Assembly (NCBI RefSeq): GCF_000968535.2
Contig: NC_016112.1
Span: forward strand, 3,224,001 to 3,288,000
DNA length: 64,000 nucleotides
Reading direction: 5' to 3'
DNA from: Methylotuvimicrobium alcaliphilum 20Z
Lineage (GTDB): Bacteria > Pseudomonadota > Gammaproteobacteria > Methylococcales > Methylomonadaceae
Below, piece by piece: positions 1-64,000 of this stretch; the stretch's first letter is position 1, and each line of letters begins with the position of its first letter. The notes beneath the pieces were generated by a model. That model made no database searches. It was given only the letters and a program-made list of their open reading frames with translations, and was not told the origin of the DNA. Both the position numbers and the translations under genes were made by a program.

Positions 1-1524
1 TTTTTCGAATCGACGCCTGAAACAGATCAGCAGACTCTCGAGCAAAATCATCAGCTTGTCTTGGAATTGATCAAACAAAAAAAACTCGATGAGGCGCAGA
101 CCAAGCTCAACGATCTACTCAAGCAATTCCCTAATGAAGCCGAGTATCATAATTTACAAGCCCTGATAAAAACCCTTCAAAAAGATAAAAAAGCCGCAGT
201 CACTAGCTTTCAAGAGGCTCTTAACTTAAATCCCCACAATCTAAACGCACTGCAAGGTCGGGCTTTGTTAGCGCTTGAAAATAATGAGTCAAAAGCGGCT
301 CAAGAGCATATCGACGCAGCTCTGGCTGCTCATCCGAAAGCGGCCGTTCCGTATATCTTGAAGGCGAACCTTGCCTATCGGAAGAATAATCTCGTCGAAG
401 TTGAAAATATTTTATCGACCGCGTTGAAACAGGTACAGGGCAATAAAGAGCAGGTGCTTTTGGTCGTCAATAATCTGATCAAGCTCTACGAGCTCAAGCA
501 AGAGCCGTTAAAGGTGCTTGAATTATTGCAAGGGATAGTCAATCGTTATCCGAACGAAAAATCTGTCCTCTCGATGCTGGCGAGGGCGCAAATACTCAAT
601 AAAGATTTCGAAAGCGCCGCCCAAACTTTAAAGACAATAATTACGCAAGATCAAAAAGACGTTTTTCATCGGATATTACTGGCGAGGCTTTTGATGGCGC
701 GACCGGATGCTTCAGCGGGCGTGTCAAGATTGGTTGAAGAAGCGAGCGCTGTTAGTCCCGATGATCAGCAGGTCATAACATTAAAAACCGTTTATTTGAT
801 CAATGAGCAAAAATTAGATCTGGCGATGGAACAAGCCGCTCGTATCGAAAAAAAGTATCCAGAGTCGGCGGTTGGGTTTATCTTAAAAGCCGATATTTAT
901 CTGGCCCAAAAACAACTCGATAAGGCGTTGGAATATAATCGACGTGCTTATGAAATTAAGCCTAATGCGAGATTGTTGAACCAAATTGGTGGGTTACTCT
1001 CCGCACAAGGCAAGATCGATGAAGCCATTCAAGTGTTTAGCAGTGAAATTGATAAAAATCCCAAAAATTTGGACGCACACCTGCAAATCGCCAATCTTTA
1101 TCTTAGTCAAAAAAACTTTGGCAAAGCTGAGAGCCACTATCAAACCATTCTCAACGAAAAGCCAGAGAATGTCGTGATTTTGAATAATCTGGCAATGATT
1201 TATTACGGCCAGAATGATCCGAAGGCTTTGGAACTGGCAGAAAAGGCCTATAAGTTGTCGCCTAAAACTGCGGCTATTGCCGATACTTACGGTATTGTAT
1301 TGTTGCAAAATGGACAAGCGAAAGACGCCTTGGCTAAATTGCAAAAAGCTGCCGATCTAGCACCGAATTCTTTGGATATCCAATTCCATCTGGCCAAGGC
1401 GCAACAAGCCAATGGTAACAAACTGGCCGCGATCGAAATTTTGCAAAACATTGCGGATGCCTCCTCATCATTCGAAAACAAGCAAGCCGCTAGCGATTTG
1501 TTGAAAGAGCTGAGCGGTCGATAA
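1..1524 (+). CDS. TPR-repeat protein, PrsT-like (5' end outside window)
   Basis: The reading frame is open to the first base of the window, so the gene starts upstream; the TTG at 61 is internal. The 508 visible residues are tandem 34-residue tetratricopeptide repeats, with recurring A-L-N-P and Y-L-K hallmarks, ending in a last repeat block that contains LNNLA, ADTYG and FHLAKA. This C-terminal pattern resembles the PEP-CTERM/XrtA-associated TPR lipoprotein PrsT, a periplasmic scaffold linked to exopolysaccharide export and protein sorting. That assignment is an inference, because the N-terminus with a lipobox and the exosortase neighbours are not visible. It could be another TPR scaffold. 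No gene follows in the same direction for 640 bp, so this is probably the end of its transcription unit. Confidence 0.7.
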   Translation, partial: FFESTPETDQQTLEQNHQLVLELIKQKKLDEAQTKLNDLLKQFPNEAEYHNLQALIKTLQKDKKAAVTSFQEALNLNPHNLNALQGRALLALENNESKAAQEHIDAALAAHPKAAVPYILKANLAYRKNNLVEVENILSTALKQVQGNKEQVLLVVNNLIKLYELKQEPLKVLELLQGIVNRYPNEKSVLSMLARAQILNKDFESAAQTLKTIITQDQKDVFHRILLARLLMARPDASAGVSRLVEEASAVSPDDQQVITLKTVYLINEQKLDLAMEQAARIEKKYPESAVGFILKADIYLAQKQLDKALEYNRRAYEIKPNARLLNQIGGLLSAQGKIDEAIQVFSSEIDKNPKNLDAHLQIANLYLSQKNFGKAESHYQTILNEKPENVVILNNLAMIYYGQNDPKALELAEKAYKLSPKTAAIADTYGIVLLQNGQAKDALAKLQKAADLAPNSLDIQFHLAKAQQANGNKLAAIEILQNIADASSSFENKQAASDLLKELSGR

Positions 1525-1820
1525 AACCGTGGGCTACCTTAACCGGGTGGGTTTTGAAGCGCGTCTGTAAGGTTTCTGCCCTTACCTTTATAACGGATGA
1601 ATGTTTTTTAAACCGGTCTGAATTGCGTTTTGATTACCCCCCAAACGTCCGTTGAGAAATCAGCAGAATGACAGCAAGTGATTTGTTGTAAAAAAAGCTG
1701 ACACTTTTGTCGGCGAATGCTTACAGTCTTTTCGTTGAAGGGATTTTATAAATTCGGTCGTAATGTTTCGTTGTTATGTGCTTGAAACAATAAAATCTAA
1801 TATAAATCATTTACTCAAAT

Positions 1821-1980
1821 TATACTCATCGTAGATGAAAATTCGGCTTCGGGGTGCCCGTTAAAGAACGCCGTAAATACGTCCATGTAGGCTCTATGCC
1901 AGCTCCATGCTGGCAAAGCCTTTATCGAGCACCCCGAGACCTCCTCCGGCACTGCCGAAATTTGAAGTGCGAAAGGTATA
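1821..1980 (+). repeat. Family A repeat, full 160-bp copy
   Basis: It runs from TATACTCATCG to CGAAAGGTATA with imperfect inverted ends (TATAC...AAATTCGGC on both sides) and contains the core GACGCCGT(A/G)AATACGTCCATGTAGGCTC, shown here as GAACGCCGTAAATACGTCC. Other copies lie at 3780, 19681, 43784, 51197, 51663 and 54956. It is the main content of the 640-bp gap between the TPR gene and the hicA remnant. The rest of that gap holds a short family C-like piece near 2055-2090 (GCTTGGCGAGGATGTCGGC) and nothing else I can name. Confidence 0.85.
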
Positions 1981-2163
1981 TTACCGAATTCATACCCGAC
2001 TTTTAACCCATTCCATTAAATACCAGCAATTCCCAATTTGAGGATAAAACAGGGTGCGGGGTGTGCTTGGCGAGGATGTCGGCGGCAGGGAGTCGCCCCC
2101 TTTTTTGCGACCCCTTTTTTATTGTAGTTGAGAATCAAGTAGATGACATGCTAAGCTCGCGAC

Positions 2164-2352
2164 ATGAAAGTTAAAGATCTTATCGCTCTGCTTGAAGTGG
2201 ATGGTTAGCAGCAGGTACGGCAAAAAGGAAGCCATCGCCAGTTTCACCACCCCGTCAAGACCGGTACGGTCACAGTTGCTGGAAAACCCAGCGTAGATGT
2301 ACCGCCTGGTACACTAATTAGTGTCTTGAAACAAGCAGGACTTAAGCAATAG
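2164..2352 (+). pseudogene. hicA: hicA toxin gene with an in-frame amber codon
   Basis: Read from ATG 2164, the frame gives MKVKDLIALLEVDG, a TAG at 2206-2208, then QQVRQKGSHRQFHHP and on to VLKQAGLKQ with a TAG at 2350. This is a full-length HicA mRNA interferase (63 codons, dsRBD-like fold, catalytic His in the GSHRQF motif) except for the internal stop. HicA proteins normally have Trp-Tyr or similar after the EDG motif, so TGG to TAG is the simplest origin. The partner hicB follows 8 bp downstream and is intact. Restart after the stop is unlikely, since no start codon precedes the GSHRQ motif. The toxin is therefore probably dead unless amber is suppressed. Confidence 0.8.
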
Positions 2353-2360
2353 AGGTTTAC

Positions 2361-2573
2361 ATGCGCTATATGGTTGTTATTGAAGAAGGTCCAACGAGCT
2401 TCGGCGCCTATGTTCCTGATCTTCCAGGCTGCATAGCTGTCGGCGAATCGCCGGAAGAAGTCTTGCAACTTATTCAAGAAGCTATCGAGTTTCATGTTGA
2501 GGGGCTGAAAGAAGAAGGTCAGCATATACCGGTGCCACACTCTTCAAGTTCGTTTGTTGAGGTTCAAGCCTAG
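2361..2573 (+). CDS. hicB: HicB-family antitoxin
   Basis: This 70-residue protein is a partial-RNase-H-fold HicB antitoxin. It begins MRYMVVIEEG and continues with the diagnostic FGAYVPDLPGC and a helix with EEVLQLIQEAIEFH. HicB binds and neutralises HicA and, in longer forms, represses the operon. No separate DNA-binding domain is visible here, which is common for short HicBs. It follows the hicA reading frame by 8 bp, and the two would form one operon. The antitoxin is intact although its cognate toxin frame has an amber codon, a pattern repeated at other loci in this window. Confidence 0.85.
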   Translation: MRYMVVIEEGPTSFGAYVPDLPGCIAVGESPEEVLQLIQEAIEFHVEGLKEEGQHIPVPHSSSSFVEVQA

Positions 2574-2838
2574 AGTAATGGGCATGGAATAAATCAGGGA
2601 ATTGTAGGTGCGAATTCATCGCACTGCTGTGCGGATAAATCCGCATCTATACCCATATATGGACTCCTCGTTTATTGCAAGCCAAGTTTTCAAAAATTGA
2701 TGTCAAAACAGAGATCAAGATTGCTACCATATATCCGGTCTCTCAACAGAGGCTTTACTCCTGATGAATCTATCCGCGCGCTTATTCCTCAACCATCGTA
2801 ACGGTTTCTTAAGAACCTATGGGTATAACGGGTTGTAA

Positions 2839-3157
2839 AAGGCTATGTTCGCGTTAGAAGTTGAAACGGTTCTCTTTCCTACTAAATAAACCATTTAGCA
2901 AATAGTCAATGATTGCTTTCCAAAACACTGAGCGTGGAAGAGGGTACGATTACTCGCCTGACAGGACGCCGTAAATACGTCCATGTAGGCTTGACGGCGG
3001 CTTTCCCTGCCGCCGACACCTGTCAATCGAGCAACCGTACCCTCCTTTCAACCATTGGCGTAATATTGAAAATAAGAAAGTTATTCAGAGCTGTATTCTG
3101 GGGTTTCATGTTGGCTTTAAGTTCAAAAGTATCAACTATTAACGCGAACATAGCCTT
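2839..3157. mobile_element. MITE-like element, 18-bp perfect terminal inverted repeats, family B core
   Basis: AAGGCTATGTTCGCGTTA at 2839-2856 is repeated exactly in inverse at 3140-3157. Inside lies a family B core at 2941-3044, itself bounded by inverted repeats (AGGGTACG...CGTACCCT) and carrying the CGCCGTAAATACGTCCATG sequence. No gene is encoded inside. This is the main content of the 800-bp gap between hicB and the next antitoxin gene. The outer inverted repeats differ from those of the other family B copies, while the core is shared. Confidence 0.75.
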
Positions 3158-3372
3158 GTAAAAGCACCGGTCTGACCTGTTGTTGTCATCACTGATTGTC
3201 TAATTGCCTCCACAATCTTGCAGAAAAGGGGTCCAGAAAAGGGGTCAGGTTTAATTATTAATTTAACTCCCTTTTTTCCTTTGCCATGCGTTGCGAATCG
3301 ACTTGATGTAGTTATGTATTTTTCATACTATGCATTACAATGTCGCACAATGTAAAACAATGAGTATTCGGT

Positions 3373-3657
3373 ATGCAAAACGAAATGTTAAGTGCGCGCA
3401 TTGATCACGAAACAAAAGCGGCCTTCACTAACATTTGTGACGAAGTCGGGTTGAGTCCATCTCAAGCTATTAAATTGTTTGCCCGTGCAGTTATCAATTA
3501 CGGTGGAATTCCGTTTGAGTTAAAGGTTCGTCAGCCCAATAGCGAGACTGTTGCCGCAATGCAAGAGTTTGTTGACGGCCGCGGTCATAAAGTCGAATCG
3601 ATCGATGCATTGTTTGCCGACTTGACGGAAGACAAAGTGAAAAATGTACAATCTTGA
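3373..3657 (+). CDS. RelB/DinJ-family antitoxin
   Basis: This is a 94-residue ribbon-helix-helix protein. The N-terminus MQNEMLSARIDHETKAAF is the beta strand and first helix, followed by GLSPSQAIKLFARAVINYGGIPFEL, which is the DinJ signature. DinJ-type antitoxins dimerise through this domain, bind the operator of their own operon and wrap the YafQ toxin with the C-terminal half. The reading frame is complete. The toxin start at 3644 overlaps the antitoxin end by 14 bases, the usual translational coupling. The toxin itself is broken by a repeat, so this antitoxin is now an orphan. Confidence 0.85.
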   Translation: MQNEMLSARIDHETKAAFTNICDEVGLSPSQAIKLFARAVINYGGIPFELKVRQPNSETVAAMQEFVDGRGHKVESIDALFADLTEDKVKNVQS

Positions 3658-3779
3658 GTATTCGACACAATTCAAAAAAGATTTCAAGAAGATCACAATA
3701 ATGTCTATTCCTGACATCATTACAGTTGGAAATATCATTTCTAGACTTCAACGGGGTGAAACTCTTGATTCCAGACACG
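3644..3779 (+). pseudogene. YafQ/RelE-family toxin, truncated by a family A repeat
   Basis: The frame starts MYNLEYSTQFKKDFKK, typical of YafQ/RelE mRNA interferases, and continues about 45 residues to LDSRHV. At 3780 the repeat sequence TATACCCATCG begins, and from there the reading frame encodes only repeat-derived residues up to a stop at 3901. The family is normally about 90 residues, with its catalytic Arg/His residues in the second half, so the active site is missing. The 3' half of the toxin is not found on the other side of the repeat. The insertion was therefore accompanied by deletion, or the remainder was lost later. Confidence 0.75.
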
Positions 3780-4011
3780 TATACCCATCGCATATCAAAA
3801 TTCGGCAGTATCTTAGGAGGCGCCGGAGTGCTCGACTACTAAGGCTTTGCCAGCATGAATCTGGCATAGAGCCTACATGGATGTATTTACCCAGCACCTA
3901 AAGTCCATAGCCCATTGGCTATGGTTAATTGTCTTGGATAATTTAGGTGCTGGGTTCATGGCGTCCTTTAACGGGCACCCCGAGGCCGAATTTTCATCTA
4001 CGATGAGTATA
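3780..4011 (-). repeat. Family A repeat, reverse orientation, carrying hairpin H
   Basis: Its ends are TATACCCATCG at 3780 and GATGAGTATA at 4011. It is a 160-bp-type family A element, read on the minus strand, enlarged by the 65-bp hairpin H at 3890-3954. It truncates the YafQ-like toxin on its left and lies 37 bp before the start of the LolA-like gene on its right. Confidence 0.85.
3890..3954. repeat. 65-bp hairpin element H, copy 1
   Basis: It begins CCCAGCACCTAAA and ends TTTAGGTGCTGGG, so the whole unit can fold into one hairpin. It sits inside a family A repeat, splitting the core between ...GTATTTA and TTCATGGCGTCC. The flanks TTTA and TTCA resemble a 4-bp duplication with one mismatch. 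Other copies are at 43822, 55013 and 59547, all exactly 65 bp. Confidence 0.85.
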
Positions 4012-4048
4012 ACCTGGATTTATGCAAAAACTCACCTTGGCATTAAAA

Positions 4049-4828
4049 ATGAAAAACATACTTTTACTACTTGGTCTTTTCTTCATTACATCGCCGTGCC
4101 TAGCGCAAAGCGATCAAGAAAAAGGCTTGCAAATCATCGAAGAAATGGTCAAACGCGATAAAGGTTGGCAAGACAGCCAAGCCGAAATGAAAATGATCCT
4201 AAGAACCCGAAGCGGGAGGGAAGCCGTCCGCTTACTCAGAATCAACACGTTAGAAGTCACCGGCGACGGAGACAAAAGCCTAACTATTTTCGATAGTCCG
4301 GGCGATGTGCGAGGAACGGCATTTTTAAGTTATACCCATGCACTCGAACCGGACGACCAATGGCTATATTTACCGGCATTGAGAAGAGTTAGACGTATTT
4401 CGTCGAACAACAAATCGGGCCCCTTTCTCGGCAGCGAATTTGCATTCGAGGATTTGACATCGTTTGAAGTTCCAAAATATAAGTACCGCTACCTTCGCGA
4501 AGAAGCAGTAGACGGCATTGATTGCTTCGTTGTCGAACTTGACCCTCAATATGAACATTCCGGATATACCCGGCAGATATCATGGATAGACAAGGAACGC
4601 TATATTCCAATAAAAGTCGAATATTACGACAGAAGAAACGCGTTATTGAAGACGCTCGAGAACAAAGATTATCGTCAATACCTAGACCAATACTGGCGAG
4701 CACACGATATGTTGATGACCAATCATCAAAACGGCAAAAGCACCAGCCTATTGATCGAGAACATCGAATTTCGTACGGGACTCACAGAGCGCGATTTCGA
4801 TCAAAATACTTTAAGGCGCGCGCGCTAG
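4049..4828 (+). CDS. LolA-like outer membrane lipoprotein-sorting protein
   Basis: The start MKNILLLLGLFF gives a clean signal peptide ending near SPCLA-QS. An upstream ATG at 4022 would add nine residues in front of it and seems less likely. The mature part (about 240 residues) matches the family annotated as outer membrane lipoprotein-sorting protein: repeated beta-rich segments with QWLYLPALRRVRRISS and FLGSEFAFEDL, which are its best-known motifs. Such proteins have a LolA/LolB-like half-barrel that binds lipids, and are often encoded beside an MMPL/RND exporter and a beta-barrel partner. A barrel gene follows here (5362) on the same strand, but no exporter is present. Lipid or hydrophobe carriage between membranes is inferred. 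Confidence 0.75.
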   Translation: MKNILLLLGLFFITSPCLAQSDQEKGLQIIEEMVKRDKGWQDSQAEMKMILRTRSGREAVRLLRINTLEVTGDGDKSLTIFDSPGDVRGTAFLSYTHALEPDDQWLYLPALRRVRRISSNNKSGPFLGSEFAFEDLTSFEVPKYKYRYLREEAVDGIDCFVVELDPQYEHSGYTRQISWIDKERYIPIKVEYYDRRNALLKTLENKDYRQYLDQYWRAHDMLMTNHQNGKSTSLLIENIEFRTGLTERDFDQNTLRRAR

Positions 4829-4989
4829 TTTTCAATTATACTTCGTCGAGCATATTTGGAAATTGTATAAAATTAGCGAATTAGCGGCATTATTTAAATT
4901 ATTGTCGTAATTCCCAGTGCTCCCAAGCTCTGCGTCACTACCATTAAGTTAACGTAAACCGTTACTGACCTCGTTCCCACGGAGGACCG

Positions 4990-5267
4990 CTCATCGTTAT
5001 ACATAAGTCAAAAATTACCCTTTTGCAAATCTTAACCAATGAGACCTCGATACCATTTTTTGTCGCCCAACGTTCCCGACTTCGAAATCGCGATCTGGGG
5101 ATCGCTCCCACAGAGTACCCTACCCCCTTGTGGGAGCGACGCCTTCGTCGCGATTTCGAAGCCACTGATGTTCAATATCCGCAGATTTATCAAACAGCAC
5201 CGCTTCCAAGTATACGGCGACCTCTGTTTAGCAAGTTTACCGGTACTTGTGTATAACAACGAGCGGA
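4990..5267. repeat. Family F repeat with internal REP-like palindrome
   Basis: The left end is CTCATCGTTATACATAAGTC and the right end is GTGTATAACAACGAG, an imperfect inverse. The first 70 bp recur almost unchanged at 15114-15185. Inside, 5080-5162 is a long palindrome: CTTCGAAATCGCGAT against ATCGCGATTTCGAAG-type arms, with inner GGGAGCG/CGCTCCC arms. It fills most of the 530-bp gap between the LolA-like gene and the barrel gene, and may separate their transcription. Confidence 0.7.
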
Positions 5268-5361
5268 GGACCGTGGGAGCCAGAAACAATAAAGGGTGGG
5301 CTAAACAATTACGATACAAGCGAACGCAAGAAGCTTATTAGGCAACAACACTTAAAATCTT

Positions 5362-7113
5362 ATGCGCAACACCCGACTTAAATATATTAGCTTGGCAACT
5401 TGCTTGGCATTTTCGGAAGCTGATGCACAACAATTAGTGTTGGATTCGATCGACTACCAATCAACATCCCGTCAAGCCGTGATAGATCTTAGCATCGCTC
5501 CCACGGAGCCTCCTGAAAAGCCCGAATTCAAGGCCTTTCTAATCGACAATCCGCCTCGTCTCGTACTCGATGTAAAAAACCTGAAACCTTCGGCACCGCT
5601 TAGCCAGCCATCTGCCGATCATCCCTATTTCCAACGCTTACGCAGCGCGCCTCGAAATAAAAACGATTTCCGGCTTGTCTTCGACTTAAAAAATCAAACC
5701 GACATACACGGATACACAATCGATATTGAATCAACCGCTCACGGATCGAGCCTGATTACCCTAACAGACGAATCGACTTTAACCCGGGAACAAAACCCGA
5801 ATACCTTCGAGCCATCGAATTATGCGCACTCAAACAGCGAACTCCACAAATACGATTTAACCGCCCCCCAACAATCGACAAACGACTCGTATCCTGGGAA
5901 TTTCAAAGAAAACCGCATCGGCGCATCGAGCGATGAATCCTTTTTTAACGACTTAATATCCGATTGGGAAATTTCCGGCTATGCCGAAGTGGAAAGCCTG
6001 GGCTTTTTTCAAACCCCGCAAGACAACCAACAACATAGCCACTATATTTCCGGCGCGATAAACCCAGAACTCTACCGAAGTTGGGATAACGGATCGCAAA
6101 GCTTTACCTTCTCGCCCTTTTATCGCTACTCTCAACACGACAGCCGCCGCACCCATTTCGATATCCGCGAATTAACGTGGCTAAAAGCCGCCTACGATTG
6201 GGAACTGCGGGTCGGCTTCCGTCAAGTATTTTGGGGCGTCACCGAAGGCTTTCATTTGATCGACATCATCAATCAAGCCGATTTTGTCGAAAACATCGAC
6301 GGCGAACAAAAACTCGGCCAGCCGATGATTAACTTAGCCTTGATACAAGACTGGGGCACCATCGATTTGTTTTTACTGACCGGCTTTCGCGAAAGAACCT
6401 TTGCAGGACACGAAGGCCGCTTAAGAACGCACCCCGTAACCTCAGTCGGAGACGCCCAATTTGAAAGAGAAGGCGTCGAGAAACACTTGGCTTACGCCGG
6501 GAGATATTCTCATTCTTTCGGCGACTGGGATGTCGGACTCGCTCATTTTTACGGCACCGCCCGCCAACCGACGATGCTGCCTCGCTTCAATCAGTTAGGC
6601 GAAATTGAACGAATCATCCCGCTTTATGAAAACATCAATCAAACCAGCATCGATGTACAAACGATCAAAGGCAGCTGGCTATGGAAACTTGAAGCGTTAA
6701 TGCGTTCGGGACAAGGAGACCGATTTTATGCAGCGACCGGCGGCGTCGAATATACATTCTTCGACCTCTTCGAATCGGGCGTCGACCTAGGCTTGATAGC
6801 TGAATACATGTACGACAGCCGTGGCTACAATAATTTTCAGGCATTAACACAACAAGCCCTATTTCAAGACGACTTCTTAGCCGCAGTTCGTCTGGGCTTT
6901 AACGATATTCAAAACACCCAGCTGCTTGCCGGCGTCATTTTCGATCGCACCCAAAACTCTAAAATATACAATATCGAAGCCAGTCGACGCATCGGCAACG
7001 ATTGGACTGTAGACCTTCAAGTCCGTCTATTTCGCGGCATACCGGTCACCGATCCGTTAATCATGTTCAGCGCCGACGACCATGTACGCTTTCAGCTCAA
7101 ATACCATTTTTAG
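5362..7113 (+). CDS. AMIN-domain outer-membrane beta-barrel protein
   Basis: This is a 583-residue secreted protein. Residues 1-22 are a signal peptide ending in ADA. Residues 25-125 form an AMIN domain (AVIDLS, then FKAFLIDNPPRLVLDV, then FRLVFDLKNQ), the module that AmiC and PilQ use to bind peptidoglycan or cell-envelope sites. A polar linker follows. From about 190 to the end, alternating aromatic/hydrophobic strands (for example ELRVGFRQVFWG, DWDVGLAHFYG) end in a C-terminal Phe (QLKYHF), the usual sign of an outer-membrane barrel. The barrel resembles DUF1302/alginate-export type porins that accompany lipoprotein-sorting proteins. The substrate is unknown. The AMIN domain has a few extra residues (SIAPTE) encoded by a repeat-like sequence at 5494-5508. 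Confidence 0.65.
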   Translation: MRNTRLKYISLATCLAFSEADAQQLVLDSIDYQSTSRQAVIDLSIAPTEPPEKPEFKAFLIDNPPRLVLDVKNLKPSAPLSQPSADHPYFQRLRSAPRNKNDFRLVFDLKNQTDIHGYTIDIESTAHGSSLITLTDESTLTREQNPNTFEPSNYAHSNSELHKYDLTAPQQSTNDSYPGNFKENRIGASSDESFFNDLISDWEISGYAEVESLGFFQTPQDNQQHSHYISGAINPELYRSWDNGSQSFTFSPFYRYSQHDSRRTHFDIRELTWLKAAYDWELRVGFRQVFWGVTEGFHLIDIINQADFVENIDGEQKLGQPMINLALIQDWGTIDLFLLTGFRERTFAGHEGRLRTHPVTSVGDAQFEREGVEKHLAYAGRYSHSFGDWDVGLAHFYGTARQPTMLPRFNQLGEIERIIPLYENINQTSIDVQTIKGSWLWKLEALMRSGQGDRFYAATGGVEYTFFDLFESGVDLGLIAEYMYDSRGYNNFQALTQQALFQDDFLAAVRLGFNDIQNTQLLAGVIFDRTQNSKIYNIEASRRIGNDWTVDLQVRLFRGIPVTDPLIMFSADDHVRFQLKYHF

Positions 7114-7147
7114 GCTCATTGAAATAGATACTCCGCTGACATTTCAA

Positions 7148-7198
7148 AAAAGGGGTCAGGTTTATTTAATAATTGAAAAAAGTAACCTGACCCCTTTT
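7148..7198 (+). terminator. Hairpin terminator or REP-like inverted repeat
   Basis: Two 15-base arms, AAAAGGGGTCAGGTT (7148-7162) and AACCTGACCCCTTTT (7184-7198), are perfect inverses around a 21-base A/T-rich loop. It lies 34 bp after the barrel gene stop. The AGGGGTCAGGTT motif also occurs at 3240 and, degenerate, near 7285. It is a widespread REP-type sequence that may act as a transcription stop in either direction. Confidence 0.6.
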
Positions 7199-7409
7199 AG
7201 GAGAATCACTGCCATTAAGTTAAGGGAAGCCCATGATTCCACCATAGACTGGCGGAATCCAGCAAGAAAAAAGAAAAAAAAGTAATCTGCCCCCTTTAGA
7301 ATCGTATCGCGAAGCTAGAGCTTCACTTATCTGCTTCCCAAGCCGGAGCTTGGGAAGCAGCAGAACGATGAGAGCTGGAGCTTGGATAACAGCATATTTT
7401 AGTTTTTGC

Positions 7410-7471
7410 GGCTACGACCAAACCTCGCTCGGACACTTAGCTTCGGCAAGCTGAAGCATCTTGCTAATCAG
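7410..7471. repeat. Partial family D repeat end overlapping the wecB stop
   Basis: GGCTACGACC...CTCGGACA...CTTCGGCAAGCTGAAGCATCTTGCTAATCAGG matches the right-hand 60 bp of the full family D copies at 16046 and 46689. The CTA of TTGCTAATCAGG (7464-7466) is the TAG stop codon of wecB on the minus strand. The rest of the 7200-7410 gap contains inverted repeats of the GCTTCCCAAGC/GCTTGGGAAGC type. Confidence 0.7.
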
Positions 7472-8609
7472 GAGAGGCTTTAAGCAATGTTTGAATGATT
7501 TTTTCGCAAGCATGGCCGTCGCCGTAAGGGTTGTGCGCTTTGGACATACGCGCGTAGACATCGCTGTCCAGTAGTACCTTTTCGACGCCGCTGACAATTT
7601 TTTCTTTATCGGTTCCAACCAACAAAACGGTACCGGCATCGACCGCTTCGGGTCTTTCGGTCACTTCGCGCATCACCAATACCGGTTTACCTAGTGACGG
7701 ACCTTCTTCTTGAATTCCGCCGGAATCGGTCAGAATCAAGTCGCTTCGGTTCATAATCCAGACGAACGGTTCGTAGTCAAGCGGAGCGATCAGGTACACA
7801 TTATCGAGTCGGTCGAGAATTTCGTAGACCGGTTTTTGCACGTTCGGATTTAGATGAACGGGATAGATCAAGTCCCAATCCGGATGTTTTTGTGCCAGTT
7901 CTTTGATCGCATTGCAAAGGTCGATGAAGCCTTGACCGAAATTTTCGCGTCGGTGTCCGGTAATCAGAATGAGTTTTCGGCTGGAATCGCAAATGGTCTT
8001 AAACAATGTTTCGCCGAATTTTTCCTGCCATACGCTATCCGGTTCGCCGATGACTTTGTCCCGGACGATCAATAATGCGTCGATAACGGTATTGCCGGTC
8101 ACGACGATGTTTTGCTCCGTAACGCCTTCAGCGAGTAGGTTGTTTTTCGAGGATTGCGTCGGCGCGAAGTGATAATCGGTTATGCGTCCGACCAAAGTCC
8201 GATTCGCTTCTTCGGGAAACGGCGCCCTAAGGTTGCCGGTTCTCAGCCCCGCTTCGACGTGGCCCAGTTTGATGTTTTGGTAGAACGCGGCAAGTCCCGC
8301 GGCGAAACAGGTGGTGGTGTCGCCGTGTACCAGCACGATGTCCGGCTGCGCTTCGCGTAATACGTCGCGTAAGCCTAACAGCACTTTCGAGGTGATGTCG
8401 AAAAGGTCTTGATTCGGCGCCATCAGGTCCAAATCGTAATCGGGTTTAATGTCAAACAAGTTGAGCACTTGGTCGAGCATCTGCCGATGCTGGGCGGTTA
8501 CGCATACGAGGGATTCAAGACCTTCGGCTTGTTGTAGAGCCAATACGACGGGCGCCATTTTAATCGCTTCCGGCCGGGTACCGAAAACGGTCAGGATCTT
8601 TTTGGTCAT
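7464..8609 (-). CDS. wecB: UDP-N-acetylglucosamine 2-epimerase (non-hydrolysing)
   Basis: This 381-residue protein starts [20 protein letters not shown], the hallmark of the WecB/MnaA family, and carries [17 protein letters not shown]-type and TDSGGIQEE motifs with the UDP-binding and catalytic Asp, Glu and His residues of the GT-B fold. It interconverts UDP-GlcNAc and UDP-ManNAc in the cytoplasm, for surface polysaccharide or enterobacterial-common-antigen-like glycans. Length is normal for the family. No glycan cluster surrounds it: sbcC lies 54 bp upstream on the same strand. Its last bases and stop codon lie in a family D repeat fragment, so the native C-terminus may have been slightly changed. 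Confidence 0.93.
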
Positions 8610-8663
8610 AAAATGTTTATGTGATGGGTTAGCGGTAATTGATTGAGAACACGCATTTTTGTT

Positions 8664-11600
8664 TTAAAAGGCGACTTCTTGATCGGGTACGCTTTTCAAA
8701 ATACTCATGCCATTCGGTTTTTTGACCATTTGCAATTGGGCTTTGATGCGCTTTTGCACCGCTTCGACATGCGAGATCACGCCGACCTTTTTACCGTGCT
8801 TCTGCAAGCTTTCCAGGGTCGAGATCACGACATACAGGGTTTCGGCATCCAAGGTACCGAAGCCTTCGTCGAGAAATAGCGAGTCGACCGAACGCCCGTT
8901 ACCGGCCAGTTCGGAAAGTCCCAGCGCCAAGGCTAAGCTCACGACAAAACTTTCGCCGCCGGACAAAGATTTCGGCAGTCGTCGAATGTTGTTTTGATAC
9001 GTATCTTCGATCTCGAGCGCCAAGCCATGCTCGCTCGGCATTTGCCGTAAATAATAGCGGCCGCTGATTTTTTCAAGTACTTGATTGGCCTGGGCCAATA
9101 ATTTATCGGCCATTTTAATTTGTACGCGCCGACGGAATACGGCGCCGTTTTCTTCGTCGATGCGTTTGACTTCCAGCAAGCATTCGTCGACTATTTCTTG
9201 CTGTGCAGTCAGTTTAGTCGACAATACGTCGAATTGTTGCCGCATCGCCAGATTTTTGCCAAGCATCGCTTCCAAGCGGGCGGCTTCTTGTCGGCTAATG
9301 TCGATTTTTTCGTCGATACCTCGTATGCGAAGGACGATATCTTCGACGGTCTGGGTGGTCAATGCCAACGCTTGTTCGGCCGCTATTTCGGCCTGGGTAT
9401 TTTCAAGCCGGGTTGCAAGATCAGCCAATTCGCTTTGCAATACCGACATGCGCTGCTCAAGTTCCGTTCCACGCGCTATCAAATGCAGCAATTCGATGAC
9501 TTCATCAACTCGCCAGGACTCGTATTTTGTGCCGACGAGCCTTTCCCGGAAAACTTCGCGCATTCGCGCCGCTTCTGCGGTCTGTTGGCCGATCAGTTTT
9601 TCCTTGTCTGCAATTAGTTTTTGTTTTTCGATCAATGCCAGATGCAAGCCGGCGGTTTCTTCTTGCTGCAGTTGCGTGCCGGCGGCGGCAATTTTTTCGG
9701 ATAGTTGCGCAATTTTTCGATTGCTGACATCGATCTTTTCGGTAATCGCGGCGATTTCATCGGTCAGCCCCTTGCGGCGCAATTGATAGGTTTGATATTC
9801 CTGACGGCGTTGATTCAAGCGATCGTAAAAGGCATCTTCCTTTCCTTTGCCGGGCATTTTTTCGCCGACCAAGTCCAACTGATGCAACACCTTCGCGGTT
9901 AATTCCTGCTCGTCCTTGCGGCATTTTTCGAGGGTTTGTTCCAGTTCTTTCAGTTCTTGAGGACGGCTTTGCCACTCTTGATCGAGTTGCTTAGTATTTT
10001 CCTGCAAACGGCCGATCATCGCTTCGTGCCGAGCCATTAATTCTTTGATTTTGTCGATACGCCTGGCCTGCACGCGGTATTGTTGCGCCAGCTTGGTGAT
10101 GTTTTTCAATTCGATCGTTTCAGTCTTCAAAAAGCGCTTGATCGCCCGCGAATTGTTGATTTCCATATCGTCGTTGACCGCATTCAGCCGATTACACAAG
10201 GTCAACCATTGCGAGCGGAGTAACTCGATGCGTTGACGTTTGGCCTTGCTGCCTTCAAGCCGTTTCTCGGTCAATTTGGCTTCTTGTTCGATACGCTCGG
10301 ACGCCGCGACCAAGGCTTGGATTTTTGCGCGCTGGTCGGCCAGTGCGCGTTTGGAGTCGCCGATCTTCGGCGGCCGAATGACATACGGGTGATTCAGCGC
10401 GCCGCATAACGGACAAGGCTTGCCGTCTTCAAGATGGACTCGCTCGTCCGCCAATCTGGCAAGTATCGTCTCGTTCGCTACCGCTTTTTCGAGCGTTAGT
10501 CTGATATTGTCTTCGCGCATGATGTCGTCTTTGTACTGCGCCAATTCAGCTTGTAAGTCGTCCAGCGTTTTTTCTTCCTTCGCCTTGCCGAAGCCGAAGA
10601 AACTAAAACGTCCGCCGGTTAGGCGCGCATGTTCGCGGCTTAGGTTGTAGAGAGACTGAAAGTCGGCCAAACGCTCTTTTTGATCTTTTAAAAGCTCGTC
10701 GATTTCAGCCGCATCCCTACCCAGCGCCACACCTTCGAGTTTTTGCTCATTGATTTGCAGCTTAAGCTTAAGACGTCCGATGGTTTTTTGGGATTTCTGA
10801 ATTCTAGCCTGATGACCGCTAAGCGAGGCGCCGGTCGCTTGTACCGATTTGGCGGAACGCTTATGTTGTTCGGTCAAAGACGCCAGTTCGGCTCGTAATT
10901 TTTTTAATTTTGCCGTTTCGGGAAAGTTTTCGAGCAAATTTTCATCGCGCGCGTTGAGTTCCAGCCATTCATCGACCGTAGCCAGAACACTCTGCTTTTG
11001 TTCGCGTTGGATTTCCAGTCCTCGCGTGACATCGGTTTCCAGATGCTTTTCTTGCGTGTGCTGCGAAATCCTGGCTTTTTGTGTTTCTATGGCCCGCTGC
11101 TGGTCTTCAATCGATTTAGTCGGCGCGGCACCAAGCGATTCGGGCGCTACGCCCGATAGCGCCAGTTTATCCTGCAGTCGCTTGAGTTCGCTCCGGTAAG
11201 CATTTAAGGTTTGCTTGCCTTGTTCGATTTCTTTTTCAAGCGTCTCGAGTTCGTCCGCGGCCTCTTTAAAAGCCAGGGCTTCCGGATTTTCGGCAATTCG
11301 GGTTAATTGTTGCTGAGTTTGTTCGGCTTGGGTCTGCGCTTTTTCTTGCTGCTGAGTTAACGCGATAATCCGTTTTTCCAGCGTTTCGATATTTTGCAAC
11401 CAAACTTGCTGCTGCTTGAGTTCGTCGCGCTGTCCGCGAAACTCGCTTATTTGATCTTTGAAATCTGCCAAGTCGTGTTCGAAGGCTTCTTGTTTGGCCG
11501 GCTCGAGCATAGCCAATGCATCGATGTCTTGTTTAAGCGAAGCCAGTAACGCTTGTTCTTCATCGGCTTTGGTGATTACGGCGTTTTTGTAATCGGCGTA

Positions 11601-12140
11601 GATGTCGCTGCTGATGATTTTTTCGAGTATATCGAGGCGTTCGTTATCCAACGCATTCAAAAACGCTGCAAAGTCGCCTTGCGCGAGCATGATAGAGCGG
11701 GTGAAATTGCGGAAATTCATGCCGGTGATTTCGGCGATTTTTTGACATACCGCATTGGGCGTTTCGGCCAGCAATTGTTCGCGGTCGTCTTCGATTTTTA
11801 TCAATAGCATTTGCGGCGATTGCAAACGGCCGTTCGGATCTTGCCGTTCGCGCTGTACTTTCCAAGTTGCGCGGTACAGGTTGTCGCCGACCGCAAAATC
11901 GACTTCGGAAAAGCTTTCCGCCGTGCGTTTGGTCATGACATGCACAGCCGGCCGATCGAAACGAAAAGTCTCCCCGTAGAGACCTAAGGTGATCGCATCG
12001 AGAATACTGGATTTACCCGACCCGTTCGGCCCTGTGATCGCGAATAAACCGGAATCGCTGAATGGCGCCTCCCTGAAATCGACCTGATTATCGCCTTCCA
12101 ACGAATTGATATTTCTGAATTTTATTTTGAGTATTTTCAT
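8664..12140 (-). CDS. sbcC: Exonuclease subunit SbcC (Rad50-like ATPase)
   Basis: This is a 1158-residue SMC-like protein. The N-terminal Walker A is GPNGSGKSS near residue 40, a Q-loop follows, and long coiled coils run to a zinc hook CPLCG near residue 573. A second coiled coil leads to the C-terminal ABC signature SLSGGESFVVSLALALGL and Walker B DSLFLDEGFGTLD. With SbcD it forms the ATP-dependent nuclease that opens hairpins and cruciforms and processes double-strand breaks. The usual upstream sbcD gene is absent: the minus-strand region above 12140 is only repeats and a divergent acyltransferase gene. An enzyme that cuts long palindromes matters in a genome region so full of palindromic elements. 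Confidence 0.95.
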   Translation of the reverse strand: MKILKIKFRNINSLEGDNQVDFREAPFSDSGLFAITGPNGSGKSSILDAITLGLYGETFRFDRPAVHVMTKRTAESFSEVDFAVGDNLYRATWKVQRERQDPNGRLQSPQMLLIKIEDDREQLLAETPNAVCQKIAEITGMNFRNFTRSIMLAQGDFAAFLNALDNERLDILEKIISSDIYADYKNAVITKADEEQALLASLKQDIDALAMLEPAKQEAFEHDLADFKDQISEFRGQRDELKQQQVWLQNIETLEKRIIALTQQQEKAQTQAEQTQQQLTRIAENPEALAFKEAADELETLEKEIEQGKQTLNAYRSELKRLQDKLALSGVAPESLGAAPTKSIEDQQRAIETQKARISQHTQEKHLETDVTRGLEIQREQKQSVLATVDEWLELNARDENLLENFPETAKLKKLRAELASLTEQHKRSAKSVQATGASLSGHQARIQKSQKTIGRLKLKLQINEQKLEGVALGRDAAEIDELLKDQKERLADFQSLYNLSREHARLTGGRFSFFGFGKAKEEKTLDDLQAELAQYKDDIMREDNIRLTLEKAVANETILARLADERVHLEDGKPCPLCGALNHPYVIRPPKIGDSKRALADQRAKIQALVAASERIEQEAKLTEKRLEGSKAKRQRIELLRSQWLTLCNRLNAVNDDMEINNSRAIKRFLKTETIELKNITKLAQQYRVQARRIDKIKELMARHEAMIGRLQENTKQLDQEWQSRPQELKELEQTLEKCRKDEQELTAKVLHQLDLVGEKMPGKGKEDAFYDRLNQRRQEYQTYQLRRKGLTDEIAAITEKIDVSNRKIAQLSEKIAAAGTQLQQEETAGLHLALIEKQKLIADKEKLIGQQTAEAARMREVFRERLVGTKYESWRVDEVIELLHLIARGTELEQRMSVLQSELADLATRLENTQAEIAAEQALALTTQTVEDIVLRIRGIDEKIDISRQEAARLEAMLGKNLAMRQQFDVLSTKLTAQQEIVDECLLEVKRIDEENGAVFRRRVQIKMADKLLAQANQVLEKISGRYYLRQMPSEHGLALEIEDTYQNNIRRLPKSLSGGESFVVSLALALGLSELAGNGRSVDSLFLDEGFGTLDAETLYVVISTLESLQKHGKKVGVISHVEAVQKRIKAQLQMVKKPNGMSILKSVPDQEVAF

Positions 12141-12497
12141 TGACGAAAGACTGGGACCGGCAAATGATTTTTCATCGGGCCATTATAGCGCCGTCGGTTT
12201 GATTTTTCTCATGTTTGAATCGATCGCGAGATTTAGGATACGGTAAAAAATAACTCCCCCTAATGATTCTCTCGTTCTGTGCTCGCCTTTGTTCATAAAT
12301 TGTAGGGTACGCTCGCTGTGTGTACCGTGGGAATCCGTACCTTGGCTGTCGAAACTAGATCGGTATGCATTCCCACGCTGGAGCGGTGGGAACGAGGAAA
12401 AATAATTAGCCCTCGACATAATCCCGAATATTTTGATGGGACAATATGCTATTTTTATAGTCTATTAAAAAAATAACAATGCTTGAGGAAGCGCATC
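12141..12497. other. Intergenic region with a palindromic repeat
   Basis: This divergent gap lies between sbcC and the aas-like gene. It contains a repeat of the GTAGGGTACGC/TTCCCACGC...GGTGGGAACGAGG type at about 12300-12402, also seen near 15230 and 42412. A ribosome binding site GAGGAAG at 12485-12491 decides the start of the next gene. The promoters for both genes must lie here, but I cannot place them with confidence. Confidence 0.5.
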
Positions 12498-14636
12498 ATG
12501 TTGAAACCATTTTTGCATCGGCTACTGACTTTTATCTTCAAGGTCGAACTTAAAGGCCTCGATAACTATCATAAAGCCGGCCCCCGCGTAATGATCATTT
12601 CCAATCACACCTCGTTTCTCGACCCATTATTGCTCGGTGTTTTTTTACCGGACGATATTACCTTCGCGATCAATACGCAAATATCCGAGCGCTGGTGGCT
12701 AAAACCGTTCTTGAAGTTGTCGAGAGTCTTTCCGATGGACCCGACCCATCCGATGTCGCTAAAAGAGCTAATCAATCATTTAAAGAGTCCAACTAAAACT
12801 GTGATTTTCCCCGAAGGCCGCATCACCGTTACCGGCTCGGTCATGAAGATATACGACGGCCCGGGCATGGTCGCCGACAAATCGCAGGCCACTGTTTTAC
12901 CGGTGCGCATCAAGGGTGCCGAATACACGCATTTTTCTAAGTTGCGTAATATCGTAAGACTGCGCCTTTTCCCGAAAATTACGATACAAATTCTTCCGCC
13001 TACCACAATAAAAGCGCCTGACGACTTGCGAGGCCGCCGTCGCCGTCAATATTGCGGCCGGATTCTCGCCGACATCATGACCGACATGATGTTCGCGACA
13101 AGCCATTATCAGCAAAGTATTTTTGCCGCCTTGCTCGAAGCGCGCAGTATTCACGGCGGCAAACACACGGTTGCCGAGGATCTCGAACGCAAGCCGTTAT
13201 CCTACGACCGATTGATCACGGCGACGTTGTGTCTGGGTCGCGTCTTGAAAAAAATCACCGTAACCGGAGAAAATGTCGGAGTCATGCTGCCGAATTCGAC
13301 TAAAACGTTATGTACGATTTTAAGTCTTCAGCTTTACGGCCGCACGCCTGCTATGCTGAATTTCTCGACCGGTTCGGCCGGCATGCTTTCGGCCTGCTCC
13401 ACAGCAAAAATTAAAACCGTGCTGACTTCGCGCCGCTTTATCGAGCTGGCAAAATTACAAGATGACGCCGATCGATTAAGCCAACAGGTCGATCTACTTT
13501 ATCTCGAAGACTTAGCTCAGCAAATCACTCCGCTAAGTAAACTAGCGGGCTTGATCAAATGCAAAACTGCCAATATTTGGTATAGACACACTGAGTTCAG
13601 TTACGACAATCCTGCGGTAATTTTATTTACCTCCGGTTCGGAAGGCACACCGAAAGGTGTCGTGTTGTCGCATGCCAACATTCTAGCCAACCACAAGCAA
13701 TTGGAGGCGAGGATCAATTTTAACGCGCAAGATGTCGTACTTAATTTTCTGCCGATGTTCCATTCGTTCGGCTTTACCGTCGGCACGATGCTGCCGATAT
13801 TGAACGGCATGACTACGTTCTTTTATCCGTCGCCTTTGCATTATGCAATCGTTCCTGAGATGGCTTACGAACTCAATGCGACGATCATGTTCGGCACCAA
13901 TACGTTTTTAGCCGCTTATGCGAAAAAAGCCCATGCCTACGATTTTTACAATATGCGCTATGTCGTGGCCGGCGCCGAAAAATTGCAGGATGGCACACGG
14001 CAAATTTGGTCGGAAAAGTTCGGCATTCGTATTCTCGAAGGTTACGGCGCCACCGAAACCGCTCCGGTCACTTCGGTCAATACGCCGATGGAATTTAAGG
14101 CCGGCACGGTAGGACGTTTCATGCCGAAAATGGAATACAAGCTAGAGCCGATACCGGGTATCGAGCAAGGTGGGCAATTGCATGTTAAAGGCCCTAATAT
14201 CATGCAAGGTTATTTGCTGGCGAAAAACCCGGGACAACTGATGCCGCCTAAGTCGGTTTACGGCGAAGGCTGGTACGATACCGGCGATATCGTCGATGTC
14301 GACGATGAGGGTTTCATTACGATCAAAGGCCGCAGTAAACGCTTCGCCAAAATAGCCGGAGAAATGGTTTCGTTGACTGTCGTCGAACAGTTAGCCACCA
14401 AGGCTTGGCCGGATGCGCTTCATGCTGCAGTCACTCTACCCGACGAGAAAAAAGGCGAGCAGATTATTTTGCTGACCACGCAAAAATCGGCATCGGCACG
14501 CGATTTGGAAGCGGTCGCCGAAGGCGTCTCTAAAATTGTTCTACCGAAAAAGATAATGATTGTCGATAAGGTGCCGGTTTTGGCGAGCGGTAAGATCGAT
14601 TATCCTGCGGCTACGGAGTTGGCTAAGAGCGGTTAG
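12498..14636 (+). CDS. aas: Bifunctional acyltransferase / acyl-ACP synthetase (Aas-like)
   Basis: The start is ATG 12498, chosen because GAGGAAG lies seven bases before it; an upstream TTG at 12483 is less likely. Residues 1-200 are a PlsC-type acyltransferase with the NHTSFLDP motif (HX4D) and FPEGRI. From about 210 to the end is an AMP-binding acyl-CoA/ACP synthetase with FTSGSEGTPKG, EGYGATE and WYDTGDIVDVDDEG. This two-domain order matches Aas, which re-acylates 2-acyl-lysophosphatidylethanolamine with fatty acid activated on its acyl carrier site. Length (712) agrees with the E. coli enzyme (about 719). The major-facilitator domain of some fused forms is absent. The stop codon is the first TAG of a long GGTTAGC array. 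Confidence 0.85.
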   Translation: MLKPFLHRLLTFIFKVELKGLDNYHKAGPRVMIISNHTSFLDPLLLGVFLPDDITFAINTQISERWWLKPFLKLSRVFPMDPTHPMSLKELINHLKSPTKTVIFPEGRITVTGSVMKIYDGPGMVADKSQATVLPVRIKGAEYTHFSKLRNIVRLRLFPKITIQILPPTTIKAPDDLRGRRRRQYCGRILADIMTDMMFATSHYQQSIFAALLEARSIHGGKHTVAEDLERKPLSYDRLITATLCLGRVLKKITVTGENVGVMLPNSTKTLCTILSLQLYGRTPAMLNFSTGSAGMLSACSTAKIKTVLTSRRFIELAKLQDDADRLSQQVDLLYLEDLAQQITPLSKLAGLIKCKTANIWYRHTEFSYDNPAVILFTSGSEGTPKGVVLSHANILANHKQLEARINFNAQDVVLNFLPMFHSFGFTVGTMLPILNGMTTFFYPSPLHYAIVPEMAYELNATIMFGTNTFLAAYAKKAHAYDFYNMRYVVAGAEKLQDGTRQIWSEKFGIRILEGYGATETAPVTSVNTPMEFKAGTVGRFMPKMEYKLEPIPGIEQGGQLHVKGPNIMQGYLLAKNPGQLMPPKSVYGEGWYDTGDIVDVDDEGFITIKGRSKRFAKIAGEMVSLTVVEQLATKAWPDALHAAVTLPDEKKGEQIILLTTQKSASARDLEAVAEGVSKIVLPKKIMIVDKVPVLASGKIDYPAATELAKSG

Positions 14637-14793
14637 CGGTTAGCGGTTAGCGGTTAGCGGTTAGCGGTTAGCGGTTAGCGGTTAGCGGTTAGCGGTTAGC
14701 GGTTAGCGGTTAGCGGTTAGCGGTTAGCGGTTAGCGGTTAGCGGTTAGCGGTTAGCGGTTAGCGGTTAGCGGTTAGCGGTTAGCGGTTAGCGG
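14631..14793 (+). repeat. Heptanucleotide tandem array, 23 copies of GGTTAGC
   Basis: There are 23 perfect copies of GGTTAGC (161 bp) followed by GG. The array starts inside the last codons of the aas-like gene, whose stop TAG lies in the first unit, so changes in copy number would not alter the protein. There are no interruptions, which suggests recent expansion and likely length polymorphism. Confidence 0.97.
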
Positions 14794-14829
14794 AATTGTG
14801 AGGCATTTTATACGTTTGTCAAGTCTTAA

Positions 14830-14864
14830 TTTCTGCTTTCTGCTTTCTGCTTTCTGCTTTCTGT
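14830..14864 (+). repeat. Heptanucleotide tandem array TTTCTGC, 4 copies plus 1 variant
   Basis: Four perfect TTTCTGC units and one TTTCTGT unit lie 37 bp after the GGTTAGC array. It is a second, unrelated sequence with the same 7-bp period. Confidence 0.9.
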
Positions 14865-14883
14865 TGCGGGGAGGGTTATTGAG

Positions 14884-15010
14884 CCCGTCCCGCAGAAGTG
14901 GCTACGACTGGCCACTGCTCGGACAGTTGGCTTCAGCAAGCTGAAGCATCTTGCTAATCAGGTTTCGCCTTACTTCGGCCATGGTTGAAACGTTTCGCAC
15001 GGGTTGTAAA
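14884..15010. repeat. Rearranged partial family D repeat
   Basis: CCCGTCCCGCAGAAGTGGCTACGACTGG through CAAGCTGAAGCATCTTGCTAATCAGG matches one end of family D. It is followed by a scrambled inner part, TTACTTCGGCCATGGTTGAAACGTTTCG, ending in GGGTTGTAAACCCATACGCATCAAGCTA. The same scrambled junction recurs at 55796-55890, so this is a defined sub-type and not random decay. Confidence 0.65.
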
Positions 15011-15111
15011 CCCATACGCATCAAGCTAAGGATGTCGCTAAAATTAACTTACTGAATTGCCAAAGTTTCATTTAGGCCGCTTCCCCGAATATGCTGTTAC
15101 CCAAGCCCCAG

Positions 15112-15342
15112 CTCTCATCGTTATACATAAGTCAAAAATTACCCTTTTGCAATCTTAACCAATGAGACCTCGATACCATTTATTGTCACTTCATATTAGC
15201 GGATCACCTAACGCTAGCCGAACCGCGTAGGGTACGCTGTGCGTACCATGGTAACCCCGCGATATTCATGTGCCAACCGAACCGCCAGGACACGGCTTTG
15301 GTACGCGCAGCGTACCCTACAATTTATGTATAACGATGAGAG
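15112..15342. mobile_element. Family F element, 19-bp perfect terminal inverted repeats
   Basis: CTCTCATCGTTATACATAA (15112-15130) is matched exactly in inverse at 15324-15342. The 231-bp unit holds no gene; internally it carries TAGGGTACGC/GCGTACCCTA arms. It shares its left 70 bp with the element at 4990. The surrounding 15343-15660 holds more inverted repeats of the GGAAGCT/AGCTTCC type and no gene. Confidence 0.75.
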
Positions 15343-15686
15343 CCCCAGCTTGGGTAACCTGTTCAGGAAGCTCTAGCTTCCCGACAATCAAGGAAGATTG
15401 AACAAGCAAGTCAGGTTTGATTGAGAATGTGCCGAGGTTGCGTCGGTCTCAGGAAGCTGGAGCTTCCGGGGTGTCTTTCCCAAGCTGGAGCTAGGGAAAG
15501 AGCGTGATGTGGGTTGGCCGTTTTTAGCTTTATGCGCACGGGTTGTAAACCCCGCCCTCTCAAAGAGATGAATACTTACTTCTAAGATGGCATTCGTCAC
15601 GAACCTCTAGCGTCATGTGAAAAGGCTTTGAGCCTTATAATAAGGAACAAGGCATGTTCGGCGACTTATTTAAACTACGTTATTTA

Positions 15687-15720
15687 ACTCATTGGTGAGG
15701 CATATGCCCTACCAATGAGT
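15687..15720. other. 34-bp nearly perfect palindrome
   Basis: ACTCATTGGT (15687-15696) and ACCAATGAGT (15711-15720) are exact inverses, and the centre contains a second palindrome, GGCATATGCC. There is no T-run next to it, so it looks more like a protein-binding site or a repeat remnant than a terminator. The surrounding 15720-16045 is A/T-rich and holds no gene I can support. Confidence 0.6.
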
Positions 15721-16045
15721 CATATCCCCCACTTTAATTTATCTAAGAAATCGGCTTCGAATAACAGGAACGCAAAACGGCGAATATTGATTTCCTCTAA
15801 CAACTTAATTTAAGGAGATTTTTTAAATTATTACGCCTGGAAATGTTCCGCTATTAGATAATGGCATTTTTATTGCTTGCTTCATATTGTCTTAGCGCAT
15901 TGGCACAGACTGTAATGAGTACAGTACGGTCGAGTTAACTTATTAAATAGCCGAGGTAAAGCAAACAAATTGAGGTTAATTGCCCAGCCTCCTATACCAA
16001 AGAGCCGGTTGATCGCTGAACCCGCTCTTTAATTTACAAAATAGG

Positions 16046-16274
16046 ACCTGATTAGCAAGTATCTTCAGCTAAAGCCCAAAAACCAGCATATCCCTAGCAG
16101 GACGGGGTTTGCAACCCCGTCCTAAACGCTTTGACTTTGGCCGAAGTTAGCCGAAATGTTTAGGGCAAACCGAAACGTTGGGGACGGGTTAAATAACCCG
16201 TCCCGCAGAAGTGGCTACGACTGGTCACTGCTCGGACAATTGGCTTCAGCAAGCTGAAGCATCTTGCTAATCAA
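16046..16274. mobile_element. Family D element, full copy 1
   Basis: It starts ACCTGATTAGCAAG and ends CTTGCTAATCAA, a near-perfect terminal inverted repeat. Inside are two strong palindromes, GGACGGGGTT...AACCCCGTCC and GGGACGGGTT...AACCCGTCCC, and long blocks identical to the copy at 46689 in the opposite orientation. It ends 129 bp before the corA start, so the corA promoter must lie in that short remainder or at the element edge. Confidence 0.8.
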
Positions 16275-16403
16275 GAAATAGGAAGACAGATAAAATTGCA
16301 AACATTTAAATTCTATCAATCGGTTGCGCTGACCATTTTTGTTAATCGAAAATATGCCAATGCAAAAAAAACGCATGGCGATTATTAAAGCAATGGAGAA
16401 ATA

Positions 16404-17096
16404 ATGAAAAAAACAAATAAAGTAAAAGCCTTAACCTTTGCCGTGGCCACGATGGGAGCTCTAACCAGCTTACCTTCCCATGCCGCAACAACGCTTAATG
16501 GTGGTTTTAATTTTGAATTTACGCCAACTAATTCCTCTCACGTCATGAATATTAGGGCAGACTCTTGGTATAACTTGACCATGGGTTATCTAGGTTGGAC
16601 TCATCATTCAAACTGGGGCTACATGAGACTAAGGAGAGGTCAACCTGTCACGATTACAGTCGATGCCACAGATATTGATGGCTTTCACCCTGGCGTGACG
16701 GTTTGGTATAGACGGCAAGGTAGAAGATTTGCTCCTATTGAATATGTCAATGCGCATTCTTATAGCCAGTCTCAGGATGTAATGGTTCAGAATGCCACTC
16801 TTGACGACGACCCGGTTAACCCGGTTAATCTTGGCCGAATTCATATGGAGTTTATTACCAATGCGTTCGATCGCGACGGCATGGGCGATATATTGGGTGA
16901 AACATACGACCAGTCGGCCATAAACAAGGTTTTAGATGGCGTACCCGGCAAGGTCAGCTTGACTTTCACACCGCCTAAAAACGGTTTTTATCAGTTCGTA
17001 GTCGGCGGTATCAATCCCGATGAAGATATCGACACATCCAAAGCCGTATCACAGCGCTATCCCGTAAGCGTTGAAGTCAGCTTTCCCGGTCGATAA
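16404..17096 (+). CDS. corA: CorA-like copper-repressible secreted copper-binding protein
   Basis: This 230-residue protein has a clear signal peptide (MKKTNKVKALTFAVA...SHA-AT). The mature sequence is beta-rich and ends VSVEVSFPGR. I assign it to the CorA/MopE group of methanotrophs from its size, secretion, the W65-T-H67-H68 motif and the CorB-like gene downstream. MopE and CorA bind Cu(I) using two His and a tryptophan oxidised to kynurenine in a W-x-H setting. Here W65/H67 plus H95 or H118 are candidates for the site. In Methylomicrobium album BG8 the gene is repressed by copper. It is preceded by a good ribosome site (GGAGAAATA). The assignment is not proven by a search. Confidence 0.7.
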   Translation: MKKTNKVKALTFAVATMGALTSLPSHAATTLNGGFNFEFTPTNSSHVMNIRADSWYNLTMGYLGWTHHSNWGYMRLRRGQPVTITVDATDIDGFHPGVTVWYRRQGRRFAPIEYVNAHSYSQSQDVMVQNATLDDDPVNPVNLGRIHMEFITNAFDRDGMGDILGETYDQSAINKVLDGVPGKVSLTFTPPKNGFYQFVVGGINPDEDIDTSKAVSQRYPVSVEVSFPGR

Positions 17097-17156
17097 TATA
17101 CATCCATCTTAACTGCCAGCTTGCACCGAATCTATTGCTTCTTTAGTTTCGTCTCT

Positions 17157-17443
17157 TAGGAACGAGCATGAAATAACTTCGACAAATACTGAAAGGGAGT
17201 TCGGTGGCTCGATTGACAGGCGTCGGCGGCAGGGCAGATTTTTGCTCCTCGGCAACTGCTCCTGCGTTGCCCTAATACACGCCATCCCTGGCGTAATGCA
17301 AAATCTGCATTCATGCCATCCATGGCAATCAGATTCCGCCGTCGAGGCTACATGGATGTATTCACGGCGACCTGCCAAGCGAGTCGCCGAACCACCACAA
17401 TGCCTAAAACTTGTAGAAGTAAATTTGTGCATATTCCTTAGCT
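17157..17443. mobile_element. Family B element with nested insertion, between corA and corB
   Basis: The outer ends are TTAGGAACGAGCATGAAATAA (left) and an inverse-like TTGTGCATATTCCTTA (right). The inner inverted repeats are GTTCGGTGGCTCGATTGACA and the matching CTGCCAAGCGAGTCGCCGAAC. The middle carries a nested palindromic unit (GGCGTAATGCAAAATCTGC, GCCATCCATGGC) shared with the copies at 30408, 38779 and 54956. It occupies most of the 411-bp gap between corA and corB. Confidence 0.75.
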
Positions 17444-17462
17444 GCGAGGTTCACATCGTTAA

Positions 17463-17499
17463 GGGGAGGCAGATATCTGCCTCCCCCCCGCTTTTTTTT
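17463..17499 (+). terminator. Terminator-like hairpin just before corB
   Basis: GGGGAGGCAGATATCTGCCTCCCC (17463-17486) is a perfect 24-bp palindrome. It is followed by CCCCG-C and eight T at 17492-17499, nine bases before the corB ATG. Sequence alone fits an intrinsic terminator or attenuator on the corB strand. Confidence 0.6.
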
Positions 17500-17507
17500 G
17501 GAAAATC

Positions 17508-19643
17508 ATGTTTATTAGCGTTAAAAAAACCTTTGTCCGCAAATTCGTATTGTCGCTATGCCTGTTGACCGTTCTGTTGGGACATCCGAAATGGGCACTG
17601 GCGCATGGATTCGCCGAAGACCATTCTTTTGGTTTAGTGACATTGCCCGAAACCCCGGGCTTGATAGGCAGACGATCCTCAATTATCGTTGACCAAGAGG
17701 CAGCTATTCAGCTGGGCAAAGCCTTGTTCTGGGATGTCAATGTCGGTAGCGACGGCATTGCTTGTGCCAGTTGCCATTTTCATGCGGGCGCCGACCGGCG
17801 CACGCGTAATCAGATGAATAGCGGTCAGCGTCATACCGCGAATACTGAAAGCGCGAAACGTTTCGAGATTGGCGGACCGGATTATGAGCTTAAAGCCAGC
17901 GACTTTCCGTTTTTTCGTTTAAGCGATCCCGCCGACAAAAACTCGGAGATACTTTTTGCGACGGACGATGTGGCCGGTTCCTCCGGCGCTTTTACACGTT
18001 CATTTGAAAGTGTTCAAGAAACGGTTGACGGCATCGACCAATGCACTCCTCAAAACAGCGATATTTTCCACGCAAACGGTTTAAGCACTCGTCAAGTGAC
18101 CAATCGCAATACGCCGACGGTCATCAATGCGGCCTTCAATTTTCGAAACTTCTGGGACGGGCGCGCCAACAATATTTTTAACGGCGTCTCGGGCTTTGGA
18201 CATCGAGACCCCAACGCCAAGGTTTGGATAGCCAGAAACGACAAAAGAGCCCGACAAGTCAAGTTGTACCTAGAGCATGCTTCTCTCGCATCCCAGGCCG
18301 TCGAGCCGCCATTGGATATGATAGAAATGTCCTGCCAAGGACGGACCTTTTCCGAAATAGGCAAAAAATTAATTCGACGCCGTCCGCTCGAAACACAGCT
18401 TGTTCATGCCGAAGACAGTGTATTGGGTGTGGTGCGTCATGAATCCGGAAAGGGCTTGAATACCACTTATGGCGAATTGATCGAAAAAGCCTTCCATAGA
18501 AAATTCTGGCGGGCCAATGCGGATTTCGGCGTTTCGAATTCGGGCGAGCCTTATTCTCAGATCGAGGCCAATTTCGCCTTCTTTTTCGGCCTGGCGATTC
18601 AACTTTACGAAAATACGCTAATCTCCGATCAAGCACCTTTCGATCAGCCATTGGACGATGAAGGCTATCCTTACGGGTTTACCGCTCAACAAAAGCAGGG
18701 GCAAGATGTCTTTTTCGATGCGCATTGCCATAACTGCCATTCCGGGCCGACATTCTCGGCGGCGATCAACCCTCAAGCCTATTATCGTTCAGGCAGAAAA
18801 CCGCGCTATCTCCGCGTAGTCGACAGGACTGTTTTAGGTGAGCAGACCAGTGGCGTGGGCATCGACAAAACATTAGTCGACATTGGGTTTTTCAACACCA
18901 GTGTGACACCGAATGACTACGATGTGGGGCTAGGCGGCAAGGATCCGTTCGGTAATCCGCTGTCCTTTTCGGAACAATATTTGGCGGTCTTGGCAAACGC
19001 CTCCAAGTCAATGGTCGACCCCATCAGGGTTGTTGCCTGTGATTTTGTTGAACCATTCGTCAGTGAATTGGAATTCGGCGACAGAGAAACGGTTCGCGAT
19101 CGCCGTTTTGGACGCGGAGCGGTATGTCGCGGTAAAGCGCTAAGACAACTATCAAGAGTGCCGTCCCCTGCTGTCGTTGAGGCGGAAATGCGTAAACCCG
19201 GCAACGGCCGTGTCTCAACCTTGACTAAAGGCGCCTTCAAGGTGCCCACTCTAAGAAACGTCGAATTGACCGGGCCATACATGCATAATGGCGGCATGAA
19301 GTCGCTTGAGGAAGTCGTGGAGTTTTATAATCGTGGCGGAAATATACAAAATCGGCGTCATGCGGCCACCTTAGTATTCGACCAAGGTTTTACCGAAGAA
19401 GACAAAGCAAGCTTGGTCGCTTTTATGAAAACCTTGACCGATGAGCGGGTGCGCTGGGAAAAAGCGCCTTTCGATCACCCCGAACTTTGGGTCCCGCACG
19501 GACATGAGGAAGGAGTCGGCAGCCAGATCGATCCGGGTAGTTTGGCAGAAGACAAGTTTATTTATGTTCCGCCCGTAGGTCGGAATGGTCGCACGAGCGA
19601 TCAGGGCCCTTTAAAGCCTTTTGATAGTTTTTTACAACCTTGA
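17508..19643 (+). CDS. corB: CorB/SACCP-like di-haem cytochrome c peroxidase family protein
   Basis: This is a 711-residue secreted protein with a signal peptide (KKTFVRKFVLSLCLL...ALA-HG). It has two c-type haem motifs: CASCH near residue 85, in the usual FWDVNVGSDGIACASCH context of the MauG/cytochrome c peroxidase family, and CHNCH near residue 404. A conserved C-terminal TPTLRN-like motif (VPTLRNVELTGPYMHNGG) is also present. The length is about twice that of classical CCPs and matches the surface-associated peroxidases found beside MopE/CorA in methanotrophs. It may oxidise the CorA tryptophan to kynurenine, as MauG oxidises tryptophans, or serve in extracellular redox chemistry; this is inferred. 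The ribosome site is weak (GGA five bases before ATG) and sits behind a terminator-like hairpin. Confidence 0.82.
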   Translation: MFISVKKTFVRKFVLSLCLLTVLLGHPKWALAHGFAEDHSFGLVTLPETPGLIGRRSSIIVDQEAAIQLGKALFWDVNVGSDGIACASCHFHAGADRRTRNQMNSGQRHTANTESAKRFEIGGPDYELKASDFPFFRLSDPADKNSEILFATDDVAGSSGAFTRSFESVQETVDGIDQCTPQNSDIFHANGLSTRQVTNRNTPTVINAAFNFRNFWDGRANNIFNGVSGFGHRDPNAKVWIARNDKRARQVKLYLEHASLASQAVEPPLDMIEMSCQGRTFSEIGKKLIRRRPLETQLVHAEDSVLGVVRHESGKGLNTTYGELIEKAFHRKFWRANADFGVSNSGEPYSQIEANFAFFFGLAIQLYENTLISDQAPFDQPLDDEGYPYGFTAQQKQGQDVFFDAHCHNCHSGPTFSAAINPQAYYRSGRKPRYLRVVDRTVLGEQTSGVGIDKTLVDIGFFNTSVTPNDYDVGLGGKDPFGNPLSFSEQYLAVLANASKSMVDPIRVVACDFVEPFVSELEFGDRETVRDRRFGRGAVCRGKALRQLSRVPSPAVVEAEMRKPGNGRVSTLTKGAFKVPTLRNVELTGPYMHNGGMKSLEEVVEFYNRGGNIQNRRHAATLVFDQGFTEEDKASLVAFMKTLTDERVRWEKAPFDHPELWVPHGHEEGVGSQIDPGSLAEDKFIYVPPVGRNGRTSDQGPLKPFDSFLQP

Positions 19644-19680
19644 AGCGACTCGCTCCGGATTCGTAGTATTCCGTTAAAAA

Positions 19681-19840
19681 TATACCTTTCGCACTTCAAA
19701 TTTCGGTAGTGCCCGAGAAGGCACCGGGGTGTCCGACAAAGGCTTTGTCAACATGGAGCAGGCATAGAGCCTACATGGACATATTAACGGCGTCCTTTGA
19801 CGGGCACCCCGGTGCCGAATTTTGATCTACGGTGGGTATA
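19681..19840 (-). repeat. Family A repeat, full 160-bp copy, reverse orientation
   Basis: It runs TATACCTTTCGCACTTC to GGTGGGTATA with the core on the minus strand (GGACGCCGTTAATATGTCC). It occupies half of the 315-bp gap between corB and ppk1. The remaining bases before ppk1 (19841-19958) must hold its promoter. Confidence 0.85.
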
Positions 19841-19958
19841 AACAAACGCACCAAGATTATTTGCGAAAGCTTAAAGACTCCAGAAGCCTACTCTCTTGAT
19901 CGGTTATAATTTGTAATCCACTTTTCGATGACATATTGACCAAGGGCGCCTGGAAGCA

Positions 19959-22133
19959 ATGAATACACAAAGCAGCACTATCGAACCGAATGCCCCTTCT
20001 ATTCGTGTAGACTTCGACGCAACTTCTCCCGAATGGTACCTGAACCGCGAATTGACTTGGCTCGAGTTCAATAAACGCGTCTTGCACGAAGCCGAGGACG
20101 AGCGAACGCCGCTACTGGAAAGAGTCAAATTTATCGCGATCGTCAGCTCCAATCTGGACGAATTTTTCATGAAGCGCATCGGCGGACTCAAACAACAACT
20201 CGGCGCCGGCATCACCGAATTAAGCGTGGACGGTCGCAGCCCCCAACAACAAATCACCGAATGCTACGCGGTCGTACGCGAAATCGAAGCGAAAAAACAG
20301 CAACTGTTCGTCGAATTAATGCAGCATCTCGAGTCGCAAGACATCCGTATCCTTCCTTTCACCGAATTAACGCGCACTCAACAAAAACAAATGCGCGATT
20401 ACTATATCCAGAATATTTTCCCGCTAGTGACGCCTCAGGCGATCGATCCGGCGCATCCGTTTCCGTTCATTTCGAACCTGGCTTTGAACCTGCTAGCCGG
20501 GGTCTATTGCACAGACCCCGAACTCGTCACGCTCGTCAGGATCAAAGTCCCGGTCGGCCCCAGACTGCCGCGTTTCATTCAGGTCGGCGACGAGTTTGTT
20601 TATGTTGCGCTGGGCGATTTAATCGCGAACAATTTAGATTTACTGTTTCCGGGCATGAATATTGCTTTTGCGGATTTATTCCGCGTGACGCGCAACGCCA
20701 TCACCGAAAAGGACGAGGACCAGGCCGACGACTTACTACAAATGATCGAATCGGAATTGCGCGAACGCAAATTCGCCTCGGTCGTTAGACTCGAAGTCGC
20801 CTCAACGATGGGCAAGTTGCAACGCGGCATGCTGGCCGCCGAACTTAATCTGAACGAGCATGATGTATTCGTTGTCGACCAGCGCTTGGCGATGTCCGAT
20901 TTATTTCAAATCGCCGCGATCGACCGGCCGGACTTGCTCGACGCCCCGCATCACCCCTGCGATCACCCTAAATTAGCCGGCGCGCCGAATATTTTCCATG
21001 CCATTCGCGAACAAGAGACGATACTGCTGCAACACCCCTATGAGTCTTTCGTGACGACGGTCGAACGCTTCGTCAAGGAAGCTAGCCGCGACCCGAATGT
21101 TCGGGCCATTAAAATGACGCTATACCGCACTTCGGCCGGCACCAAAATCGTCCAATATTTGATTGACGCCGCATTAAACGGCAAACAGGTTACCGTATCG
21201 GTGGAGTTGAAAGCGCGTTTCGATGAATCGGCCAATATCCAATGGGCACAACGCATGGAGCGCTCAGGGATTCATGTCACTTATGGCGTGGTCGGACTCA
21301 AAACGCACAGTAAAGTGGTTTATGTCGTTCGCCAGGACTATAACGGTCTACGCCGATACGCGCATATCGGCACAGGAAATTATCACGCCGGAACCGCCAG
21401 GCTCTATACCGACCTCGGCATTTTGACCTGCGACCAAGACATCGGCAAAGACCTTACCGAATTATTCAATTATATGACGACGGGCCTGGTTCCGAAGCGC
21501 CAATACAATTGTCTACTCACCTCGCCGAAATACCTAAAACCCGCTTTAATCGAAAAAATCGAACGCGAAATCGCCAAACATTCGCCAAAAACACCCGGTT
21601 TGATTCAATTCAAGATGAATGCCTTAGAAGATGTCGATATCACGGCCGCGCTTTATCGGGCCGCTCAAGCCGGCGTCAAAATCGATTTGATCGTCCGCGA
21701 TACCTGCCGACTGCGACCCGGCATTCCGGGAATCTCCGATTCGGTACGCGTCATCAGCATTGTCGGCCGTTTTCTTGAGCATTCGCGGATTTTTTATTTC
21801 CAAAACGGCGGCGACGAAGAATATTTCATCGGCTCGGCCGACTGCATGAAACGCAACCTGGAAAGCCGCGTAGAAGTCGTCACACCGATCAGAAAACCCG
21901 AATTACAAGCCGAGCTACGAGAAGTATTGAACGTACAATTAAATAATCAAAGAAGCGTTTGGGAGATGCAGTCCGACGGCAGCTATGTTCAGCGCCAACC
22001 GAAAAATGAACAGGACGCCGTTGGAGCCCAAGAAACGCTGATTAACTTAGCCCAGACACGCCTTAAACAAGCCGGCTCTGAAAAAAAACTCAAGAAATCG
22101 AAAAAAAGCCGATCCGGATCGCGCCCTGGATAA
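19959..22133 (+). CDS. ppk1: Polyphosphate kinase 1
   Basis: The 724 residues have the four-domain PPK1 layout. The N-terminal domain begins YLNRELTWLEFNKRVLHEA. A middle head domain follows. The two phospholipase-D-like catalytic domains contain IKMTLYRTS and YAHIGTGNYH, with the autophosphorylated His at about residue 469, and a second conserved region IGSADCMKRNLESRVE. The enzyme reversibly polymerises the gamma phosphate of ATP into polyphosphate, at the inner membrane. Length is typical (about 690-740). There is a basic tail (KKLKKSKKSRSGS) that is not part of the catalytic core. No ppx exopolyphosphatase gene is adjacent. A family E hairpin element follows 26 bp after the stop and probably terminates transcription. 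Confidence 0.96.
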   Translation: MNTQSSTIEPNAPSIRVDFDATSPEWYLNRELTWLEFNKRVLHEAEDERTPLLERVKFIAIVSSNLDEFFMKRIGGLKQQLGAGITELSVDGRSPQQQITECYAVVREIEAKKQQLFVELMQHLESQDIRILPFTELTRTQQKQMRDYYIQNIFPLVTPQAIDPAHPFPFISNLALNLLAGVYCTDPELVTLVRIKVPVGPRLPRFIQVGDEFVYVALGDLIANNLDLLFPGMNIAFADLFRVTRNAITEKDEDQADDLLQMIESELRERKFASVVRLEVASTMGKLQRGMLAAELNLNEHDVFVVDQRLAMSDLFQIAAIDRPDLLDAPHHPCDHPKLAGAPNIFHAIREQETILLQHPYESFVTTVERFVKEASRDPNVRAIKMTLYRTSAGTKIVQYLIDAALNGKQVTVSVELKARFDESANIQWAQRMERSGIHVTYGVVGLKTHSKVVYVVRQDYNGLRRYAHIGTGNYHAGTARLYTDLGILTCDQDIGKDLTELFNYMTTGLVPKRQYNCLLTSPKYLKPALIEKIEREIAKHSPKTPGLIQFKMNALEDVDITAALYRAAQAGVKIDLIVRDTCRLRPGIPGISDSVRVISIVGRFLEHSRIFYFQNGGDEEYFIGSADCMKRNLESRVEVVTPIRKPELQAELREVLNVQLNNQRSVWEMQSDGSYVQRQPKNEQDAVGAQETLINLAQTRLKQAGSEKKLKKSKKSRSGSRPG

Positions 22134-22158
22134 GTAACGATAATCCAATACCTTTAAT

Positions 22159-22272
22159 CCTAAAAAGAGCAGTTGACATGTGTTGTAGACCGTTCGTGCT
22201 GAGCCAATTCGAAGCATGAAGGGTCTACAACACTTTCACCGTCTTGGTGGAGCCTCAACTGCTCTTTTTAGG
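22159..22272. repeat. Family E element, 18-bp perfect inverted ends, likely terminator
   Basis: CCTAAAAAGAGCAGTTGA (22159-22176) is matched in inverse at 22255-22272, ending CTCTTTTTAGG. Inner arms TTGTAGACC/GGTCTACAA form another stem. Its position straight after ppk1, and that of its sister after xfp (46510), suggests use as a 3' end signal. The 128 bp beyond it hold nothing recognisable. Confidence 0.75.
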
Positions 22273-22400
22273 TTAATCTTACGGGCAACAACCATAATTT
22301 GCCCTACAGCATTGGAAATCCATAGCCGACGTTAACGCCAAGCACACCGGCGGTAATGGAACACCTTGTTAGCTCCAACCTGACCGAGCAAACATCGCCT

Positions 22401-24794
22401 TCAGTATAAATCCTGCTGAAACCCCACAAACACCTCCCGAATGCGCTTTACCTCGCCCAGTTCGTTAACGGCATCGTGGAGGCTGTGGTATTTCAGCTCG
22501 ATCAACTGCGGCAGTTTTTCCAGATCCAATTCACCGACACCGCGTTCAACATAGTGGCCGAGCACAAACTGTAGAAACTCCCGTTGCGGATAATCCGGGT
22601 AATGGTTAAAGATAGTCGCGCGATGCGATTCGACACGCTCGGCGCGGCTGAGCGGCGGCTGATTAAACGCAATATAGGCGAGCACATCATAGAGATCGCT
22701 TTTCTCGGCATGGATCATGTTGCCGATTTCCCGCAACTGCTCCATGCCGTAGCCACGTTCTTGCAGCCCTTCAAGCAGTTTCTTGCGGGTTTGTGGCTGG
22801 CCCCAAAGTCTGCGCAGTTCATCTTCGTTTTTGAATAATTCCGGCAGTTGGCCAAACAGGCGCTCGACAAATTGCGCGGCTGACAGGGGTTTTCCATCCG
22901 GCCCCCAGAAGCTGGTGGAACTCATGTATTGAATCAATCGTTCTTTGCCATCGGCCAGCTTGATCTTCACTTTAACCGTCTTCTTACAAATACAAGGAAA
23001 TTCACCGCAATAAGGACAAAATTCCGGCTCCGGCCGATTGCACTCACACGGGGTCCGTCCGCATATTTTGCAGGGCTCGGGGGGTGTTACCGCGCAGGTA
23101 CAGGGAATATTGCCGCAGCGTTTGCAGACTTCCGGTTCCAACGGCTCGCCGTCCCATTCCGGGTCATTGAAGTGCTCATAAGCCTTTACAAAATCATAAA
23201 GGGTGAAATAGTCCTTGCCGTCAAACAGGCGCGTGCCGCGACCGATAATCTGCTTGAACTCGATCATCGAGTTTATCGGGCGCAACAGTACAATATTGCG
23301 GATATTGCGCGCATCCACCCCGGTAGAGAGCTTCTGCGATGTCGTCAGAATGGTGGGAACGGTTTTTTCATTATCCTGAAACAGGCGCAGAAAACGCTCG
23401 CCCTCGGCGCCGTCATTGGCGGTTACCCGCACGCAGTAATTCGGATCGCTACTGGTTTTATACTGGTTAATCAAATCCCGCACGGCCAGGGCATGTTCCT
23501 GGGTGGCGCAGAACACCAGCGTCTTCTGGTTCGGGTCAATCATGTCCATAAACAGTTTCACCCGGTAGGCTTCGCGCTCTTTAATCTCGATTACCCGATT
23601 AAAGTCATCTTCGGTATAGCGCCGGCCTTCTTCTATTTCGCCTTCAATGAGGGTGTCATCCGGTGTGTACACATAATCATCCAGCGTGGTGGCAATCTGC
23701 TGGACCCGAAACGGGGTAAGGAAACCGTCGTTAATGCCCTGTTTCAATGAATAGACATACACCGGCTCGCCAAAATAGGCATAGGTATCGGCATTGTGTT
23801 TGCGTTTGGGCGTGGCGGTTAAACCCAACTGCACGGCGGGCGAGAAATACTCCAGAATGCCGCGCCAGTTGCTCTCGTCATTGGCACCGCCACGGTGACA
23901 TTCATCGATAATAATCAAATCAAAGAAGTCCGGCGGATACTCGCCAAAACTGGGCAGCGAATTGCCTTGGCTATCCTGGCCCGACATAAAGGTCTGGAAA
24001 ATGGTAAAAAAGAGGCTACCGTTTTTCGGCACCTGGCCTTTCTTGCGGATGGTTTCCGGATCAATGCGGACCAGCGCATCTTCCGGAAAGGCGGAAAAGC
24101 TGTTGTAGGCCTGATCGGCCAGAATATTGCGATCCGCCAGAAACAGAATACGCGGCCGTCGATTGGGTTCTCTGCTTAAATTCCAGCGGCTGTGAAACAG
24201 TTTCCAGGCCAGTTGAAAGGCAATCGCGGTTTTACCGGTGCCGGTAGCCAGCGTCAGTAATATGCGTTGCTCGCCTTCGGCGATGGCTTCCAGGGCGTTA
24301 TTGATCGCATTGTGCTGGTAATAACGCGGCTGCCAGAAACCGCCCTTGTCTTCAAACGGCACTTCGCCGAAACGCTCACGCCAGGGGTTCGGTTTGGCGA
24401 AGGTTAGCGCCCATAACTCATCAGGCGTGGGGTAGCGATCGACATAGCCTTCCTTGCCTGTGTGCATGTCAATCTGATAAATGCCGACGCCATTAGTGGA
24501 ATAGGTAAAACGGGTTTGCAGGCGCTCAGCATAGCGCTTAGCCTGTGCCACGCCTTCGGTATCTGGCAGGCTTTGCTTTTTCGCCTCGATAACGCCCAGC
24601 TTCTGGCCTTTATAAAACAGCACATAATCGGTAATATCCTGCTTGCCGCGTTTGCCCGCACCCTGCAAGCGCCCCAAGGTAATCACCTCACGCCGCACCC
24701 GACTGCCGTCCACCACGCCCCAGCCGGCGGCTTTTAACGCGGGGTCGATCAGTTCGGAGCGCGTCTCTGCTTCATTTAGGCCAACTTCGATCAT
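22401..24794 (-). CDS. hsdR: Type I restriction enzyme, R (nuclease/translocase) subunit
   Basis: The start MIEVGLNEAETRSELIDPAL (24794) is preferred over 24833 because AGGA precedes it. The protein has an N-terminal nuclease domain with D...EAK (ITDYVLFYKG, GVIEAKK), a superfamily 2 translocase with Walker A LATGTGKT, box II IIDECH and motif VI QIIGRGTRLF, and a C-terminal EcoEI-type domain that docks on HsdM/HsdS. Between translocase and C-domain are three tandem C-x2-C-G-x2-P-C-x-C modules (CKRCGNIPCTC, CKICGRTPCEC, CPYCGEFPCIC), which should bind zinc. HsdR translocates and cleaves DNA lacking the methylation set by HsdM/HsdS. It is separated from hsdS by 1.5 kb of toxin-antitoxin debris. 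The frame is intact. Confidence 0.93.
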   Translation of the reverse strand: MIEVGLNEAETRSELIDPALKAAGWGVVDGSRVRREVITLGRLQGAGKRGKQDITDYVLFYKGQKLGVIEAKKQSLPDTEGVAQAKRYAERLQTRFTYSTNGVGIYQIDMHTGKEGYVDRYPTPDELWALTFAKPNPWRERFGEVPFEDKGGFWQPRYYQHNAINNALEAIAEGEQRILLTLATGTGKTAIAFQLAWKLFHSRWNLSREPNRRPRILFLADRNILADQAYNSFSAFPEDALVRIDPETIRKKGQVPKNGSLFFTIFQTFMSGQDSQGNSLPSFGEYPPDFFDLIIIDECHRGGANDESNWRGILEYFSPAVQLGLTATPKRKHNADTYAYFGEPVYVYSLKQGINDGFLTPFRVQQIATTLDDYVYTPDDTLIEGEIEEGRRYTEDDFNRVIEIKEREAYRVKLFMDMIDPNQKTLVFCATQEHALAVRDLINQYKTSSDPNYCVRVTANDGAEGERFLRLFQDNEKTVPTILTTSQKLSTGVDARNIRNIVLLRPINSMIEFKQIIGRGTRLFDGKDYFTLYDFVKAYEHFNDPEWDGEPLEPEVCKRCGNIPCTCAVTPPEPCKICGRTPCECNRPEPEFCPYCGEFPCICKKTVKVKIKLADGKERLIQYMSSTSFWGPDGKPLSAAQFVERLFGQLPELFKNEDELRRLWGQPQTRKKLLEGLQERGYGMEQLREIGNMIHAEKSDLYDVLAYIAFNQPPLSRAERVESHRATIFNHYPDYPQREFLQFVLGHYVERGVGELDLEKLPQLIELKYHSLHDAVNELGEVKRIREVFVGFQQDLY

Positions 24795-25006
24795 GAGGTG
24801 TTTTCCTATCCTTTTCTTGTTTGCCCACAGCAACTCACTGCCATTAAATTAAGCCCTTGCCCCGTCATTCCGCCAGGGATTGGCGGAATCCAGTGCCACG
24901 GAGGGCAGGATTTTGAAGCCTCTTCAACACATAGGAGAAAATCGTAGCCAAGCCCCTCTCTCTTCTCTTCATACTCCCTTTGGATTGAATAACCGTCTAA
25001 GAATAA

Positions 25007-25111
25007 AAGGTATAGGATGTGTCTATCGAGGACCGCCGTGAACCCATCCCTGGGGGCTTGACGGCAGCAATCCCTGCTGCCGACATCCTCGCTAGCCACA
25101 CCCCATACCTT
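25007..25111. repeat. Family C repeat, full copy
   Basis: It begins AAGGTATAGGATGTGTC and ends CCACACCCCATACCTT, an imperfect inverted pair. The middle has GACCGCCGTGAACCC and a GGCTTGACGGCAGCAA hairpin related to the family A/B core. It occupies the gap upstream of hsdR. Confidence 0.75.
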
Positions 25112-25183
25112 CTTCATAAAGTTGGACTCTTTATCTAATTTTTCGATATGCAAAACTCCGTTCTGGCAATGCCGGTTCCGGAG

Positions 25184-25287
25184 AGGGTGCGGTTGCTCGA
25201 TCGACAGGCGTCGGCGGCAGGGACAGCCGCCGTCGAGCCTACATGGACGTATTCACGGCGTCCTGTCGGGCGAGTGACCGCACCCTC
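25184..25287 (-). repeat. Family B core repeat (104 bp)
   Basis: The ends are AGGGTGCGGTTGCTCGATC and CGAGTGACCGCACCCT. It has the same length as the core at 2941-3044, in the opposite orientation, without the nested unit. It lies where the toxin partner of the small antitoxin at 25330 would be expected. Confidence 0.75.
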
Positions 25288-25329
25288 CCAACTAGAGAAC
25301 TTTCATTTGCCGGGGCGATGGCCAGACCT

Positions 25330-25539
25330 TCATGAACGTGACTTTGAAAGTATTCGCGCTTTAACACTTGACCACGGAGAACCTGTATCTTGGTCGATTT
25401 CGAACGATTTCAATCGCCGGTCTAGCTCCTGCTTCTGGGACTCAGTGAGTTCAATTTTCGCATCTTCCGCGATTACGCTGTCCCACAAAGCTTCGGCTAG
25501 AATAATTCGCTCAGATATTGTAAGTGACTGTATTTCCAA
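25330..25539 (-). CDS. Addiction-module antitoxin (unstable antitoxin family)
   Basis: This 69-residue protein has the pattern LTISERIILAEALWDSVIAE, then LTESQKQELDRRLKSFE and GSPWSSVKARI, which is the signature of the short addiction-module component family (PF09720). Its usual partner is a RelE/ParE-type mRNase whose start overlaps the antitoxin stop. An ATG does overlap the stop here (ATGA at 25329-25332), but its frame ends after 13 codons and then meets a family B repeat. The toxin is therefore absent and the antitoxin is an orphan. Confidence 0.75.
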   Translation of the reverse strand: MEIQSLTISERIILAEALWDSVIAEDAKIELTESQKQELDRRLKSFEIDQDTGSPWSSVKARILSKSRS

Positions 25540-25643
25540 AGTATTTACCTCAGACAGAAAATATATTGCATGATTTTATCACAAGTCAGCGCTGAGACTG
25601 CTAGGCAATAAGAACATAACGTTGGGGTTAACCGGCACCGGAC

Positions 25644-25800
25644 TCACCCCGCTTTGGCGTATCCGGCACGAGGGTGATCGGGATCGGGACTTTTAATCAA
25701 ACCGGCATCAAGTGCTTTTTTGATGACAAGCGAAGTTTTAGAAGCATTTACTAGCAGTGTCATTTGCGGCAGTTGTTGCAACAGCTGAGGAACGCAGCAA
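25644..25800 (-). pseudogene. C-terminal remnant, possibly of a Fic-family protein
   Basis: On the minus strand one frame reads QLLQQLPQM, TLLVNASKTS, then KKALDAGLIKSPDPD and a stop at 25644. The winged-helix-like tail with xALDAGLIKxxDPD resembles the C-terminus of Fic/DOC-type proteins. There is no start and no catalytic HPFx(D/E)GNGR motif, so at most a fragment remains. This is recognised from memory of the motif only. Confidence 0.3.
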
Positions 25801-25835
25801 TGAGCCGGCCAGGTGCAGCGACTTGATCGGCATTT

Positions 25836-26057
25836 CTATGTAATCTCATAAATAACGGAACGATATTTTGGAGGAGGAATTTGCTTTCCGTTTGCTTTTG
25901 CAGCGGCTAACCAATTCTCTTTGGCTACCAACACTTCTGCCAAGGCTTGAGCCGGTGTTTCAGCAAAAGCTGAGCACGCCTTAAGATCCGGAATATCAGC
26001 GATATATCCCTCGTCATCTTCGCTATAAAAGATATTGATATGATAGTCTTTCATCAT
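25836..26057 (-). CDS. hicB: HicB-family antitoxin (second locus)
   Basis: The 73 residues include YHINIFYSEDDEGYIADIPDL, then ACSAFAETPAQALAEVLVAKENWL and the tail PPPKYRS. These are the HicB strand-strand-helix fold with the conserved GYIADIPDL. The frame is complete and starts with ATGATG at 26057, overlapping the stop of the upstream hicA remnant by the usual four bases. Only the last 34 residues of that toxin survive, so this is another antitoxin without an active partner. Confidence 0.8.
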   Translation of the reverse strand: MMKDYHINIFYSEDDEGYIADIPDLKACSAFAETPAQALAEVLVAKENWLAAAKANGKQIPPPKYRSVIYEIT

Positions 26058-26160
26058 TCCTCTCCCATTTGGAGGTTATGTGCTTTAATCAATTGCAGCA
26101 TCTGTTTAATTTGGTAAGGTTTTGCTTTCCCTTTGACATTTTGAAGATTCAGTTGTCTCG
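26054..26160 (-). pseudogene. hicA: C-terminal fragment of a HicA-like toxin
   Basis: In the frame ending TGA at 26054-26056 the minus strand encodes LNLQNVKGKAKPYQIKQMLQ, then LIKAHNLQMGEE. The KAKPYQIKQ-type tail matches the C-termini of the longer HicA toxins that pair with this HicB type. The fragment starts abruptly at the palindromic repeat at 26157, so the catalytic half is missing. Confidence 0.55.
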
Positions 26161-26262
26161 TTCCCAAGTTCTACTTGGGAATGCTTATCTTTAAGCTCTG
26201 CTTATCGTTCGTCAAGCAGAGCTTGACGGTAGACACTCCCAAACTAGAGTTTGGGAGCGAGC
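26157..26262. repeat. Double-hairpin repeat
   Basis: CTCGTTCCCAAG...CTTGGGAATGC is followed by CTCTGCTT...AAGCAGAG and CTCCCAAAC...GTTTGGGAGCGAG. The outer bases CTCG(T)TCCCAA and TTGGGAGCGAG are inverse. It separates the HicA remnant from the AbrB remnant, cutting both. Confidence 0.65.
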
Positions 26263-26334
26263 AGTCCCCACAGATTCGCAAATTTCTCTAGGAATTACAA
26301 TCTGATACTTCGGAGAAACAATTACAACAGTCAT
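26263..26334 (-). pseudogene. N-terminal fragment of an AbrB-type antitoxin
   Basis: ATG at 26332-26334 overlaps the hsdS stop (ATGA). The frame reads MTVVIVSPKYQIVIPREIC and ends at the palindromic repeat. This is the swapped-hairpin DNA-binding start of AbrB/SpoVT antitoxins (VSPKYQIVIPREIR type). The rest of the gene and the PIN-domain toxin that normally follows are missing. The overlap shows that it was once co-translated with hsdS. Confidence 0.6.
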
Positions 26335-27557
26335 GTCACCGCCTCATCTATGAGTTTGTCAGGTTTTGAGGTTAATTCGCCGGAGAAGGCTTTTTGTAGT
26401 AGGGACTGTTTGAGTTCAGATAATGATGCGAGTTTTTGTTGGTAGATCACTTGAAGCCGCTGTATCGATGTGAATAGCTCATACAAATTTGCAACGACCT
26501 TACTTTGTTCATTTAAACTCGGAAACGGGAATAATTCATTCTCAAAAGTAGCAAGATTAATATTATCCTGTGCGCTACCTTTACCCTTTGCTTTTATTCT
26601 TGCCTTTACGGACTGAAGGAGATATTCCACATAATTATTCGATGTCTGTTTACTATCGACCACCATTCCGATAATACTGTCCGGAAAACATGCATCAAAA
26701 TCCAGTATTCCAGTCTCTGCAATATTAGCAGCTATCGTTATACAGATTGTGCCTTTAGGCCAAAGTTTACTCTGAGCCAACCCAGCTTCGTTATAAGTTT
26801 GTGTGCTATTTTTGATCAAATGCTTGCAGTTTCGGACATCTCCCGTCTGAATAAACCTATAGGGCCCACCATACAACTTTGGGTCATTTCTTGGTCGATG
26901 CTTTGACTTTCCTCGTCCAAAATCGACACACACTTGTTTCAGAGTTTTATCGACCCACCCCTCACCCCGCTGGGTAAAAACAGAATTCAAATAACTTTCA
27001 AACAACTCACGGGCATTGGCGAGGTTTTTTTCGGTGTTGGCTATCGCGGTGTCGATGCCGGCAAAGGCTTCATCGAGAATCGCGACGATGCGTTTCTGTT
27101 CTTCTACCGGCGGCAAAGGTATTTGGAAATCCTTTATCTGCTTTGTACTCAAGTTTGGCTGTGCAGAACCAGCTGAAATTTTTAAACTCTCTTCTGATTT
27201 TGTGAGTAGAAAATAAAACAGATACTGCTTATCCAGCTTTTTAGTTGGCCTAAACAAACCCACTCGTTGATTAAGTAGGTAGCGAGCACCTGTTTTAAGG
27301 AAACCAATTTTTCCTGTTGTCCCACCAGACATTGCAATCAACAAGTCACCTTGGTTCACATAGTATTTTGAGAGATTTTCAGAATAATCATTTTCATCAA
27401 CATAAACAGGACGATTATCTGATACCTCCTCACCTTGAATGCTTGATATCCTTAGAACGGGAGTTCCACCCTCCTTAAATGATTTACTTTTAAAAGCGAA
27501 TCCGTTTTGAAGATCACAAACGTCCCCCAAGTTAACCGTAGGCCACCCCATATTCAT
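26331..27557 (-). CDS. hsdS: Type I restriction-modification, S (specificity) subunit
   Basis: The 408 residues have the usual two target-recognition domains, each followed by a conserved coiled-coil spacer. The first runs from WPTVNLGDVCDLQNGFAF to IPLPPVEEQKRIVAILDE, the second from VDKTLKQVCVDFGRGKS to FPFPSLNEQSKV, with the C-terminal SLLQKAFSGEL signature. HsdS chooses the bipartite DNA sequence modified or cut by the complex with HsdM and HsdR. Its start overlaps the hsdM stop by four bases. Base composition is more A/T-rich than in hsdM and hsdR, as expected for a frequently exchanged specificity gene. The target sequence cannot be read from here. Confidence 0.93.
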   Translation of the reverse strand: MNMGWPTVNLGDVCDLQNGFAFKSKSFKEGGTPVLRISSIQGEEVSDNRPVYVDENDYSENLSKYYVNQGDLLIAMSGGTTGKIGFLKTGARYLLNQRVGLFRPTKKLDKQYLFYFLLTKSEESLKISAGSAQPNLSTKQIKDFQIPLPPVEEQKRIVAILDEAFAGIDTAIANTEKNLANARELFESYLNSVFTQRGEGWVDKTLKQVCVDFGRGKSKHRPRNDPKLYGGPYRFIQTGDVRNCKHLIKNSTQTYNEAGLAQSKLWPKGTICITIAANIAETGILDFDACFPDSIIGMVVDSKQTSNNYVEYLLQSVKARIKAKGKGSAQDNINLATFENELFPFPSLNEQSKVVANLYELFTSIQRLQVIYQQKLASLSELKQSLLQKAFSGELTSKPDKLIDEAVT

Positions 27558-29056
27558 AACATCCCCCGAATCCCTTCCAGTATCTCCACGCTCTCCGCAT
27601 CCAGCGTTTCGATCTCGTTGATGATCACTTCCGGATCGCGCAGCGGATCTTCTTCCACTTTATTGGGATTCTTCACCGACAGGTCAAAGCTGGCCGGGTC
27701 GATGTCCTTAATACTCACGCTCCAGGACTCATCCGAATCGGCAAAAGTTTTTTGCAGTTGCACAAACTCTTTCAGGTCGTTGTCGTTGAGCGGATTGGTC
27801 TTGCCCAGGCTGCGGCCGGGGTCGAGGTGGTAATACCAGATATTGCGGGTCGGTGCGCCTTTCTCGAAAAACAGCACCACGGTTTTTACGCCCGCGCCGA
27901 GAAAGGTTCCACCGGGACAGTCGAGAATGCTGTGCAGGTTGCAGTTTTCCAGCAATTCCTGACGCAGCGCTTTGGAGGCGTTGTCGGAATTGGAGAGAAA
28001 GGTGTTTTTAATCACCACCGCCGCACGGCCACCGGCTTTGAGGTTCTTGATGAAGTGCTGCAGAAACAGAAAGGCGGTTTCGCCGGTTTTGATGGGGAAG
28101 TTCTGCTGTACTTCTTTGCGCTCTTTGCCGCCAAAGGGCGGATTGGCCAGAATCACGTCAAACCGGTCTTTTTCCTGAATATCGCTGATATTCTCGGCCA
28201 GGGTGTTGGTGTGAATAATATTCGGCGCTTCGATGCCATGCAGAATCATGTTCATAATGGCAATCACATAGGCCAGGCTTTTCTTTTCCTTGCCGTAGAA
28301 GGTAGTGGTTTGCAGCGTGTTGAGCTGGCCGGTGCTGAGATTGGCACCCTTGCCGCCTTCATTACTCTTACCGCTGCCCTCAGCCTCAAATCCGCCATAA
28401 CGCAGGTAGTCGTAGGCTTCGCAGAGAAAGCCCGCCGAACCGCAGGCGCCATCGTAAATGCGTTCGCCGATTTTGGGGTTAATCACCTGAATCATGGCGC
28501 GAATCAGTGGCCGTGGCGTGTAATACTCGCCGCCATTGCGCCCGGCATTGCCCATGTTCTTGATCTTGGCTTCGTAGATATGCGACAGCTCGTGTTTTTC
28601 TTTCTGTGAGCGAAAGCGGAGCGCGTCGATATATTCCAGCGCATCGCGCAGCGAGTAGCCGCTGGTGAAGCGGTTTTTGATCTCGGCGAAGATTTCACCG
28701 ATCTTGTATTCGATGGTAGCCGGGCCGCTGGCGCGTTGCTTGAAGCCTTGCAGATAAGGAAACAGATCGCGATTGACGAAATCGATCAGGTCATCACCGG
28801 TCAGGGCGTTATTGTGGTCGAAATTGCCTTTGCCGTCCTTGGGTGCCGCCCAGCTGGACCAGCGGTGCGGCGCATCGATAATGAATTCGTAGCTTTTGCC
28901 CTGTAGCTCGGCCTGCATGGCCTTGTCCTGCTCCAGATCGTCCAGGTATTTGAGAAACAGCATCCACGAGGTCTGTTCGGTGTAATCCAGCTCAGTGGTA
29001 CAACCGGCCTCTTTCCAGAGTACATCGTCGATATTTTTGAAGGTTTGTTCGAACAT
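27554..29056 (-). CDS. hsdM: Type I restriction-modification, M (adenine methyltransferase) subunit
   Basis: The start MFEQTFKNIDDVLWKEAGC (29056) is chosen because AGGGAT lies before it; the frame extends upstream to 29140 through a duplicated segment. The 500 residues have the N-terminal HsdM helical domain, the SAM-binding DGACGSAGFLCEAYDYL motif and the catalytic N6-adenine motif NPPF (DVILANPPFGG). HsdM with HsdS methylates adenine in the host recognition sites. It is translationally coupled to hsdS (ATGA overlap). The first about 40 bp of the gene and its leader are duplicated at 29263-29354, with a family D fragment between the two copies. Confidence 0.94.
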   Translation of the reverse strand: MFEQTFKNIDDVLWKEAGCTTELDYTEQTSWMLFLKYLDDLEQDKAMQAELQGKSYEFIIDAPHRWSSWAAPKDGKGNFDHNNALTGDDLIDFVNRDLFPYLQGFKQRASGPATIEYKIGEIFAEIKNRFTSGYSLRDALEYIDALRFRSQKEKHELSHIYEAKIKNMGNAGRNGGEYYTPRPLIRAMIQVINPKIGERIYDGACGSAGFLCEAYDYLRYGGFEAEGSGKSNEGGKGANLSTGQLNTLQTTTFYGKEKKSLAYVIAIMNMILHGIEAPNIIHTNTLAENISDIQEKDRFDVILANPPFGGKERKEVQQNFPIKTGETAFLFLQHFIKNLKAGGRAAVVIKNTFLSNSDNASKALRQELLENCNLHSILDCPGGTFLGAGVKTVVLFFEKGAPTRNIWYYHLDPGRSLGKTNPLNDNDLKEFVQLQKTFADSDESWSVSIKDIDPASFDLSVKNPNKVEEDPLRDPEVIINEIETLDAESVEILEGIRGML

Positions 29057-29107
29057 TCGGATCCCTGTTGTTATTTTGGTTTGTCTTGCCGGGTTGTGAG
29101 GCTGTAG
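29017..29107. repeat. Direct duplication of the hsdM 5' end, copy 1
   Basis: The segment from AGTACATCGTCGATATTTTT through TTGCCGGGTTGTGAGGCTGT recurs at 29263-29354 with a few mismatches. Copy 1 is the functional hsdM start (ATG on the minus strand at 29056). Confidence 0.85.
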
Positions 29108-29139
29108 AGCTAACGCCGCATTAAGGGGCAGACAACGCA

Positions 29140-29265
29140 TACCACCTTCTGCGGGACGGGTTATTTAACCCGTCCCCAACGTTTCGGTTTGCCCTAAACA
29201 TTTCGGCTTACTTCGGCCAAAGTCGAAACGTTTAGGACGGGGCTGCAAACCCCGTCCTGCTAGGA
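29140..29265. repeat. Truncated family D repeat
   Basis: It carries CTTCTGCGGGACGGGTTATTT...AACCCGTCCC...CGTTTCGG...GGACGGGGCTGCAAACCCCG, the inner part of family D without the terminal inverted repeats. It lies exactly between the two copies of the duplicated hsdM leader. Confidence 0.8.
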
Positions 29266-29354
29266 GTACATCGTGGATATTTTTGAAGGTTTGTTCGAAC
29301 ATTGGGTCCCTGTTTTTATTTTGGTTTGTCTTGCCGGGTTGTGAGGCTGTAGTG
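29263..29354. repeat. Direct duplication of the hsdM 5' end, copy 2
   Basis: This second copy of the hsdM leader and its first dozen codons contains its own minus-strand ATG (CAT at about 29300), but the frame soon stops in the family D fragment. It lies 45 bp after the end of the acetyltransferase gene. Confidence 0.85.
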
Positions 29355-29399
29355 CCATGCGTTGGCTATCCCTCTTAAATTCTTTGTTTTGTTCGTAAC

Positions 29400-29933
29400 C
29401 TATTGGCTGAAAAGCTGTTCTACCGTTTTCATCGGTAAGAACATACGGATGCGTCCATTGTGTCCACACAAAACCTCGAAGCCGAACTTCGCATAAAAGG
29501 CTTGTGCTGAATCGGTCAAGCAGTCGACAACAATTGCATAGGCTCTCATGTAATGGTTCACATCCCACAAGTATTTCAACGCGCGAATAAGGCAAACTTT
29601 ACCAAGTCCCGCACCATGAAACTCTTTATGCACCGCTAATTGTGCAAGCAAGAAAACAGGTACCGGATATTTAGGAAGTTTTTTAGCAAGTTGTGCCGGC
29701 AGCGTCTCACGACTAATTGAACTTGGAGCAACGCTATAAAATGCGCAAATGGCAAACTGTTGGTTTAATAATGGGTGGGCACTTGGCAAAACCATTGTGC
29801 GGCTGATCCCCGCTTCCATATGCCTTGCTGCTTGAGTTTTGATAAACGTGTTTAGCTCTTGCACGCCACAATCAAACGAGTTGCGATCATGTTTTGATTT
29901 ACTGAGTTCTAGGAACTCTTTGCCCCAACTCAC
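29400..29933 (-). CDS. GNAT-family acetyltransferase toxin (TacT/AtaT-like)
   Basis: The 177 residues show the pattern of tRNA-acetylating toxins: FDCGVQELNTFIKTQAARH near the N-terminus, AICAFYSVAPSSI, PVFLLAQLAVHKEFHGAGLG (the acetyl-CoA pyrophosphate loop, Q-x2-G-x-G/A type) and AQAFYAKFGFE with the conserved Tyr and Phe. These toxins acetylate the amino group of charged tRNAs and stop translation. The gene overlaps its antitoxin by four bases (29930-29933), the normal order. It is the only toxin in this window with a complete frame and intact motifs. Confidence 0.85.
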   Translation of the reverse strand: MSWGKEFLELSKSKHDRNSFDCGVQELNTFIKTQAARHMEAGISRTMVLPSAHPLLNQQFAICAFYSVAPSSISRETLPAQLAKKLPKYPVPVFLLAQLAVHKEFHGAGLGKVCLIRALKYLWDVNHYMRAYAIVVDCLTDSAQAFYAKFGFEVLCGHNGRIRMFLPMKTVEQLFSQ

Positions 29934-30199
29934 TCAATGCCGCTCTCTTCTGCAAATTTAGCAGCATCTAGTAGAGCTCGGTTGGGCGCTTTTGCTTTAT
30001 CACACGCTGCAATAAATTCATCAAACACACTGTCTCTGACTGTAATACTTTCATGTTTTTCTATAACATGAGTTGCGTCTTCGTTTATTAGCCTAACAAC
30101 GTACTCTGTTAGGCTTTTTAACCCAAGCAAAGCTGAAGCTTTTTCCGCTTTAGCCTTGATTTCTTCGTCAAGTCGAATATCTAAACGAGCTGTAGCCAT
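29930..30199 (-). CDS. Ribbon-helix-helix antitoxin (DUF1778, TacA-like)
   Basis: The start is at 30199 (MATARLDIRLDEEIKAKAEKA) because GGGAGG lies six bases before it; the frame extends upstream without good initiation context. The 89 residues have an N-terminal ribbon-helix-helix (ARLDIRLDEEIKAKAEKASA, LLGLKSLTEYVVRLINEDA) and a C-terminal toxin-binding tail with FDEFIAACDKAKAPNRAL. The partner follows with a four-base overlap. The operon probably represses itself through the palindrome at 30213-30229. Confidence 0.85.
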   Translation of the reverse strand: MATARLDIRLDEEIKAKAEKASALLGLKSLTEYVVRLINEDATHVIEKHESITVRDSVFDEFIAACDKAKAPNRALLDAAKFAEESGIE

Positions 30200-30212
30200 A
30201 ATACCTCCCATG

Positions 30213-30229
30213 TACGGAACAATTCCGTA
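30213..30229. promoter_or_regulatory. Palindromic operator of the TacAT-like operon
   Basis: TACGGAACAATTCCGTA is a perfect 17-bp palindrome 13 bases before the antitoxin start. Related half-sites TACGGA and GACGGA occur at 30273 and 30284. Ribbon-helix-helix antitoxins bind such repeated short palindromes, so this is a likely autoregulatory site. Confidence 0.65.
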
Positions 30230-30407
30230 ATTATTGGCAATTGTAGACCCTATTTCAGACACATTCAATCTGTACGGACATCTGACGGAATACGATAAAA
30301 CATAACGTCACACTCACCGGCTTGTCCGGTCAAGCTTTCTCAATTCTTTGGGAAAGTATCGAGTTGAACTTGCAAGAGCGATCGGTTGCAACCAAAATTT
30401 TGCTAAG

Positions 30408-30732
30408 GAATATGCACAAAATAACTTATACAAATAGTAGGCTTTGTGGCGGTTTGGTGACTCGCTTGACAGGACGCCGTGAATAAGTCCATGTAGGCTT
30501 GACGGCGGAATCTGATTGCCATGAATGGCATGAATGCAGATTTTGCATTACGCCAGGGATGGCGTGTATTAGGGCAACGCAGGAGCAGTTGCCGAGGAGC
30601 AAAAATCTGCAAACGCCATGGATGGCGTGAATGCAGATTTTGCAGGAGCAAAAATCTGCCCTGCCGCCGACACCTGTCAATCGAGCCCCCCCCCTTCCGA
30701 CAGTTGTCTAAGTTATTTCATACTCGTTCCTA
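30408..30732. mobile_element. Family B element with nested units
   Basis: Outer ends TAAGGAATATGCACAAAATAA and TTATTTCATACTCGTTCCTA are imperfect inverses. The inner ends are GGTTTGGTGACTCGCTTGAC and CCTGTCAATCGAG. The centre has two units of the ATGGCATGAATGCAGATTTTG/GCAAAAATCTGC type in tandem, so it is the longest B copy. It fills much of the 30200-31000 gap; I see no gene in the remainder. Confidence 0.75.
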
Positions 30733-31002
30733 ACATGCTTTCCCGCTGAATGTGTATGTGTGCTGGCACCGTTGTCATTACTATAGAAACAGAAGGGGAT
30801 CATTTAGATTTACCCAATGCCTGAAGTGCTATGTTTTTTTGAAAGATTTTTGTGGCTTTCTCAGGACTGCCAAGTCAACCGACTCGATACCGATGCTTCA
30901 ATGAGAGCGATGCAATTGATTGAGCAATCGTCATGCTTTGCGGCATGCTTTTGAAGGGATATTTCCGCCCGATGCCGATCGGGAGAACATCTGAAATTCG
31001 GT

Positions 31003-31048
31003 CAATAAAAAAGGGCCTACACGTTAACGTAAGCCCTTGCTTTTTTAT
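31003..31048. terminator. Bidirectional terminator hairpin
   Basis: AAAAAAGGGCCTAC-ACGTTAACGT-AAGCCCTTGCTTTTTT is a G/C-rich stem with an A-run on one side and a T-run on the other. It lies 49 bp beyond the stop of the minus-strand gene at 31097. A similar A-run and GGGCCTA sequence occurs at 31867. Confidence 0.7.
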
Positions 31049-31096
31049 TTACCCCGGACGAGATATACGACCGATTGAGCGTCTATCTTTGACTGT

Positions 31097-31765
31097 TTAA
31101 ATCGGCCTATGACCAAAATTGGTGGTTTTATCTAATTGGAAAGTCGCAGAAAAGATCGCTTTTGCCATCTTGGCGCCGTTTGCCGGTTTGCTCAGAAAAT
31201 GACTCAACTCATTATCATCGATCCGGTCAATTATCCGTTTGACCTGCTCCACCTGGAGGATTTCTTTGCTGAGAAAAACGGTTCCTCCTGTTTGAATCGA
31301 AAAACCATCGAAATCAACCAAATAGCCCGCCAGAACCACTCCTAAACTAGTTGCTTTCGCCATGTTGTAATCGATAATCTGAAAAGTCGCTTTGCTGAAT
31401 ATATTCTCCGCTTTGATGGTATCTTTGCGATTCGTTTCATCCAGTCGGTAAATCGCATAAGGCGCTTGGCTCATGCGGCGCAGCAATTCCAATTCATATT
31501 CGTCGGCTTCTTTGCTGAATAGACGCAAGAACTTCTCCGCCATGTTGAAGTCGTTCGGACGATAGCCGTAAATCGCATAATCGGTAAACAAGTCCATTTC
31601 GTTTTCTTTTTTGACCATCAATGTCTTTTGATGCCAAATCCCTAAATGCTTGCCGCAGGTTTTAATATCGTCCTTCGTGAGCTTTCTGAAAATCTTGCTG
31701 TGCAAGTCCATCATACGATGACGAATCTCGGGATAATCGGCTGGAGTAAAGGTAAAATCGGCCAT
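31097..31765 (-). CDS. Conserved-looking hypothetical protein, 222 residues
   Basis: I do not recognise a named family. The protein is soluble, has no signal peptide or membrane segment and mixes alpha and beta. Recognisable stretches are HLGIWHQKTLMVKKENEMDL, a likely helix AEKFLRLFSKEADEYELELL, and a beta-rich half with VVLAGYLVDFDGFSIQTGG. The frame is clean, uses ordinary codons and has its own terminator downstream. It is flanked on both sides by related sequences (30960-31020 and 31818-31880), so it may have moved as a unit. It sits between the restriction island and a tRNA cluster. Function is unknown. Confidence 0.6.
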   Translation of the reverse strand: MADFTFTPADYPEIRHRMMDLHSKIFRKLTKDDIKTCGKHLGIWHQKTLMVKKENEMDLFTDYAIYGYRPNDFNMAEKFLRLFSKEADEYELELLRRMSQAPYAIYRLDETNRKDTIKAENIFSKATFQIIDYNMAKATSLGVVLAGYLVDFDGFSIQTGGTVFLSKEILQVEQVKRIIDRIDDNELSHFLSKPANGAKMAKAIFSATFQLDKTTNFGHRPI

Positions 31766-32034
31766 GAGCTATATTGAATGATGATGCGAAGTTTGTTCTT
31801 AACAGGTCGTGCAGATTTTTCCGACCCGATACCGCCCCCCACCGGGAGACTGTAGGAATTTTGGTCAAAAAAAAGGGCCTAAATGCTTTTCTACCTCATA
31901 CAACAAAAACCCTTAGTTTGCTGACTAGGGTTTTATGTAGCATTCATCAAATAAATAACAAAAGATACTTGCCAACATCGCTTGACGATTTGTGATATCC
32001 ACACTGACATTGTTATTTAAGAGGAGAAAACGTC

Positions 32035-32214
32035 ATGAACGAGCCGCCTTTAGTTTATTTTCGACCCAAAACTGCTGCTGAATATTTGGGCATTAGTATC
32101 GCAACCTTTTGGCGACTAGTCGCCGCAGGCAAAATTCCCACTGCGAAGATAAGTCCGAGAGCAACCGTCTGTAAAAAAGAAGATCTTGACGCTTTAGTTA
32201 ATTTTGAACTTTAA
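32035..32214 (+). CDS. AlpA/excisionase-type helix-turn-helix protein, 59 residues
   Basis: ATG 32035 follows a strong ribosome site (GAGGAG at 32021). The protein reads MNEPPLVYFRPKTAAEYLGI, then SIATFWRLVAAGKIPTAKIS and a tail with KKEDLDALV. This is the MerR-like winged HTH_17 fold of AlpA regulators and phage excisionases: R-x-K-x-AAEYLGIS, W/F-R-L-x-xx-GKIP. Such proteins direct integrase or activate phage genes. No integrase is present in the window, but tRNA-Asn lies 235 bp away, a common integration target. It is probably a leftover of an integrated element. Confidence 0.7.
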   Translation: MNEPPLVYFRPKTAAEYLGISIATFWRLVAAGKIPTAKISPRATVCKKEDLDALVNFEL

Positions 32215-32412
32215 CAGTTCTAAAACGAAAAAATAAATCCTCAATCAATCACATCTCAACGTGATCAGTTTGAGAGAAAAGGACTTGCCTGCGAATTTCT
32301 GAGTTTCGTTATGATGCCACTTAAATTCATCCCGGCTTGATTTTGCCTAACTTACAATTATTCTGCACAAAGCGACATTTAACGCGACATTATTGAATGT
32401 TTTTGGCAAAAA

Positions 32413-32440
32413 AAAGGCTTAGTATTTCTACTAAGCCTTT
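32413..32440 (-). terminator. Intrinsic terminator after the tRNA genes
   Basis: AAAGGCTTAGTA-TTTC-TACTAAGCCTTT is a perfect 12-bp stem. The run of A before it on the plus strand gives a U-run on the minus-strand transcript. It lies 9 bp after the 3' end of tRNA-Asn. Confidence 0.85.
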
Positions 32441-32448
32441 GATTTATA

Positions 32449-32524
32449 TGGCTCCCCCGGACGGGCTCGAACCGCCGACCTAGTGATTAACAGTCACCCG
32501 CTCTACCGACTGAGCTACAGGGGA
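32449..32524 (-). tRNA. tRNA-Asn (GTT)
   Basis: It is 76 nt on the minus strand, 5' TCCCCTGTAGCTCAG, anticodon loop CTGTTAA, T arm GGTTCGAGC, encoded 3' CCA (TGG at 32449-32451). The acceptor stem pairs fully. It is the last of three tRNAs before a terminator. Confidence 0.95.
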
Positions 32525-32542
32525 TTAATTCGGTATTGTCAA

Positions 32543-32619
32543 TGGCGCGCCCGGAGAGATTCGAACTCCCGACCGCTCGGTTCGTAGCCGAGTACTCTAT
32601 CCAGCTGAGCTACGGGCGC
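32543..32619 (-). tRNA. tRNA-Arg (ACG)
   Basis: It is 77 nt on the minus strand, 5' GCGCCCGTAGCTCAG, anticodon loop CTACGAA (ACG), T arm AGTTCGAATC, encoded CCA. The first anticodon base is A, which bacteria change to inosine. Confidence 0.95.
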
Positions 32620-32699
32620 CTTATTGAGCCGCTTATTATCTTTTCTTTTTCTTATCTTGTCAATATTTTATTTTTAAAAATAATCGATTTTATAATCGA

Positions 32700-32791
32700 T
32701 GGCGGAGAGTGAGGGATTCGAACCCTCGATGGGAGATAAAGCCCATACTCCCTTAGCAGGGGAGCGCCTTCAGCCTCTCGGCCAACTCTCC
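32700..32791 (-). tRNA. tRNA-Ser (GCT)
   Basis: It is 92 nt on the minus strand with the long variable arm of class II tRNAs. It begins GGAGAGTTGGCCGAG, has anticodon GCT within CTGCTAA, T arm GGTTCGAATCC, and an encoded CCA. It lies 14 bp after the csrA stop, the normal arrangement in gammaproteobacteria. Confidence 0.95.
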
Positions 32792-32805
32792 AAAACTGCG
32801 TTAGG

Positions 32806-33003
32806 CTATTCGGAATCGCTTTTGTCTGAAGATTCCGATTGTTCCTTTTTAATTCTTTCGTAAATCTCTTCTCGATGAACCGAGACTTCTTTTGGCGCAT
32901 TTACACCGATGCGAACCTGATTTCCTTTGACTCCAAGAACAGTGACGGTTACCTCGTCACCAATCATCAAAGTCTCCCCTACCCGACGAGTCAAGATAAG
33001 CAT
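32806..33003 (-). CDS. csrA: Carbon storage regulator CsrA
   Basis: The 65 residues start [20 protein letters not shown] and continue [19 protein letters not shown] with the RNA-contacting [10 protein letters not shown] motif. CsrA dimers bind GGA motifs in mRNA leaders and change translation or stability of many transcripts, typically central carbon and motility genes. The Ser/Asp/Glu-rich tail is a normal length variation. It sits between lysC and tRNA-Ser, as in other gammaproteobacteria. Confidence 0.97.
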
Positions 33004-33095
33004 GGCTTCTCCCTATATTGTATGTAATTTCTACTGCTATGCATGCAGTAACCAACCAAGAGCGATATTCTACCAGGTTTTATTGATAAATAAAA

Positions 33096-34325
33096 CTAAC
33101 TTTCTATCGGCTCTCTATCCAGCTCGAAGGCCGAGTGCAAGGCTCTGACCGCCAATTCCAGATATTTTTCATCAACGACGACCGAAATCTTAATTTCCGA
33201 GGTCGAGATCATTCTAATATTAATCCCTTCGTCTGCCAAGGCTTTAAACATCGTACTAGCGATTCCCGCATGCGAACGCATACCGACGCCGACGATCGAT
33301 ATTTTGACGATTTTGACATCCCCTGTAACGGCCTTGGCTCCTAATTCGGCGCAAATCGAATCAAGCAGCTCTTTGGCTTTTTCGTAATCATTGCGATGCA
33401 CCGTGAAGGTAAAGTCGGTCGTCTCGTCGCCGGCGATATTCTGAATGATCATGTCGACTTCGATATTGGCATCGGCGATCGGTCCCAAAATTTTATAGGC
33501 GACACCAGGCAAATCGGGCACACCGGTAATCGTTAGCTTGGCTTCGTCCCGATTAAACGCAATTCCTGAAATTAAAGCTTGTTCCATTTGATCGTCCTCA
33601 TAGGTAATTAACGTACCTTTGCCCTCTGTAAATGATGATAAAACTCTCAGCGGCACATTATATTTGCCGGCAAATTCGACCGATCGGATTTGCAGGACCT
33701 TCGAGCCCAGGCTTGCCATTTCAAGCATTTCCTCGAAAGTAATTTTTTCCAATCGCCTAGCATTCGGCTCGACCCGCGGATCGGTCGTATAGACACCGTC
33801 GACGTCGGTAAATATACAACACTCGTCGGCTTTCAAGGCCGCCGCCAATGCAACTGCCGTCGTATCCGAACCGCCACGCCCTAAGGTTGTAATATTCCCC
33901 TTATCATCGACACCTTGGAAGCCGGCAACGACAACCACGCGTCCCGCTGTCAGATCCTCGCGCATTCTTTTATCGTCGATATTGATAATTCTGGCCTTGG
34001 TATGACTGCTATCGGTTAGTATTTTGACTTGACCGCCGGTATAGGAGCAGGCCGGACAACCCAGCTCATGCAAGGCCATGCTCAATAAAGACGTCGTCAC
34101 CTGCTCGCCGGTCGACAATAAGACATCCATCTCTCGGGAGTTCGGGTATTTCTGGATTTCATTCGCCAAAGCAATCAATCGATTCGTTTCGCCGCTCATT
34201 GCGGAGACGACGATAACCAATTGATCCCCTTGGTCATGAGCTTGTTTTACTTTTTCCGCCACCGCTTTGATTCGCTCAACAGAACCAACCGATGTTCCAC
34301 CGAATTTATATACGAATAATCCCAT
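33096..34325 (-). CDS. lysC: Aspartate kinase
   Basis: The 409 residues begin with the kinase signature KFGGTSVGSVERI and contain GRGGSDTTAVALAAAL. The C-terminal third has two ACT regulatory domains (LTITGVPDLPGVAYKI and KISIVGVGMRSHAGIA) that sense lysine and/or threonine. The enzyme phosphorylates aspartate as the first step toward Lys, Thr, Met and diaminopimelate. There is no homoserine dehydrogenase fusion, so it is the monofunctional type. It starts only 3 bp after alaS. Confidence 0.95.
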   Translation of the reverse strand: MGLFVYKFGGTSVGSVERIKAVAEKVKQAHDQGDQLVIVVSAMSGETNRLIALANEIQKYPNSREMDVLLSTGEQVTTSLLSMALHELGCPACSYTGGQVKILTDSSHTKARIINIDDKRMREDLTAGRVVVVAGFQGVDDKGNITTLGRGGSDTTAVALAAALKADECCIFTDVDGVYTTDPRVEPNARRLEKITFEEMLEMASLGSKVLQIRSVEFAGKYNVPLRVLSSFTEGKGTLITYEDDQMEQALISGIAFNRDEAKLTITGVPDLPGVAYKILGPIADANIEVDMIIQNIAGDETTDFTFTVHRNDYEKAKELLDSICAELGAKAVTGDVKIVKISIVGVGMRSHAGIASTMFKALADEGINIRMISTSEIKISVVVDEKYLELAVRALHSAFELDREPIES

Positions 34326-34328
34326 TAT

Positions 34329-36959
34329 TCAATAACCTTTAAAATAAGCGCCGAGTTGTTCCCGAACCCATTGCGCAACTGAGTTGAGCGCATCCGGCAA
34401 TGCCGCCGGGTTATTACCTCCCGCTTGAGCCATATCGGGTCGGCCGCCGCCTTTACCACCGACTTGCGTGGCTACCACATTGACCAAATCACCGGCTTTG
34501 ATTTTAGAAACCAAGTCTTTCGATACTCCCGCTATCATACTGACTTTATCGCCTTTGACGGTCGCAAGTACAACTGCGCAACTACCAAGCTTATTGCGCA
34601 ATTGGTCAAGCATGTCGCGGAGCGCTTTCGGATCGCTATCATCGATTTTAGCCGCCAAGACTTTAACACCCTCGATCTCGACCGCTTGACTGCTCAATTC
34701 GCCGCCAGCCGAACTCGCCATTTTCACTTTCAACCGTTCCAACTCTTTTTCTAGTTGCTTGTTTTTTTCCAGCAATTGCTCGACCTTATCGGCCGCCTTT
34801 TCCGGCGCGCTTTTCAAGCATCCCGCAATGATCGCCAAGGCTTTATCGCGGCTATCGATCCAATCCAATGCGGCACTGCCGGTAACGGCTTCGATCCTTC
34901 TGACGCCCGCTGCGACACCGGTTTCGCCGATGATCTTGAACAAGCCGATATCGCCAGCCCGATCGACATGCGTGCCGCCGCACAGTTCGGTGGAAAAGCC
35001 GCCGATTCTAAGCACTCTGACTTCGTCGCCGTATTTTTCGCCAAACAAAGCCATTGCCCCGGCTTGCATCGCCTCTTCTTTGGCCATGACTTCTGCCAAT
35101 ACCGGCTCGTTTAAACGAATCTGTTCGTTGACCAAGCGCTCGATCACGGCGATTTGCTCGGGCGTCACCGGCTCGAAATGAGAAAAGTCGAAACGCAGGC
35201 GTTCGGCATTCACTAAGGATCCTTTCTGCGTGACATGATCGCCTAAGACTTCACGCAAGGCCGCATGCAATAGATGTGTCGCAGAATGGTTCAACTCGGT
35301 CGCTTTTCTTTTGATCTTATCGACTCTCGCGGTACAGCTTTCTCCGACCGACAAACTCCCCGACAACAGCTTGCCGCGATGCAAAAACAAGTCGCCGCCT
35401 TGCTTTTGCGTGTTGACGACTTCGAATACGCCTTGATCGGTCGAAATGCGGCCGCAGTCGCCGACTTGTCCGCCGGACTCGCCATAAAACGGCGTTTTTT
35501 CCAGGACGACAATGCCTTCATCGCCTTCGTTTAAGCTTTCTACCGCTTCGCCTTCCATAAACAAGCCGATAATCTTGGTGCTGTCTTCAAGATATTGATA
35601 GCCGGTGAATTCGGTTTGACCGTCCAGTTTTAATGTCTGGTTGTAATCGGCACCGAAACTGCTTGCCGCCCGCGCCCGATTGCGCTGTTCGGCCATTTCG
35701 GTCTCGAAGCCGGCGTGATCAATCGTCAACTGATGTTCGCGCGCAAAGTCGGCGGTCAAATCGACTGGGAATCCGTAGGTATCGTATAACTGAAACACGA
35801 TATTTCCGGGTATCGTCGAACCTTCCAGCTTGGCTACGCAAGCCTCCAGAATCTTCATCCCTTGCTCGAGTGTTTCGGCAAAGCGCTCTTCTTCTTTTTT
35901 TAGTACACGCTCGACTTGTTCTTGAGCATTTTTCAATTCGGGGTAAGCCTCGCCCATTTGCTCGACAAGCGGCGCTACCAATTGATAAAAGAAAACTTCA
36001 CGGATACCTAAGCGGTAACCGTGGCGAATAGCCCTTCGGATAATCCGTCGTAGCACATAGCCCCGCCCTTCGTTAGACGGCAAGACACCATCCACGATCA
36101 AAAATGCGCAGGAACGTATATGGTCGGCGATTACGCGCAACGAACTCTTGTTCAGGTCCTTGATGCCGGCCAGTTTTGCGGCCGCTTTCAGCAAGCCTTG
36201 AAATAAATCGATTTCGTAATTGCTATGCACGCCCTGCATGACTGCGGCGATTCGCTCCAAGCCCATGCCGGTATCGACCGACGGCTTCGGCAATGCATGC
36301 AGATTGCCTTCGCTATCGCGATCGTATTGCATGAACACCAGATTCCAGATTTCGATGAAGCGATCGCCATCCTCGTCCGGCGATCCCGGCGGCCCGCCAG
36401 GAATCGATTCGCCGTGGTCATAGAAAATTTCGCTGCATGGGCCGCACGGACCGATATCGCCCATCGCCCAAAAGTTGTCTTTGGAGCCGATACGGGAAAA
36501 ACGCTTCGGATCGGCTCCGACGTCTTCCAGCCAGATTTTTTCGGCTTCGGAATCTTCATCGAAAACCGTAACCCATAATTTTTCAGCCGGAATGCCTAAT
36601 TCTTTGGTCAAAAAATCCCAAGCCAAGTGTATTGCATCCTGTTTGAAATAATCGCCGAAACTGAAGTTGCCGAGCATTTCAAAAAATGTATGATGCCTCG
36701 CCGTATAACCGACATTTTCCAAGTCGTTATGCTTGCCGCCGGCACGAACGCAACGCTGACTAGTCGCGGCACGCGTGTAGTCGCGATGCTCTCGGCCGAG
36801 GAACACATCTTTGAATTGCACCATACCGGCATTGGTAAACAACAATGTCGGGTCGTTACCCGGAACCAGCGAACTGGAGGGTTGGATGGAATGTCCGCGT
36901 TGGCGAAAAAAATCCAGGAATGCGGAACGCAATTCCGAACTGCTCATGTTTTTCATCAT
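34329..36959 (-). CDS. alaS: Alanyl-tRNA synthetase
   Basis: The 876 residues have the class II catalytic core ([29 protein letters not shown]), the tRNA-recognition domain, the editing domain with the zinc site [11 protein letters not shown]...CGGTH, and a C-terminal DHHA1-like domain ([12 protein letters not shown]). It charges tRNA-Ala and clears mischarged Ser and Gly. Length equals the E. coli enzyme. The start could be any of the Met codons in MMKNM at 36959-36947. It is followed at once by lysC, likely one transcript with recX upstream. Confidence 0.97.
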
Positions 36960-37039
36960 CTTCGAATACTAAATGTTCTTGGAATTACTTAACCCAGCTT
37001 TAACAAATGTAGTGACCAGGACTATAGAGTTGAATATTA

Positions 37040-37543
37040 TCATTTATTTTTCAATGCCTTACCATCCATAAATGTTAAAGCTTGGTTAATTTTAATGTTC
37101 AAGTGTTCGGGCAAAACGGCGATCATGCCACCGGAAAACCCTCGTTGCAATAAAAACCGGCTTCGTTTACTCCATTCAGACAACGTTATCGCATCTTCTT
37201 GCCGATATTTTTTTCGATACACCTCTAGCAAAACATTTAACCAACTACCCGCTGTTTCCGTAACGATTTCTTGCAAATCAAAGTTTTCTATTCCTAATTG
37301 TCGAAGCTCGTAATCTATACGATTCGGACCGAAACCCTTTTCGATTCGTTGACGCGCGTAACATTCGGCGAAACGGCTATCGCTCAGCCAATCTTGCTCG
37401 ACCAAATTGTCCAGCACGCGGCCTATCCTATCTTTATCGAATCCTCTCGATAATAATTTGTTTTTCAATTCCAGTCGACTGTGTTCACGACGCGCCAACA
37501 ATCGTAAACACACATCTTTAATCGATTTAAGATCGGCGTCCAT
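37040..37543 (-). CDS. recX: Regulatory protein RecX
   Basis: This 167-residue, charged, helix-rich protein has the RecX pattern CLRLLARREHSRLELKNKLL, then DWLSDSRFAECYARQRIEKG and GPNRIDYELRQLGI. RecX lies along RecA filaments and blocks their growth. It is encoded after recA, separated by an 89-bp gap that holds a family C fragment. Position and length are normal. Confidence 0.93.
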   Translation of the reverse strand: MDADLKSIKDVCLRLLARREHSRLELKNKLLSRGFDKDRIGRVLDNLVEQDWLSDSRFAECYARQRIEKGFGPNRIDYELRQLGIENFDLQEIVTETAGSWLNVLLEVYRKKYRQEDAITLSEWSKRSRFLLQRGFSGGMIAVLPEHLNIKINQALTFMDGKALKNK

Positions 37544-37552
37544 GCTACTCCC

Positions 37553-37612
37553 TTTATACTGAAAAAATGGCTGACTTTATGAAGGTATAGGGTATGACTG
37601 CCGACAAGCCCC
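37553..37612. repeat. Family C fragment between recA and recX
   Basis: CTTTATACTGAAAAAATGG...CTTTATGAAGGTATAGGGTATGACTGCCGACAAGCC matches the left side of the copy at 55905-55950. The right side is missing. Confidence 0.65.
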
Positions 37613-37632
37613 CTTCAGTAATTCGCCCAATT

Positions 37633-38673
37633 TTATTTTTCCGGAAGAACCTCTTCATCGGCTTTTTCAGCCGACACACGCAACGCGGCAAAAGCTTCGG
37701 CTCTGATTTTCGCTTCGATATCCGCCGCTTTTTCGGGATGCTCTTTCAAAAACTGTTTAACATTGTCCTTGCCTTGCCCGATTTTTTCATCGTTATAGCT
37801 GTACCATGAGCCGGCTTTTTGTATAAAACCGTAAGACACGCCTAAGTCTACTAATTCGCCATAAAAGGACACGCCTTCACCATAAAGAATCTCGAATTCA
37901 GCCTGCTTGAAAGGCGGCGCGACCTTGTTTTTGACGACCTTGACGCGGGTTTCGTTGCCGATCACTTCGTCGCCTTTTTTAACCGAGCCGATGCGTCGAA
38001 TATCCAAACGCACCGAAGCATAAAATTTTAAGGCATTGCCGCCGGTCGTCGTTTCCGGACTGCCGAACATGACGCCGATTTTCATGCGAATCTGATTTAT
38101 GAATATCACCAAGGTATTCGAACGCTTGATATTAGCGGTCAATTTTCTGAGCGCCTGAGACATCAAGCGGGCTTGCAAGCCCATGTGCGAATCGCCCATA
38201 TCGCCTTCGATTTCGGCTTTCGGGGTGAGCGCTGCAACCGAATCGACGACGACGATATCGACTGCTCCCGAACGAACCAGCATATCGGTAATTTCTAGCG
38301 CCTGCTCGCCGGTGTCGGGTTGAGAAACCAATAAATCGTCGACGTTGACGCCGATTTTTTCGGCATAACCGGGATCGAGTGCATGCTCGGCATCGACGAA
38401 CGCGGCGGTCCCGCCCAGTTTTTGCATTTGCGCGATAACCGATAAAGTCAATGTGGTTTTACCTGACGACTCCGGGCCGTAAATTTCAATCACCCTTCCA
38501 CGCGGTAGCCCCCCGCATCCTAAAGCAATATCCAAGGATAAAGAACCGGTCGAGACAACCTGGATATCTCGAGAAGCGGCCACATCGCCCATCCGCATCA
38601 CCGAGCCTTTGCCGAATTGTTTTTCGATCTGCATCAAGGCAGCGCCAAGTGCTTTTTTCTTGTTCTCATCCAT
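37633..38673 (-). CDS. recA: Recombinase RecA
   Basis: The 346 residues start [20 protein letters not shown] and contain Walker [10 protein letters not shown], the DNA-binding loops ([35 protein letters not shown]) and the acidic C-tail. RecA drives strand exchange and triggers LexA cleavage. No clear LexA box (CTGT-N8-ACAG) is visible in the 150 bp upstream. A family B element begins there at 38779, about 105 bp from the start, and may have displaced upstream control sequences. Confidence 0.98.
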
Positions 38674-38778
38674 TTATATTGCCCTCATTTAAACTGGTTT
38701 CTATTTCGAAAACACTCTGCTGCAAAATGTCTTCTGTTAGGCGTTCGCTGTTTCTTTCTAAAAGTACAATTCATACTA

Positions 38779-39020
38779 AGGCTTTCGTGACAAATAACTT
38801 CCTGGAATCATGAGCTTTCTAGCGGGTTCGGTAACTCGCTTGACAGGACGCCGTAAATACATCCGTGTAGGCTTGACGGCGGAATCTGATTGCCATGGAT
38901 GGCATGAATGCAGATTTTGCAGGAGCAAAAATCTGCCCTGCCGCCGACACCTGTCAATCGAGTTACCGAACCTGCCTACCCTGAACCAAAAAATAGGGAA
39001 GTTATTTATGACCAAATCCT
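38779..39020. mobile_element. Family B element upstream of recA
   Basis: Outer ends AAGGCTTTCGTGACAAATAA and AGTTATTTATGACCAAATCC are imperfect inverses; inner ends GGTTCGGTAACTCG (38825) and CGAGTTACCGAACC (38972) are perfect. A nested unit (GCCATGGATGGC, GCAGATTTTGC...GCAAAAATCTGC) sits in the centre. The sister copy at 56118 has the same outer and inner ends but lacks the nested unit. Confidence 0.8.
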
Positions 39021-39540
39021 AAATTTAAAAAAACCACCTATCCGATCTTTGCCATTGGAAGAATCGGCATTGCTAGTCATCGCCTTTCGATAAAGCGGTA
39101 ACAGCCATCGCTAAAAAGGGCTTATTATGACATAGCGTATTTTATTTGGCACAGCTAATGTGTCTCGTTCAATTTAAACGACTTACTAACTATTTACTTG
39201 GTTATGCCAATGCTGTTTTGTTCGATGCTTACACGAAATGTGAGCGGTAGACTGCGTCTGGAATTGGCAGTCGACACATACAACAATGTAAGTTTGGGTA
39301 TCGAAAAAAAACCATGTTAGCTAATTGCTTTGCTGTGTTCGCGCTTATAAACTGAAATATTTTTGAAATTGTTGGTGTTCATAGGCTATTAAGCGCCTGA
39401 TGTAGGCAGTCGAGAGCAACGCGCGAAACGACGCCTTATAACTAACGCCTTTTATAGGCCGTTTCTCACCCAACCCACTCGACACTACCTCGCATCAATG
39501 ACTTCGCCCCAACCCATTACAGCCTCCGCCCAAAAATAAA
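39021..39540. other. 520-bp stretch with no recognised feature
   Basis: I find no gene, tRNA or clear repeat here. It contains several stop codons in all frames and only weak inverted repeats. Confidence 0.5.
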
Positions 39541-39804
39541 TCAATCAGAATTAATATCCGATTTATCTTTTGACTTTTCAATCAATTGATCCATTTCTTC
39601 TCTAGGCAAATAATCCAAATCCCAATGACTGGTATAGTTTTCCTTTAAGCGCCTTCTTCCCGGATGCAATGCCTTCGACTCAGCGCGACAAGTTACCGCG
39701 GCGGTTTGTGACGACTCTTCGGATAATTCGTTATCTTTGTCATCGCCATAATGGTTTAATCGCGCAAAAACCGTTTGTTTGATGCTGTCGAACAGATGAC
39801 TCAT
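39541..39804 (-). CDS. Small acidic/charged hypothetical protein
   Basis: The start MSHLFDSIKQTVFARLNHYG (39804) is preferred because GGAGTAGAGGA lies just before it; the frame runs on into a family A fragment, which is unlikely to be coding. The 87 residues are hydrophilic with many Asp, Glu, Lys and Ser, no signal peptide or membrane segment, and the tail DYLPREEMDQLIEKSKDKSD. I do not recognise it. It stands alone, 216 bp from lpxB on the same strand. Confidence 0.5.
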   Translation of the reverse strand: MSHLFDSIKQTVFARLNHYGDDKDNELSEESSQTAAVTCRAESKALHPGRRRLKENYTSHWDLDYLPREEMDQLIEKSKDKSDINSD

Positions 39805-39850
39805 ATCCTCTACTCCTAGCTTTTTACCGAATTTATGCCCGCAGATCAAA

Positions 39851-39892
39851 ATAGGCTCCCCGAGGCCGAATTTTCATCTACGATGGGTATAA
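39851..39892 (-). repeat. Terminal fragment of family A
   Basis: GGCTCCCCGAGGCCGAATTTTCATCTACGATGGGTATA equals one end (about 40 bp) of the family A repeat. The rest is absent. Confidence 0.7.
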
Positions 39893-40021
39893 CACAGTAG
39901 TCATGGAAACTAAAATTTCGCTTATAGTTTATCGCGCAATGCATTATAAGCAAACCCTAGTAATTTACTAGGAAATACAAACCCTAACCTCTGCCCGGTA
40001 GCTAAAACCGAACCGTCTTTC

Positions 40022-41173
40022 TTATTTTTCGGTCAACATTTCTAAAGCCAGGATCGCCATGTTTTTCGACCCTTCTCCACTTCCCAGCGTATTTTTAATG
40101 GCAATCAAATCGGACTTTACCGCATCGTAATAAGCTCGATCGCTCAATAGTTTGACGATTTCATCGGCCATATTTTTCGCGTTAGCTTGGTGCTGTATCA
40201 ATTCTTTGGCCACCGCCTTACCCGCAACGATATTGGGCAAGCCGATAAAAGGAGTTTTCACTAACAACCTTCCGAGCCAGTAGGTCAATTCGGATAGTTT
40301 GTAAACGATAACCATCGGCACCTGTAGTAGCGCAATTTCCAGCGTAGCGGTTCCTGAACTCGTCATGATCGCCGTACAACATTGAACCGCATCGTAGGTT
40401 TCGTTTTTAATAACCTTGATTGCCAACTCGGAACGATCGAGATATGACCGAAGCAGCTCGTCGCTGACACTTTGGGCTTGCGGCAAAATGAATTGCGCAC
40501 CGGGCACAAGGGAAAGCACAATCGACGCGGCGTCCAGCATCACCGGCAGCAATCGTTCAATTTCTTGTTTTCTGCTGCCGGGCATCAACCCAATGACGGG
40601 ACGCTCGCCGTCTAGCCCGAAACGATCCAGGTCTTCATGTTTCGTGTACCGAGGGTGCACTTTGTCGATCGACGGATGCCCAACATAACTTACCGGTACG
40701 TTCTCCGCTTCATAATAGGCTGTTTCAAAAGGAAAAATCACCGCCATCTTATCGATCACTTGACCGTATTGCTTAACTCGCCCAGGACGCCAAGCCCAAA
40801 CTTGAGGACTTACATAAAACAACACCTTGACGCCGATGCTTTTTGCAAATTTGGCCAATTTAAAATTGAATTCCTTATAATCGACGCAAACCAGCAAATC
40901 GGGCCGCTCGTCAACCAATAAACGTTGCATTTGCTTTAAGGCTTGCCGGATTTCCCGATAATGCTTAAGCACTTCGACGACGCCGATTACCCCGATATTC
41001 GACGAATCGCAACGGATATCGATGCCGGCTTCGCGCATCGCCGCCCCGCCCATACCAAGCCCTTCAATGTCGGGATGCAGGCTCTTCAATTCGAGAAACA
41101 TGTGCGCGGCATGACGGTCGCCGGAGGATTCGCCGGCGCTGAATATGACCTTAAAAGGCCGGGTAGTTGTCAA
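40022..41173 (-). CDS. lpxB: Lipid A disaccharide synthase
   Basis: The 383 residues carry the LpxB signatures FSAGESSGDRHAAHMFLELK, GLGMGGAAMREAG and YVSPQVWAWRPGRVKQ, and the UDP-sugar site GTATLEIAL. It joins 2,3-diacyl-glucosamine-1-phosphate to UDP-2,3-diacylglucosamine to form the lipid A disaccharide, at the inner membrane. It starts 22 bp after the DegT-family aminotransferase gene. The gene order gnnA-gnnB-lpxB suggests that the sugar may be a 2,3-diamino sugar. Confidence 0.96.
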   Translation of the reverse strand: MTTTRPFKVIFSAGESSGDRHAAHMFLELKSLHPDIEGLGMGGAAMREAGIDIRCDSSNIGVIGVVEVLKHYREIRQALKQMQRLLVDERPDLLVCVDYKEFNFKLAKFAKSIGVKVLFYVSPQVWAWRPGRVKQYGQVIDKMAVIFPFETAYYEAENVPVSYVGHPSIDKVHPRYTKHEDLDRFGLDGERPVIGLMPGSRKQEIERLLPVMLDAASIVLSLVPGAQFILPQAQSVSDELLRSYLDRSELAIKVIKNETYDAVQCCTAIMTSSGTATLEIALLQVPMVIVYKLSELTYWLGRLLVKTPFIGLPNIVAGKAVAKELIQHQANAKNMADEIVKLLSDRAYYDAVKSDLIAIKNTLGSGEGSKNMAILALEMLTEK

Positions 41174-41195
41174 AAGCAGGTCCCTCAGCGATTGA

Positions 41196-42293
41196 TCAAG
41201 CCGTCAGCACGGAACGAATCACGCCGACGATGATTTCGATGTTTTCATCCGACAAATTCGGACAAATCGGCAGCGCCATGCAGTTCGCGGCAACCGATTC
41301 GGTCACCGGCAAAGATACATCGGCATAGGCTTCCTTGAAGACATTTTGCCGGTGCAAGGGCACCGGATAATAAATCGCGCAACCGATTTGCTTGTCTTGC
41401 AAGGCTTTCAGCACGTCATCGCGCCGATCGCATAGCAATGTGTATTGATGATAGACATGCTCGCCCAAGCCGTCTTCATAAGGCACGGTCAACGGCAAAT
41501 CAGCCATCAATTTCGAATACAAGTGCGCGGCGCGGCGGCGGCCTTGATTATATTGTTCGATGCGTTTCAATTTGACACGCAGAACCACGGCCTGCATGTC
41601 GTCGAGCCGGCTGTTATAGCCGATCACATCATGATAATAGCGCACATCGGAGCCGTGATTGCGCAGCATTTTGACTTTCGCGGCAGTCTCGTCCGAATTC
41701 GTCGTGACCAGACCTCCGTCGCCGAATGCGCCGAGATTTTTACTCGGAAAAAAGCTAAACCCGGCCGCATTACCGATACTGCCGGTTTGTTTGTCGTCAA
41801 TTCGAGCGCCGAACGATTGCGCGCAATCTTCAATCAATTTCAGATGATGTTTGGCGCAAATTTCTTTGATTCTTGCCATATCGGCCGGCTGTCCAAACAA
41901 ATGTACCGGCATCACGGCCTTGGTTTTCGGCGTGATCGCCCGCTCGATCGCTTCCGGGTCGATATTGAAGGTGCGCGGATCGATATCGACGAAGACCGGT
42001 TTTGCACCGACATAGCAGATCGCCTCGGCCGTGGCAATGAATGTGAAAGCCGTCGTAATGACTTCATCGCCGGCGCCGATGCCTTCGGCAGCTAACGCCA
42101 AATGCAGCGCATCGGTTCCTGAAGCCACACCGATGGCATGCTTAACCCCTAAATAATCGGCCGCTTCCTTCTCGAAGCCTTGAACATTCGGCCCCAATAT
42201 GAAGGAACAATTTTCAATCGTTTGCTCAAGCCCTTGCTCGATTTCATCTTTGATTTCGGCATATTGGGCCTTCAAATTTACCATAGGGATCAT
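41196..42293 (-). CDS. gnnB: DegT/DnrJ/EryC1 sugar aminotransferase, GnnB-like
   Basis: The 365 residues are a PLP-dependent sugar transaminase: MVNLKAQYAEIKDEI at the start, GVASGTDALHLAL, PVHLFGQPADM, ED-CAQSFGA and the PLP lysine in FSFFPSKNLGAFGDGG. GnnB transfers an amino group to UDP-3-keto-GlcNAc to form UDP-GlcNAc3N. WbpE/WlbC-type enzymes for UDP-GlcNAc3NAcA are close relatives, so the product is inferred from context. The gene is directly before lpxB and follows a Gfo/Idh/MocA dehydrogenase. In Acidithiobacillus ferrooxidans gnnA and gnnB likewise accompany lipid A genes. No 3-N-acetyltransferase (WbpD-like) gene is adjacent, which favours the GnnB reading. Confidence 0.65.
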   Translation of the reverse strand: MIPMVNLKAQYAEIKDEIEQGLEQTIENCSFILGPNVQGFEKEAADYLGVKHAIGVASGTDALHLALAAEGIGAGDEVITTAFTFIATAEAICYVGAKPVFVDIDPRTFNIDPEAIERAITPKTKAVMPVHLFGQPADMARIKEICAKHHLKLIEDCAQSFGARIDDKQTGSIGNAAGFSFFPSKNLGAFGDGGLVTTNSDETAAKVKMLRNHGSDVRYYHDVIGYNSRLDDMQAVVLRVKLKRIEQYNQGRRRAAHLYSKLMADLPLTVPYEDGLGEHVYHQYTLLCDRRDDVLKALQDKQIGCAIYYPVPLHRQNVFKEAYADVSLPVTESVAANCMALPICPNLSDENIEIIVGVIRSVLTA

Positions 42294-42411
42294 GTCGATT
42301 AACGCCTCTTTGTAGAACTATAAATTTTTTTTAACTTGAATCGCTCAGGCCGAATAGACCGGACAAAAATCTGCTCGCCCATCTTGCGTAACTATTCAGC
42401 CCCCCGGAAAT

Positions 42412-42665
42412 TATCGTTCCCACGCTCTGCGTGGGAACGCCTGAGTACCGCTCCAGCGGTACGAGACGCTAGAGCATCTCGGTCTTCATTCCCACACCGG
42501 AGTGTCACTGCCATTAAGTTAAGGATTTTTCCGTTCGCCCTGAGCCTGTCGAAGGGTGAATGGAAAAATCCTGGGTCGATAAGTTAAGCCGTCCATGGTT
42601 CGACAGGCTCATCACGAACGGCTTAACTTAATGGCAGTGGCGCTCTGCGTGGGAACGATAGGGGG
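42412..42665. repeat. Nested palindromic repeats between gnnA and gnnB
   Basis: CGTTCCCACGC...GCGTGGGAACG arms enclose a 134-bp unit at 42506-42639 with perfect 18-bp ends CACTGCCATTAAGTTAAG. Inside that unit is a CCTGTCGAA/TTCGACAGG hairpin. The CTGCCATTAAGTTAA end also occurs alone near 7210, 24839 and 61692. No gene is present in this 395-bp gap. Confidence 0.7.
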
Positions 42666-42688
42666 TATGAATAATTACCATCTTGCTG

Positions 42689-43624
42689 TTATTTATTCAA
42701 CGCCTTGGAAATTGCCAATGCTGTCGCCAATGCGCGTCTACCGGCCTCGCCAGACACCAGCGGGTTGCTTCCTGAATGGATACAATTGACGAAATGTTTG
42801 ATTTCTTCAAGCAGCGCATCGCCGTTTTCGAACACCGACTCTTCGGTCAATATCTCAGGAATTCCGGGGAACATTTCTTTCGGCCCCGTTTTGTGCTTGG
42901 TCAGCACCCGATTTTGGAAATCGACCGAGATATAAGAACTCGGCCTGAACATACGCATTTTGCGTTCCATTTTCATACTGATACGGCTGGCCGTGACATT
43001 CGCGACGCAACCGCTCTTGAATACCAAACGGGCATTGGCGATATCGATATCGGAAGTCAGCACCGCCGTACCGCTAGCATCGATACGCTCGACTTCGGAA
43101 TCGACCAAAGCCAAAATGATATCGATGTCGTGAATCATTAAATCCAGCACGACGCTAACATCGTTGGCGCGCGGATTGAATGGAGACAAGCGGTGCGATT
43201 CGATAAATAGCGGTTTTTCTTCCGCTTGCCCAAGACCTAGCACAGCCGGGTTAAAGCGCTCCAGATGACCGACTTGCAGAATGACTTTGTTGCGCTCGGC
43301 AATGGCGATTAAGTCATCGGCTTCATCGACCGTCACGGTAATCGGCTTTTCGACCAAAACATGCGCGCCGGATTCGAGAAAATCTTTGGCAACCCGATGA
43401 TGCAAGGTCGTCGGCACAACGATACTGACCGCATCGACCTGACCCAACAAAGACTGATATTCGGTCAAGGCCCTTGCACCATGTTTTTCAGCGACATTGC
43501 GCGCGGCCGTTTCGTTAATATCGACGACTGCCGTCAATTCGCAATCGGGCAGTGATGCATATTTCTCGGCATGAAACTTACCGAGATAACCGGTTCCAAT
43601 AACCGCACATTTTAATTTTTTCAT
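42689..43624 (-). CDS. gnnA: Gfo/Idh/MocA oxidoreductase, GnnA-like
   Basis: The 311 residues have an N-terminal Rossmann fold (KCAVIGTGYLGKFHAEKY, then VVDIN), the family motif VEKPITV with the catalytic Lys, and GHLERFNP followed by the mixed beta-sheet domain. GnnA oxidises the 3-hydroxyl of UDP-GlcNAc with NAD to give the 3-keto sugar used by GnnB. Length (about 311) agrees with GnnA of Acidithiobacillus, known from memory. A WbpB/WlbA-type role in O-antigen synthesis is the main alternative. It is on the same strand as gnnB and lpxB but separated from gnnB by a 395-bp repeat cluster, so co-transcription is uncertain. Confidence 0.65.
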   Translation of the reverse strand: MKKLKCAVIGTGYLGKFHAEKYASLPDCELTAVVDINETAARNVAEKHGARALTEYQSLLGQVDAVSIVVPTTLHHRVAKDFLESGAHVLVEKPITVTVDEADDLIAIAERNKVILQVGHLERFNPAVLGLGQAEEKPLFIESHRLSPFNPRANDVSVVLDLMIHDIDIILALVDSEVERIDASGTAVLTSDIDIANARLVFKSGCVANVTASRISMKMERKMRMFRPSSYISVDFQNRVLTKHKTGPKEMFPGIPEILTEESVFENGDALLEEIKHFVNCIHSGSNPLVSGEAGRRALATALAISKALNK

Positions 43625-43783
43625 AGTGCCAACTAAAATTCTCGTCAGACAGCAACGCTATCGCATACTTCGCGTTCCTGTGAATTATGTAAATGATGCA
43701 TTGTAGACTATTACGTTTAATCCATGAAACGGACTTTTGCAAAGCATCAAGCAAGATGCTCCAGACACAAGATTCATAGCGAA

Positions 43784-43993
43784 CATTCGGCACCGGGGTG
43801 TCCGCCAAAGGACGCCGTGAACCCAGCACCTAAATTATCCAAGACAATTAACCATGGCCAATGGGCTATGGAATTTAGGTGCTGGGTAAATACGTCCATG
43901 TAGGCTCTATGCCAGCTCCATGCTGACAAAGCCTTTGCCGGACACCCCGGCGCCTCCTCGGGCACTTCCGAAATTTGAAGTGCGAAAGGTATA
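43784..43993 (+). repeat. Family A repeat, truncated left end, carrying hairpin H
   Basis: It begins in CATTCGGCACCGGGG (about 25 bp of the left end are missing) and ends GCGAAAGGTATA at 43993. Hairpin H is inserted in the core at 43822-43886. It lies 118 bp before the xfp start. Confidence 0.8.
43822..43886. repeat. 65-bp hairpin element H, copy 2
   Basis: It runs CCCAGCACCTAAATT to TTTAGGTGCTGGG between GCCGTGAA and TAAATACGTCC. It is the inverse of copy 1, as is its host repeat. Confidence 0.85.
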
Positions 43994-44111
43994 CATCAAA
44001 ACGGTCACATTGCAGTCACATCTGCGTTATATTGTAGCCATGAACCAGAAAATTGAGTCTAATCTCTGTTTCATGAAATTTTCGGACAACCCTAAATTAA
44101 AGGAGACCCCT

Positions 44112-46502
44112 ATGAGCACTGATGAATCATTATCTATTTCCGGTCCTCTCGATGCCGAAGAATTAAGAAAAATCGATGCTTGGTGGCGCGCCTGCAATTA
44201 TTTGTCGGTCGGCATGATTTATCTCCGAGCTAATCCTCTCCTGAAAGAACCCTTGTCGACCGAACATGTCAAACATCGTTTATTAGGCCACTGGGGAGCC
44301 AGTCCCGCTTTGTCGTTTGCCTGGGCGCATCTCAATCGTTTGATTAAACGTGACGAGCTCGATGTGATTTTTATCGCCGGTCCCGGTCATGGAGCCCCCG
44401 GCGTTTTAGGGCCGAGTTACTTGGAAGGCACCTATTCCGAAGTCTATCCCGATAAAAGCGAAGACACGGAAGGCATGCGTAAATTCTTCAAACAATTTTC
44501 ATTCCCGGGCCAGATCGGCTCGCATGTCACGCCGGAAACGCCCGGTTCGATCCATGAAGGCGGCGAATTGGGCTACAGTCTCGCACATGCCTACGGCGCA
44601 GCATTCGACAATCCGGACTTGATTGTCGCGTGCGTGGTCGGCGACGGCGAAGCGGAAACGGGACCATTGGCGACTGCTTGGCATTCGAATAAATTCTTGA
44701 ATCCGATACGCGACGGCGCGGTCTTGCCCATTCTCAATCTGAATGGCTACAAAATCGCCAATCCGACAATTCTTGCCCGCATCAGTCACGAAGAACTGGA
44801 GGCCATGTTTATCGGTTATGGTTACCGGCCCTATTTCGTCGAAGGCAGCGATCCGGCCGAAATGCATCAAAAAATGGCTTCCGTTGTTGATGAAGCCATC
44901 GCCGAAATCAAAACCATTCAAAAGTCCGCCCGAGAAAGCGGAATCGCAGAGCGCCCGCGCTGGCCGATGATCGTGTTACGGTCTCCGAAAGGCTGGACCG
45001 GACCGAAAACAATCAACGGCCATCAATCCGAAGGCTCGTGGCGATCTCATCAAGTGCCCTTTGCCGACGCTGGCACCAGTTCGTCCGGCTTGCGCTTACT
45101 GGAGGAATGGCTGCAAAGCTATCGACCGGAAGAGCTATTCGACGACAACGGCCGCCTAGCGGAAGAACTCAGAGAACTTTCTCCACAAGGCCAGCGCCGA
45201 ATGAGCGCCAATCTTCACGCCAACGGCGGCTTATTGCGCAAGGCGCTCAAATTACCCGATTTTCGAGACTATGCGGTCGAAGTCAACCGGCTCGGCCAAG
45301 CCGAACATGAAAACACCAAGCCGCTGGGCGAATTTTTACGGGACGTTCTAAAGAACAACATGACAAATTTCCGGATTTTCGGTCCGGACGAAACCGCATC
45401 GAACCGCTTGCAAGCGGTCTATGGAGCGTCCAAAAAGACCTGGATGGCGGATTTTTTACCCGAAGACGAAGACGGCGGCGAATTGAGCCGGGACGGGCGC
45501 GTCATGGAAATGCTCTCCGAACATACCCTGGTCGGCTGGCTCGAAGGCTACTTGCTGACCGGCCGGCACGGCTTTTTTCATACCTACGAAGCCTTCGCCC
45601 ACGTCGTCGATTCGATGTTCAACCAACATGCAAAATGGCTCGACACTAGTAAAAACCATGTGCCATGGCGAGCGAAAGTATCTTCGCAAAATATCTTGTT
45701 GTCCTCGACCGTCTGGCGTCAGGATCATAACGGCTTCTCGCACCAAGACCCCGGCTTTATCGATCTGGTCACGAACAAAAGCCCATCGGTGACCCGCGTC
45801 TATTTGCCGCCCGATGCGAACACCCTGCTTTCGGTTGCCGATCATTGCCTGCGTTCGACCGACTATATCAACGTCATAGTCGCGGACAAGCAAAAACATC
45901 TTCAGTTTTTGACGATCGAAGAAGCGATTGTGCATTGCACCAAGGGTGTCGGACTTTGGGAACGCGCCAGTAACGACCAAGGTCAAGACCCGGACGTAGT
46001 CATGGCTTGCTGCGGCGATGTCGCAACCTTGGAAGCGCTGGCCGCAACGGCCATTCTGCGTGAGCATCTACCGGATTTGAAAGTCCGTTTTGTCAATGTG
46101 GTCGATTTATTCAAACTGCAACCGAACACCGAACATCCTCACGGTTTAAGTCATCGCGAATTCGATAGCCTATTCACGGTCGACAAACCGGTCATTTTCA
46201 ATTTCCACGGCTATCCCTGGTTGATTCACAAATTGGCCTATCGCTTCAAGAATCATGAAAATCTGCATGTGCGGGGCTATAAAGAACGCGGCAATATCAA
46301 TACACCCATGGAGCTTGCGATTCTGAACGAAGTCGATCGCTTCAATCTAGTCATCGATGTCATCGACCGGGTTCCGAAATTGCAAATCAGGGCGGCCCAT
46401 CTCAAGGAGCTCATGAAAAACGAAATCATCGAGAATCTTCGTTATGCGCATCAACACGGCACCGATAAACCCGAAATCACCGGTTGGCAATGGCCGTTTT
46501 AA
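44112..46502 (+). CDS. xfp: Phosphoketolase (xylulose-5-P / fructose-6-P)
   Basis: The start is ATG 44112 with AAAGGAGA before it; the open frame upstream to 43920 is repeat sequence. The 796 residues are a TPP enzyme with the GDGEAETG cofactor motif, the active-site stretches [17 protein letters not shown] and [18 protein letters not shown], and the C-terminal phosphoketolase domain ([16 protein letters not shown]). It splits xylulose-5-phosphate or fructose-6-phosphate with phosphate to acetyl phosphate plus glyceraldehyde-3-P or erythrose-4-P. In methanotrophs this bypasses carbon loss at pyruvate dehydrogenase. ackA follows 460 bp downstream. A family E hairpin element sits 8 bp after the stop. 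Confidence 0.96.
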
Positions 46503-46509
46503 CAGTAAT

Positions 46510-46678
46510 CCTGAAAAGAGCAGTTGGCCTATGTTGTAGACCGTTCGTGCTGAGCCAAGTCGAAGCATGAAGGGTCCACAATACTTTCACCGGACTGGTG
46601 AAGCCTCAAACTACCGTTCACCCTTCGACAAGGCTCTCCTGAGCGTAGCCGAAGGGGCTCTCAACAGCTCTTTTTAGG
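46510..46678. repeat. Family E element, second copy, likely terminator
   Basis: CCTGAAAAGAGCAGTTG at 46510 and CAACAGCTCTTTTTAGG at 46678 are imperfect inverses. Compared with the 114-bp copy after ppk1 it carries an extra hairpin, CCCTTCGACAAGGCTCTCC...GTAGCCGAAGGG. Confidence 0.75.
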
Positions 46679-46688
46679 GTAATGACAA

Positions 46689-46919
46689 ACCTGATTAGCA
46701 AGATGCTTCAGCTTGCTGAAGCCAATTGTCCGAGCAGTGGCCAGTCGTAGCCACTTCTGCGGGACGGGTTATTTAACCCGTCCCCAACGTTTCGGTTTGC
46801 CCTAAACATTTCGGCTAACTTCGGCCAAAGTCAAAACGTTTAGGACGGGGTTGCAAACCCCGTCCTGCTAGGGATATGCTGGTTTTTGGGCTTTAGCTGA
46901 AGAAACTTGCTAATCAGGT
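46689..46919. mobile_element. Family D element, full copy 2
   Basis: It is 231 bp with perfect 14-bp ends, ACCTGATTAGCAAG and CTTGCTAATCAGGT. The inner palindromes GGGACGGGTT/AACCCGTCCC and GGACGGGGTT/AACCCCGTCC are shared with the inverted copy at 16046. It ends 42 bp before the ackA start and so separates xfp from ackA. Confidence 0.85.
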
Positions 46920-46961
46920 TTTTATTTGTAAAACAGCGTTTACCAAAATCATTTTAAGGAT

Positions 46962-48167
46962 ATGACAATACCAAACGGCAACATTCTCGTGATCAACAGC
47001 GGCAGTTCCTCAATCAAGTATCGATTGATTGCTCTGCCGCAAGAGCAGGTACTGGCAGACGGCTTGCTGGAACGCATCGGAGAACAGGAAAGCAGGATCA
47101 TTCATAGAGCCGACGATTCGGGTCGTTTAAATGAAATCAAGCAGTCGGTCATCGCTGCCGATCATCACCAAGCCTTCAAGGCAGTCTTCGAGATTTTGGG
47201 CGAAAATTGCTCGGTCGATGCAATAGGCCACCGCGTCGTGCATGGCGGCGATCGGTTCTCCGGCCCTGCCTTGGTCGATGACGATACGATAGCGTCGATG
47301 CGCGCACTCTGCCGAATAGCGCCGCTGCATAATCCGGTTAACTTGCTTGGCATCGAGAGTTGCTTGGCTCATTTCCCGGGCGTACCACAGGTGGCGGTAT
47401 TCGATACGGCATTTCACCAAACGATGCCGCCCCACGCCTATCGTTATGCGATTCCGGAAACTTGGTATAGCGATTACGGCATACGCCGATTCGGTTTTCA
47501 CGGCACCTCTCATCATTATGTGGCGAGACGGGCCGCCGAATTTATCGGTAAACCTTTCGATCGCAGCCATCTGATTACTTTGCATTTGGGCAATGGCGCG
47601 AGCGCAACAGCGATTGCAAACGGCCGCTCCGTCGATACGTCGATGGGGTTTACGCCGCTGGAAGGTTTGGTAATGGGCACGCGTAGCGGCGATTTGGACC
47701 CGGCAATACCGCTATTTGTCGAACAAACCGAAAATACCGACACGGACGCAATCGACCGGGCATTGAACCGCGAATCCGGATTAAAAGGCTTATGTGGTAC
47801 CAACGACTTAAGAACCGTGCTCGAACAAACAAATGCAGGCGATGAACGAGCCCGCTTGGCTCTCGATCTGTATTGCTATCGAATCAAGAAATATATCGGC
47901 GCTTACTACGCGGTACTCGGCGAAGTCGACGCTCTGGTTTTTACCGGCGGCGTCGGCGAAAACGCGGCCGAAGTGCGCCGTTTAGCCTGCGAAGGCCTGT
48001 CGCGTCTCGGCATCGCCATTGATGAAGCGGCCAATAGCGACGTGACCGGAGCTATCGCCGAAATCGGGCTTGCCGAAAGTCGAACCCGTATTCTAGTCAT
48101 TAAAACTGACGAAGAATTGCAAATTGCCCGGGAAGCCATGGCTGTGCTTGATAAAGATCACGCATGA
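46962..48167 (+). CDS. ackA: Acetate kinase
   Basis: The 401 residues have the ASKHA-fold signatures ILVINSGSSSIKYRLI at the N-terminus, VVHGGDRFS, VFDTAFHQTMPPHAYRY, GFHGTSHHYV and LITLHLGNGASATAI. The enzyme converts acetyl phosphate and ADP to acetate and ATP, taking the product of the upstream phosphoketolase. A ribosome site AAGGAT precedes the ATG. The 458-bp spacing filled by two repeat elements suggests that xfp and ackA are now separately controlled, though functionally linked. Confidence 0.97.
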   Translation: MTIPNGNILVINSGSSSIKYRLIALPQEQVLADGLLERIGEQESRIIHRADDSGRLNEIKQSVIAADHHQAFKAVFEILGENCSVDAIGHRVVHGGDRFSGPALVDDDTIASMRALCRIAPLHNPVNLLGIESCLAHFPGVPQVAVFDTAFHQTMPPHAYRYAIPETWYSDYGIRRFGFHGTSHHYVARRAAEFIGKPFDRSHLITLHLGNGASATAIANGRSVDTSMGFTPLEGLVMGTRSGDLDPAIPLFVEQTENTDTDAIDRALNRESGLKGLCGTNDLRTVLEQTNAGDERARLALDLYCYRIKKYIGAYYAVLGEVDALVFTGGVGENAAEVRRLACEGLSRLGIAIDEAANSDVTGAIAEIGLAESRTRILVIKTDEELQIAREAMAVLDKDHA

Positions 48168-48206
48168 AAATATTTAGACTGAACGGTTTACCGGGCACCC
48201 AACACC

Positions 48207-48287
48207 ATGGAAAAATTCTTCAACACGTTAGGTCCCATAAAAGCGGCCATGCATTATTATATTCCGCCGCTGGATCGCATCGATTGA
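48207..48287 (+). pseudogene. N-terminal remnant of an AAA-family ATP-binding protein
   Basis: ATG 48207 opens MEKFFNTLGPIKAAMHYYIP, then PLDRID and a stop. The sequence resembles the conserved start (FFNTAGP-x-HYxxPPLxRID) of large AAA ATPases of unknown role that are common in these genomes. Only 26 codons remain, followed 25 bp later by a GTAGGATGGG repeat. Recognised from memory only. Confidence 0.4.
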
Positions 48288-48311
48288 CCTAAAATTCAAC
48301 ACATAGCTTAC

Positions 48312-48464
48312 GTAGGATGGGTAGAGGCGGAAGCCGAAACCCATCGTTTCAACCCCACCACCGAATCTCTCGCCGAACGGATTTTATAAATCCAGCCGCA
48401 ATAGTTTCCTGCCGTTTGCGGGGTCTCCATGATGGGTTTCCGCTTCGCTCCTACCCATCCTACT
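48312..48464. repeat. GTAGGATGGG inverted repeat
   Basis: GTAGGATGGGTAGAGGCGG...CGAAACCCATC (48312-48345) and GATGGGTTTCCGCTTCG...CTACCCATCCTAC (48431-48464) are inverses around an 85-bp spacer. A single arm also occurs at 56423-56462. The motif is a widespread repeat of unknown origin. Confidence 0.7.
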
Positions 48465-48498
48465 GCCTCTTTCATCCTTCCCCTTTCTTCTTTCCTCT

Positions 48499-49347
48499 TT
48501 AACCTAAATTAAACATCTCCCCATAACCCTCCCGATAAGTCGGGTATTTAAACCGAAACCCCAAGGTCTTCAAGCGACTATTCCGACATCGTTTGTTTTG
48601 ATCCGGAACATTATCGGCAGGTTTTGCGATCGGCGGTTGGCTGTTCATTTGTTGAGCGAGCCATAAAATCACGTCCCACATCGGCGCGGGATTGTCGTCG
48701 CTGGCCAAATAAAAATTGTCCAGATGCCCTCCTTCGATATGCTTTTTCATTAAAAAAGCCAACACAGCCGCGCAATCGTCTTGGTGAATTCGGTTCGTGT
48801 AATAAGGCGGGTCGACTTGAATGGCGGCTTGCCGCGACGCCATTTGTAAAAGGCGTTCTCTGCCCGGCCCGTAAATACCGGAAAACCGAACGACGACCGC
48901 GCCAGGATCATGCTCCAACAGCGTTTGCTCGGCCTTACGGATGATTTGCCCAGTTACGGTATTCGGTTGGGCATCCGAAGATTCATCCACCCATTCACCC
49001 GCTGTTTGCCCGTAAACGCCGGTGGATGAAACAAAAAACCATTGCGGCATGCGGCCGTCGGCTTTAAATCGTTGTATCAGATTGTTCAATGCCGTATCGA
49101 AAACGGCACGATAGGCTTCGGCATCGCGTCCGCCGGGCGTTGGTAAGTAGAGCACTTGGTCAAAATCGCAATCGATCCGTTCGAGATCCTTAGGCCGTGT
49201 CAGGTCGGCTTTGATAAAACGCGTTCCGCCATCATTCCTCATAGGCGGATTTCTTTTAAGGCCGAAAACCTGATAAAGATTGCTATCAAGAATCGAGGCA
49301 AGCCTAGCGCCGATGTCGCCGTAACCGGCAATCAGTAATTTTGTCAT
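48499..49347 (-). CDS. NAD-dependent epimerase/dehydratase family protein (YeeZ-like)
   Basis: The 282 residues are an atypical SDR: N-terminal KLLIAGYGDIGARLASIL instead of GGTGFIG, then FVSSTGVYGQTAGEWVDES (Ser-Thr-Tyr active site region), VVRFSGIYGPGRERLLQ and RIHQDDCAAVLAFLM. It resembles E. coli YeeZ and related reductases whose substrate is not known. It starts 4 bp after a TauE-type exporter gene, which itself follows a persulfide dioxygenase, so the three appear to be one operon. A link to sulfur metabolism is only by position. Confidence 0.75.
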   Translation of the reverse strand: MTKLLIAGYGDIGARLASILDSNLYQVFGLKRNPPMRNDGGTRFIKADLTRPKDLERIDCDFDQVLYLPTPGGRDAEAYRAVFDTALNNLIQRFKADGRMPQWFFVSSTGVYGQTAGEWVDESSDAQPNTVTGQIIRKAEQTLLEHDPGAVVVRFSGIYGPGRERLLQMASRQAAIQVDPPYYTNRIHQDDCAAVLAFLMKKHIEGGHLDNFYLASDDNPAPMWDVILWLAQQMNSQPPIAKPADNVPDQNKRCRNSRLKTLGFRFKYPTYREGYGEMFNLG

Positions 49348-49351
49348 CGCT

Positions 49352-50263
49352 TTAAGTAGATTTGTTACTTCGAAATGAATGTAAAAAAAGCCAAAGCCGG
49401 TAGAAAAGCATAATTGCTATCATTGCCAAGCCGCCGAATAAAAAATCCTGATGTTTTTGAGCTAACTGGCGGATTTGCTCAATCATGGCCATATCCGTTT
49501 CACGATAGAGGATAAAACTGCCCAACCCCAAAACGAACAAGCCGAAGGCCGGTTTTAGATATCGGCTGTCGATTTTGCTTGAGGCAAAACTTCCGATTAG
49601 GCTACCTAGTATTGCAAAACCTGCGACCAAAGCTGTTAATTCTATATCGATATGCATGTGATCGGCATGACCTGCCAACGCGGCGCCGGCTTGCAGCACG
49701 ATGATGAACAAAGAAGTACCGATAGCGGCGTGCATCGGCAGACCTGCCAAAAAATTCAGCGCCGGAACCAGCAAAAAGCCGCCGCCGACACCGACCAAGC
49801 CCGTCACGAATCCAACCAAAAAACCGTCGAATAAAATCGCCATGACCGGCAAATGAATCGTACAAAGATTTTTCGAAGTATCGGTCTCCTCTACGGCGAC
49901 TTCAGATGCCCCCCGTTTTCCCCTTAACATTGAAAACGAAGCCGTAATCATCACGACAGCAAACAGCACCAATAAAATCGGACCGGGAATAAAAGCGGAA
50001 CTGCGCCCGCCCAAAAAAGCGCCGGCCATACCGGCCGCACCGAACGTGAAACCGGTTTTCCAGCACACGAAGCCATGCCTCGCATGATTGATTACTGCAA
50101 TGATGCTGGTCAAACCGACCACGACCAAAGAAGTGACGATCGCATCTTTAGCCGATAAATCGACTACATAAACCAGCACCGGTACGGTCAGAATCGAACC
50201 GCCGCCGCCCAACAAACCGAGCAGAATACCGATCAGTGTCGCCAGCGCGATCAACAAATACAT
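49352..50263 (-). CDS. TauE/SafE-family sulfite/organosulfonate exporter
   Basis: The 303 residues have about eight hydrophobic segments arranged in two similar halves with Gly-rich motifs LLGLLGGGGSILTVPVLVYV and GLVGVGGGFLLVPAL, the hallmark of the TauE/SafE family (PF01925). These inner-membrane proteins export sulfite, sulfoacetate or related anions. It starts 2 bp after the persulfide dioxygenase gene, whose reaction yields sulfite, so sulfite export is the natural reading. Confidence 0.85.
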   Translation of the reverse strand: MYLLIALATLIGILLGLLGGGGSILTVPVLVYVVDLSAKDAIVTSLVVVGLTSIIAVINHARHGFVCWKTGFTFGAAGMAGAFLGGRSSAFIPGPILLVLFAVVMITASFSMLRGKRGASEVAVEETDTSKNLCTIHLPVMAILFDGFLVGFVTGLVGVGGGFLLVPALNFLAGLPMHAAIGTSLFIIVLQAGAALAGHADHMHIDIELTALVAGFAILGSLIGSFASSKIDSRYLKPAFGLFVLGLGSFILYRETDMAMIEQIRQLAQKHQDFLFGGLAMIAIMLFYRLWLFLHSFRSNKST

Positions 50264-50265
50264 GA

Positions 50266-50979
50266 TTAGCCCTGCCGAATCAAAGTATCCCGGCCCGGTT
50301 GACCGCAGGCTTGATTGGCCGGCAGCGCTTCATCGATATACTTAGGGTACGGTAAATCCAGATTATGCATGATAGTGATGAATTCGGCCTTGCTTTTACC
50401 TGCGCCGAGCCGGGCGTTCGAATCGATTTCCTGACGTATCGTCGAAACGGTTTTACCGTTGTAATCATGAGCGGGAAATACCAGCGTGTCGGGCGGTAGC
50501 GAAAACAGTTTTTTAGTAATACTGTCGTACAGGGTCCCGGCGTCGCCTTCCTGAAAATCCGTGCGCCCGCAGCCGTTGATAAGCAAGGCATCGCCGGTAA
50601 AGACCCGGTCGCCGATCACATAACTGACGCAACCGGAAGTATGGCCGGGCGTATGTAGGACCTTGATTTCGATGTCGCCGACCTGCAGTTCCACACCGTC
50701 GGTAACGAGCAAATCGGCGCATATTGCTCCGGCATCGCGATGCACGATGCTTTTGCTGCCCAGCCTGTCTCTCAACAAGCCGGCCGCGGTAATGTGGTCG
50801 GCATGAACGTGTGTTTCCAGAGTATTGATCAGCGTCAAATCCAAATCGTCTAATAATTCCATGTACATATCGGCTTCGCTTTCGACCGAATCGATAATAA
50901 TAGCTTTTCGGGTACGTTCACAAGCCAGCAGATAGCTGTAGGTAAAGGTATCGGGTTCAAAAAGTTGTCTAAAAATCAT
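50266..50979 (-). CDS. ETHE1-like persulfide dioxygenase (MBL fold)
   Basis: The start MIFRQLFEPDTFTYSYLLAC (50979) follows GGAGA; the frame extends upstream six codons without a ribosome site. The 237 residues are a metallo-beta-lactamase fold with THVHADHITAAG (HxHxDH), HTPGHTSGCVSYV and TGDALLINGCGRTDFQEGD, the ETHE1/SdoA signature with the mononuclear iron ligands. It oxidises glutathione persulfide to sulfite. With the adjacent exporter it forms a compact sulfide/persulfide detoxification operon. Confidence 0.88.
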   Translation of the reverse strand: MIFRQLFEPDTFTYSYLLACERTRKAIIIDSVESEADMYMELLDDLDLTLINTLETHVHADHITAAGLLRDRLGSKSIVHRDAGAICADLLVTDGVELQVGDIEIKVLHTPGHTSGCVSYVIGDRVFTGDALLINGCGRTDFQEGDAGTLYDSITKKLFSLPPDTLVFPAHDYNGKTVSTIRQEIDSNARLGAGKSKAEFITIMHNLDLPYPKYIDEALPANQACGQPGRDTLIRQG

Positions 50980-51196
50980 GGCGAGTCTCCGAAGCAATGA
51001 GTCATTCTATAATTAAATGCTAATATTGATTGTACGGAATGCGCTCTTGAAAGTGAAGCATTGTCAACCCTAGAAAAAGCATTTCACCATGAAGACCATT
51101 AAGAATAAGAAGTTAATTCGATAACTTGCTATGCCTTTGCAAAACATTTTTGCACTCCTTAAAGGTTACTCGAAGTCTATAGATAACCTATTGAAA

Positions 51197-51356
51197 TATA
51201 CCCATCGTAGATCAAAATTCGGCACCGGGGTGCCCGTCAAAGGACGCCGTGAATACGTCCATGTAGGCTCTATGCCAGCATCCATGCTGGCAAAGCCTTT
51301 GCCGAGCACCCCGGCGCCTCCTTAAGCATCGCCGAAATTTGAAGTGCGAAAGGTAT
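51197..51356 (+). repeat. Family A repeat, full 160-bp copy
   Basis: It runs TATACCCATCG to GCGAAAGGTATA, core GGACGCCGTGAATACGTCC uninterrupted. It lies 307 bp before another copy in the same orientation. Confidence 0.88.
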
Positions 51357-51445
51357 ACATCGCCGCCGACGCCTGTCAATCGAGCCACCGCCCCCCCCTC
51401 CCAACAGTTGTCGAAGTTATTTCATGCTCGTCCCTAAACAATAAA
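51357..51445. repeat. Family B fragment fused to the end of family A
   Basis: GCCGCCGACGCCTGTCAATCGAGCC, a C-rich run and GTCGAAGTTATTTCATGCTC match the right-hand half of family B, joined directly to the family A end. The junction looks like recombination between repeats of the two families. Confidence 0.7.
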
Positions 51446-51662
51446 TGCGTGGATACCATCAATGTTCAATAAAATGAGCCGGCGCTAAATCGATGAAACG
51501 TGAATATTACCGAGCGCAGAAAACCTATTGACATCGATACGACCGGAATTTTATTTATCATATCCCTAAAATAGAGCACGATAACTATTAACGCACAATT
51601 TTAGTGCGAATAAGTAACCATTTTATTTGTTCGGTCGCAGGCATGAATACTGCTTAGTAGAT

Positions 51663-51823
51663 TATACCCATCGTGGATCAAAATTCGGCACCGGGGAGCC
51701 CGTCAAAGGACGCCGTGAATACCTCCATGTAGGCTCTATGCCAGCATCCATGCTGGCAAAGCCTTTGCCGAGCACCCCGGCACCTCCTTAAGCTTTGCCA
51801 AAATTTGAAGTACGAAAGGTATA
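51663..51823 (+). repeat. Family A repeat, full copy
   Basis: It runs TATACCCATCG to ACGAAAGGTATA with core GGACGCCGTGAATACCTCC. The unassigned stretch 51446-51662 between this and the previous repeat is A/T-rich and holds no gene. Confidence 0.88.
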
Positions 51824-51943
51824 TAAGCAACAATGATTTTTAAACTTGCTTAAAATCGGAACCGCATATTCGATTTGGAGGGACGGGTTAAACAACCCGT
51901 CCCTCAGAGACGGAAAAGATAGTTAACTGAAACAGGTGAAAGC

Positions 51944-53701
51944 GTGGCAAAATCTCAATCCATTATTCAAGAATTCCCTTTTTGGTTCACGCAACGCGCG
52001 GAATCACGACTAATATTTCTTTACGGCGAAGAGCGTACGAAAGACTTAATGAACCGCTTACTCGACCGTATGCAGCATTTTTCGGTCCCGAAGGCACAAC
52101 CTCTTCCCGAATATTGGAACGAGCAGGATGTCATTCTGATCACCTACGGCGATAACATCCGGCAAACCGACGCCAAACCCTTAGCGACGCTCTACGAATT
52201 TTCATTACTTCATCTAAAAGATTGCATCAATAGCATTCATGTTTTGCCTTATTTTCCGTTCAGCTCCGACGACGGCTTTGCAGTGATCGACTACAAAACG
52301 GTCGATCCGCAATTAGGCGACTGGCGCGACATCGAGCGTATTGCGCAAGACTTTAGCTTAATGACCGACTTGGTGATCAATCATGTTTCCCGCGAAAATC
52401 TTTGGTTTATCGATTATCTGAGTCATAAAAAACCGGCCTGCGATTATTTTATCGAATTGCCGGAAAATACCGATGTAAGTTCGGTCGTACGCCCGCGCAG
52501 CACGCCGGTACTAGTACCCGCGCATACCCACCAAGGCGTACGCTATGTTTGGGCGACATTCGGCGAAGACCAAATTGACGTCAACTTCGCTAATCCCGAC
52601 GTGCTGTTCGAGTTTATCGACATTTTACTGCTGTATATCGAAAAAGGTTCTCGATTTATTCGACTGGATGCGGTCGCATTTCTGTGGAAAAAATTGGACA
52701 CCCGCTGTATCAACTTGCGCGAAACGCACGAAGTCGTCAAATTATTACGCGACATTGTCGACCTTATTGCGCCCGACACGGTTCTTATCACCGAAACCAA
52801 TGTACCGAACGGCGAAAACCTAAGCTATTTCGGCAACAGCGACGAAGCACACATGGTTTATCAATTCACGCTACCGCCGCTATTATTGCATGCTCTGTAC
52901 CAGGGTAACTCGGATTACTTGACCCGTTGGGCCAAGGATATGCCACGTCCGCAAAAAAATTGCACCTATTTGAATTTTATTGCATCTCACGATGGCATTG
53001 GCCTGCGTCCGGCGGAAGGCATATTGCCTGAGCAGGAAGTCAAGGTTTTGGTCGATGCGATGCACGAATACGGCGGTTATGTCAGCACGCGCACCGGTTT
53101 GGACGGGCGTCCCGCACCTTACGAAATCAATATCGCGTTGTTCGACGCCCTTAAAGGTACGTCTTTGGGCCTCGATCAATGGCAGATCCAACGATTTATA
53201 TGCGCGCATACCATCATGATATCGTTGCAGGGGATTCCGGCCATTTACATCAATAGCCTGATCGCAACCGCTAATGATTATCATGGCGTCGAGCAATCGG
53301 GCAAAACGCGATCGATCAACCGACATAAATGGGAATATAGCGAATTGATGGACTTGTTAAATAACCCTCATAGCCCAAATGCGATTATATTTCATGAATT
53401 CAAACGGTTACTCAGCATTCGAAGAAGGCAAGCCGCCTTTCATCCGGACTCGGCTCAGGAAACGCTAAGCGCCAGCCCAGCCTTGTTTTCATTTTGGCGC
53501 ACTAGCCCGGATCATCGCCAACGCATCCTGGTCGTAAGCAATATTACGCCGCAACGACAAACCATGACATTGCCTAATCATCCCCGCCCCGAAGGGTCGG
53601 GATTGTGGCGAGATTTGATCGAGCGCACCGCCATCAACAAAAACACTGCCGAGTTGATTTTGTATCCTTACCAAACCGCCTGGCTCGAAGCCTTGGATTA
53701 G
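51944..53701 (+). CDS. GH13 subfamily 18 sugar phosphorylase (sucrose/glucosylglycerate phosphorylase type)
   Basis: The start GTGGCAAAATC (51944) gives 585 residues. The alpha-amylase barrel is recognisable: INSIHVLPYFPFSSDDGFAVIDY, DLVINHVS, the nucleophile region SRFIRLDAVAFLWK, the acid/base region VLITETNVPNGENLSYFG and the third carboxylate in NFIASHDGIGLRP. These are features of the GH13_18 phosphorylases, which split a glucoside with phosphate to glucose-1-phosphate and an acceptor. Sucrose, sucrose-6-phosphate and glucosylglycerate are all possible; sequence reading alone does not decide. Methanotrophs make sucrose and related compatible solutes, so recovery of their carbon is a reasonable role. 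fbp follows 186 bp downstream. Confidence 0.8.
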   Translation: MAKSQSIIQEFPFWFTQRAESRLIFLYGEERTKDLMNRLLDRMQHFSVPKAQPLPEYWNEQDVILITYGDNIRQTDAKPLATLYEFSLLHLKDCINSIHVLPYFPFSSDDGFAVIDYKTVDPQLGDWRDIERIAQDFSLMTDLVINHVSRENLWFIDYLSHKKPACDYFIELPENTDVSSVVRPRSTPVLVPAHTHQGVRYVWATFGEDQIDVNFANPDVLFEFIDILLLYIEKGSRFIRLDAVAFLWKKLDTRCINLRETHEVVKLLRDIVDLIAPDTVLITETNVPNGENLSYFGNSDEAHMVYQFTLPPLLLHALYQGNSDYLTRWAKDMPRPQKNCTYLNFIASHDGIGLRPAEGILPEQEVKVLVDAMHEYGGYVSTRTGLDGRPAPYEINIALFDALKGTSLGLDQWQIQRFICAHTIMISLQGIPAIYINSLIATANDYHGVEQSGKTRSINRHKWEYSELMDLLNNPHSPNAIIFHEFKRLLSIRRRQAAFHPDSAQETLSASPALFSFWRTSPDHRQRILVVSNITPQRQTMTLPNHPRPEGSGLWRDLIERTAINKNTAELILYPYQTAWLEALD

Positions 53702-53744
53702 CAGTTGTTTCTGCAATTTCCAATTTGGGTATCCAAAAGAATGT

Positions 53745-53843
53745 GGGCTATGCTTGGCGAGGATGTCGGCAGTGGGACGGATACATGGCGTCCCTTGAAA
53801 GGCACCCCATTGCCGAATTTTAATTTACGAAAGATATCACGAA
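53745..53843. repeat. Chimeric fragment of families C and A
   Basis: TATGCTTGGCGAGGATGTCGG is family C-like; GGCGTCCCTTGAAAGGCACCCC, GCCGAATTTTAATTTACG and the end ATAT are family A-like. The piece lies 45 bp before fbp. Confidence 0.6.
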
Positions 53844-53887
53844 ATCCTTACGGGCTTTAACCCTACTCAAATAGAGACCAAAAGAAT

Positions 53888-54889
53888 ATGACCAAAAATG
53901 TTACCCTAACCCGGTTCATCATCGAGCAACAACGCGAATTTCCTGGCGTTTCAGGAACGTTTACATTATTACTGAACGACATCGTCAAAGCTTGCAAACA
54001 GATATCTCACATGGTTAATCGAGGAGACTTAATCGGCGTTCTGGGCAGCGCGGATTCGGAAAACATTCAGGGCGAGGTACAGAAAAAACTGGACATCATC
54101 ACCAACGATATCATGGTGGATTCGCTAATCTGGACGGGGCACCTATCAGGCATGGCTTCAGAGGAAGTCGACGACATCATCCGAATTCCCGATCATTATC
54201 CGCGCGGTAAATACCTAGCGCTATTCGATCCGCTGGACGGATCTTCCAACATCGACGTCAATTTGACCGTCGGAACCATTTTTTCCATTTTGCGCTATAA
54301 CGGAACCGATGAACCGCAACTCAAAGACTTTTTACAAAAAGGCGGCGAACAAGTCTGCGCTGGCTTTGTGCTGTACGGCCCGTCGACGATGATGATCTTG
54401 ACGACCGGTCATGGCGTCAACGGTTTTACGCTTGATCAGGACATCGGCGAGTTCATTCTGACGCATCCCAATATGACCATTCCAAGCGAAACCTCCGAAT
54501 TCGCTATCAATATGTCGAACCAACAGTTTTGGGAAGCGCCGGTCAAGCGTTATATCGACGAATGCGTGGCAGGCGAAAATGGCCCGCGCGGCAAAAGCTT
54601 CAACATGCGCTGGGTAGCATCCTTGGTGGCCGAAGTTTTCCGGATTTTAACCCGAGGAGGCGTATTTTTATATCCCTATGATTTGCGCGATCCTGCTAAG
54701 CCAGGTAGATTGCGCTTGATGTATGAAGCCAATCCGGTCGCCTTTATCGTCGAACAAGCCGGCGGCGCCTGTTCAACAGGCCGGGAGCGCATGCTCGACG
54801 TTCAACCGAAGGGCCTGCATCAACGCGTTCCGTTAATTCTGGGTTCGAAAAGCGAAGTTGACCGGATTATCGAGTATCATCAGTCGTAG
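53888..54889 (+). CDS. fbp: Fructose-1,6-bisphosphatase class I
   Basis: The 333 residues are the classical FBPase: [19 protein letters not shown] with the metal-binding Asp residues, the [17 protein letters not shown] helix, and the substrate motif [20 protein letters not shown]. It removes the C1 phosphate of fructose-1,6-bisphosphate for sugar synthesis and, in ribulose monophosphate methanotrophs, for acceptor regeneration. Length is normal. It is on the strand of the upstream sugar phosphorylase, and both feed hexose phosphate pools used by the phosphoketolase. Confidence 0.96.
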
Positions 54890-54955
54890 GATGCCACTGC
54901 GCATCCTAGTTGGGCGCTTAATCCGCGCGAAACGTATTGCTTACAGTACGCGAAG

Positions 54956-55281
54956 TATACCCATCGTAGATCGAAATTCGGCGCCGGGGTGTCCGTCAAA
55001 GGACGCCGTGAACCCAGCACCTAAATTATTTAAGATAGCTAACCATAGCCAATGGACTATGGAATTTAGGTGCTGGGTGAATACGTCCATATAGGCTCTA
55101 TGCCAGCTCCATGCTGGCAAAGCCTTTGCGAGCGCCATGGATGGCGTGAATGTCGATTTTGCATTACGCCACGGATGGCGTGTATTAGGGCAATGCAGGA
55201 GCAATTGCCGAGGAGCAAAAATCGACCGAGCACCCCGGCGCCTCCTCGGGCACTGCCGAAATTTGAAGTGCGAAAGGTATA
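54956..55281 (+). repeat. Family A repeat with two nested units
   Basis: The ends TATACCCATCG and GCGAAAGGTATA are normal for family A, but the length is 326 bp. Hairpin H is inserted at 55013-55077, and a second unit of about 100 bp (GCCATGGATGGCGTGAATG...GAGGAGCAAAAATCGAC), shared with family B elements, is inserted near 55130-55225. It lies 33 bp before bcp. Confidence 0.85.
55013..55077. repeat. 65-bp hairpin element H, copy 3
   Basis: CCCAGCACCTAAATT to TTTAGGTGCTGGG, inserted between GCCGTGAA and TGAATACGTCC. The repeated TGAA on both sides is an exact 4-bp duplication. Confidence 0.88.
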
Positions 55282-55313
55282 TATTCCACCAAACATAAAT
55301 TCAGGGGTAACTC

Positions 55314-55778
55314 ATGTTAGAAGCACAGCAAAAAGCACCGGATTTCCAATCGGTTAATCAGTACGATCAGCCCGTCAGCCTGTCCGATTATCTCGGCAAA
55401 AAGAACGTGGTCCTTTATTTTTACCCTAAGGACGATACACCCGGCTGCACGATAGAAGCCAATGAATTTACTCAAAAGGCATCGGAATTCGCCGAATACG
55501 ATACGGTCGTCATCGGCGTCAGCAAGGATAACTGCGAAAGCCATCGAGCATTTATCGACAAATTCGGTCTCAAGGTCGATTTACTGGCCGACACCAACGG
55601 AGAACTCTGCGAAAGTTACGGCGTCTGGCGCGAAAGAGAAAAAAACGGCGTCAAGAGCATGGCGATTTTCAGATCGACATTCATTATCGATAAGCAAGGC
55701 AATTTGGCCGATGTCGAATACGGAGTCAACCCCGAAGGCCATGCACAAACGGTGCTGGAGAAAGTTAAGAATCTTTGA
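55314..55778 (+). CDS. bcp: Thioredoxin-dependent peroxiredoxin (BCP/PrxQ family)
   Basis: The 154 residues have the PrxQ active site FYPKDDTPGCTIEANEFT with the peroxidatic Cys at about residue 46. The second Cys found five residues later in E. coli BCP is replaced by Asn, so the enzyme is of the subgroup without that resolving Cys; other Cys residues (DNCESH, GELCESYG) are possible partners. It reduces organic and hydrogen peroxides in the cytoplasm. It begins just after a composite repeat, with ribosome site AGGGGTAA. Confidence 0.93.
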   Translation: MLEAQQKAPDFQSVNQYDQPVSLSDYLGKKNVVLYFYPKDDTPGCTIEANEFTQKASEFAEYDTVVIGVSKDNCESHRAFIDKFGLKVDLLADTNGELCESYGVWREREKNGVKSMAIFRSTFIIDKQGNLADVEYGVNPEGHAQTVLEKVKNL

Positions 55779-55795
55779 CCCAGGAAAAAGCACTT

Positions 55796-55890
55796 CTGCG
55801 AGACGGGTTAATTAACTCGTCTCCAACGTTTCGACTTGCTTCGGCTAGGGTGAAACGTTTCGGACGGGGTTATAAACCTATACGCATCAA
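55796..55890. repeat. Rearranged partial family D repeat
   Basis: CTGCGAGACGGGTTAATTAACTCG, AACGTTTCGACTTGCTTCGG and GTTATAAACCTATACGCATCAAGCTA show the same scrambled arrangement as the piece at 14884-15010. Confidence 0.65.
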
Positions 55891-55928
55891 GCTACTCCCT
55901 TTATACTCAAAAAATGGTTACCTTTATG

Positions 55929-56082
55929 AAGGTATGGGGTGTGGCTAGCGAGGATGTCGGCAGCAGGGCAGATTTTTGCTCCATGCAAAATCCGCATTCA
56001 CGCCATCCCTGGCGTTCGATCGCTGCCGTCAAGCCCCATGGATGGGTTTACGGCGGTCCTTGATAGACACATCCCATACCTT
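55929..56082. repeat. Family C repeat with nested unit
   Basis: Ends AAGGTATGGGGTGTG and CACATCCCATACCTT are imperfect inverses. The middle has GGCAGCAGGGCAGATTTTTGC and CGCCATCCCTGGCG, a piece of the unit nested in families A and B. Confidence 0.75.
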
Positions 56083-56117
56083 TTATTCTTCGACGGTTTT
56101 TCGATCAAAAGGGAGTA

Positions 56118-56308
56118 AGGATTTCGTGAAAAATAACTTCCTGGAGCTATGAGTTTTGTAGCGGGTTCGGTAACTCGCTTGACAGGACGCCGTGAATACG
56201 TCCGTGTAGGCTTGACGGCGGCTTTCCCTGCCGCCGACACCTGTCAATCGAGCAACCGAACCTGCTTACCGTGCATTAAAAATAGGGAAGTACTTATGAC
56301 CGAATCCT
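56118..56308. mobile_element. Family B element without nested unit
   Basis: Outer ends AGGATTTCGTGAAAAATAAC and TACTTATGACCGAATCCT, inner ends GGTTCGGTAACTCG and CGAGCAACCGAACC. It matches the element upstream of recA (38779) minus the central unit, so the two copies act as empty and filled versions of one site. The rest of the gap to 56523 holds a single GTAGGATGGG arm near 56423-56462. Confidence 0.8.
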
Positions 56309-56523
56309 AAACATCGCTCTCCGCCGCAGCTAAATCGCTATTGGCAGGAAGGTCATGAGCGCCATTGTGACAAATCGCAGGGTTGGTTGATGTCGGCGTT
56401 ACCGCAACCGTACCTGCGCTCAAACAAAGCGATGGGTTTCCGCTTCGCTGCTACCCATCCTACGGCTAAAGGATTTCGCCAGTCCATGGCGGGGGGACAC
56501 GTTTTTTCCTTGAGTTGGCGCCC

Positions 56524-56602
56524 CCTCTTTCCTCTTTCCTCTTTCCTCTTTCCTCTTTCCCCTTGAACCTTAAACCTTAAACCTTAAACCTTAAACCTTA
56601 AA
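56524..56602 (+). repeat. Two adjacent heptanucleotide arrays
   Basis: Five perfect CCTCTTT units (56524-56558), then CCTTGAA and five CCTTAAA units (56561-56602). The arrays end four bases beyond the aminotransferase stop codon, on its downstream side. Confidence 0.93.
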
Positions 56603-56606
56603 CCTT

Positions 56607-57776
56607 TCACCTTTCCCCAATAAAACGTGCCAAACGCGCCATCGCTTCGCCCATTCTTTCAATCGACGTAGTATAAGCAAAGCGTATGAAACGCTCGGCT
56701 TGGTTAACACCAAAATCCTTGCCTGGCGTCACCGCAACGCCTTCGGATTCGAGTAAATCCAACGCGAAACGGTAACTGTCGTCGGTAAAACGCGAACAAT
56801 CGGCATATATATAAAATGCGCCGTCCGGCTTGGCCGGGAGTTTAAATCCCAAATCGTGTAACCGTCCGTAGAGAAAATCTCTTCTTTTTTGAAACTCTAA
56901 TCGGCGCTTTTCCAATTTTTCCAAAGTCGCGGTTTCAAATGCCGCCAATGCCGCATATTGCGAATGACTGGCCGTCGCGATAAAAATATTTTGCGCAAGC
57001 TTTTCGACTACCTCTGCATAAACTTCAGGCACGATCAACCAGCCGACCCGCCAACCGGTCATGCCGAAATATTTCGAAAAACTGTTAATCACAAAAACAT
57101 CCGGACTGTACTGTAATGCGCTAACGGCATCGTTTCCGTCGTAAACCAGACCGTGATAAATTTCATCGGAATAAAACACGCCGTTACGCTCATCGACCGT
57201 CTCGATCGCTTGCCGCAAAATATCCGGAGCAATCACGGTACCGGTCGGATTCGACGGCGAGGCAATAACCGCGCCTTTGCAGTCGCTCGACCAATGTTTT
57301 TCGATCAACGCCGAATTCAATTGAAAATCGCTGCACGCATCGACCGGAATCGTTTGCGCTCGCCCCCCCAAAAACTTCACGAAATTACTATTGCACGGAT
57401 AACAAGGATCGGACATCAGCACTTTTTCGCCGGCATTGAGACTCGCGCCCAAGGCCAGCAAAAAGGCGCCCGACGCCCCCGGCGTAATAAAAATTCGCCC
57501 GTCATCGACAGTCACGCCGTAGCGATCGCGATAAAATTTTGCAATCCTTGTCCGAAGCTCTGAAAGTCCGGCCGCAGGCGTGTATTTGACATTCCCCGCC
57601 TCAAGATAAGCAATCGATGCATCGGTGATGGTTCGCGGCGCCAAAAAATCAGGCTCGCCAATCTCCATATGAATGACATCCCTGCCCTGCCGTTCTAATT
57701 CCTTGGCACGATCTAAAATTGCCATGACATAAAAAGCGCTAATTGTTTCAGTTCGATCCGCCGGTTGTTTATTCAT
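56607..57776 (-). CDS. Class I/II PLP-dependent aminotransferase
   Basis: The 389 residues have the fold-type I pattern: VIHMEIGEPDFLAP at the N-terminus, YTPAAGLSELRTRIAKFY, ASPSNPTGTVI, and the PLP lysine in INSFSKYFGMTGWRVGW with the phosphate-binding Arg. It belongs near aspartate/aromatic aminotransferases (AspC-/DapL-unlike, closer to the archaeal-type AspAT group). The amino acid substrate is not decided by sequence. It is divergent from dksA and stands alone. Confidence 0.85.
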   Translation of the reverse strand: MNKQPADRTETISAFYVMAILDRAKELERQGRDVIHMEIGEPDFLAPRTITDASIAYLEAGNVKYTPAAGLSELRTRIAKFYRDRYGVTVDDGRIFITPGASGAFLLALGASLNAGEKVLMSDPCYPCNSNFVKFLGGRAQTIPVDACSDFQLNSALIEKHWSSDCKGAVIASPSNPTGTVIAPDILRQAIETVDERNGVFYSDEIYHGLVYDGNDAVSALQYSPDVFVINSFSKYFGMTGWRVGWLIVPEVYAEVVEKLAQNIFIATASHSQYAALAAFETATLEKLEKRRLEFQKRRDFLYGRLHDLGFKLPAKPDGAFYIYADCSRFTDDSYRFALDLLESEGVAVTPGKDFGVNQAERFIRFAYTTSIERMGEAMARLARFIGER

Positions 57777-57888
57777 TTTTTCTTGGTTTATTACAAACCG
57801 ACAAATAATATCAATAATTCTTGCTATGCGCTTCCCGTTCTGATAAAAATGCGCAGTTTTTTAATTGAATCTTCCCGGGAGTTAACGG

Positions 57889-58323
57889 ATGAGCGATAGT
57901 AATAAAACTGATTCCTCACCTTTCAGTTTTAAACCTTATCAAGAAAAAGAGGGCGAAGAGTATATGAACGAAGCCCAGCTTCGTCATTTCGAAAGCATTC
58001 TGCGAAAATGGAAAGCCAATCTAATGGAGGAAGTGGATCGGACTGTGCATCATATGCAAGACGATGCCGCAAATTTCCCCGACCCTAATGATAGAGCCAC
58101 GCAAGAGTCCGAGTTTAGCCTGGAATTGAGGACCCGCGACCGCGAACGCAAGCTGATTAGAAAAATCGATCAGGCGTTAAAGGATATTGAATCGGGCGAT
58201 TACGGTTATTGCGAGTCTTGCGGCATTGAAATCGGCATCCGCCGACTGGAGGCCCGTCCTACCGCAACGATGTGCATCGATTGTAAAACACTCGACGAAA
58301 TTCGGGAAAAGCAAATGGGATAA
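57889..58323 (+). CDS. dksA: RNA polymerase-binding transcription factor DksA
   Basis: The 144 residues contain the coiled coil [20 protein letters not shown] with the Asp-x2-Asp-x-Ala tip (DPNDRA) and the C4 zinc finger CESCG...CIDCK. DksA reaches into the RNA polymerase secondary channel and works with ppGpp in the stringent response. An N-terminal Ser/Thr-rich extension is usual. The stop overlaps or abuts the beginning of gluQ, an arrangement known from E. coli. Confidence 0.96.
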
Positions 58324-59246
58324 CCCCGGCTTTCCCCGTTCTCACCCGCTATATCGGCCGGTTCGCACCTTCGCCTTCCGGCCCGCTTCATCTTGGCTCT
58401 CTTTATGCAGCCTTGGCAAGCTTTCTCGACGCTCGAAATCAAGAAGGACAATGGCTGGTTAGAATCGACGACATCGATACGCCGCGCAATGTCGCAGGTG
58501 CCGCCGACTCGATTCTCAAGACACTGGAAACATTCGGTCTAACCTGGAACGGCGATGTTTATTACCAAAGCCGCCATCTTGAACACTACCGCTACTACCT
58601 CGATCTATTAAAAGACCAAGAATTGCTTTATCCGTGCCTGTGCAGCCGTAAATCGCTCGCAGAGATAAAACATTCCGCAATTTATCCCGGATTGTGCCGA
58701 CACCGAACTTTTCCGGAAAAGTCGCCTCATGCCGTTCGCATTAGGGTGGAGACTATCCATTCGACATTCAACGATCGCTTGCAGGGCACGCAGTCCGAAG
58801 ATCTTGCCACCCAACACGGCGACTTTATCTTAAGAAGAAAAGATGCGATCTTTTCCTATCAATTCACGGTCGTCATCGACGATCATCTACAAGGCGTTAC
58901 CGATATCGTTCGCGGTGTCGACCTACTGGACCCCACGATCAAACAGATCTATCTGCAACAAAAACTGGGCTTTACGCAACCGAGCTATATGCATGTTCCG
59001 TTAATTACCGACTCGCACGGCATCAAACTCAGCAAGCAATCGTTCGCTCGGCCTGTTGCTACCGACCATCCGTCGCGTGTTATATTTAGTTTGCTGGAAT
59101 TACTGAAGCAAGCGCCGCCGCAAGAACTGGCCGATGCGTCTTTATCCGAAATATTGGACTGGGCCATCAGCCATTGGCAACCCGGGCATTTATCAACAAT
59201 GACCGCTATTTGCCCCGCTGCCGACCTTGATGCCTCTTGTATTTAA
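58320..59246 (+). CDS. gluQ: Glutamyl-queuosine tRNA(Asp) synthetase, start codon unclear
   Basis: The frame contains [20 protein letters not shown] (the class I HIGH-type motif), [10 protein letters not shown], the CLCSRK zinc-site start and the KLSKQ variant of KMSKS, all typical of GluQRS. It attaches glutamate to queuosine at position 34 of tRNA-Asp. Between the in-frame stop at 58284 and the conserved motif there is no ATG, GTG or TTG. The first possible start is ATA at 58320, overlapping the dksA stop; the next TTG (58413) would delete the catalytic motif. I set the start at 58320, which gives a length near E. coli YadB (308). Alternatives are a frameshift from dksA or a sequence error. 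Confidence 0.8.
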
Positions 59247-59477
59247 AACGACTACCCTGTTTTATCTTTATGTATACTTCGCACGGTCACATTTGCGGCT
59301 TTCTAACGCGCTCTTTTGTCCGATAGCGGCGTTACCTACATGGATGTAGGTAAGGGGCGTGAGCAGGAGCGGAAGCTTGCGAAAACAGTTACATAGCTTG
59401 CTATGCGCCTGTTTTCGCGCCTTGCTACCGAACAAAATAGCATTGCCATAAAAGCCGAAAACATGACCGCGCGAAGT

Positions 59478-59643
59478 ATATCAGGTGACGCTGAAAGAAG
59501 TGTGTGCGGCATGGATGCCGCGCTCAAGCCTACACGGACGTATTCACCCAGCACCTAAATTCCATAGCCCATTGGCCATAGTTAACTATCCTGGATAATT
59601 TAGGTACTGGGTTCACGGCGTCTTCCGGAAGCGTTACCTGATA
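59478..59643. mobile_element. Element with TATCAGGT ends carrying hairpin H
   Basis: TATCAGGTGACGCT at 59478 and AGCGTTACCTGATA at 59643 are imperfect inverses. The centre carries the shared core (CTACACGGACGTATTCA...TTCACGGCGTC) interrupted by hairpin H. This is a different family from A, by its ends. The 59247-59477 stretch before it has a GCGAAAACAG...CTGTTTTCGC hairpin (59376-59417) and a CCTACATGGATGTAGG palindrome, no gene. Confidence 0.7.
59547..59611. repeat. 65-bp hairpin element H, copy 4
   Basis: CCCAGCACCTAAATT to TTTAGGTACTGGG, between GTATTCA and TTCACGGCGTC. TTCA on both sides is an exact 4-bp duplication. The host element is not family A, but the insertion point in the core is the same. 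Confidence 0.88.
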
Positions 59644-59685
59644 CGGGGCGGTAAATCGGTAAACAAAAAAACATAAGGACTCATC

Positions 59686-61623
59686 ATGACTGAAGTGAAA
59701 ACCTATCCTGTCGATCCCGAACTGTCAGCCCGAGCTCACATTACACCGGAACGCTATAAAACACTTTATCGACAATCGATCGATGAACCGGAATCCTTTT
59801 GGGCCGAACAAGCCGAACAATTTCTCGACTGGTTCAAGCCTTGGGATAAAGTCATGGATTACGACTATTCGAAAGGCTACATCCGCTGGTTCGAAGGCGG
59901 CGAACTCAATGTCAGCTACAATTGCTTGGACCGGCATTTAGCCACACGAGGCGACCAAACTGCGATTATCTGGGAAAGCGACGATCCCGCTCAAGACAAA
60001 AAAGTCAGTTACCGTGAATTGCACCGAGAAGTTTGCAAATTCGCCAATGTTCTAAAAAGCCAAGGCGTCAAAAAAGGCGACCGAGTCTGTATTTACCTGC
60101 CGATGATCGTCGAAGCGGCCGTCGCCACCCTGGCCTGTGCCCGAATCGGCGCAGTCCACTCCATCGTGTTCGGCGGTTTTTCGGCCGACTCTTTACGCGA
60201 CCGCATACAAGACGCCGACTGCCACACTGTTATCTGCGCCGATGAAGGGCTTCGCGGCGGCAAAAAGATACCGCTCAAAACCAGTGTCGACCAGGCGATT
60301 TCACACTGCCCGAATGTCAAAACTGTCATCGTCATCAAAAACACCGGAAATGATATTCCGTGGACGCCGAAACGCGATATTTGGTATCACGAAGCGATGA
60401 AAACCGCATCGGACAACTGCCCGCCCGAGACCCTATCCGCCGAAGACCCGTTATTCATTCTTTACACATCGGGTTCTACCGGTAAACCGAAGGGCCTGCT
60501 GCACACCACGGGCGGATATTTATTATTCGCCGCGATGACGCATAAATATGTATTCGATTATCACGACGGCGATATTTATTGGTGCACCGCCGATATCGGC
60601 TGGGTCACCGGCCATTCTTACATCATTTACGGACCGCTCTGCAACGGCGCAACGACTTTGATGTTCGAAGGTATTCCGACCTACCCCGAGCCCGACCGAT
60701 TTTGGCGCATCGTCGATAAACACCAAGTCAATATTTTTTATACCGCGCCAACTGCAATTCGCGCCTTGATGGCGCAAGGCAACGACTTTGTCAATCGCAC
60801 CGACCGCAGCAGTTTAAGAATCCTCGGCACGGTCGGCGAACCGATCAACCCCGAAGCGTGGGAATGGTATTATCACATCGTCGGCAACGAACGCTGCCCT
60901 ATCATGGATACTTGGTGGCAAACCGAAACCGGGGGCATTTTGATCACGCCGCTGCCCGGCGCCATAGCATTGAAACCGGGCTCGGCGACACTGCCGTTCT
61001 TCGGCGTTAAACCGGAAATTCTCGACAATGCCGGTAATGTACTCGAAGGCGAAGCTGAGGGGGTTCTAGTATTGAGCCGCCCGTGGCCGGGTCAGGCCAG
61101 AAGTATTTACGGCGATCACAACCGTTTTATCGACACCTATTTTAAAAATTTTCCGGGCTATTATTTTGCCGGCGACGGCGCTCGCCGCGACAGGGACGGT
61201 TATTACTGGATCACCGGCCGCGTCGATGATGTAATCAATGTTTCGGGCCATCGCATGGGGACCGCAGAAGTCGAAAGTGCGCTGGTCTTGCATGAAGACG
61301 TCGCCGAAGCCGCCGTGGTGGGCTACCCGCATCCTATCAAGGGCCAGGGCATTTATGCTTATGTCACGCTCAATTCCGGCGTTCACGCAAGCGAAGCTCT
61401 CAAGCAGGAATTGGTCGATCTGGTTAGAAAAGAAATCGGAGCCATCGCCCACCCCGATATCATTCAATGGGCACCGGGCCTTCCGAAAACGCGCTCAGGA
61501 AAAATCATGCGGCGTATTTTAAGAAAAGTCGCCTCGAACGAAATCGACAGCCTAGGCGATACCTCCACGCTGGCAGACCCATCGGTTGTAGATGAAATCA
61601 TCGATCATAGAGCCAATAAATAA
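59686..61623 (+). CDS. acs: Acetyl-CoA synthetase
   Basis: The 645 residues are the AMP-forming enzyme: [20 protein letters not shown] (P-loop), [16 protein letters not shown]-type region, [10 protein letters not shown], and the C-terminal [14 protein letters not shown] with the Lys that is regulated by acetylation. It makes acetyl-CoA from acetate and ATP. Together with xfp and ackA in this window it would complete a route sugar phosphate to acetyl phosphate to acetate to acetyl-CoA. The start ATG 59686 follows AAGGACTCATC. A short palindrome TTTTCGATCGAAAA lies at 61631-61644 after the stop. Confidence 0.97.
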
Positions 61624-61809
61624 CGACGACTTTTCGATCGAAAAACTGTAAATGAATAAAAGGTGAGTCAATTTTTTAGCATAAGGAAACACTGCCATTA
61701 AATGGTATTAAGAAGCAGAAACAACCCATCGGCATTTTTCTAAATTCACAGCCGCTATGGCAAATTGCCCGCTTTCAACTTAAAATGTAAACTATTTTCG
61801 CATTGGCTC

Positions 61810-61828
61810 TTCACGGTTAAACCGTGAA
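61810..61828. promoter_or_regulatory. 19-bp palindrome in the cysD leader
   Basis: TTCACGGTT-A-AACCGTGAA is a perfect inverted repeat 20 bases before the cysD start. It may be an operator or a leader hairpin. No T-run follows, so it is not a typical terminator. Confidence 0.55.
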
Positions 61829-61848
61829 ATATAAATAACGGATCATTG

Positions 61849-62757
61849 ATGACTGACTATAAACTCACCCACCTCAAGCAGCTCGAAGCCGAAAGTATTC
61901 ACATTATCCGTGAAGTGGCGGCCGAATTCGAACGCCCCGTCATGCTGTATTCGATCGGCAAGGATTCGGCCGTCATGCTGCAATTGGCTTTGAAAGCCTT
62001 TTATCCCGGCAAGCCTCCGTTTCCATTGATGCATATCGACACTACCTGGAAATTCCGGGAAATGATCGAGTTTCGCGACAAATTAGCGAAAGATTTAGGC
62101 CTGGAATTACTGGTTCACATCAATCAGGATGGCGTCGAACAAGGCATCGGACCTTTCACACACGGCAGCAAGAAGCACACCGAAGTGATGAAAACCGATT
62201 CGCTCAAACAAGCACTCAATAAATATAAGTTTGACGCGGCATTCGGCGGCGCTCGTCGCGACGAAGAAAAATCCCGTGCCAAGGAACGCGTCTATTCGTT
62301 CCGCGACAAGAACCATAGTTGGGATCCCAAAAATCAAAGACCCGAGCTTTGGAACATTTATAACGGCAGAATCGACAAAGGCGAAAGCATCCGCGTCTTT
62401 CCGTTGTCGAACTGGACCGAACTCGATATCTGGCAATACATTCATCTTGAAAACATCCCGATCGTACCGCTCTATTTCGCCAAGGAACGCCCTGTCGTCA
62501 ACAAAGACGGCATGCTGATCATGGTCGATGACAACCGTATGCCGATAGGGCCTGAAGATAAAGTCGAAATGAAAAGGGTCCGATTTAGAACCTTAGGCTG
62601 CTATCCCTTGACCGGCGCAGTCGAATCGACCGCGACGACGCTACCCGAAATCATTCAGGAAATGCTGTTGACCACCAGTTCCGAACGTCAAGGACGGCTG
62701 ATAGACTTCGACCAAGCCGGCTCGATGGAACAAAAAAAGCGCGAAGGGTATTTCTGA
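61849..62757 (+). CDS. cysD: Sulfate adenylyltransferase subunit 2
   Basis: The start ATG 61849 is preferred over the preceding TTG. The 302 residues have the PP-loop [54 protein letters not shown] and the tail [12 protein letters not shown], all typical of CysD. With CysN it forms adenosine phosphosulfate from ATP and sulfate, the first step of sulfate assimilation. cysN does not follow at once, as it normally does: a four-helix-bundle gene and a heptamer array lie between. Confidence 0.97.
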
Positions 62758-62825
62758 GAGGCAAGGAGAAAGACGAAAGATGAAAGGGAAAGAATCCTCA
62801 ACCTTATCTCTTGCCCTTAAAACCC

Positions 62826-63167
62826 ATGAGCTTTGAAGATTTAGTTGTATGGAAACGCGCGTGTAGGTTGTGTGTTAATGTTTATCGGCACCTCAAAGAA
62901 TGCACAGACCTCGGTTTTAAAGACCAAATAACCCGTAGCGCGTTATCCATACCCTGCAACATAGCCGAAGGTTATGAACGAAACACCAACAAAGATGCTA
63001 TAAAGTTCTTTTATTATGCAAAAGGCTCAGCAGGCGAATTGCGCACCCAAATTTATATTGGCATGGAAATCGGCTGTATCCACAAACAAACTGGATCAAG
63101 TTGGCTAGAAGAAGCCCAAGAAATATCGATGATGATATCCGGCCTAATCAAAGCCCGCTCAGCTTAA
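62826..63167 (+). CDS. Four-helix bundle protein (23S rRNA intervening-sequence/S23 family)
   Basis: The 113 residues start MSFEDLVVWKRACRLCVNVY and contain the family motif SIPCNIAEGYER, followed by KFFYYAKGSAGELRTQIYIG. This is the S23/IVP family, first seen inside 23S rRNA intervening sequences and related to the avd helper proteins of diversity-generating retroelements. They are found scattered in many genomes, often beside repeats, and their role is not established. Here the gene sits between cysD and cysN, with heptamer repeats directly after its stop, which suggests late insertion into the operon. Confidence 0.85.
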   Translation: MSFEDLVVWKRACRLCVNVYRHLKECTDLGFKDQITRSALSIPCNIAEGYERNTNKDAIKFFYYAKGSAGELRTQIYIGMEIGCIHKQTGSSWLEEAQEISMMISGLIKARSA

Positions 63168-63182
63168 CTCACGCATCCCAAA

Positions 63183-63238
63183 CCTTATTCCTTGAACCTT
63201 ATTCCTTGAACCTTATTCCTTGAACCTTGAACCTTGAA
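63183..63238 (+). repeat. Heptanucleotide array CCTTATT/CCTTGAA, 8 units
   Basis: Units alternate CCTTATT and CCTTGAA three times, then two more CCTTGAA. It is related to the CCTTAAA array at 56561. The array ends 8 bases before the cysN ATG and occupies the place where its ribosome binding site should be. Confidence 0.93.
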
Positions 63239-63246
63239 CCTAACCC

Positions 63247-64000
63247 ATGTCCCACCAATCAGAACTCATCAGCACCGATATCAACGCCTATTTGGCTCAA
63301 CATGAACGCAAGGAGTTATTGCGTTTTTTAACCTGCGGCAATGTCGATGACGGCAAAAGCACGCTTATCGGCCGCTTGTTGCACGACTCAAAAATGATCT
63401 ACGAAGATCAACTGGCCGCAGTAAAAGCGGACAGCGTCAAATCAGGCACCACCGGCGCCGGACAGATCGATTTAGCTTTGTTGGTCGACGGCTTGCAGGC
63501 CGAACGCGAACAAGGCATCACAATCGATGTCGCTTACCGTTATTTTTCCACCTCGACACGCAAATTCATTATCGCCGACACGCCGGGGCACGAGCAATAC
63601 ACGCGCAACATGGCGACCGGCGCATCGACCTGCGATTTGGCGATTATTTTGATCGATGCCCGCTATGGCGTGCAAACGCAAACCAAACGTCACAGTTTCA
63701 TCGTTTCGTTACTCGGCATCAAACGGATTATCGTCGCTGTCAACAAAATGGATCTGATCGAATTCAGCGAAGAGAAATTCAATCAAATCAAAGAAGATTA
63801 TCTGAATTTCGTCAAAGCCTTGGATCTGCAAGATATACGCTTCATTCCAATTTCGGCGCTGAACGGAGACAATGTCGTCAACCCCAGCGAAAGCATGCCG
63901 TGGTATACCGGCAAGCCGATGATGGAAACACTGAACACGATCGAAATCGCCTCCGATCGCAATTTCAGCGACGCGCGTTTCCCGGTGCAATACGTCAATC
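63247..64000 (+). CDS. cysN: Sulfate adenylyltransferase subunit 1 (3' end outside window)
   Basis: ATG 63247 opens [20 protein letters not shown], then [20 protein letters not shown] (G1 P-loop), [16 protein letters not shown] (G2), DTPGHEQY (G3) and VNKMDLIEF (G4): the translational-GTPase fold of CysN. GTP hydrolysis by CysN drives APS formation by CysD. The frame is open to the last base; whether a CysC kinase domain is fused at the end cannot be seen. The sequence before the start (TTGAACCTAACCC) has no Shine-Dalgarno motif. Confidence 0.96.

Follow-up and report, generated by a model that had tools for sequence, protein, structure and literature searches.

The corA-corB pair and its described relatives

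How copper represses methanotroph genes, the so-called copper switch, is a long-standing problem, and we know of no identified regulator of corA or mopE. The corA and corB genes themselves are already known as a copper-scavenging pair of methane-oxidising bacteria. Among the described systems, corA-corB of Methylomicrobium album BG8 has the same gene order, CorA family, Trp/His/His ligands, di-haem partner and intercistronic hairpin as the locus of Methylotuvimicrobium alcaliphilum 20Z, but its CorA is 52% identical to 20Z CorA, and its intergenic gap (genome G031) measures 77 bp versus 411 bp in 20Z, where the gap contains a repeat element, B. The MopE-SACCP system of Methylococcus capsulatus shares both protein families, whereas its gene order is reversed, with SACCP first. 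Of five loci of the SACCP-mopE type, four have gaps of about 36-42 bp and one has a gap of about 195 bp; no terminator was noticed in these five gaps on unscored inspection. A role for CorB in oxidising the binding-site tryptophan of CorA to kynurenine was proposed in a passage of PMC3912023. A corB mutant of M. alcaliphilum 20Z, as described in parts of PMC11784148 and PMC3912023, grew faster on methane, which fits poorly with an essential kynurenine-making step.

We analysed a 64,000-nucleotide stretch of the 20Z genome, referred to here as the window. The corA gene (16404-17096, + strand) encodes a 230-aa protein which, by its family, is a secreted copper(I)-binding protein. In a profile search, this protein matched PF18252 (Cu_bind_CorA) over its full length (E 9.8e-102; 338.7 bits, cut-off 27; 184 of 184 positions), and it was similar to the solved structures of CorA (4bz4, E 3.2e-70) and MopE (2vov, E 2.5e-4). 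The CorA of M. album (G031) was 99% identical to the compared stretch of 4bz4. Equivalents of the 4bz4 copper ligands Trp(Kyn)62, His64 and His114 were present in 20Z CorA and in 31 of the 32 species compared, the exception (G044) being a gene cut at the start of its contig. Judged by these matches, 20Z CorA is a member of the PF18252 family, with predicted Cu(I) binding and a predicted kynurenine.

The corB gene (17508-19643, + strand) encodes a 711-aa MauG/CCP-type di-haem protein. Its product scored 74.4 bits against CCP_MauG PF03150 (cut-off 25.6), contains two CxxCH motifs (CASCH and CHNCH) and matched solved di-haem peroxidases in the PDB. It remained below the NCBIfam cut-offs for MbnH (108.8 versus 362.85) and MauG (87.5 versus 443.85), and on these scores CorB is a relative, not a member, of the MbnH and MauG equivalogs. 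The CorB of M. buryatense (G004) was 89% identical to that of 20Z. A sequence-only reading of the window had named the two genes as a CorA-like secreted protein and a MauG/CCP-type di-haem partner, i.e. the known copper pair of methanotrophs, and the profile and structure matches bore out both identities.

The region upstream of corA

A sigma54-type -24/-12 box, TGGCATTTTTATTGCT, is located upstream of corA at 15862-15877 (+ strand), with GG-N10-GC in a TGGCAY/TTGCW context. Counterparts were found in the sister species G002 (TGGCATTTTTATTGCA) and, with a weak score of 9.9, in G004 (TGGCCTTCTTATTGCA). The 20Z genome, which carries one rpoN, contained 11 strict sigma54 matches, the corA box among them, versus 7 for a reversed control pattern. 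Using a matrix built on the general consensus, we found a box scoring at least 10.5 within 350 nt upstream of corA in 20 out of 30 species, some of them close relatives, whereas only 16 of the 103 regions upstream of control genes had one (p 1.8e-7); the controls, based on crude ORF calls, include extra corA copies and SACCP genes, which works against the comparison. No box at 10.5 was found within these 350 nt in the other 10 species; 20Z and G004 were missed because their boxes sit farther upstream, and these two boxes were placed by hand for the dyad analysis.

Three tandem 16-bp dyads with the consensus TGNGNNATWTNNCNCA, 20 bp apart, were observed at 15676-15731, 129-169 nt upstream of the box. 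All three, on the + strand, were scored with a first matrix and with a held-out matrix from eight other genera: dyad 1 (TACGTTATTTAACTCA, 15676-15691) was the weakest, with 12.7 and 13.5, respectively; dyad 2 (TGAGGCATATGCCCTA, 15696-15711), with 20.9 and 18.1, was the top match of the window in both matrices and has counterparts in G002 and G004; dyad 3 (TGAGTCATATCCCCCA, 15716-15731), with 20.0 and 17.0, is identical in G002. Being dyadic, tandem, helically phased and roughly 50-200 nt upstream of a box, they have the features of a putative bEBP UAS. A de novo palindromic search in 20 species, from which the near-duplicates G065 and G171 and the short G187 had been omitted, yielded 187.5 bits, versus 37-55 in eight shuffled sets. 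The matrix from the eight other genera reached 66.1 bits, compared with 26-43 for 20 shuffled sets; in the held-out window, the top three matches of this matrix were the three tandem dyads. In relatives, paired dyads were 20, 22 or 30-31 bp apart.

In 25 out of 31 species, a dyad scoring at least 13 lay no more than 800 nt upstream of corA, versus none of 55 control genes of the 20Z genome, likewise taken from crude ORF calls. The 25 comprise 19 of the 20 training species and, among the 11 others, six species, two of which are near-duplicates of species used in training. At control genes of relatives, 17 out of 93 had a dyad: ten corA copies or SACCP genes, three of their divergent neighbours and four others. 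At the same threshold, dyads preceded four out of five SACCP-mopE operons. They were also found in five out of five genomes upstream of the copper-repressed MCA0424-type operon known from Methylococcus, 62 and 82-83 nt ahead of the sigma54 box published in PMC4831470, or 53 and 73 nt ahead of it in one genome. This promoter, that of copper-responding cluster 1 of M. capsulatus, thus resembles that of corA in its copper repression, its sigma54 box and its upstream dyad pair, 20-21 bp apart, but it controls multihaem cytochromes. Passages of PMC4831470 describe IHF and Fur boxes at this promoter, with no mention there of the dyad, and predict sigma54 promoters in other copper-responding clusters.

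The sMMO (mmoX) promoters share low-copper expression and an upstream sigma54 box, found in 15 out of 20, with the corA promoter, but differ from it in lacking the dyad: none scoring at least 11 was found upstream of 20 mmoX operons, and a second matrix gave one out of 20. The sigma54 activator of sMMO is MmoR. In a literature search at the level of titles and abstracts, no sigma54 promoter or activator site was found for corA, and the putative switch formed by box and dyads is apparently undescribed.

One candidate for the protein acting on the dyads, encoded at C2:634820-635791, has AAA+ and Fis-type HTH domains only, as do bEBPs of the PspF type, which lack a sensor domain; the gene partner of the latter is PspA, whereas the candidate gene lies directly behind a gene for a DsbD_2 membrane protein with an HC[IL]GMCG (HCxGMCG) motif. 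This neighbour was present in all of the first 20 activator loci and in 17 of 20 further loci. Of the first 20 loci, eight had a dyad upstream of the activator operon, and five of these eight belong to Methylotuvimicrobium, 20Z included; of 20 more, one had a dyad, which scored weakly (10.9). Dyad-based autoregulation of this operon thus appears lineage-limited and is no proof of the activator assignment; we propose the candidate beside the DsbD_2 protein as a lead. Co-occurrence with corA was set aside as support, as the activator is too widespread to discriminate: at a limit of E <= 1e-75, 176 out of 200 relatives gave a match, which in 13 cases was weaker than 1e-100, and three genomes of the same genus (G001, 79% complete, G003 and G005) had an activator match but no corA match. 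When corA loci were searched using one activator as the query, G177 alone had a regulator gene nearby.

The dyads might instead serve another sigma54 activator, e.g. of the NifA or NtrC type, with copper as a secondary link. Some of them resemble the NifA site, TGT-N10-ACA, and the 20Z genome encodes 12 well-scoring sigma54 activators. We nevertheless consider this improbable, given that dyads are found at the corA, SACCP-mopE and copper-repressed MCA0424 promoters and at none of the 20 mmoX promoters. Among the ten other strict sigma54 loci of 20Z, moreover, only L138 and L142 have a dyad pair just upstream; six lack a dyad at 13, and the dyads of L139 and L141 are about 2-3 kb from the box.

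The corA-corB gap and the inserted repeats

The sequence-only reading had also pointed to a terminator-like hairpin and a family B repeat between the genes, and to a family D repeat upstream of corA; all three were found. The hairpin (17463-17486, + strand), with a 10-bp GC-rich stem and a 4-nt loop, is followed by a T run whose last base, 17499, is separated from the corB ATG by 8 nt, and has the form of an intrinsic terminator. None of 200 shuffles folded as well (z -3.0). Terminator-like sites are common as such (4 in the 4.2 kb scanned, versus 5.7 in shuffles), and this stem was by far the longest of the four. We then compared 32 hand-picked species, taking from each genome a single locus in which corA and corB share a strand. 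Loci that lacked a corB match, had the reversed gene order or had corB at a distance of about 1 kb or more were excluded. Terminator-like hairpins occurred in 23 of these 32 gaps, versus 5.0 expected from shuffles and 15 out of 39 other codirectional gaps (p 0.008). In G004, the strict scan counted another hairpin than the one beside corB; in G055, the corB start was placed 15 nt too early in the hairpin and distance counts, its actual gap being 77 bp, as in M. album.

Element B (17156-17440) is MITE-like, with imperfect inverted ends and TTA on both sides. Folded as RNA it is very stable (z -5.4), and it represents an insertion of about 285 bp that is absent from the 138-bp gap of G002. The 20Z genome contained 53 further matching stretches, several per copy, among 40 scored of 563 first-look candidates; the same ends were found in 26 of the 39 other copies fetched, and the flanks, in those inspected visually, were TAA or TTA. 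Element D (16047-16275), also MITE-like, has inverted ends of 13 bp that in this copy differ by one mismatch, and is flanked on either side by the 8-bp AAATAGGA. It is situated downstream of the sigma54 box, with 128 nt separating it from the corA ATG, in the same place as in M. buryatense, and is absent in G002. Both elements are short and gene-free, and are placed among MITEs by copy number, ends and flanks for B and by ends and flanks for D. The 128 bp preceding corA are strongly conserved across three species, which may reflect another promoter or a function of the leader RNA. Around the start of corA, a 5' hairpin was alike in three Methylotuvimicrobium species but was not seen in M. album, and was not retained.

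The same reading had proposed that B and the hairpin separate corB from corA and thereby uncouple its copper response. The insertion of B, its stable fold and the good terminator speak for such a loss, which we regard as very improbable: the hairpin lies outside B, and the gap of G002 retains it without B, which leaves uncoupling by B unsupported. Neither a sigma54-type site scoring at least 9 within 200 nt upstream of corB nor a dyad scoring at least 13 in the gap was found in any of the 32 species. M. album also carries a strong hairpin, yet its pair is called co-transcribed in a passage of PMC3912023. Parts of the literature on 20Z describe the two genes as responding together, both being down-regulated with lanthanum (PMC6277846) and, as omics data suggest, both copper-regulated (PMC11784148). 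Were corB transcribed independently from a promoter in the gap, the terminator would merely end the corA unit; such a promoter would fit in the 16 relatives in which the counted hairpin ends 43-212 nt before corB, and terminators are frequent in other codirectional gaps too. This remains unlikely, if somewhat less so, as the last T run ends only 8-9 nt before the corB ATG in five species (20Z, G002, G004, G031 and G055), where transcription from any gap promoter would need to pass through the hairpin. The sole + strand sigma70-like match at 15800-20000 (17661) lies inside corB, in a scan that yielded fewer matches than shuffles, and the co-transcription described for M. album also stands against a separate unit. 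The hairpin could further be a regulated attenuator, with an anti-terminator at low copper shifting the CorA:CorB ratio. Across seven species, with stems chosen by eye, its place and pairing are kept (all pairs in six, 9 of 10 in G055) while its sequence changes; no conserved alternative pairing was noticed on inspection of G031 and G055, where the gap measures 77 bp, and we give this version little weight. The short distance in the five species leads us to propose that corB is reached by read-through; an attenuation of corB relative to corA is likely an old property of the locus, and the inserted B looks like a mere passenger.

Proposed regulation and candidate regulon

The sequence shows the genes, ligand residues, box, dyads and terminator described above, together with their conservation. 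We think it probable that they make up an intact copper-starvation operon. Under copper scarcity, an enhancer-binding activator on the dyads would turn on sigma54 polymerase at the box, giving a transcript with a leader of about 500 nt, now including element D, followed by corA. The terminator would stop most polymerases before corB, and a minority would read through; we propose that the surface copper binder CorA is thereby made in excess of the di-haem CorB, which probably oxidises the CorA binding-site tryptophan to kynurenine. B and D would be passenger insertions. Activator binding, copper dependence via the dyad site in 20Z, the degree of read-through and the CorB reaction are inferred; with a terminator this strong, transcription from corA could also stop completely.

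More tentatively, and with odds that we put against it, gammaproteobacterial methanotrophs might have in common a sigma54 regulon for copper starvation, with TGNGNNATWTNNCNCA as its mark and with a sensor-less activator that the DsbD_2 membrane protein, as copper sensor, would hold or release. Putative members in 20Z would be corA-corB, a MauG-like di-haem gene (L142), a pseudopilin-like gene (L229), the regulator operon (L172) and L148, a secreted-protein pair with a divergent thioredoxin/DUF3570/ApbE operon, whose two sigma54-like boxes (9.4 and 8.3) score below the 10.5 cut-off used elsewhere. The L148 secreted pair may be MEALZ_0810-0811, named as induced by copper limitation in part of PMC11784148. 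A copper-correlation sentence of that paper names CorA and MEALZ_0810-0811, not CorB, and this omission counts against a parallel copper response of CorB.

The conserved switch before corA may show how methanotrophs respond to copper shortage. A defined cis site, together with a candidate activator, makes the copper-switch question directly testable in genetically tractable strains.

Identity and distribution of the corA-corB pair

The corA (16404-17096) and corB (17508-19643) genes, both on the forward strand, correspond to positions G000:C2:3240404-3243643 of a genome composed of one 4,668,296-bp chromosome and one smaller contig (4,796,711 bases in total). The pair has been described before and its repression by copper published; two papers name the genes MEALZ_2831 and MEALZ_2832 (PMC6277846, PMC11784148). 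The sequence-only reading had proposed a CorA-like protein and a MauG/CCP-type di-haem protein. Profile searches confirmed both identities: the first protein matched PF18252 end to end as well as the solved CorA of M. album, and the second was a long di-haem relative of the CCP/MauG proteins, scoring well under the MbnH and MauG equivalog cut-offs. The tryptophan and the two histidines of the copper site were conserved in this CorA and in 31 of the 32 species compared, the lone exception being a gene truncated by a contig end (start within the gene).

CorA matches were found in 50 of the 200 relatives searched, 47 of them above the family cut-off. Most loci of the family to which the strain belongs had corA followed by corB; the order was reversed, with the corB-type gene first, in the loci of genus g32 and its relatives, which were taken to be Methylococcus-like. 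Within the genus of the strain, corA was matched in three of six genomes (G000, G002 and G004; not G001, which is incomplete, G003 or G005), and the candidate activator described below in all six. One genome, G014, contained six corA-family matches (loci L045, L051, L059 and L061), three of them consecutive in L051. In three species of one genus (L070, L081 and L044), a short gene that by eye resembled a response regulator and a gene resembling a chemoreceptor lay directly 5' of corA.

Repeat elements and the intercistronic terminator

The predicted repeat elements were both present. Element B (17156-17440), in the corA-corB gap, has inverted ends and is flanked by TTA on both sides; 26 of the 39 other fetched copies had the same ends, while the remaining 13 shared inner parts only. 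The repeat cores are modular, with inner parts of B recurring within elements that have other ends (TAGGATTTGGTCG..., CAGCAATTCCCAATT...; window 17156-17440 and loci L082-L120). Element D (16047-16275) is flanked on both sides by AAATAGGA. It occupies the same position in M. buryatense (G004) and is absent from the sister species G002, although the latter is closer by CorA sequence. A further hairpin repeat, with 23-bp arms that are 91% complementary, was observed about 80 bp past corB (19720-19816); it includes 30 bp that match part of element B at 83% identity. Tandem AGCGGTT heptads (14628-14793) directly follow an acyltransferase/ligase-like gene ending at 14636.

The suggestion that the repeat uncouples corB from corA was not supported, since the hairpin in the corA-corB gap lies outside element B and the gap of G002, whose CorA is 93% identical, measures 138 bp, lacks B and keeps the hairpin. 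Strict terminator-like structures were found in 23 of 32 corA-corB gaps; dinucleotide shuffling predicted 5.0, and stretches of matched length taken from the 3' end of corA gave 2 of 32. One was also present in 15 of 39 other codirectional gaps (p = 0.008 versus corA-corB gaps), so a terminator between adjacent genes is in itself not unusual. In G000, G002, G004, G031 (M. album) and G055, the last T run ends only 8-9 nt short of the corB ATG, too close for a promoter to fit downstream of the hairpin. As corA and corB of M. album are described as co-transcribed (PMC3912023), the terminator must there be leaky or controlled. The simplest reading is a leaky terminator, which would hold CorB low relative to CorA.

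Sigma54-type box and tandem dyads upstream of corA

A sigma54-type -24/-12 box was found at 15862-15877, at a greater distance from corA than in the regions scanned in other species, with a counterpart in G002 and a weaker one in G004; element D thus lies between the promoter and corA. Using a matrix built from the sigma54 consensus (cut-off ≥10.5), boxes were detected in 20 of 30 corA upstream regions and in none of the 32 regions scanned before corB; among 103 control upstream regions, 16 had one. Strict matches to the box pattern were hardly enriched in the genome (11 versus 7 for the reversed pattern); several lay in front of genes of a kind typically controlled by sigma54, as judged by eye (nitrate-transport-like, nitrite-reductase-like, molybdate-binding-like and NifU-like).

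Searching de novo for palindromes in the 230 nt that precede the box in 20 species yielded the 16-bp dyad TG[TA]GG[CG]ATAT[GC]CC[AT]CA, with 187.5 bits versus 37-55 for eight shuffled sets. Dyads scoring ≥10 were present in 19 of the 20 species, often in pairs spaced by 20, 22 or 30-31 bp. A second matrix, for which eight genera excluding that of the strain served as training set, reached 66.1 bits (26-43 in 20 shuffled sets), and its three best matches in the 64-kb window, at 15676, 15696 and 15716, were the three dyads that lie in tandem there. With the first matrix, 25 of 31 species had a dyad ≥13 within 800 nt upstream of corA. They comprise 19 of the 20 training species (all but G119) and 6 of 11 others, including G065 and G171, which nearly duplicate species used in training. 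At the same threshold, dyads were detected in none of 32 corA-corB gaps and none of 55 control genes of the same genome. Of 93 control genes at the relatives' loci, 17 had one: 10 are additional copies of corA or SACCP genes, 3 are divergent neighbours of these and 4 are other genes. A degenerate dyad pattern gave 18 matches in the genome, a figure that includes two places twice, once per strand; the reversed pattern gave 6.

Other dyad-bearing loci and a candidate activator

As independent sites, four of five SACCP-mopE loci had an upstream dyad ≥13, and the fifth reached 12.2. All five g32 genomes searched also had a dyad pair 20-21 bp apart in front of the sigma54 box published for MCA0424; the search pattern was that box itself, and g32 was taken for Methylococcus because the box matched exactly. 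Higher expression of the MCA0424 operon when copper is low is reported in PMC4831470. Of 20 sMMO promoters, 15 had a sigma54 box, and a dyad ≥11 was found in none by the first matrix and in one by the second.

In the strain's own genome, a second MauG-like di-haem gene, recognised by eye (L142, G000:C2:1570000-1573300), is preceded by a sigma54 box and two dyads (15.2 and 13.4), and is perhaps the counterpart of copper-repressed MCA1906. Dyads also occur at L229, upstream of a pseudopilin-like gene (box 18.8), and at L148, in the region that separates a secreted-protein pair from a divergent thioredoxin/DUF3570/ApbE operon (boxes of only 9.4 and 8.3). By eye, a secreted protein similar to that of L148 is encoded upstream of corA in G192. 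At L223 (1794-2054; G000:C2:389793-390053), a dyad pair (19.2 and 19.8) accompanies a strong box (18.8), with no convincing ORF and no tRNA nearby; this locus may encode a small RNA under copper control or be the remnant of a gene.

Another dyad (14.4) precedes a gene encoding a DsbD_2 membrane protein with an HCIGMCG motif and, 17 nt farther on, the gene of an activator with AAA+ and HTH domains only. In G177, a pair of the same kind (with an interrupted DsbD_2 frame) is divergent from a small gene and then corA, with a dyad pair in between; its activator is 60.5% identical to that of G000 (387 bits; next best 253). The DsbD_2-activator pair is widespread (20/20 and 17/20 loci in two sets), with a dyad upstream in only 8/20 and 1/20; assignment of this activator to the dyads is a lead, not a result. 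As far as our literature searches show, the corA-corB operon has not been described before as having the sigma54 box, the dyads or the conserved terminator between its genes; together these features provide a testable account of its copper control.
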